Below, piece after piece: positions 1 to 28,224 of a stretch of 28,224 bases of DNA (within the stretch, counting starts at the first letter, position 1; each line of letters begins with the position of its first letter). The DNA is from Candidatus Omnitrophota bacterium (GTDB lineage Bacteria > Omnitrophota > JACPQZ01). The stretch lies in the NCBI GenBank assembly GCA_016190205.1, contig JACPQZ010000002.1:1-28224 (forward strand), read 5' to 3'. The position numbers and the translations under genes were made by a program. The notes under the pieces are model-generated. The model was not told the DNA's origin. It ran no database searches and saw only the letters and a program-made list of their open reading frames with translations.

Positions 1-5
1 ATGGG

Positions 6-15
6 ATCACCTCCT
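6..15 (-). promoter_or_regulatory. Strong ribosome binding site for a gene starting at the left edge
   Basis: The minus strand reads AGGAGGTGAT, then CCC, then AT at the window's last two bases. If the next base outside is G, this is an ATG seven bases after the GGAGG core. The match to the 16S anti-Shine-Dalgarno sequence is nearly complete. The gene itself lies outside the window, so its product is unknown. The promoter at 147-174 points the same way, which supports this reading. Confidence 0.6.
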
Positions 16-17
16 AT

Positions 18-46
18 CTGTGGTAAATAATATACCACAGGTGGTA
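18..46. promoter_or_regulatory. Palindromic operator-like site with three GTGGTA half-sites
   Basis: Positions 18-25 (CTGTGGTA) and 33-40 (TACCACAG) form a perfect 8-bp inverted repeat with a 7-base AT spacer. A third half-site GTGGTA follows at 41-46, so 33-46 is a second, tighter palindrome (TACCAC, AG, GTGGTA). The site lies just upstream of the strong ribosome binding site of the gene leaving the left edge. It could be a repressor operator or an mRNA hairpin in the leader. I cannot name the regulator. Confidence 0.5.
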
Positions 47-146
47 AAAAATAAACCCCATAATGTTAAATTTATATCTCTTTTAAATAGAGGTAGTTGT
101 GTCAATTTTATAATTTTACTCACTGGCATTAGTAGTTCTACTCATA

Positions 147-174
147 ATGATAACGCACGAAATTCTTTTGTCAA
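147..174 (-). promoter_or_regulatory. Sigma-70-type promoter for the gene beyond the left edge
   Basis: On the minus strand TTGACA (174-169) is followed after 16 bases by TATCAT (152-147), one mismatch from the -10 consensus. Transcription would start near 140 and give a leader of about 140 bases that contains the palindrome at 18-46. A second TTGACA at 105-100 has no good -10 at a normal distance. The surrounding 190 bases are clearly more AT-rich than the genes and contain no credible coding frame. Confidence 0.5.
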
Positions 175-192
175 TCTATCCTTACGGATAAC

Positions 193-1857
193 CTAACTCC
201 CCGACCGCTGGCCCTTGAGCGCGCCGCTGGCGGCGGCTAAAAGGAAGAGGGTGAGGCCGAGGAGTATGACGGCGACGAGGCCGATGGGGTCGCGGGGGGC
301 GTGGCCGGTGGTGAGGCCCTGAAGGGCGGGTCGGATCATGAGCCAGAGTGAGGTGACCGTTACCGCCAGCATGAAAAGCATGGGGGCCGCCGTCACCCAC
401 CAGGGTTTCTTCGAGCGCCACAGCCACAGGGAGATCGCCATCAGCGTGAGGGCCGCGAGGAGCTGGTTCGAGGTGCCGAAGAGGGTCCAGAAAGCCTTCC
501 AGGCCGGCAGGCGGTTTCCAAGGGCGTCCGTTACGGTCATCGAAACGCACAGAAAAGGGATAACGAGAGAAAGCGCGGTGGCGGCGTAGCGGCCGCGCGC
601 GCCCTTTAAGCCCAGGAGCTCCTGCAGGATCTGCCGGGCGAGCCGCGTAGCGACGTCTAAAGTGTCGTAAATAAACGTGGTGAAGGCCAAGAGCACGAAG
701 GAGCGCGCCCAGTCGCGGGAGATCCCGAGCCGCTGAACAAGCGTTGCGAGCCCTTCAGCAAAGACGCGGTCCGGGGAGCCCTGGGCGAGTGCGTCGGACT
801 TTGCGAGCATCATGACCGTCGAAAGCGCGAGGACTGCGACGAGACCTTCCAGGAGCATCCCGCCATAGCCCACGGCGCGGCAGTCTTTTTCGTTGCCGAT
901 CTGCTTGGAGGTGGTGCCCGAACACACGATGCCGTGGAAGCCCGAGCAGGCGCCGCAGGCAACTGTCACGAACAGCACGGGGAAAAGCGGCAGCCCCTTT
1001 TCACTTGTGAAGCCGATGAAGGCCGGGTACTCTGCCCCGCCGGGCTTTAAGATCACCCCCACAAGACCCAGCGCGAGTGTTACATATAGAAAGAACCCGC
1101 CCAAATACCCCCGCGGCTGGAGCAGTAGCCACACCGGAATGACGGACGCAATGAAGCAGTACCCCATGAGGAACAAGTTCCAGACCTGCTTCGGCTCAAG
1201 GGGTCCCAGGGCCGGCGCGCTCACGGGAAGCCAGCGCCCCCCCATGACGCACAGGAAAACGATTGGGAGGAAAATGGCCGTCGCCTTCCCAAGCGGGAGT
1301 TTCCATTTATAAAGCGCGACGCCCATCAAAAGGCCCGTCAAAAGATACATGAGAGATGATGACGCCACCCCGCCCCCCAGCTCCGGGTCCGTGAAAGACT
1401 GCGAGGTGATGTCGGCGAAGGCCGTGATGACGTACATGAGGGAGAGCCAAACGAAAATGAGGAAAGCGACGTGCCCCTTGCGCCCCAAGTAGCGGTGCAT
1501 GATCTCCACGATAGACGTTGCCCCGTGTCTTACCGAGCCCACCAGGCTTGAAAAATCGTGCACGGCCCCGAAGAAAACAGCGCCTATCACCACCCACAGG
1601 AGAACGGGCAGCCACCCGAAGGCCAGGCCCGCCACGATGGGGCCCACGATGGGCCCGGCGGCCGAGATGGCCGAGAAGTGCTGGGCCAGGAGAAACCCGC
1701 GAGAGGTGGGAGTAAAATCCACGCCGTCATTAATCTCAGCCGCAGGGGTGCGGCGCGTGGGGCTTAAATCCATCCGCCGGCTTAAGAAACCGCCGTAGAC
1801 AAAATACGCGCCGAGAAATATGGCGCCCACAAGGAGTATGAGAACCGGGAAACTCAA
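193..1857 (-). CDS. cstA: CstA-family peptide/pyruvate carrier
   Basis: This 554-residue multi-pass membrane protein belongs to the CstA/BtsT family, proton-coupled carriers for pyruvate or peptides known as carbon starvation proteins. The N-terminal hydrophobic helix, the segment HFSAISAAGPIVGP near residue 60, the EIMHRYLG segment and SGTTSKQIGNEKD near residue 315 are family hallmarks. It is shorter than the about 700-residue E. coli CstA, as many short family members are. The start is a TTG preceded by GGAG at good spacing; no in-frame ATG fits better. It is the last gene of the minus-strand run, 29 bases after the TPR gene, so it is probably co-transcribed with it. The transported substrate cannot be read from the sequence. 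Confidence 0.92.
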   Translation of the reverse strand: MSFPVLILLVGAIFLGAYFVYGGFLSRRMDLSPTRRTPAAEINDGVDFTPTSRGFLLAQHFSAISAAGPIVGPIVAGLAFGWLPVLLWVVIGAVFFGAVHDFSSLVGSVRHGATSIVEIMHRYLGRKGHVAFLIFVWLSLMYVITAFADITSQSFTDPELGGGVASSSLMYLLTGLLMGVALYKWKLPLGKATAIFLPIVFLCVMGGRWLPVSAPALGPLEPKQVWNLFLMGYCFIASVIPVWLLLQPRGYLGGFFLYVTLALGLVGVILKPGGAEYPAFIGFTSEKGLPLFPVLFVTVACGACSGFHGIVCSGTTSKQIGNEKDCRAVGYGGMLLEGLVAVLALSTVMMLAKSDALAQGSPDRVFAEGLATLVQRLGISRDWARSFVLLAFTTFIYDTLDVATRLARQILQELLGLKGARGRYAATALSLVIPFLCVSMTVTDALGNRLPAWKAFWTLFGTSNQLLAALTLMAISLWLWRSKKPWWVTAAPMLFMLAVTVTSLWLMIRPALQGLTTGHAPRDPIGLVAVILLGLTLFLLAAASGALKGQRSGS

Positions 1858-1886
1858 ACAGCGCTCTCCGCTTTAAACATACGGGT

Positions 1887-2441
1887 TCATTCGCCTTTGC
1901 CCTTTACCTGGTTTTCCACGATCTGACTATAATCAGTGACGCCGGATTCCATCTGCCGGATAAAATCCTGCGCCGCGGGTATGCGGCCCGCTTCGTCCGG
2001 GTCGTCGGGACTGGCCACCTCCAGATACCTCTTAAACATGGCGACGGACTCGTCCGGTCTGCCCTGGCGGCAAAAGTTGTAGGCGATCCAATAATACGGC
2101 TCGGGGCGAGCCGGCTCGATTTCAATGACCTTGCGGAAGTACCCCTCGGAATCTTCCATGTTCAAATAGGCTAGCCGCAGCCATGCGTCGGCCAGCTGTG
2201 GATCGCTTCGCACGGCTTCCTCCAACGCCGCCTGCGCTTTCTCCTGGCCGCCCTCGCTCAGGTAGTACTGCCCCAGCGCAAGCCATGCCCTCCCATCCCC
2301 CGCCCCCATTTGAGTTTTGAAGTATGCCAGCATGTCACGATCCTGCGCGTTCCACTCCTCCCCGGCGCACGCAGCGGGGTTGACCATATGCAGGAAGAGC
2401 GCGGACACGCCGATCATTTTTAAGATGGGAAGTTTATACAT
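1887..2441 (-). CDS. Exported TPR-repeat protein
   Basis: This 184-residue protein begins with a short charged stretch and a hydrophobic helix ending in NPAACAGE, a plausible signal peptide. Cleavage could be after ACA; the cysteine is not in a canonical lipobox. The remainder consists of about three tetratricopeptide repeats: AWLALGQYYLSEGGQEKAQAAL near residue 53, ADAWLRLAYLNMEDSEGYF near 85, and PYYWIAYNFCRQGRPDESVA near 114. TPR proteins act as protein-binding scaffolds, here probably in the periplasm. The partner is unknown. The gene sits between the zinc-ribbon gene and cstA, and the ribosome binding site is weak. Confidence 0.75.
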   Translation of the reverse strand: MYKLPILKMIGVSALFLHMVNPAACAGEEWNAQDRDMLAYFKTQMGAGDGRAWLALGQYYLSEGGQEKAQAALEEAVRSDPQLADAWLRLAYLNMEDSEGYFRKVIEIEPARPEPYYWIAYNFCRQGRPDESVAMFKRYLEVASPDDPDEAGRIPAAQDFIRQMESGVTDYSQIVENQVKGKGE

Positions 2442-2452
2442 GGTATTTGCCC

Positions 2453-2518
2453 GGGGGACACTGCGACAACGGCACCGGCGTAGCTGGTACCGAAAAGGTA
2501 CCGAAAAATTGTCTCGCT
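2453..2518. repeat. Degenerate REP-like element with an 11-bp tandem duplication
   Basis: The 81-base gap between the TPR gene and the zinc-ribbon gene begins with GGGGGACAC and then GGCACCGG. It then carries GGTACCGAAAA twice in tandem (2486-2507) and ends near TTGTCTC. The ends resemble the arms of the clearer palindrome at 8308-8357 (GGGGACAC, GTACCG), but the pairing is much poorer. I call it a possible decayed REP pair. Confidence 0.3.
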
Positions 2519-2522
2519 GGAG

Positions 2523-2801
2523 CTACAAAAGCCAAGTCAGAACGCCCGCCAGGGCCAGGAGCGCCCCGGCGACAGCGATGATGCGAAAGGGATAGCGGCC
2601 CATGCTCGACAAAAAGCCCGCCGCGACCGGCACGTGCCGCCCGCAAAAAAGGCAGCGCACGGCCTCCTCGGGGATCTCGTTCTGGCAGGACGGACAGCGT
2701 TTCTTCCCTTGAGCCGGCTCGGAATAGTCGTCACGGAACCGGCGCGGGATGTCGGCTTCCGACCACTCGGGGACTTCGCCCTCGCGCTCTTCGACGCTCA
2801 T
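2523..2801 (-). CDS. Small zinc-ribbon protein with a C-terminal membrane anchor
   Basis: This 92-residue protein has an acidic N-terminus, then a four-cysteine zinc ribbon (CPSCQNEI, then CLFCGRHV) near residues 36-56, and one C-terminal hydrophobic helix (RIIAVAGALLALAGVLTWLL). This is the form of tail-anchored zinc-ribbon proteins of unknown role that are common in bacteria. The ribbon would face the cytoplasm if the tail inserts C-terminus out. It lies between kdsD and the TPR gene. I do not recognise a specific family. Confidence 0.7.
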   Translation of the reverse strand: MSVEEREGEVPEWSEADIPRRFRDDYSEPAQGKKRCPSCQNEIPEEAVRCLFCGRHVPVAAGFLSSMGRYPFRIIAVAGALLALAGVLTWLL

Positions 2802-2843
2802 CTTTTCAGTTGTCTGACCGAAGGCTATGTTAATTTAGAAAAT

Positions 2844-2885
2844 CAGCCATCGGCTGACAGCTGAAAGCTGAAGGCCGAAAGCTAA
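2844..2885. repeat. Heptamer array, AGCTGAA family, beside a small hairpin
   Basis: Four 7-bp units lie at 2858-2885: CAGCTGA, AAGCTGA, AGGCCGA, AAGCTAA. Directly beside them is the hairpin TCAGCC-ATC-GGCTGA (2843-2857). The array occupies the gap between the kdsD stop and the zinc-ribbon gene start. Confidence 0.6.
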
Positions 2886-2895
2886 CAAGTATATC

Positions 2896-3860
2896 TCACA
2901 AAAACAGCCCGGCCTTCAAAAGGTCCTGGATGTCTACCATGCCGACGGGGCGGCCGGTTTTGTCGACGACGGGGATCTCGTCGATGCGGCGCTTGTTGAG
3001 GAGCCCCAAGGCCTCGACGGCGAGGCGCCCGGAGCGGACGGTGATGGGCCTTTTGGTCATCACGTTTTTAAGAAGCAGGGATTGGGCGGAGATATTTCCG
3101 TCCATCTCGAGGTGACGTCTTAAGTCGCCGTCGGTAAAAATCCCGACGAGGCGGCCCGTGCGATTGACGATGCTGGCCGCCCCGGCGCGGGCCTTCGTAA
3201 TTGTAAGGAGTGCTTCCTTGACGGAGCGCTCCTCGCGCACTATCGGGTGCGCGGCCCCACGCCGCATCACGTCATCTACAGTTAGCGTAAGCCTTTTCCC
3301 AAGCTGGCCCCCCGGGTGATAGAAGGCAAAGTCCTTGACCTTAAACCCGCGTTTTTCCTGCAAGACCACCGCGAGGGCGTCTCCCATGGCAAGTGTCGCA
3401 ACCGTGCTCGCCGTGGGGGCAAGCCCTAAGGGGCAGGCCTCTTTCTTGACTCCCACGTCCAAAACCACGTCGGCGTGACGCGCGAGGGTGGACTTGAGTC
3501 CCCCCGTAAAGGCAATGACCTGCGCCCCGAGGCGCTTGATTTTGGGAAGGAGCCTTACCACCTCTTCGGTCTCGCCGCTATTGGAAATCGCAATGACCAC
3601 GTCATCGGCGGTCACCATGCCTAAGTCTCCGTGACCCGCTTCGGCCGGGTGCATGAAAAAGCTGGGGGTGCCGGTGGAGGCTAAGGTCGCCGAAATTTTC
3701 TTTCCGATGAGTCCGGGCTTTCCGATACCCGTCACGATCACCTTTCCCCTGCATTTAAAAATAAGGTTTACCGCGCGCTCAAAACGCGCGTCCACACGCC
3801 GGATGAGCGAGCGGACCGCGTCTGCTTCAACCCGGAGCACCTCGCGCGCGCGCTTTAAAC

Positions 3861-3864
<4 letters not shown>
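2896..3864 (-). CDS. kdsD: Arabinose-5-phosphate isomerase
   Basis: KdsD interconverts ribulose 5-phosphate and arabinose 5-phosphate, the first step to Kdo. Its 322 residues match the family length. The N-terminal SIS sugar-isomerase domain (to about residue 190) carries TGIGKPGLIGKK, HPAEAGHGDLGM, ISNSGETEE and KEACPLGLAPTAST, all close to E. coli KdsD. Two CBS domains follow from about residue 205. Its start overlaps the kdsA stop by four bases (ATGA), so the two are translationally coupled. kdsA, kdsB and pyrG lie directly upstream and together complete CMP-Kdo synthesis. Confidence 0.96.
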
Positions 3865-6444
<2,580 letters not shown>

Positions 6445-6447
<3 letters not shown>

Positions 6448-7209
6448 TAGCTGTGAACTCTGCTGCGTACTGCGTGACGATTTGGCCATTAGGTTTCTAA
6501 CCTTCTCGAGATCCTCCGGGGTATCGACCCCGATCGAGTCGTGCTCGGCCTCGATCACCTTGATTCGGACGCCGTGCTCGAGGGCGCGCAGTTGCTCAAG
6601 ACGCTCCCGCCGCTCCGAGTCGGTTACCTGCCATTTCGAAAAGCGGAGCAAAAATTCACGCCCGTATCCATAGATTCCTAAATGCTTGTAAGGTTTGTCG
6701 CTGGTCGCTGGTCGCTGGTCGCTGGCATCCAATATCCGCGCAAAGCGCGTGGCATAGCCCTGTTTGTCTGTGAATACCTTTACGCAGTTCGGATCGTTAA
6801 GAGTGGCCTCATCGCGGATCCGGACCTTGGCGGTGGCCATCTCGAGAGCGGGGTCCTTCTCAAAAAGCTCCGCCAGGCGGTCAATGAGGCCGGGGTCCAT
6901 CAGGGGTTCGTCCCCCTGCAGGTTGATGACAACGTCGGCTTGCCGCCGACCGAGGACCTCGGCAATCCGGTCGGTTCCGCTTGCGTGGTCCGCCCGCGTC
7001 ATCTCCACACAGACTCCATTTTCGTTTCCTTTAAAAACAGCCGCGATGCGCCTATCATCCGTCGCGACTACCACCCCGGAAATGCGCCGCGCCTTTTGGG
7101 CCCGCTCCACCACATGCCGGATGAGGGGCTTTCCGGCCAGATCCGCCAGGGGCTTGCCCGGAAAGCGCGTCGAGCCGTAGCGCACGGGGATCACACAAAT
7201 TATCTTCAC
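6445..7209 (-). CDS. kdsB: CMP-Kdo synthetase (3-deoxy-manno-octulosonate cytidylyltransferase)
   Basis: KdsB activates Kdo with CTP to CMP-Kdo. The N-terminus IPVRYGSTRFPGKPLADL is the family nucleotide-binding signature; QGDEPLMDP, GIYGYG and EHDSIGVDTPEDLEKV also match. I start at the GTG at 7209, placed exactly before the conserved N-terminus (KIICVIPVRY) and preceded by GGGGA; the upstream frame is repeat-coded. The protein then has 254 residues, the normal length. Residues about 162-171 are encoded by four TCGCTGG heptamers and lie where relatives have an IP(W/Y)xR segment before the conserved YKHLGIYGY, so this loop appears replaced. The enzyme may still work, but that is uncertain. 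Confidence 0.92.
6698..6725. repeat. Heptamer array inside kdsB, four exact TCGCTGG units
   Basis: Four perfect copies lie within the kdsB reading frame and translate to about SDQRPATSD. The frame is kept on both sides. The same unit occurs at 11548-11599. Confidence 0.9.
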
Positions 7210-7225
7210 AAAAATATCCCCGCCC

Positions 7226-7253
7226 GGGAAGCGGGATGCGGGAAGCGGGATGC
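7226..7253. repeat. Heptamer array, alternating GGGAAGC and GGGATGC
   Basis: Four units alternate GGGAAGC, GGGATGC, GGGAAGC, GGGATGC in the 69-base gap between rfaE1 and the kdsB start. They have the same orientation as the array at 6355-6382, so kdsB is bracketed by direct repeats. Confidence 0.85.
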
Positions 7254-7278
7254 GCAAAAAACCACGCTCGAGCGCATC

Positions 7279-8259
7279 TTAAGACCGGTCCAAAGCCTTC
7301 GTAAGCTCGGCGGGAGTCACGACAGCCACGCCCACCTTGCCCACCACAATTCCCGCCGCCGTGTTGGCAATCACGGCCGCCTGGCTAAATGACGCGCCGC
7401 AGGCAAGTCCCAAGGTAAACACGCCCACAACGGTATCCCCCGCCCCGGACACGTCATACACCTCGCGAGCCTGTGTGGGGATGTGCCGCACGGCCCCTCC
7501 CCGCTCAAAAAGGCTCATTCCCTGCTCGCCCCGCGTGATGAGCACCGCCTTAAGATCCAGCTTCTTTAAAAGCTCGCGGCCGGCCTTAAGCAGGGTCTTC
7601 ATGTCCGTAATCTTAAAACCCGCCATCGTTTCCGCCTCGTGCTGATTGGGCGTGACGACATGCGCTCCCCGGTAAAATTCAAAATGGTCTTCCTTGGGGT
7701 CCACCGTGATGATGAGCTTGCGCCGGCGGGCGAGAGTGACCACCTCGCGAATGAGCTCGGGATCCACGACCCCCTTGCCATAATCCTCGATAATGAGGCA
7801 GTCGACAGACGCAATCTTCCTCCGGACTTCGTCCAGGAGGGCGCGGCGGATACCCCCATTCACCCGGCTATTGCTCTCTTCGTCAATCCGGACAACCTGC
7901 TGTTGGTGCGCGATCACCCGGGTCTTGAGCGTAGTCGGCCGCGAGGGGTCCTCTACCATGGAACCCGTCTCGATGCCCTTAGCTTTGAGAAGTTCCTTAA
8001 GTTGCACAGCCCGCTCGTCTTTCCCGATCACCCCGCAGGGAATGGGGCGGGCGCCCAAGGCACGGATATTATGGCTTACGTTGAGGGCCCCGCCCGGCAT
8101 AAATGAGCGCGAGCGCACCCAGACCACGGGGACCGGTGCCTCTGGCGAGATGCGGGTCACCTGACCCCACACAAACTCGTCCAAAATCAGATCCCCGATC
8201 ACCAGAACCCGAATCTTTTTAAACTTGGGGATGAATGACTTTAGGTGTGAGAAGCTCAT
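7279..8259 (-). CDS. rfaE1: D-glycero-beta-D-manno-heptose-7-phosphate kinase (RfaE domain I)
   Basis: This PfkB-family sugar kinase adds the 1-phosphate in ADP-heptose synthesis. Its 326 residues cover only domain I of the bifunctional HldE; the adenylyltransferase domain is not fused and is not in this window. VLVIGDLILDEFVWG, RISPEAPVPV, PGGALNVSHNI, VTVDPK-type residues and the catalytic VSGAGDTV block near the C-terminal third identify the family. ATG at 8259 has AGG five bases upstream. It is followed by kdsB and preceded by a run of GT9 heptosyltransferases, so precursor synthesis and use are encoded together. Confidence 0.93.
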   Translation of the reverse strand: MSFSHLKSFIPKFKKIRVLVIGDLILDEFVWGQVTRISPEAPVPVVWVRSRSFMPGGALNVSHNIRALGARPIPCGVIGKDERAVQLKELLKAKGIETGSMVEDPSRPTTLKTRVIAHQQQVVRIDEESNSRVNGGIRRALLDEVRRKIASVDCLIIEDYGKGVVDPELIREVVTLARRRKLIITVDPKEDHFEFYRGAHVVTPNQHEAETMAGFKITDMKTLLKAGRELLKKLDLKAVLITRGEQGMSLFERGGAVRHIPTQAREVYDVSGAGDTVVGVFTLGLACGASFSQAAVIANTAAGIVVGKVGVAVVTPAELTKALDRS

Positions 8260-8270
8260 CTAACCTGTTA

Positions 8271-8299
8271 AGTGTAGCATGGTTATGAAAAATTTTCAA
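8271..8299 (-). promoter_or_regulatory. Possible promoter in front of rfaE1
   Basis: TTGAAA (8299-8294) and TACACT (8276-8271) are separated by 17 bases on the minus strand. The predicted start would leave a leader of only about five bases before the rfaE1 ATG, so the ribosome binding site would be partly lost. I therefore rate it low, although the gap of about 100 bases here is one of the few breaks in the envelope cluster. Confidence 0.3.
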
Positions 8300-8307
8300 C
8301 TTTCTAT

Positions 8308-8357
8308 GGGGACACGTACCGCTAAGGAACGGCATTTAGACACCGGTACATGTCCCC
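8308..8357. repeat. REPIN-like palindrome between the first GT9 gene and rfaE1
   Basis: The arms GGGGACACGTACCG (8308-8321) and CGGTACATGTCCCC (8344-8357) pair with one mismatch around a 22-base loop. The right arm ends on the base before the heptosyltransferase stop codon. This form resembles the GGGGACA-type REP sequences served elsewhere by REP-associated tyrosine transposases; no such transposase is in the window. It may also act as an mRNA 3' stabiliser or weak terminator. Confidence 0.7.
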
Positions 8358-9464
8358 TTAATCGCCCAGCCGCCGCTTAAGGAGAGGCCGCGCCTCCCGC
8401 GCCACGCTCTCCGGATTAAGCTCAACCAAGCACGCCTTCTCATAACGGCAGGGAGGAAATGTAGGGTGTTTGTAGCAGGGCCGGCAGGAGACAGGATTTG
8501 TAAATACGAAATGATCCCTGTCCTTGGTGTACGGGCCGTACACCCGCTCGTCTACGGGGCCGAAGAAACTCACTGTGCTGATTCCCTGACTTACCGCGAC
8601 ATGGAGGGGCCCCCCGTCGTTACACACGACCAGGCGGCAATAGCTCATGAGCGCCGAAAAGGCCCCAAGGTCGAGCCCGGTCGACACAACTGGTTTCGCC
8701 TTCATCGCCTGGGCGGCGCGCTCCACAATAGGACGGTCCTTCTCATCCCCCGTGATAATGATCTGCGCGCCGTATCCCTCGACCAATAGGTCGGCCAGCC
8801 GCGCGAACGATTCAGCGGGCCACTGCTTATACCAGGCGTTCGCCCCCCAGCTCGCCCCCCCGCCGGGGATCATGAGCACGAGCTTCTGATCCTGATCGAG
8901 CCCCTCTTTTCTTAAGAATTCCTCCGCGCGCCTTAAGCCCTCCTTCGATAGATAAAGTTTGAGCTCACCGTCCTGCTCTTCAACGGCGTCTGGATCGAGC
9001 CCGAGAAATTTTCCCAGCTCCAGGTAATAGCTGGCCACGGGCTTTGTGTGAAAACCCTTTAAACGAACCTTTTTATTTAAAAAGCGCCCCCTCCCCTTCA
9101 TGTTAAACCCGATCCTTTTCTTGATCCCTAAAAGAAAAAGCGCGATCGCGGAATATTCGGCGCCCAGTGAGAAATCAATCAGCGTATTGAAGCGCTGGCG
9201 CCTCAAGGTCATTATTAAATTAAGGAAATAGCGAAACGCCTTCCACCAGGGCAGGGAACGGTAACGGTCCTTGTCATACACAAAGATCTCGCTGATGCAG
9301 GGATTGTCGCGGACGACCTCGGCGGTCCTGGAGCCCACCAGCATGCCGATGAAAGCGCCCGGGTACTTGTCCCGCAGGGCCTGGATAAGAGGGGTCGTGA
9401 AGAGGACGTCGCCTATGCCGTAGGGATTGACGACCAGTATACGGGGAGTTGAGTTTTCAGACAT
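8358..9464 (-). CDS. GT9 glycosyltransferase, ADP-heptose:LPS heptosyltransferase type (copy 1)
   Basis: GT9 enzymes move heptose from ADP-heptose to the lipopolysaccharide core at the inner membrane's cytoplasmic face. The 368 residues begin RILVVNPYGIGDVLFTTPLI, the family's N-terminal Rossmann motif. They keep the acceptor-binding block VVCNDGGPLHVAVSQG and FFGPVDERVYGP in the C-terminal half. Near the end is a cysteine motif (CRPCYKHPTFPPCRYEKACL), common in WaaF-like members. Its start overlaps the stop of copy 2 by eight bases. The exact acceptor cannot be assigned. Confidence 0.9.
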   Translation of the reverse strand: MSENSTPRILVVNPYGIGDVLFTTPLIQALRDKYPGAFIGMLVGSRTAEVVRDNPCISEIFVYDKDRYRSLPWWKAFRYFLNLIMTLRRQRFNTLIDFSLGAEYSAIALFLLGIKKRIGFNMKGRGRFLNKKVRLKGFHTKPVASYYLELGKFLGLDPDAVEEQDGELKLYLSKEGLRRAEEFLRKEGLDQDQKLVLMIPGGGASWGANAWYKQWPAESFARLADLLVEGYGAQIIITGDEKDRPIVERAAQAMKAKPVVSTGLDLGAFSALMSYCRLVVCNDGGPLHVAVSQGISTVSFFGPVDERVYGPYTKDRDHFVFTNPVSCRPCYKHPTFPPCRYEKACLVELNPESVAREARPLLKRRLGD

Positions 9465-10509
9465 GTTTTGCCATGAGTCTATTGCATGCCTCCATGACTT
9501 CGTCCACCGTGAGCCGCTCGAGGCACTCCAAATGGATGGGACAGGGGTCGGGGATGCAGGGTTTACACCCAGGATCGTTTTGCAAAATGATATCTCTTTC
9601 CCCCACGGGGCCCCAGCGGACTTTGCTCAAGCCGGGCTGGGTCCTGCCAAAGATGGCGACGACCGGAGTGCCCACAGCGCCCGCGATGTGGACGGGGCCT
9701 GAGTCATTCGAAACGAGAAAGGATGAGCGTTTGAGCAGCGCGCCGAGCTCACGCAGATTGAGCCTGCCTCCCCAATCCAGCGCCCGCTCGCCCGCTTCAC
9801 GGGCGATCGCCTGCGTAAGATGCCGGCCCGAGGGGCCTGCGATGAGGACGAGTCTGCGCCTCACCCCTCCTTCCGCCAAAAGCCTCATGCACAGGACGAC
9901 ATATTTGGAGAGCGGCCAGCGCTTGGAGACGTGGCTCGCGTCCGGGTGGACCGCGATGAGCTCTTCCCCGGCGATGCCCGCCTCGGCGAGCCTGCGTGTC
10001 ATAGCCTCATCCTCCGCGGGGTCCACAATCCAGACGAGCTCTCTCGAACTCCGGTCAACACCTAAGAGCCTCACCAGATCAAAATTGTAATCCACCTCGT
10101 GCTTTTTCCCTTCGGGCTTCGCATAGGAGAGGCGATGAGTCAAGAGCCGGCCGAGCCTGCGCGCGTACCCTATCCGCCTGGGGATTCCGGCAAGCACGGC
10201 AAGCCACACGGCGCGGTTTGTGGTGTGGAGTATGAGGGCCGTGTCAAAACCCTTTCGTCTTAATTCCAGGCCGAAGCGCAGGGTCCCCCGCCAGGACCGC
10301 TCGGCACCGGTCTTATCGTATACGATGAGTTCGTCGATATGGGGGTTGTGATACAAGACTTCTTTCGTAGCGGGCCCCGTGAGAAATGCGATGTGGGCCT
10401 GCGGCAGTTCCTCGCGCAGAACTTTAAGCACGGGGGTGGACAGCACCACGTCTCCGATGCGGTCGGTTCGAACCACCAAAATACGTTTGATATCGTCTGG
10501 ACGCGCCAT
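9457..10509 (-). CDS. GT9 glycosyltransferase, heptosyltransferase type (copy 2)
   Basis: This 350-residue GT9 protein starts RILVVRTDRIGDVVLSTPVL and has the C-terminal FLVSNDSGPVHIAGAVGTPV and AIFGRTQPGLS blocks of ADP-heptose:LPS heptosyltransferases. A cysteine cluster (CKPCIPDPCPIHLECL) lies near residue 320. It lies between copies 1 and 3 in one operon, with a 15-base gap to copy 3 and an 8-base overlap with copy 1. It probably adds a core sugar; which one is unknown. Confidence 0.9.
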   Translation of the reverse strand: MARPDDIKRILVVRTDRIGDVVLSTPVLKVLREELPQAHIAFLTGPATKEVLYHNPHIDELIVYDKTGAERSWRGTLRFGLELRRKGFDTALILHTTNRAVWLAVLAGIPRRIGYARRLGRLLTHRLSYAKPEGKKHEVDYNFDLVRLLGVDRSSRELVWIVDPAEDEAMTRRLAEAGIAGEELIAVHPDASHVSKRWPLSKYVVLCMRLLAEGGVRRRLVLIAGPSGRHLTQAIAREAGERALDWGGRLNLRELGALLKRSSFLVSNDSGPVHIAGAVGTPVVAIFGRTQPGLSKVRWGPVGERDIILQNDPGCKPCIPDPCPIHLECLERLTVDEVMEACNRLMAKHV

Positions 10510-10524
10510 TCTTTGTTTCGGCCT

Positions 10525-11541
10525 TTAGGTGCTCTGGTATCTGGTCTCTGGTATCTTCTGGTCTCTGGTTACTGGTTTCTGGTCTCTCTCTAGAAGTTCT
10601 GTCGCCGCTCGCATGACCATCTCCGGGCCCAGATTTTGCATGCACTCATGATGGTAAGGGCACTGGGCCTTTTCGCAGGGGGAGCAGGCGAGGTCCAGCC
10701 TCACCACGCGGTGCCCGGGCCCGCGCGGCGCGCACGTCGACGGGTCGGTGGGTCCGAAGATACTCACCGTCATCGTGCCCACCGCCCGTGCGAGATGCAT
10801 GGGCCCCGAATCAGTTCCTATGAAAAGCCTTATGCGCCGTAAAACCTCCGCGAGCTCCTGGAGCGACGTCTCGCCGCACAGAGAAACCCAGGAATGCCCG
10901 TTCCCCTTCGGGGCTTTCTGCATGAGACGTCCCACCAGACCTTGGTCATCCGAGCCGCCGATCCACACGATGCGATAGCCCTTCCCGGTCAGGGCGCGGG
11001 CTACGGATTCAAATCCCTCCTGGGTCCATGTCTTGAGCGTGCTCCTAGCCCCCGGGCTCATAACGATGATGTCCTCGCCGGGCAGGACACGCTTGGAGGA
11101 CAAGAGCTCATCCACCCGGTGGACGGCCTCGTGAGTTCTGGGAATGAAGTACACCTCTTCCGTCTCGACGCCCAGCCTGGATAGGTACGCCAGATGCCGG
11201 TCCACGCAGTGAAGTTCCTTCCGATTCTTAAGCGGGTAAACGAGGGATGCCGCCGGATGACCCAAAAGAATAGGAATAAGCGTATGCCTCAAATCCACCA
11301 CCTGGTCAAACTTTTCACGGCGCAGTGACAGGATGAGACGCCATTTTTCCGCCAGAGAGGACTTCTTATCATACGCGATGACCCGGTCTATCCCGGGCGC
11401 GCCTTCAAAAAGCCCTGCCGCCCGCGGCCCCGCGAGCACGGTCAAACGCGCGTACGGGTATTTCTTAAAAAGGTTGGCAATGACAGGCGTCGTGAGGATG
11501 ACGTCCCCAATATTGGTTAATGTAACCAAAAGGATTTTCAT
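10525..11541 (-). CDS. GT9 glycosyltransferase, heptosyltransferase type (copy 3) with a repeat-coded tail
   Basis: The 338-residue protein opens MKILLVTLTNIGDVILTTPV and carries LFIGTDSGPMHLARAVGTM, SIFGPTDPSTCAP and a WaaF-like cysteine motif (CSPCEKAQCPYHHECM). The last about 20 residues (after ATELLERD) are encoded by the CTGGTAT heptamer array at 10534-10585 and have the array's repetitive character, so the original C-terminus was probably at or near this point. The start overlaps the stop of copy 4 by four bases (ATGA). Confidence 0.9.
   Translation of the reverse strand: MKILLVTLTNIGDVILTTPVIANLFKKYPYARLTVLAGPRAAGLFEGAPGIDRVIAYDKKSSLAEKWRLILSLRREKFDQVVDLRHTLIPILLGHPAASLVYPLKNRKELHCVDRHLAYLSRLGVETEEVYFIPRTHEAVHRVDELLSSKRVLPGEDIIVMSPGARSTLKTWTQEGFESVARALTGKGYRIVWIGGSDDQGLVGRLMQKAPKGNGHSWVSLCGETSLQELAEVLRRIRLFIGTDSGPMHLARAVGTMTVSIFGPTDPSTCAPRGPGHRVVRLDLACSPCEKAQCPYHHECMQNLGPEMVMRAATELLERDQKPVTRDQKIPETRYQST
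10534..10585. repeat. Heptamer array, CTGGTAT family, in the 3' end of GT9 copy 3
   Basis: Units CTGGTAT, CTGGTCT, CTGGTAT, a three-base break, then CTGGTCT, CTGGTTA, CTGGTTT, CTGGTCT. The related family is found as an inverted pair at 26183-26300. The array is translated in the tail of the gene. Confidence 0.85.
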
Positions 11542-12557
11542 GGCCTGTCGCTGGTCGCCTGCCCTGAGCGATGTCGAAGGGCTGGTCGCTGGTCGCGGGC
11601 AACCGAAAGGAGCTCTTGGGCGCGCCGGAAGACCTCCTCCACTTGAATCGCGTCCATTCCCCGGCGGGAGCTTAAGACATGCGCATGAGGTCCGATGGGG
11701 CCGGTGAGCTCCGGGCGGGTGGGCCCGAAGAGCGCGAGCGTGGGCGCCCCCACACCCACCGCGATGTGCATGGGCCCCGTATCGTTCGCGACGACGAGCT
11801 GGGCCCGGCGCATGACCCCCCCGAGCTCGCCCAGGGAAGTCTTCCCGCAGAGGGAGATGACGCCCGGCGCGCTCCCCAATTTGACCTCTTCTCCCAGGGC
11901 CTGATCCTTGGGGGCCCCCGTGATGACCACCTGATATCCTGTGCGTTCCACAAAAAGGCGCGCCAGCTCCGCGTACCGGCCGGGCGGCCAGCGCTTAGGT
12001 GTCCAGTTTCCTCCGGGATTGATGACCACGAGCGGCCGGTCTGGGCGGATCCCCTCCGCCCGGAGGAGTTCGTCCGCCCTGCTTTCATCTCCCGACTCCA
12101 GGTAGAATCTATAGAATCGGTCCGAGGCATCGGCCCCGCAGGCGCGCGCGAGCCCCAGAAAATAATCCACCTTGTGTACCGGGACTTTCGGGGGTTCGAC
12201 GGCCCGAGTGAGGAGAAAACCGCGCCGCTTAGTTGCGTATCCGATCCTTTGGGGGATGCCGGCCAGGCGCATCATGAGCGCCCGCGAAAAAGAGCGGTGA
12301 AACAGGAAAACCATGTCGAAGGACTGCTTTTTAAGCGAGCGGATGAATGCCCAGATTTCCGAGAGCGAGCGGTTCCGGCGTTCATCAAAGGAGATAATAT
12401 GAGCGACGTCTGGATTCGACTTCAAGATATCCCGGCAGCGGGGCGTGACGAGGCACGTGATCCGGGACCCGGGATAAAACCTTTTGATCGCCCGGATGGC
12501 AGGGGCGGAAAAAAGCACGTCCCCGCGCCAGTTGACGTTATAGATGAGTATCTTCAT
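11538..12557 (-). CDS. GT9 glycosyltransferase (copy 4), without the cysteine motif
   Basis: This 339-residue GT9 protein begins MKILIYNVNWRGDVLFSAPAI and contains LVVANDTGPMHIAVGVGAPT and LALFGPTRPELTGP. Unlike the other four GT9 domains here it lacks the CxxC-type cysteine cluster and has SSRRGMDAI in the corresponding stretch. The last about 20 residues are encoded by TCGCTGG heptamers and an inserted 20-bp palindrome-like element. It overlaps copy 3 and the deacetylase gene by four bases at either end. It is probably a core heptosyl or related sugar transferase; the donor is not certain. Confidence 0.87.
   Translation of the reverse strand: MKILIYNVNWRGDVLFSAPAIRAIKRFYPGSRITCLVTPRCRDILKSNPDVAHIISFDERRNRSLSEIWAFIRSLKKQSFDMVFLFHRSFSRALMMRLAGIPQRIGYATKRRGFLLTRAVEPPKVPVHKVDYFLGLARACGADASDRFYRFYLESGDESRADELLRAEGIRPDRPLVVINPGGNWTPKRWPPGRYAELARLFVERTGYQVVITGAPKDQALGEEVKLGSAPGVISLCGKTSLGELGGVMRRAQLVVANDTGPMHIAVGVGAPTLALFGPTRPELTGPIGPHAHVLSSRRGMDAIQVEEVFRRAQELLSVARDQRPALRHRSGQATSDRP
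11548..11599. repeat. TCGCTGG heptamer array interrupted by a REP-like 20-mer
   Basis: TCGCTGG and TCGCCTG (11548-11561) are followed by the 20-mer CCCTGAGCGATGTCGAAGGG (11562-11581). The heptamers then resume as CTGG, TCGCTGG and TCGCGGG to 11599. The 20-mer has CCCT/AGGG ends and resembles a dispersed CCCTGAGC...GTCGAAGGG repeat that I recall from many bacterial genomes. It appears nested inside the heptamer array. Confidence 0.75.
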
Positions 12558-13300
12558 TTCCTGCGCACCTCTTTAAACCACTGGTAATAGCCGGAAACCT
12601 CGCCCCGGAATATCCAAGGATTGTCCGAGGAAGGCGAGATCTTGATGCGTCGGATGGCATAAGGGTCGCCCGGGGCCGCGTCTGCGGGAGGGTTGGTCGC
12701 GCACGCGGCCCGGTAGCCCGCGTCGCGCACCGCTCGCCGCACTCTCTCATCGAAACGGCCCATGGGATAACAGAAGAGGGACGGCGCCCGGCCTGTCTCG
12801 CGCGCAATAGTGTCGCGCGATTCGGTTAATTCCCTTTTTAAGGCCTCGTCATCCAGACCCACGAGATCGGCGTGGCTCACCGAATGACTGCCGATCTCGA
12901 ATTGCTGTGCGGCAAGGGCGCGCGCCTCGTCCCAGGATACGAAATGCTCCGTCCCCACCTTTGATGTAATCAGGAAGAAAGTGGCCTTAAACCCCAGCTC
13001 CCTCAAAACAGGAACGGCGTGATCCAGGACATTCTGAAAACCATCGTCGAAGGTGAGGGCCGCGGTGTTGGGCATCCACCCCCTGCCCCCATCCCATTCG
13101 CCTGCGAGTTCCGATACCGTCAGCACGCGAAACCCGTGTTTTTTAAGATACCGCATCTGCCGGGCAAAACACTCCGGCGACACGCTCAATTTGTCCGACG
13201 CCGCGGACGGGCGGATGTGGTGGTACATCAAGACGGGTACCGTCCGCCTTAAAGGGCGGCGGAATATCTCTCTAACCATTTCGACTGGACTGCGTCTCAT
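12554..13300 (-). CDS. Polysaccharide deacetylase (NodB/CE4 family)
   Basis: This 248-residue protein has the CE4 fold motifs: TFDDG at residues 83-87 with the metal and catalytic aspartates, HSVSH at 139-143 with the metal-binding histidines, and CYPMGRFD downstream. The N-terminal VPVLMYHHI is typical for the subgroup acting on surface polysaccharides. There is no clear signal peptide, so it may act in the cytoplasm or near the membrane. The ATG at 13300 is used; a second ATG is at 13279. It lies inside the core-glycosyltransferase run and probably trims an N-acetyl group from a core or O-chain sugar. The precise substrate is unknown. Confidence 0.88.
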   Translation of the reverse strand: MRRSPVEMVREIFRRPLRRTVPVLMYHHIRPSAASDKLSVSPECFARQMRYLKKHGFRVLTVSELAGEWDGGRGWMPNTAALTFDDGFQNVLDHAVPVLRELGFKATFFLITSKVGTEHFVSWDEARALAAQQFEIGSHSVSHADLVGLDDEALKRELTESRDTIARETGRAPSLFCYPMGRFDERVRRAVRDAGYRAACATNPPADAAPGDPYAIRRIKISPSSDNPWIFRGEVSGYYQWFKEVRRK

Positions 13301-13303
13301 ATT

Positions 13304-15463
13304 TTATTTCGTATTTCGGATTTCGGATTTGTTTCGAATTTCGAGATTCGAATTTCGGATTTTACCTTTCCGCGTCAATAGCTCTTCAACCACTCTTAAA
13401 ACCTGCTCCGGCATTATGTCCCGCAGGCACTTATGGTGCTTTTTAGGACAGACCGTTTGATAACAGGGGCTGCACTCGATGCCGGTGTACAAAACCCGGT
13501 GGCCGTCGCCGGGGGGCATGTGCCGCTTGGGATCCGTGGGGCCAAAAAGAGCGACCAGGGGGGTCCCCACCGTCGCCGCAACATGGAGGGGGGCGCTGTC
13601 TCCGCACACAAAGACGTGAAAGCGGCGGATGAGTTCGACGAGCTCCGTGAGATGGGTCTTTCCCACTGCGATAATGGGTTTTGTTTTCATCTTGAGGGCC
13701 AGCTTCTGCGCCTCGCCCATCTCGCTCCGGTCCCCCGTAAGGACTACGCGCGCGCCCAGGCGGTTCGCCACGAGATCCCCTAACTCGGCAAAATACTCGG
13801 CGGGCCAGCGCTTGGAGGCCCAGCGCCCGCTCGCCCCGATATGAACCCCGATGAGGACCGGATCCTTCCCAGTCCACTCGCCTTCCAGAAAGCGATCGAT
13901 GGCCGACCCGTCCTCGGGGCGGGTCCACAACTCAAGACGCGGATCCAGGGTTTCAACACCCGCCGCGCGCAAGACCTCAAATTGGTGATCCACCGGAGGC
14001 AGGACGCGCTTAAAACCTCCGATGCCTTTATTGAGCAGGCGGCCTGTGACCTTGCGCCGGTATCCGTAGCGTTTTGGAGCCCCGCTTAAAAAAGCCAGCA
14101 CATGGGTCAAGGTGTTATTCTGCAGATCCACGCTCATGTCGATATGGCGCTTGCGGAGCTCTTCGCTGAATGAGCCGAGGGCCTTAAGGGAGCGGCCCCG
14201 GCGTTTCTTGTCAAAGGTCATGACCTCGTCCAGATAGGGGCACGCAGAGAAAAGAGAGCCATACCCGGGTTCCGTCACGAGCACGAGACGGGCCTTGGGA
14301 TATTGTGTGCGCAGCATGCGGATGCTGGGCGTCGCGAGGATAACGTCGCCCAAGGCGCTCATCTTGAAGAGGGCGATGGTCTCGCCGCCCAAGACCTCTT
14401 CATACACCTCCAAGGTTCGGTCCACCATGAGGTCCAGGGTGTATTCCGTTTCCACCTTTTTGCGCGCCGCCGTCACGATGATGCGGATGAGCTCCGGATC
14501 CGACACAAGCTCCTGGATGCGCTTGGCAAGCTCTTCGGGATCTTCGGGAGAAACCAAAAGCCCGGTCCTGCCATCTTCTATAATCTCGGCCAGCCCCCCT
14601 ACGCGGGAGGCGATGACGGGCACCCCCACCGCCTGCGCCTCGATGACCACACGGCCGAAGGCCTCGGGGACCTTCGTGGGAACCACCAGCGCGTCCAGTC
14701 CTTCCAAAATGCGGGGCACATCGTCGCGATCGCCCAGAAATTTGACCAACGGGCCCAGACCGAGACGGGCGGCGAGGTCCCTTAAACCCCGCTCATACTT
14801 TTCCTTTCCCCGCGGCGCCGTGCCCACGATCTTAACTTGAAGGCCGGGCATCTTCCGGGCAATCAAGCCCAGCGCCCGGATCAAGACCTCGTGACCCTTA
14901 AGCGGCGTGATGCGTCCGATCACGCCTACCACGGGCCCGTGCGGGTTCGGGATGCGGGGGCCCCTCCAGGTAAATCCTTTAAGATCCACCCCCCGGGGGA
15001 TAAGACGGATGTTTTCCACGGGGACTCCAAAATCTTCGGTCATGTGGCGCCCGATGCTGGAACTGGCCACGATGACGCGCGCCCCCCACGCCATGCAAGT
15101 ACTGAAGCCTCGCGCGTTGTACCAGCCGTGGCAGGTGGTCACGAACCTTACCCCCGCCATGCGGCTTGCGAAATAGGCGATCCAACCGGGGACCCGGCTG
15201 CGGGCGTGCACCAAATCGGCGCGTTCGTCCCGGAGGATCCGGGCTACCTTCCGGACCTGGGTAAATATGGACCAGGGATTTTTGCGGTGGACAGGCAGCG
15301 CATAATGCTTGACTCCGGATTTCTCAAGCTGTGCCACGAGGCGGCCGCCGCCTGATATGACCACCGCGCGGTGGCCTTTCTGGACAAGGGCGCGCGCGAG
15401 ATCCACCGTTCCGGTCTCTACTCCACCCGAGTCAAGGGCAGGAAGGATCTGGACGATGTTCAT
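13304..15463 (-). CDS. GT4-GT9 fusion glycosyltransferase
   Basis: This 719-residue protein joins two glycosyltransferases. Residues 1-358 are a GT4 (GT-B fold) enzyme: LPALDSGGVETGTVDLA, VVGVIGRITPLKGHEVLI, and the EX7E motif with E267 and E275. Residues 361-700 are a full GT9 domain starting ETIALFKMSALGDVILATPS, with VFVCGDSAPLHVAATVG, ALFGPTDPKRH and the cysteine motif CSPCYQTVCPKKHHKCL. Two successive core sugars could thus be added by one polypeptide. The final residues (about 702-719) are repeat-coded from the array at 13307-13360. Its start overlaps the LpxL-ELM1 stop by four bases. Confidence 0.93.
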   Translation of the reverse strand: MNIVQILPALDSGGVETGTVDLARALVQKGHRAVVISGGGRLVAQLEKSGVKHYALPVHRKNPWSIFTQVRKVARILRDERADLVHARSRVPGWIAYFASRMAGVRFVTTCHGWYNARGFSTCMAWGARVIVASSSIGRHMTEDFGVPVENIRLIPRGVDLKGFTWRGPRIPNPHGPVVGVIGRITPLKGHEVLIRALGLIARKMPGLQVKIVGTAPRGKEKYERGLRDLAARLGLGPLVKFLGDRDDVPRILEGLDALVVPTKVPEAFGRVVIEAQAVGVPVIASRVGGLAEIIEDGRTGLLVSPEDPEELAKRIQELVSDPELIRIIVTAARKKVETEYTLDLMVDRTLEVYEEVLGGETIALFKMSALGDVILATPSIRMLRTQYPKARLVLVTEPGYGSLFSACPYLDEVMTFDKKRRGRSLKALGSFSEELRKRHIDMSVDLQNNTLTHVLAFLSGAPKRYGYRRKVTGRLLNKGIGGFKRVLPPVDHQFEVLRAAGVETLDPRLELWTRPEDGSAIDRFLEGEWTGKDPVLIGVHIGASGRWASKRWPAEYFAELGDLVANRLGARVVLTGDRSEMGEAQKLALKMKTKPIIAVGKTHLTELVELIRRFHVFVCGDSAPLHVAATVGTPLVALFGPTDPKRHMPPGDGHRVLYTGIECSPCYQTVCPKKHHKCLRDIMPEQVLRVVEELLTRKGKIRNSNLEIRNKSEIRNTK
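13307..13360. repeat. Heptamer array, TTTCGGA family, in the 3' end of the GT4-GT9 gene
   Basis: Units TTTCGTA, TTTCGGA, TTTCGGA, a short break, then ATTTCGA, GATTCGA and ATTTCGGA. It starts one base after the stop trinucleotide (13304-13306) and reaches about 18 codons into the gene, where it encodes the tail. Confidence 0.8.
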
Positions 15464-17565
15464 AGGAGCGCCTCGATGGCCTCTTCGATACGGGCGTCAT
15501 CTGTGACCGGGAAGCGGGAAGCGGGAAGCGGGAAGCGAGACGCAAGACCTGGGACTTGGGACTTGAGACTTGGGACCTGGGACCTGGGACCTGGGACCTG
15601 ATCCAGCATGTTATTGAGCGCCTGCTCCAGCTCAATTAGTTTGGCGCGTACCAGGCGGCCTTCGCCCTCGAGCCTCTTCAAGCTCCGGACGTGTTTGGGA
15701 GTCCCGATGCGGCCCACTTCGTACACCAGCACGCGTTTCTTAAGAGCGAGGGCCTCGCTTACCATGCTGAAACTATCCTCACTGATGACCAGAACATCGC
15801 TTAGAGACAGTATGGCGTCCATGGCCCCAGGAGGATTTTGGCGGTTGGGAATCACCACAAGATCGCACGCGCCGCACCCGTTCAGCCGCTCCGCCACGAA
15901 CCGTTCGATGGCCGGCTCGGTCCTCCTTGAGGTCGTGACCAAAAGTCCCCAGCCCCTCTTCCCGGCCGCTGTCATGAGCACGTCGAGCAGACGCTCAAGC
16001 TCGCCCCGCTCATGATAGAAACCATCGGCCGGACCCCCCAGGCAAAGGCCGAGGTACCGTTCCTTTTGCAAATTTGGAAAACGCATTCGTGAGTCTACCT
16101 TGAGCCGCTCGACGCCGTCTTCCAAAACCGGACTGGGTGCGGTATCGGTCAGTACGACGCGCGTCCCGGCCGAAGGCCGGGAAGGGCGGTCGTGCCTCGG
16201 CTGGATCACAAGGTCGAAATGGGCCGGCGCGGGAAACGCCGGTCTCATCACGCAGATGGTCTTTGAATTCGTCGCCCGGCCCAGCAGGCGGTTGACCGCT
16301 GCGACGGATGACCCGCACGAGATAAAGAAGTCCGCACACGCCCCCCGAAGAGAACCGAAACTCGCCGGGGTGAGCGCCTTTTCAAGCCACCGCCAGGCCG
16401 CGCCCGGCGACGGACGCAGGAAAAAGGTTTTGAGGGCCAGCCAAACCCGCGCCCGCTTCGATCGGTAGTGAATCTCGGAGACGCGCCAGGACGCGGGGCC
16501 GGAGCCCGCCCCGGCCGGCTCCACACGCGGCGGGCCTGGGCCGGGGCCGTCGTCTGAAAAATGCGCCGCGAGCGCTCGAATCCGCTTCAAGGCCCGCGTG
16601 CGGGCGACCCTGACCACGCGGCCGGCAATCGCGCGCGACTGGTTCAAGTGGCCTGCCTTTCCGTCCGAAAGAATCCAGACGCGGTCTTGCGGAGTCGACT
16701 TCCAGCGCTTATGGAGCCACAGCCATTGTTCCGGATTTTTTCGGATAAAACTTTCGAGGTGACCGGTAAAAACCTGGGCGCGCCTTGTAATCCACTCCTC
16801 GTCACTTTCCCCGCTCGTGTCGCCGCCGATATCCGGCAGGATATGAGACACATGCCTGCCCTGCGTGTCCCGAACGACAAACGTGGGTAACAGCGCGCAG
16901 CCCGTCCGGCGCGCGATCTCAAAGGCCCCTCGGGGCGTCGAGGTCAGACGCCCGAAAAATCGCACCCACACGCCGTTCGCCCCGCTATCCTGATCGCTTA
17001 ATATGCCGGCGCCCCCATTCTCGCGCACATGCGCGACTATCCTACGCACCTCGAACCCCTTGGTAATCACCTCACATCCGCTCAAGGCCCGCAGGCGGTT
17101 CACGTATTGATTGAGCCGGGCGTGTTTCTGCTCGCGCGCCAGGACCATGACGGGATAGCCCAGCCACGCCGCACCGAACGAACTCATCTCCCAGTTTCCG
17201 AAGTGCGCCGTCAAAAAAATGACGCCTTTTCCCTTTTCTATCGCCCTGCGGATGTTTTCCTCGCCATCCATGCGGTAGTGAGAGCGGATGCGGTCGCCGC
17301 TCAACAGGGGAAAGCGCATGACCTCAACAGCCGACTGCGCCGCATACTGAAAAACACGGCGGACCAGGACCATCGCCCCCGCGGCATCCATCTCACCCCC
17401 GAACGCAAACAAAAGATTGCGAAAGGCCACGAGGCGCCGCTTGGCAAGGCACATAAAACCCAAGTCCCCGGCCCTCCGCCCAACCCAAACGGCTGCGGCA
17501 TGCGGCAACAAGCGCATTGAGAATGATAAGAGCCTAACCCCGAGGTAGACCGCGTAAGAGCCCAT
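15460..17565 (-). CDS. LpxL-type lipid A acyltransferase fused to an ELM1-like domain
   Basis: Residues 1 to about 290 are a lauroyl/myristoyl acyltransferase of the LpxL/HtrB family. They contain an N-terminal hydrophobic stretch and the catalytic HX4E motif HFGNWE (H121, E126), then WVRFFGRLTSTPRGAFEIAR and WLWLHKRWKS. Residues 294 to about 650 match the ELM1-like (DUF1022) family: RVWILSDGKAGHLNQSRAIA, LLVTTSRRTEPAIE, VISEDSFSMVSEALALKKRV. The fusion links acylation of lipid A with a domain of unclear, possibly glycosyltransferase-like function. Residues about 655-686 are repeat-coded, and the sequence then resumes with DDARIEEAIEALL, so an array was accommodated in frame. It overlaps lpxK by 32 bases. 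Confidence 0.9.
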   Translation of the reverse strand: MGSYAVYLGVRLLSFSMRLLPHAAAVWVGRRAGDLGFMCLAKRRLVAFRNLLFAFGGEMDAAGAMVLVRRVFQYAAQSAVEVMRFPLLSGDRIRSHYRMDGEENIRRAIEKGKGVIFLTAHFGNWEMSSFGAAWLGYPVMVLAREQKHARLNQYVNRLRALSGCEVITKGFEVRRIVAHVRENGGAGILSDQDSGANGVWVRFFGRLTSTPRGAFEIARRTGCALLPTFVVRDTQGRHVSHILPDIGGDTSGESDEEWITRRAQVFTGHLESFIRKNPEQWLWLHKRWKSTPQDRVWILSDGKAGHLNQSRAIAGRVVRVARTRALKRIRALAAHFSDDGPGPGPPRVEPAGAGSGPASWRVSEIHYRSKRARVWLALKTFFLRPSPGAAWRWLEKALTPASFGSLRGACADFFISCGSSVAAVNRLLGRATNSKTICVMRPAFPAPAHFDLVIQPRHDRPSRPSAGTRVVLTDTAPSPVLEDGVERLKVDSRMRFPNLQKERYLGLCLGGPADGFYHERGELERLLDVLMTAAGKRGWGLLVTTSRRTEPAIERFVAERLNGCGACDLVVIPNRQNPPGAMDAILSLSDVLVISEDSFSMVSEALALKKRVLVYEVGRIGTPKHVRSLKRLEGEGRLVRAKLIELEQALNNMLDQVPGPRSQVPSLKSQVPGLASRFPLPASRFPVTDDARIEEAIEALL
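15509..15601. repeat. Two adjacent heptamer arrays inside the LpxL-ELM1 gene
   Basis: Four exact GGGAAGC units (15509-15536) are followed after nine bases by eight GACCTGG/GACTTGG units (15546-15601). Both lie in the coding frame, 46 bases before the stop, and translate to about 32 residues. The second family recurs around 27450-27647. Confidence 0.9.
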
Positions 17566-18559
17566 CTAAGTCCTGCTCTCCTGAGATAATATCCATCCTG
17601 ATACCCACCGCGAATATCGGCAGGTCAACGCGAGGTCCAGACTTGAGCCAGGGCCGAATCTTTACGGCATCCTTTTCGGTCACGAGGAGCGCGTCCGCGC
17701 CGGCCCGTGCGGCCTCGCGGCTGCCTTGCGCCAGCTCGCGGTCTGAAAACGCATGGTGATCCGGCCAAAACTGTTCCCAGCACACCTCGATGCCCAGTCC
17801 CCTCACGGTGGACCGGAACGACTGGGGGTCCCCAATGGCGGCGGCGAGCCCAACGCGCTTACCGCTAAAGTCCGCGGCGGCGGCGCCCCCCCCGCCCTGA
17901 AGCGAGGTGATATGTGTGACGCGGTATACGGCCTCGCCCACTTGCGCATGCGGGCTTAAAGCCCGCACCTCGTCCAGCAAAAGACCTTTCTCCTCCGGCG
18001 TAATAGAGTCCGCCTTATTGAGGAGGATCCAATGGGCGTTGCGCAGACGGGCGGGAGGAACTCTCAACATCCCCCGCGGGATGAGATTTCCATTCCCAAA
18101 AGGCATGCGCGCATTAAGGACTACAAGCTCGAGGCTTTTTTTGAGCGACCGCTGTTGGAACCCGTCATCCAGAACCAGGCAATCTGCGCTGAAGCGTTCG
18201 CAGGCCATGCGGCCTGCGCGAAATCTATTTCTGTCTAGGAGGACAGGCACGCCGTCCAGTCCCTCCTTAAGGAGGGACGCTTCATCGACCCCGGCGCGGG
18301 TAATGACCGCGGGACGAAATCCCAGCCCCTTAAGCTTCTTTACGACGAGCGCTACGAGCGGGGTCTTGCCCGTCCCTCCCCAGGTGATATTTCCCACACT
18401 CACGACCGGACAGTCCAAGGCGGGCGCCTGGTAACCCAGCAGGAAATCGAACCAGCCGCGGCCCGCCAAAAAGAGGGCGTACACGCCCGAGAGCGCCCAA
18501 AGGCCGGACCTCAAACAAAGGGCCGCGAGACCCTTTCGCTCATCCGATACCACAGCCAA
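17534..18559 (-). CDS. lpxK: Tetraacyldisaccharide 4'-kinase
   Basis: LpxK phosphorylates the lipid A disaccharide at the 4' position on the inner membrane. The P-loop SVGNITWGGTGKTPL, VLDDGFQQRSL, PFGNGNLIPRGMLR, WPDHHAFSDREL and TEKDAVKI all match. The open frame continues to an ATG at 18670, but that would overlap waaA by 101 bases. A TTG at 18559 (or GTG at 18553), just after the waaA stop, puts the P-loop near residue 53, as in relatives, so I use it. After AVITR the conserved GYG-containing loop of about 20-25 residues is missing and the protein continues directly with a GDEA-like segment (GVDEASLL). The start is therefore only moderately sure, the identity is firm. Confidence 0.85.
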   Translation of the reverse strand: MAVVSDERKGLAALCLRSGLWALSGVYALFLAGRGWFDFLLGYQAPALDCPVVSVGNITWGGTGKTPLVALVVKKLKGLGFRPAVITRAGVDEASLLKEGLDGVPVLLDRNRFRAGRMACERFSADCLVLDDGFQQRSLKKSLELVVLNARMPFGNGNLIPRGMLRVPPARLRNAHWILLNKADSITPEEKGLLLDEVRALSPHAQVGEAVYRVTHITSLQGGGGAAAADFSGKRVGLAAAIGDPQSFRSTVRGLGIEVCWEQFWPDHHAFSDRELAQGSREAARAGADALLVTEKDAVKIRPWLKSGPRVDLPIFAVGIRMDIISGEQDLDGLLRGLPRG

Positions 18560-18569
18560 AAAATAGCGC

Positions 18570-19856
18570 CTAACTCCCGTGGATAAAATCTTTGAGCGCC
18601 TCCAATGTCCTCGCGCACGCGCCGCGAGACCCCTCCACAGCGGTCCGGGCCCTGCGGCCGGCCTCTTCAAGGCGCGCGCGATCGTCCAAAAGCGTCCTCA
18701 CCACGCGCCCCAAGTCTCCGCGTGACGCAACGAACCCTGCCCCGTTTGCCTTGAGCCGCTCATAGACATCGCTGAAATTGGAGACATAGGGTCCAAAGAT
18801 AATAGGTTTGGCGAACTGTGCCGCCTCGATCGGATTTTGACCTCCCTTGGGCACGAGGCTTCCCCCGATGAACACAACGTCAGCCGCCTGATAAAATGAA
18901 ATAAGATCGCCGTAGGTATCTACGATTACGGCGCGGGGGCTTCTATCAGCGCCGTTCGTGCCTATCTGGGACCAGCGCGCCGATGGAATTTTTCTCCTGC
19001 GGAGCGCGCGTTCAATATGCCCCGCGGTTTCAATGTGCCGGGGGGCAACCACCCATTTCAAATCACTGAAACTCTGCACGAGCTCCGCGTACGCCTCAAC
19101 CAGGATGTCCGCCTCCCGGGGGTGTATCGAGCCCGCCACCCAGATGGGGGAGTCTTTCCACATCTCCTTAATCCGTACCCCCGCATCTCCGCGGGGGGCT
19201 TCCTCGGCAGTCAGGATATTGTCAAATTTAAGATTCCCCACCACCTGCACGCGGTGCGGGGGCGCCCCCAGACGTATGGCGCGCTCCGCGTCCTGGCCCG
19301 TGCGCATGAGAAAAAGGTCGATCTTTTTAAAGACTGGACTCACCCAGCGCGCCAGCTTGAGATACGCCGCAAAGGAGCGGTCTGAAATCCTGCCGTTCAC
19401 GACCGCGACAGGGACCTCCCTCTTCTTAAGCACATCTATAAGGCTGGGCCAAACTTCTGTTTCCACCATCAAAAACAATTTTGGATTGACCATACCAACC
19501 GCCCGGCGAACGATCGGCCCCAGATCGAGGGGAAAGTAAAAGGCTGTGTCCTGCCCGGACACAAGGCCGCGCGCCTGCACCTGACCGGTGACCGTCGTCG
19601 TGGAAATAGCCAGGCGCTCGTCCGGGAACTGGAGGCGAAAGGCGGCTACGAAGCTCTTCAGGGCATTCACTTCTCCCACGCTCACGGCCTGGATCCAAAC
19701 CGGACGCCTGCCTTTAAACCGGGCGGCGAGTTCCCGCGGGTAAATCCCCAGCCGGGCCGAAAACCCGGGCGCCTCCCTGCGGCTTTGTACCCAACGCCTC
19801 ATAAACACGGGAAGGTACCCTAAGAACAGTAAACTTAAGACTAGGCTATAAACCAC
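18570..19856 (-). CDS. waaA: 3-deoxy-D-manno-octulosonic acid (Kdo) transferase
   Basis: WaaA (KdtA) transfers Kdo from CMP-Kdo to lipid IV-A at the inner membrane. The 428 residues begin with a hydrophobic anchor helix and carry WIQAVSVGEVNALKS, STTTVTGQVQA, FYFPLDLG, METEVWPSLID and PVAVVNGRISDRSFAAY. The C-terminal half has GGSLVPKGGQNPIEAAQ, IFGPYVSNFSD. These are all family signatures. The start is GTG with a GAGTGAT-like site six bases upstream. The product of KdsB is its donor. About 67 bases separate it from xerC, and it heads the envelope cluster. Confidence 0.95.
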   Translation of the reverse strand: MVYSLVLSLLFLGYLPVFMRRWVQSRREAPGFSARLGIYPRELAARFKGRRPVWIQAVSVGEVNALKSFVAAFRLQFPDERLAISTTTVTGQVQARGLVSGQDTAFYFPLDLGPIVRRAVGMVNPKLFLMVETEVWPSLIDVLKKREVPVAVVNGRISDRSFAAYLKLARWVSPVFKKIDLFLMRTGQDAERAIRLGAPPHRVQVVGNLKFDNILTAEEAPRGDAGVRIKEMWKDSPIWVAGSIHPREADILVEAYAELVQSFSDLKWVVAPRHIETAGHIERALRRRKIPSARWSQIGTNGADRSPRAVIVDTYGDLISFYQAADVVFIGGSLVPKGGQNPIEAAQFAKPIIFGPYVSNFSDVYERLKANGAGFVASRGDLGRVVRTLLDDRARLEEAGRRARTAVEGSRGACARTLEALKDFIHGS

Positions 19857-19896
19857 TTGGATATCACTCTAAGACCTGCTTGCTCTTTTTCCGCCC

Positions 19897-19931
19897 CACG
19901 CTTCACGCTTCACGCACGACGCTTTACGCTC
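19897..19931. repeat. Heptamer array, CACGCTT family, overlapping the 3' end of xerC
   Basis: Five units: CACGCTT, CACGCTT, CACGCAC, GACGCTT, TACGCTC. The array fills half of the 67-base gap between xerC and waaA, and the last two units contain the xerC stop codon. Confidence 0.8.
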
Positions 19932-20790
19932 TTGGATGCGCCTGGTCATATGCCTTCTTGAGCCTTTCCATCGTGACGTGCGTGTACACCTGGGTCGTGG
20001 AAAGATTCTTGTGCCCCAAGAGTTCCTGCACGGATCTTAAATCCGCCCCGCGATCCAGAAGATGCGTGGCAAAACTGTGCCTTAAGACGTGCGGCGAGAT
20101 GCGCTTTGCCTGGGCGGCCTTTGAGAATGAACGGCGCACAATCCGCCGCACGCCCCCATCGCTCAATCGCCTGTTCCCGCGGCCTAAGACGAGGGGGTCT
20201 TCGACGTCACGCCGGGGACGCCTCTTTAAGTACGCGCGCACCGCGTGGATGGCCGTCTGTCCCACAGGAACTAGCCTCTCCTTCCGGCCTTTTCCACGGA
20301 CCTTGACGAGCGATCCCACGAAATCCACATCACGGATCGACAGCGCGCAGAGCTCCCCCACGCGCATCCCGGTGCTGTAGAGAAGCTCCATCACCGCCCG
20401 GTCCCTTAAGCCTAGGAGGGTGTCCCCCCGTGGAATCTCCAGTCCCGCGGCCACTTCGGCGACCGACATAAATCGGGGAAGCCGCCGGTCCAGCTTAGGC
20501 GTAGAGACCGCGGCCAAGGGATTCGCCTTCAGGTAACCGTCCCTCAACAGGAACTTAAAAAAAGATCGCAGCGAGGCGAGACGCCGGGCAATGGATCGTT
20601 GAGCGTAGTTTTTTGATTTGAGCTCCGCCAGATACTGGCGGATCTGAAGCCGGCCTATACCCTCGACAGGAAGGTCCTTGGCAAAGCGCTGGAACGCCTC
20701 AAGGTCGTTTAAGTAATTTCGTACAGTGTGGGAAGAGGCGTTACGCTCCGCTTCCAAGTAGGCGATAAACTTGCGGATGTAACGTTCCAT
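19924..20790 (-). CDS. xerC: Tyrosine recombinase XerC
   Basis: This 288-residue recombinase has the N-terminal SAM-like core-binding domain and all catalytic residues: R143 in STGMRVGEL, K167 in VRGKGRKER, H234 and R237 in HVLRHSFATH, H260 in LLGHKNLSTTQVY, and the nucleophile Y269. It resolves chromosome dimers together with a partner at dif. XerC and XerD are hard to tell apart by motif. I prefer XerC because the dprA-topA-xerC order here matches the known Bacillus arrangement. The partner Xer and a dif site are not in the window. Confidence 0.9.
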   Translation of the reverse strand: MERYIRKFIAYLEAERNASSHTVRNYLNDLEAFQRFAKDLPVEGIGRLQIRQYLAELKSKNYAQRSIARRLASLRSFFKFLLRDGYLKANPLAAVSTPKLDRRLPRFMSVAEVAAGLEIPRGDTLLGLRDRAVMELLYSTGMRVGELCALSIRDVDFVGSLVKVRGKGRKERLVPVGQTAIHAVRAYLKRRPRRDVEDPLVLGRGNRRLSDGGVRRIVRRSFSKAAQAKRISPHVLRHSFATHLLDRGADLRSVQELLGHKNLSTTQVYTHVTMERLKKAYDQAHPRA

Positions 20791-20795
20791 ACGTT

Positions 20796-20910
20796 AAATT
20801 CCAAATTCCAAATCACAAATCCCAAACAAATCATAAATTCAAAATCCAAAATTCAAAACGTCTTATCACTCCTCCGTTTGGGATTTGGTGCTTGGGATTT
20901 GGGATTTTCC
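20796..20910. repeat. Inverted pair of AAATTCC/AAATCCC heptamer arrays, hairpin between topA and xerC
   Basis: The left arm (from 20796) has units AAATTCC, AAATTCC, AAATCAC, AAATCCC and, after a break, AAATTCA, AAATCCA, AAATTCA. The right arm (20877-20910) reads TTTGGGA, TTTGGTG, CTTGGGA, TTTGGGA, TTTTCC, the inverse family. A short loop of about 20 bases lies between. The whole 126-base gap from xerC to topA consists of this structure. No gene is inside. Confidence 0.75.
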
Positions 20911-20916
20911 GCATAC

Positions 20917-22920
20917 TCACCTTGATTCTCCTGTCTGTGCCGCTTGTGCGGGTGCCTTGGGCAGCTTGTGCGTCGCGTATCGGCACTTGGGATATTGAGA
21001 ACAACCGTAAAAATAACGCCCGCCGCGCGCGCGTCGCTCCACGAGCTCCCCGTCACAACCCGGCTGGGGGCATTTGACCCCCGTCGTAATGGACTTGGTG
21101 CTCTTGCACTCGGGAAAACCCGTACAGCCCAGAAACCTGCCGTGCGGGCCGTACTTAATGGCCATGGGCTTTCCGCACTTTTCGCAGACCACGTCCGTTT
21201 TGGAAAGCTCGGCCCTGACATCCTTCATGGCGGTCTTGGCCGTGTCCACGCGGCCCATGAAGGGGCCGTAGAAGGTCTTCACGATCTCGCGCCAGTTGCG
21301 CTTCCCCTCCTCCACCTCGTCCAGCTCAAGCTCCATAAGCGCTGTAAACCCGGCGTCCATGATCTGCGGAAAGTGGTCTTTCAAAAGGTCAGTGACGATC
21401 ATCCCGAGCTCGGTGGGATGGAGCTGTCCCGACTTGCGGCGCACGTAGTCCCGCGCAAGGATGGTGGCGATCGTCGGGGCATACGTGCTCGGCCGGCCGA
21501 TGCCTTTTTCCTCGAGCATCTTGATCAGCGTGGCGTCCGAATAACGGGGGGGCGGCTGTGTAAAATGCTGGGCGGGGGTTAACTTAAGGCAATGGAGCTC
21601 CTCGCCCGCAGTAAGCGCCGGCAAATCCTTCGCACCTTCCTCATCCCAGGCCGGAAAGACCGCTAGAAACCCTTTAAAAAGAACCCTCTGCCCGCTCGCA
21701 TGGAAGAGATACTGCTTGGCCTCGACATCCACCCCCGTCTGTAGAAACTCCGCGGCCTCCATCTGGGAGCTCACAAAACGCCGCCAGATGAGGGTGTAGA
21801 GCTTCAATTGATCGGGCGTCAAAAATGCCTTGATGGAATCCGGGGTCCGGTGAACGCGGGTGGGGCGTATGGCCTCATGCGCCTCCTGTGCCCTCTTTTT
21901 GGAGCGATACTGATGCGGCTTTTCAGGCAGATACTCTTTGCCGAATGTCTCGCCGATGTAGCTCCGCACTTCCTCGAGGGCTCCATGGGCGACGTGCACC
22001 GAATCCGTGCGCATGTACGTGATAAGTCCCACGCTCCCCTCGGGCCCCAGCTCCACGCCCTCATAGAGCTGCTGCGCCACGGCCATGGTCTTCGTGGCGC
22101 CGAAGTTAAGCTGATTGTAGGAATCCTGCTGAAGCTTGCTGGTCGTGTAGGGTGCGGACGGAAATCTGCGGCGTTTGCGTTCTTCCACATCCTTGACGCG
22201 GAAAGGGGCCCCTTCCAAATCAGCCAGGATTTTCTTCGCCTCTTCCTCTTTTCTGATTCTGTGCTTATGGCCTGCGACCTGTTCCAGCTCCGCCTCAAAA
22301 GCTCCCTTCGCCTCGGGCCTCTTGGATTCCAGGGTGGCCGTGAGGGTCCAGTATTCTTCGGGTTTGAAGGCCTGGATTTCCTTTTCACGTTCGCAGATAA
22401 AGCGCAGGGCCACGGACTGCACGCGCCCCGCCGAAAGCCCCCGCCCCACTTTTTTCCAAAGGAGGGGGCTCAAGTTGTAGCCCACAATGCGGTCGAGCAC
22501 GCGGCGGGCCTGCTGGGCGTTCACCTTGTCGGTATCAATGTGCCGCGGGTGGGAAAAGGCCTCCATGACCGCGGTCTCCGTGATCTCGTGAAAGATAACC
22601 CGATGCATCTTTCTTGCCCCGTCCTCCAAGAGTTTGGCGAGATGGGCGCTGATGGCCTCGCCCTCCCGGTCAGGGTCGGTGGCGAGATACACTCCCTTCC
22701 TTCCCTCCGCGTCTTTTTTAAGCTGGGTTACCACCTTGCGCGCCTTAGGAATGATGATATATTGCGGCTCGAAATCGTGTTCCACGTCGATCCCCATCTT
22801 GGAGCGCGGGAGATCCATGACGTGCCCCATCGAGGCCGTCACCTTATAATCTGCGCCCAGGATTTTGTTGATCGTTCTGGCCTTGGCCGGAGACTCCACG
22901 ATGACGAGTGATTTAGACAT
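20917..22920 (-). CDS. topA: DNA topoisomerase I
   Basis: TopA relaxes negatively supercoiled DNA by a single-strand break. The 667 residues contain the Toprim domain (VIVESPAKA at 6-14; TDPDREGEAI at 81-90), the catalytic Y302 in LITYMRTDS, and at the end two zinc-binding domains, CEKCGKPMAIKYGPHGRFLGC and CPQPGCDGELVERRARGG with a following CSQYPKC. Length and order are normal. The ATG at 22920 overlaps the end of the four-helix-bundle gene by eight bases. In Bacillus topA directly follows dprA; here the thiS and cassette region separates them. Confidence 0.97.
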   Translation of the reverse strand: MSKSLVIVESPAKARTINKILGADYKVTASMGHVMDLPRSKMGIDVEHDFEPQYIIIPKARKVVTQLKKDAEGRKGVYLATDPDREGEAISAHLAKLLEDGARKMHRVIFHEITETAVMEAFSHPRHIDTDKVNAQQARRVLDRIVGYNLSPLLWKKVGRGLSAGRVQSVALRFICEREKEIQAFKPEEYWTLTATLESKRPEAKGAFEAELEQVAGHKHRIRKEEEAKKILADLEGAPFRVKDVEERKRRRFPSAPYTTSKLQQDSYNQLNFGATKTMAVAQQLYEGVELGPEGSVGLITYMRTDSVHVAHGALEEVRSYIGETFGKEYLPEKPHQYRSKKRAQEAHEAIRPTRVHRTPDSIKAFLTPDQLKLYTLIWRRFVSSQMEAAEFLQTGVDVEAKQYLFHASGQRVLFKGFLAVFPAWDEEGAKDLPALTAGEELHCLKLTPAQHFTQPPPRYSDATLIKMLEEKGIGRPSTYAPTIATILARDYVRRKSGQLHPTELGMIVTDLLKDHFPQIMDAGFTALMELELDEVEEGKRNWREIVKTFYGPFMGRVDTAKTAMKDVRAELSKTDVVCEKCGKPMAIKYGPHGRFLGCTGFPECKSTKSITTGVKCPQPGCDGELVERRARGGRYFYGCSQYPKCRYATHKLPKAPAQAAQTGESR

Positions 22921-23338
22921 TAAACACCGGTTGAACTTTTCTCGTGCTTCGTGCTTCGTGCATCGTGCTTCGTAAAATACGGTCCTGCGTGAGACTCTTT
23001 GATAGATTGGTCGCCATTCTCATCAAATGGTCGATGAGTTCATAGTTATAAGCGCATTTAGACTTATCGATTAGCTCGAGCTTCTCAGCAATAATCAGTT
23101 GGGTTTCCAGTTCGGCTAGTGAACCCATAGCAATGTCAAGAAAATACTTAAATTCCTTATTGCGATTTCTTTTAAATCCTTCCGCGATGTTAGAGGGAAC
23201 CGAAATAGCGCAACGTCTCATCTGTGCCGTTAAACCGTAAGCCTCGTGTCCGGGGAATGTCTCCGTTACCTTATATATTGCTACGACCAAATCGATTCCT
23301 TTCTTCCAAACATCCAGTTCTTTAAAACTTCTTGCCAT
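22913..23338 (-). CDS. Four-helix-bundle protein (S23/IVP family)
   Basis: The 141-residue protein is a typical member of the family named after proteins encoded in 23S rRNA intervening sequences; these form pentameric four-helix bundles related to Avd. MARSFKELDVWKKGIDLVV, AYGLTAQMRRCAISVPSNIAEG, KEFKYFLDIAMGSLAELETQLIIAEKL match throughout. The function is not established. The last about 20 residues are coded by the TCGTGCT array and end inside topA, so they may not be original. In 23041-23280 I count 101 of 240 bases as G or C (42%), well below the neighbouring genes, which suggests transfer. The gene lies exactly between two inverted heptamer arrays (22942-22974 and 23352-23386). Confidence 0.92.
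   Translation of the reverse strand: MARSFKELDVWKKGIDLVVAIYKVTETFPGHEAYGLTAQMRRCAISVPSNIAEGFKRNRNKEFKYFLDIAMGSLAELETQLIIAEKLELIDKSKCAYNYELIDHLMRMATNLSKSLTQDRILRSTMHEARSTRKVQPVFNV
22942..22974. repeat. Left heptamer array of the four-helix-bundle cassette
   Basis: Four and a half units of period exactly 7: TCGTGCT, TCGTGCT, TCGTGCA, TCGTGCT, TCGTA. They are translated in the 3' end of the four-helix-bundle frame. The right partner at 23352-23386 is inverted. Confidence 0.9.
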
Positions 23339-23351
23339 GATTCACTCCCTT

Positions 23352-23386
23352 TACGATGTACGAAGAACGAAGCACGATGCACGGAC
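23352..23386. repeat. Right heptamer array of the four-helix-bundle cassette, inverted
   Basis: Five units: TACGATG, TACGAAG, AACGAAG, CACGATG, CACGGAC. Read on the minus strand they give the same CTTCGTG/CATCGTG family as the left array, so the two form an inverted pair around the gene. It lies 13 bases upstream of the gene's start. Confidence 0.88.
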
Positions 23387-23405
23387 ACTGCTCACCCACC
23401 ACGCT

Positions 23406-23612
23406 CTACCCCCCTCCCATCATCGTGACGATTTCCACATGATCGTTCTCTTTCAACCGAACTCGATTATACTCGCTGTGGCAGACGATCTCGCGGTTGA
23501 CTTCAACGGCTATGTTTTCCGGCCGCATCCGGGATTGTTCCAGGAACTCCTTGACCGTGACGGTCCGCGGGAGCTCCGTCTGCGTACCATTCAGTATAAT
23601 TCTAATAGCCAT
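23406..23612 (-). CDS. thiS: Sulfur carrier protein ThiS
   Basis: This 68-residue ubiquitin-fold protein ends in MMGGG, with the C-terminal Gly-Gly that is adenylated and then thiocarboxylated to carry sulfur for thiazole formation. IRIILNGTQTELPRTVTVKEFLEQ and AVEVNREIV are typical of ThiS; MoaD-type proteins usually lack this NREIV pattern. No other thiamine gene lies in the window, so it is isolated from its partners (ThiF, ThiG). It overlaps the dprA stop by 11 bases, which couples its translation to dprA. Confidence 0.88.
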   Translation of the reverse strand: MAIRIILNGTQTELPRTVTVKEFLEQSRMRPENIAVEVNREIVCHSEYNRVRLKENDHVEIVTMMGGG

Positions 23613-24525
23613 CTCGAGTTACCGCCGTGCGCACCGACCTTACGAACCGCCTGCCCGGAAGTTCCTGTGCCAGTTTTTTAAGGGTCAGCGTCATGAGTCC
23701 CTGGATCACGTCCTGGGCAGGGAGCGTAGACGCCTGGATGAGCTCATCGACGTGTCTCGGCTCATCGCCCAGCATGGAATAAAGGTGCGCCTCTTGATCT
23801 ACGAGGGCGGGCGCTTCTGGAGAAACCTTTCTCTCGGGAAGTCTTAAATCACTCAACTGGGGGATCTCTTCCAGGATGTCATCCACGTTGTGGACGAGCT
23901 TAGCGCCATCCTGGATCAGACGGTGCACGCCCTCCGAGCGCTCGGAGGTAACCGGGCCGGGCACCGCGAATACCTCGCGCCCGTCCTCCATGGCCAGCCG
24001 GGCCGTGATGAGGGAACCGCTTTTTTTAGCGGCCTCGACCACCACGACCCCCAGGGAAAGCCCGCTGATGATACGGTTTCGTTTGGGGAAATTGAAGGGC
24101 TGGACTCCTTCGCCCGGCTCAAATTCCGTGACGATCGCCCCTCCCGTATCCAGTATGCGCCGGGCAAGCCCTGCGTTTTCACGCGGGTAAATGAAATTGA
24201 GGCCGTGCCCCAGGACTGCGACAGTGCGGCCTTCTACCGCAAGCGCCCCCCGGTGGGCCGCGGCATCGATCCCTACCGCGAGCCCGGAAACAACCGTGAT
24301 TCCGCGGGCCGCTAGCTCTCCGGCAAGACGTTCACAGACGAGACGGCCATAGTCGGAGGCATGGCGCGAGCCCACGAGCGCGATCATAGGCTGCCTCAAG
24401 GCCTCCGGATCCCCCTTAACGTATAACCTCTGCGGGGGATCGGAGCTTTGTCTTAATAGCTCGGGATAATCGCTACCGTTAAGCTCGAGGGTGCGACATG
24501 CGTGAGTCAATGTATTCATGGCCAT
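23602..24525 (-). CDS. dprA: DNA-processing protein DprA (Smf)
   Basis: DprA binds single-stranded DNA entering during transformation and loads RecA. The 307 residues hold the Rossmann-like core with IALVGSRHASDYGR, VVSGLAVGIDAAAHRGAL, TVAVLGHGLNFIYPREN and FPKRNRIISGLSLGVVVVEA, then a C-terminal winged-helix region. The N-terminal SAM domain of long forms is absent, as in many short DprA proteins. The start (ATG at 24525) overlaps the aroB stop by ten bases. Confidence 0.94.
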   Translation of the reverse strand: MAMNTLTHACRTLELNGSDYPELLRQSSDPPQRLYVKGDPEALRQPMIALVGSRHASDYGRLVCERLAGELAARGITVVSGLAVGIDAAAHRGALAVEGRTVAVLGHGLNFIYPRENAGLARRILDTGGAIVTEFEPGEGVQPFNFPKRNRIISGLSLGVVVVEAAKKSGSLITARLAMEDGREVFAVPGPVTSERSEGVHRLIQDGAKLVHNVDDILEEIPQLSDLRLPERKVSPEAPALVDQEAHLYSMLGDEPRHVDELIQASTLPAQDVIQGLMTLTLKKLAQELPGRRFVRSVRTAVTRDGY

Positions 24526-25610
24526 TTAAGCTCCGCGAGCGCGCGCCTTATGAGAGGCGTAGTATATCCATCGGCCACGACCACCTTGCCCAGCCGTGTG
24601 GGGATCACAAAGCGCTGACGCCCCCCCGAGCGCTTTTTATCGTACACGAGATGCTCGAGGACGCGCGCCACAGGCACCCTCCGCATGCGCGTGGGAAGGC
24701 CTGCCTTTCTTAAAAGGGCCTCCTGCCGCGCTACAAAGAAGGGTTTAATAGCGCCCTTCCAAAGCGCAAGGCGCGCCGCGCACATCATCCCTAGACTCAC
24801 AGCCTCCCCGTGGGTGAGCGTGCGGTATTGACCGGAAGCCTCCAGGGCGTGGCCGATGGTGTGCCCGTAATTTAAGATGGCCCGCAGATTTGACTCCCGC
24901 TCATCGCGAGAAACTACGTCGGCCTTAATGCGCACACATTGGGCAATCGCGTGCGTCATCGCATCCTCTTTCATGCCCCGGAGGTCCGCCACGCGCCGCT
25001 CAAGATATGCGAAGAGGGCCGCGTCCCGTATCACCCCATACTTGATAACCTCCGCAAGCCCTGCGGAAACCTGACGGGGAGAAAGGGATTTGAGCGTGGA
25101 AACATCTTCGATCACGAGTGCTGGCTGATAAAAAGTTCCGACAAGGTTTTTTCCTTCGGGCAGATTGACCCCGGTCTTTCCGCCGATGGCGCTATCCACA
25201 CAGGCGAGGAGTGTGGTCGGGCAATGAACAAGACGAATGCCGCGCATATAAGTCGAAGCTACAAAACCCGCGAGATCCCCTACCGCGCCGCCGCCCAGGG
25301 CCACAAGCGTAGCGGAGCGGTCCAATCCTTTTTTAAGGAGCGTGCTCCAGACTTGTGCGGCCACTCCGAGCGACTTGCCCTTTTCGCCGTCGGGAATGGG
25401 AACGACCGTGACAGGGAACCCGGCCGTCTTAAGCGAGCGCCCGAGCATCGGAAGATAAAGCCTCCCCGCCTTCCCGGCAGTAATGACCGCCGCCTCGCCT
25501 TTTAATCCGGCTTGCTTAAAAAGAGTCCCCGCTCTTTTCAAAAGACCCGCGCCTATCCACACCGGGTAGGACCTTTTTCCAAGAGGAACCCGAACGCATT
25601 GCGTCGTCAT
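24516..25610 (-). CDS. aroB: 3-dehydroquinate synthase
   Basis: AroB makes 3-dehydroquinate, the second shikimate-pathway step, with NAD and a divalent metal. The 364 residues contain PDGEKGKSL, ALGGGAVGDLAGFVASTYMRG, VDSAIGGKTGVNLPEGKNLVG, GLAEVIKYG and the metal-binding NYGHTIGHALE and HGEAVSLGM. Length is normal. It follows aroK after a 51-base gap that carries a heptamer array and is followed by dprA with an overlap. Confidence 0.97.
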   Translation of the reverse strand: MTTQCVRVPLGKRSYPVWIGAGLLKRAGTLFKQAGLKGEAAVITAGKAGRLYLPMLGRSLKTAGFPVTVVPIPDGEKGKSLGVAAQVWSTLLKKGLDRSATLVALGGGAVGDLAGFVASTYMRGIRLVHCPTTLLACVDSAIGGKTGVNLPEGKNLVGTFYQPALVIEDVSTLKSLSPRQVSAGLAEVIKYGVIRDAALFAYLERRVADLRGMKEDAMTHAIAQCVRIKADVVSRDERESNLRAILNYGHTIGHALEASGQYRTLTHGEAVSLGMMCAARLALWKGAIKPFFVARQEALLRKAGLPTRMRRVPVARVLEHLVYDKKRSGGRQRFVIPTRLGKVVVADGYTTPLIRRALAELKWP

Positions 25611-25622
25611 GGCGAGCTTTTC

Positions 25623-25657
25623 TTCGTGATTCGTGAATCGTGAATCGTGGTTCGTAA
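25623..25657. repeat. Heptamer array, TTCGTGA family, between aroK and aroB
   Basis: Five units: TTCGTGA, TTCGTGA, ATCGTGA, ATCGTGG, TTCGTAA. The array fills most of the 51-base gap. The family is closest to that of the cassette arrays at 22942 and 23352, but no inverted partner is present. Confidence 0.85.
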
Positions 25658-25661
25658 AAAA

Positions 25662-26168
25662 TTAGCAGCGAGCACGCAATTTGTCCGCAATCTCATCCAC
25701 CACCTCATCGACTGAACGACCAGACGTGTCTACCTTAAACTCAATCCGGTCATAAAACGGCTGACGCTCCGCCAGCAGCGATTCTACACGCTTCCTCGTC
25801 TCGCCCCCCTCAAGCAGGGGCCGGTCGTCCATGTCTTTCAAGCGGTTCACCAGGGTATCCAAATCGGCATCCAGGCAGACCACGATCCCGTTCCGGGAAA
25901 GGTTTTCCAAATTTTCCCTGTTCAAAACGACCCCGCCGCCGCAGGCGATGACCGCATCCCGCTCCTCACCCATCCGCCGCGCGAGCTCCGCCTCCCACAG
26001 GCGAAAAAATTTCTCTCCCTTCGTCCTAAAAATCTCAGCGACCGTCATGCCCTGCTCCTCTTCGATGATAGAGTCCATATCAAAGAACGCCCGCCCGAGC
26101 CTTTCCGCGAGCGCTTTTCCTACCACCGTCTTCCCGGAGCCCATGAAACCTATCAGAATGATGTTCAT
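25662..26168 (-). CDS. aroK: Shikimate kinase
   Basis: AroK phosphorylates shikimate with ATP. The 168 residues begin MNIILIGFMGSGKTVVGKAL with the Walker A motif GSGKT, followed by FFDMDSIIEEEQGMTVAEIF (shikimate-binding Asp), FFRLWEAEL, ACGGGVVL and the lid DRPLLEGG. All expected residues are present. Together with aroC upstream and aroB downstream it forms a shikimate cluster. Confidence 0.96.
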   Translation of the reverse strand: MNIILIGFMGSGKTVVGKALAERLGRAFFDMDSIIEEEQGMTVAEIFRTKGEKFFRLWEAELARRMGEERDAVIACGGGVVLNRENLENLSRNGIVVCLDADLDTLVNRLKDMDDRPLLEGGETRKRVESLLAERQPFYDRIEFKVDTSGRSVDEVVDEIADKLRARC

Positions 26169-26182
26169 AGCTAAAACTCAAA

Positions 26183-26300
26183 AGAAACCAGAAACCAGTT
26201 GCCAGAAACCAGAAGATTACAGATACCAGATACCAGAATTGTTTTTCTGGAATCTGGTTTCTGGTATCTATCTGGTAACTGGTCTCTGGTTACTGGTTTC
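26183..26300. repeat. Long imperfect inverted repeat of CTGGTTT heptamers between aroC and aroK
   Basis: The left arm (26183-26240) has units AGAAACC, AGAAACC, AGTTGCC, AGAAACC, then after a break AGATACC, AGATACC. The right arm (26247-26300) carries CTGGAAT, CTGGTTT, CTGGTAT, CTGGTAA, CTGGTCT, CTGGTTA, CTGGTTT. The arms can pair as a stem of roughly 50 bp with a tiny loop. The right arm touches the aroC stop codon. The structure fills the 132-base gap; no gene is inside. Confidence 0.85.
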
Positions 26301-27425
26301 TCAGAACTCATGTACTTGTTTTAAATATCCCTTATAGTTGCGCATCATTTCGTGGATACTGTCCCCCCCGATCTTCTCGCACAGGGCGTCCGCCATCTCG
26401 AAGGCGACCACGGCCTCGCCGATGACGCTCGCGGCCGGCACCGTGCACACATCGGAGCGCTGATAGGTCGCCTTGACCGGCTTTTTCGTGCGGACGTCCA
26501 CGGAGCGCAAGGGTCGTTTGAGGGTCGCGATGGGTTTGAGATATGCTCGCATGACGATATCCTCCCCGTTCGACATACCGCCTTCTATGCCGCCCGCGCT
26601 CTCCGTCTTCCGGTAAAATCCCCGCGACTTGGTCCAGAAGATTTCATCGTGCGACTCGGAACCCAAGGACTGCGACGAGCGGATGCCCAACCCCATCTCG
26701 ACAGCCTTGACTGTTTGAACGCTCATGAGGGCACGCGCAAGACGTCCGTCGAGCTTTCGGTCCCACTGCACGAAGCTCCCCAACCCCACGGGCGCCCCCG
26801 TGACGCGTATCTCAAAGGCCCCGCCCAGCGTATTGCCCTGGGCCTTGGCCTTATCAATGGCGCTGATGATTTTTTTCTCTACGGCGCGGTCCGGACAGCG
26901 GACCAGGGAATGTCCAATAGCCCGCGCGAGTTCCTGGGCGCTCACGGCCCTCATCTTTGCCCAAATACCCCCGATCATAACGACATAGGCGTGGACAGAA
27001 ATCCCGAACTCCTTAAGAAGGCACTTGGCCAAGGAGCCCACGGCCACGCGCGCCGCAGTCTCCCGGGCGCTTGCCCGCTCAAGGACGCTGCGGATATCCC
27101 GGTGGCCGTATTTCAAGGCCCCGGACAAATCCGCATGGCCCGGCCGCGGCTCAAAGACCGGCGGCAGGCGGTCAATGGTATTGTCCTTATTCTCGATTTG
27201 GATCGCGATGGGCGAGCCGATCGTGACTCCCGATCTCAAACCGCTCAAAAAATGCACGCGGTCCTTCTCGATCTTCATGCGGGCCCCGCGTCCATACCCC
27301 TGCTGGCGGAGCTCCATGTCGCGGTCGATCGACTCCACGTCGACCTTAAGCCCCGCCGGCATGCCTTCGACCGTCGCGACTAAACACTCGCCGTGGGATT
27401 CTCCAGCCGTTAGGTATCTCAACAT
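26301..27425 (-). CDS. aroC: Chorismate synthase
   Basis: AroC converts 5-enolpyruvylshikimate 3-phosphate to chorismate with reduced FMN. The 374 residues show LTAGESHGECLVATVEGMPAG, ELRQQGYGRGARM, RPGHADLSGALKYGHRDIR, SARETAARVAVG, and GGIEGGMSNGEDIV with TYQRSDVCTVPAASVIGE. ATG at 27425 has GGAGTG seven bases upstream. It heads the shikimate trio, with a 200-base gap to the prepilin peptidase gene. Confidence 0.97.
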   Translation of the reverse strand: MLRYLTAGESHGECLVATVEGMPAGLKVDVESIDRDMELRQQGYGRGARMKIEKDRVHFLSGLRSGVTIGSPIAIQIENKDNTIDRLPPVFEPRPGHADLSGALKYGHRDIRSVLERASARETAARVAVGSLAKCLLKEFGISVHAYVVMIGGIWAKMRAVSAQELARAIGHSLVRCPDRAVEKKIISAIDKAKAQGNTLGGAFEIRVTGAPVGLGSFVQWDRKLDGRLARALMSVQTVKAVEMGLGIRSSQSLGSESHDEIFWTKSRGFYRKTESAGGIEGGMSNGEDIVMRAYLKPIATLKRPLRSVDVRTKKPVKATYQRSDVCTVPAASVIGEAVVAFEMADALCEKIGGDSIHEMMRNYKGYLKQVHEF

Positions 27426-27449
27426 GTCGTCACTCCATAATTACTAGTC

Positions 27450-27477
27450 ATGTCCCATGTCCCAAGTCCCAAGTCAG
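27450..27477. repeat. Left heptamer array of the remnant cassette, ATGTCCC family
   Basis: Units ATGTCCC, ATGTCCC, AAGTCCC, AAGTCAG. On the minus strand this is GGGACAT/GGGACTT, the inverse of the right array at 27613-27647. Confidence 0.82.
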
Positions 27478-27488
27478 ACGGTGGAAAT

Positions 27489-27590
27489 TTACTTCCGCGC
27501 TGTAACCGTAAGTACGGCATCGTCACTGCCATTCAAATAACGAATAAATCCATGAATGAGATTCTTTACCTCAAATCGTTCAATCTTCAC
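27489..27590 (-). pseudogene. Likely internally deleted remnant of a four-helix-bundle gene
   Basis: A 33-codon frame starts at a GTG (27590) preceded by AGGGG and ends at TAA. Its first residues MKIERFE match the usual N-terminus of a common subgroup of four-helix-bundle proteins. Its next stretch, KNLIHGFIRYLNGS, resembles their C-terminal helix (typically a LISGFIKYLK-like sequence). The whole central bundle is missing. The stretch is AT-rich compared with the neighbouring genes and lies between inverted heptamer arrays, just as the intact gene at 22913-23338 does. The homology is from my memory of family patterns, so it needs a profile search. Confidence 0.5.
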
Positions 27591-27612
27591 TTCCTAATCC
27601 CCTACTTCCGTT

Positions 27613-27647
27613 GACCTGGGACCTGGGACATGGGACCTGGGACATGG
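27613..27647. repeat. Right heptamer array of the remnant cassette, GACCTGG family
   Basis: Five units: GACCTGG, GACCTGG, GACATGG, GACCTGG, GACATGG. The same family is present inside the LpxL-ELM1 gene at 15546-15601. It ends two bases before the prepilin peptidase stop codon. Confidence 0.85.
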
Positions 27648-27649
27648 AA

Positions 27650-28224
27650 CTATAAGTACGGAAATAAGTATCCCAGTAGGTCATTCCCCCACAGGAGCGT
27701 GATCATCGCGGCCAGTGAGAGAAACGGGCCGTACGGAATCAGCTCCGCCCCGTAGCGAACCCTCTGGTACACACCCACCACCGTGCCGAAGAAGGGGGCC
27801 AGGAAAAAGACGAGGATCACAAGTTTCCAACCCAGGAAGGCGCCGATCATAGCGAGAAGCTTGACGTCCCCCCCGCCCATGCTCTCCTTCTTAAAAACCA
27901 AATTTCCAAAAAGGCCGATCAGGTAGATCGACCCGCCCCCCGCCACAATGCCCAGACCTGAATCCAGAAGCGCCCCCCAACGGTTCACGGCGCCGTGAAG
28001 CTCCGGCACGAGCGCGCTTGCCGCTAGGCCAACTAGAATTCCCGGAATCGAAATTTCATCGGGAATGATCTGGTGATCCAAATCAATGACCGTCACAATA
28101 ACAAGCGCGGCGAATAATCCCGCCGCAATGAGCCACAGGGCTGAAATCCCATAAAAAAAATAAAGCCCCAAAAAACCCAGGGCCAGCACGAGCTCGACCA
28201 GAAAGTATCGCACCGGTATGGGGG
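27650..28224 (-). CDS. pilD: Prepilin peptidase, C-terminal part (cut by the window edge)
   Basis: This integral membrane aspartic protease cleaves and methylates type IV prepilins and related pseudopilins. The visible 191 codons begin with IPVRYFLVELVLALGFL, which in relatives lies after the cysteine-rich N-terminal domain, so the frame is open at the right edge and the gene starts outside the window. Both catalytic aspartates are visible: VTVIDLDHQIIPDEIS and MGGGDVKLLAMIGAFLG. Several membrane helices follow. The internal GTG at 28213 is not a credible start. Confidence 0.92.
   Translation of the reverse strand, partial: PIPVRYFLVELVLALGFLGLYFFYGISALWLIAAGLFAALVIVTVIDLDHQIIPDEISIPGILVGLAASALVPELHGAVNRWGALLDSGLGIVAGGGSIYLIGLFGNLVFKKESMGGGDVKLLAMIGAFLGWKLVILVFFLAPFFGTVVGVYQRVRYGAELIPYGPFLSLAAMITLLWGNDLLGYLFPYL

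Follow-up and report, generated by a model that had tools for sequence, protein, structure and literature searches.

A four-helix-bundle IVP gene framed by inverted heptamer arrays is probably a mobile element that lacks a transposase

The IVP gene of the window (the whole 28,224-nucleotide stretch of DNA analyzed here, contig C21 of a 1.65-Mb genome that is 92.8% complete) and the two heptamer arrays that flank it probably make up a single transposase-less mobile element of ~0.45 kb, which we call an IVP-heptamer element. As we picture it, an element of this kind would end in complementary arrays of a lineage-specific heptamer, would carry as its sole gene one for a four-helix-bundle protein of the 23S rRNA intervening sequence (IVS) family, would insert mainly between genes along the direction of host transcription and would leave behind arrays and IVP-less, MITE-like hairpin derivatives. 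The IVP gene family and its rRNA-resident form are already known. In the searchable literature we found no account of the intergenic class of elements, of its heptamer ends specific to each lineage, of deleted derivatives or of target duplications.

Results

The IVP gene and its position upstream of topA

The minus strand of the window carries, in order, dprA, a thiS-like gene (23406-23612), the IVP gene (22913-23338, 141 aa) and topA (20917-22920), whose start overlaps the end of the IVP ORF such that this ORF terminates 8 nt within topA. The original prediction of an S23/IVP-family four-helix-bundle gene was borne out by a match of the protein to the profile of the 23S rRNA IVS protein (PF05635, S23p-like) with E=2e-37 and 127.9 bits over residues 6-110 (positions 23009-23323), which exceeds the curated cut-off of 33.8 bits over the whole domain. 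The predicted contrast in base composition also holds, with 42% G+C in the gene and 59% in the window. The nearest solved relative, XCC0516 of Xanthomonas (PDB 2gsc, E=2e-24), is a homopentamer of four-helix bundles according to the Coxiella IVS paper (PMC4990558). IVP is the sole ORF of the window element, and a profile search found no transposase domain in it, the notable matches being only PF05635 and an Avd-like one. Among IVP proteins E53 and E76 (window protein numbering) are invariant and N50, S73, Q39, R42 and S46 are conserved at 95% or more; since this polar set is nearly invariant, a catalytic role of IVP stays conceivable. The spacing of Q39, R42, S46, N50 and E53, and of S73 and E76, is that of one helix face, which is unusual in a purely structural bundle.

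Examination of the topA junction in 29 relatives agreed with the expectation that the genes flanking IVP in the window are adjacent elsewhere: topA has dprA directly next to it in seven and thiS ahead of it in about ten. An IVP gene occupies this junction in none of the 29, so conserved presence of the gene there, which would have spoken against the original reading, was not observed. At the same position upstream of topA, other genomes from the phylum carry heptamer arrays or mini-hairpins that lack IVP (L158, L161, L164 and L166). The junction upstream of topA may thus be a recurrent landing site, as these observations suggest.

Matched inverted arms at the window locus

Upstream of the IVP gene, the 5' arm is a heptamer array that reads CGTGCATCGTGCTTCGTTCTTCGTACATCGTAAA on the sense strand (23350-23383, minus strand), and the inverted array that forms the 3' arm reads CGTGCTTCGTGCTTCGTGCATCGTGCTTCGTAAA on the plus strand (22943-22976, assigned to the minus-strand element) and lies within the 3' end of the IVP ORF. 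Each arm is 34 nt long, the two are 85% complementary with a single heptamer family inverted on both sides, and a perfect 17-nt stem core (22957-22973 pairing with 23367-23383) mirrors the order of variant heptamers. The original claim that the gene is enclosed by inverted arrays of one heptamer is therefore right about the arms, but not about the enclosure, since the ORF extends over the left array which, read as coding sequence, supplies the C-terminus of IVP. In the minimum-free-energy RNA fold of the element (-131 kcal/mol, z=-2.6), the closing stem is made by the arms.

Because period-7 arrays are frequent throughout the genome, a single array next to a gene says little, and the test needs matched inverted pairs. 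In 295 kb, sampled as stretches of the 1.65-Mb genome and used for both array counts and control ORFs, we counted 84 strong period-7 arrays compared with three in shuffled sequence; periods that are not multiples of 7 gave zero or one array nearly throughout, and period 17 gave eight. The inverted-repeat score at the window locus was 21.5, and the median at 64 IVP loci was 17.25, compared with 8.5 for control placements of the same geometry (control 99th percentile, 13). Four of the genome's five IVP genes but only three of 228 other ORFs in the 295 kb scored at least 15 (Fisher p=1.4e-6), and two of those three sit between two elements of the CCAG family described below. The specific feature of IVP genes is thus the matched inverted pair of arrays and not one array.

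Arms at IVP genes across phyla

The enrichment of inverted heptamer arms at IVP genes, proposed originally as a check, was strong in the phylum of the window and beyond it. Forty-five of the 64 loci, which come from this phylum and others, exceeded the 99th percentile of 436 control placements drawn from the same loci, and 28 more loci from other phyla, a set that overlaps the first at a few loci, had a median score of 19 (control, 8.5). All eight cyanobacterial and Riemerella plasmid loci that were examined first carry arms. When loci were pooled without overlaps (n=94, from at least seven phyla; sources include the window phylum, Bacteroidota, Cyanobacteriota, Planctomycetota, a Nitrospinota MAG, Aliivibrio and an alphaproteobacterial MAG), the median was 18 for an element's own arms and 8 for mismatched arms taken from different elements, and 73 loci had inverted arms with a score of at least 13. 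Arms were not detected at about one fifth of the 94 loci. The repeat period was 7 at 62 loci, 8 at nine, 9 at one and 10 at one, so that the predicted 7-bp period describes most elements and needs widening to 8-10 for some. At a Bacteroidota MAG locus (L108) the arms or arrays at the IVP gene are built of the 10-mer CAACCCTCAT, and at a Maribacter locus (L100) an array of about ten units of the 8-mer ACTGTTGG is present on one side of the IVP gene only. No IVP relatives were found in phages. Cultured hosts of IVP elements include Nostoc, Trichormus, Maribacter and Confluentibacter.

Copies and deleted derivatives in the same genome

All five IVP genes of the window's own genome were read; inverted arms flank four of them and are built of a heptamer that differs from gene to gene (GCGTACT, CGTGCTT, TGAGTGATG-type and CCAGATA), and arms were not detected at the fifth and most divergent (L005). 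The CCAG family is represented by ~14 copies in the sampled 295 kb, typically as a hairpin of two ~54-nt two-block arms with a short loop between them. One copy carries an IVP gene (L083:12213-12685), and a second has lost the bulk of that gene (L083:10968-11198). Since the deleted copy retains a piece of IVP, the IVP-less hairpins include gutted IVP elements. A third copy (L083:19852 to the contig end) matches the full one at 124 of 124 nt and has an unrelated 5' flank. The full and deleted copies have ~30 nt in common past the 3' arm, so the CCAG duplication may have taken some flank along.

Three IVP-less inverted pairs were found in the window itself: a MITE-like pair of the CCAG family (26183-26301), whose IVP-bearing relative is the L083 copy, one of the AAATTCC family (20789-20914) and one of the CATGTCC family with a 135-nt spacer (27449-27650). 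Composite elements, in which CCAG-family arms surround inverted heptamers of another family (TTCGAAAT-type), recur as a unit at several sites (L073:19563-19825, L074:10562-10835, L078:54-328 and L083:14-206). Arrays also enter coding sequences in frame (window positions 6697-6725, 10533-10587, 11581-11599, 13305-13362 and 15508-15600); for example, kdsB gains ...DQRPATSD..., and the C-termini of several glycosyltransferases are array-encoded peptides.

The number of heptamer arrays in this genome, which far exceeds that of its five IVP genes, and the many inverted pairs that have no IVP are what one would expect if the heptamer hairpins were an independent STRR- or MITE-like repeat and separate IVP genes landed in, or recombined into, pre-existing inverted arrays. 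We consider this improbable. The IVP fragment kept by one IVP-less CCAG element speaks against it, as do the array-free empty sites and the distribution of arms across genomes described in the next two sections.

Filled and empty sites

The filled/empty pairs that we compared all come from cyanobacterial plasmids, the window junction having no close relative for comparison. At site 1, the element lies in a conjugation operon of Trichormus variabilis plasmid C and of Scytonema NIES-4073, and the plasmids of Aulosira, Fremyella and Nostoc carneum, ~97% identical around the site, are empty, reading AAAAAGTAATTAACAAAT with the array absent. The filled allele reads AAAAAGTAAT, the element (AAATCAGAATTCAG ... 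GAGTTCTTCTTT) and GTAATTAACAAAT, with a duplication of GTAAT; the element starts AAATCAG and ends TTCTTT, and a deleted remnant of it is present in plasmid E of Nostoc C052. Site 5 is filled in plasmid a of Nostoc ATCC 53789 and empty in plasmid c of the same strain; the empty allele is GGTTCTAGGTTATG, again array-free, and the filled one reads GGTTCTA, the element (AATCAG ... TCTGGA) and TTCTAGTTATG, with a duplication of TTCTA. Five-bp target duplications were legible at these two of the eight sites compared, which hold related elements on plasmids. The same TCAGAAG-type element has inserted a third time at site 7, into the 3' end of a gene on Aulosira plasmid 2, with empty and filled alleles. 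Presence/absence pairs were also obtained for sites 4 and 8, as well as for sites 2 (cas6-cas4) and 6 (cas10-cmr3); at the last two the empty alleles are too divergent for the junctions to be read. IVP elements occur in CRISPR operons twice between cas6 and cas4, with different heptamers, and once between cas10 and cmr3, with relatives that have none; the loci concerned are L121, L175 and L167, and the two cas6-cas4 insertions are independent. Homing-like replacement was considered for site 3, where the element is 99% identical and its flanks are 83-88% identical, and was dropped since sliding identity showed that the high-identity block runs past the element.

In the empty alleles of sites 1 and 5 no array awaits the gene: gene and arms arrive jointly, contrary to what separate IVP genes entering older arrays would produce. 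Together with the copies in the window's own genome, these pairs, in which arrays occur in the filled state only, support the mobility that had been offered originally as inference, and they establish that the elements insert, duplicate and decay as a unit. The idea of a new small element likewise survives, as a gene-bearing element with heptamer inverted ends, with the amendment that IVP-less derivatives belong to the system.

Arms follow the IVP lineage

Comparison of arms across genomes also goes against an independent repeat, since arms go with the lineage of their IVP, whichever genome it resides in. Arm similarity was 0.24 for pairs within one genome and 0.38 for an IVP and its nearest relative in another genome, and it was 0.61 for IVP pairs at least 65% identical compared with 0.21 for all pairs. 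Similarity rose with IVP identity (Mantel r=0.188, with none of 500 permutations as high), and r was -0.08 when one arm set was read antisense. Related IVPs with like arms include L011 and L012 (CGTATCT), L006 and L046 (CTAAGCT), and L001 and L029 (CGTACAG). The 3' arm of the window, in its 36-letter plus-strand form TCGTGCTTCGTGCTTCGTGCATCGTGCTTCGTAAAA, has an exact copy in an alphaproteobacterial MAG (L093), where it forms the 5' arm of an IVP element and where contamination of the MAG is possible; the 30-nt core of TCGTGCTTCGTGCTTCGTGCATCGTGCTTCGTAAAA was found in none of the 195 genomes of the window's phylum that were searched. This co-variation suggests that IVP may recognize its own arms. 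Joint descent of the whole unit predicts an identical pattern, and the co-variation is thus no proof of recognition.

In a tree of 92 IVP sequences, weakly resolved given its few columns, IVPs group by phylum but not cleanly, with 15 label changes compared with a minimum of six and 37 after shuffling.

Orientation and strand bias

Where neighbors are co-directional, 56 elements lie in the sense and five in the antisense orientation by crude ORF calling (p=6e-12), compared with 13:7 for Y1 transposase genes from the window's phylum, a small control (Fisher p=0.0075). Since ordinary operon genes are co-directional too, this bias is supportive but no proof of an RNA step. In 73 elements the sense strand of the 5' arm averages 33% G and 13% C, with G exceeding C in 58 (p=4e-7).

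Sense orientation in operon-like runs would also fit a host gene whose stem is regulatory, that is, an IVP-bound site of RNase III cleavage, termination or autoregulation, with mobility incidental or ancient. The RNA fold closed by the arms, the correlation of arms with IVP and the overlap of the IVP ORF with the start of topA all point the same way. A host gene of this kind is nevertheless very improbable given how IVP is distributed: it is patchy, occurring in 114 of the 193 genomes surveyed with 1-14 copies in each, it is missing from the same junction in relatives, plasmids that are 97% identical differ in whether they carry it, with a target duplication where they do, degenerate and deleted copies exist, and phyla are mixed in the IVP tree.

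Candidate moving enzymes

No catalytic partner of the IVP-heptamer element was found among the enzymes examined. The elements could be ordinary non-autonomous repeats mobilized by a known enzyme, an IS200/RAYT-type Y1 or other IS transposase, with IVP a passenger. REPIN/RAYT sets a precedent for an enzyme paired with small palindromes, and Y1 genes do co-occur with IVP, being present in 102 of the 114 IVP-bearing genomes and in 52 of the 79 others (p=1e-4). We nonetheless regard this as unlikely. Twelve IVP-bearing genomes have no Y1 gene, and one genome (G132) has 14 IVPs and neither Y1 nor reverse transcriptase. Only one of 29 Y1 genes of the phylum has period-7 arrays, the flanks being REP-like and non-heptamer. 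Y1 transposases are not known to leave a target duplication, and the arm sequences of different elements bear no relation to one another, a variety that would not be tolerated by a transposase with sequence specificity. Y1 transposase was accordingly set aside as the mover: it is correlated but not required, and its genes bear other repeats. The Y1/RAYT genes (L176-L204) often have long, REP-like inverted repeats of up to 50 nt that start with GGGGAC or GTCCC. Reverse transcriptase was rejected as well, as an RVT_1 search of the window's own genome gave no match and its occurrence in 193 genomes was uncorrelated with IVP (30 of 114 with IVP compared with 17 of 79 without, p=0.5).

Discussion

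A transposase-less element with lineage-specific ends raises the question of how it moves. By analogy with the Coxiella IVS in vitro, the arms in read-through transcripts of the IVP-heptamer element would pair as a long stem that RNase III could cut, releasing the IVP RNA and sparing the host operon. IVP, a pentamer in the solved relative, may recognize its own arms, and re-insertion could rely on an enzyme of the host, or one resident in it, whose staggered cuts are ~5 bp apart. Selection on the stem might maintain arm complementarity, as might template-switch correction from one arm to the other. We advance with some reserve the further proposal that IVP itself is the mobility protein of a transposase-less class and recognizes lineage-private heptamer hairpin ends, probably as RNA or single-stranded DNA; the rRNA IVSs might then be its rRNA-resident members, and at least some bacterial intergenic arrays, cyanobacterial STRRs included, its gene-less remains. 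A class of IVP-heptamer elements would give a shared origin to two old puzzles, the purpose of the S23/IVP protein of 23S rRNA IVSs and the source of the heptanucleotide repeats found in cyanobacteria and in numerous uncultured phyla. It would also make the suggested mobility of IVSs testable, in a system that offers defined ends, target duplications, deleted derivatives and cultured hosts.

Comparison with known systems

Unlike an insertion sequence, the IVP-heptamer element encodes no transposase. The window IVP is weakly related to Avd (PF22296; E=1.3e-4, below the cut-off), the accessory protein of diversity-generating retroelements and likewise a four-helix bundle, but the reverse transcriptase that accompanies Avd is absent from the window genome by the RVT_1 search. 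REPIN/RAYT systems and MITEs resemble IVP elements in having, besides a gene-bearing copy with inverted ends, numerous hairpins of that family that carry no gene. However, RAYT is a Y1 (HUH) transposase and REPs are palindromes of 20-40 bp, whereas IVP has no known catalytic domain, its arms are tandem lineage-specific heptamers and Y1 genes lie elsewhere, without heptamer arrays.

Intergenic heptamer arrays of the TAACTGA type have been described in Beggiatoaceae, Cyanobacteria and Bacteroidetes (PMC4679880). These and the cyanobacterial STRRs are, like the arms of IVP elements, patchy 7-bp tandem arrays between genes in several of the same phyla, but they were described as stand-alone, and S23 or four-helix-bundle genes are unmentioned in that paper. 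Among searchable open-access papers, only the one on the Coxiella IVS links such genes to heptamer arrays.

The closest counterpart is that IVS, in the 23S rRNA of Coxiella burnetii, which has a 28-bp terminal stem, tandem GACAGAT heptamers that vary in number by strain and an S23p ORF, is excised by RNase III in vitro and was called a 'selfish element' by its authors, who repeated earlier suggestions of mobility (PMC4990558). Shared traits are the gene family, a size of ~430 nt, complementary termini (a ~28-bp stem), variable-number heptamers beside the ORF, the sense orientation and suspected horizontal mobility. The Coxiella IVS differs in that it sits in helix 45 of 23S rRNA as a single copy with a decaying, apparently untranslated ORF, whereas IVP-heptamer elements lie between protein genes, have mostly intact ORFs, form several families per genome and have IVP-less derivatives; the window element, accordingly, is found between thiS and topA and not in a 23S rRNA gene (helix 9, 25 or 45). 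Since the plan of terminal stem, heptamers and S23p ORF is the same, 23S rRNA IVSs of the Coxiella type are, by this analogy, probably IVP elements that landed in rRNA and now reside there.
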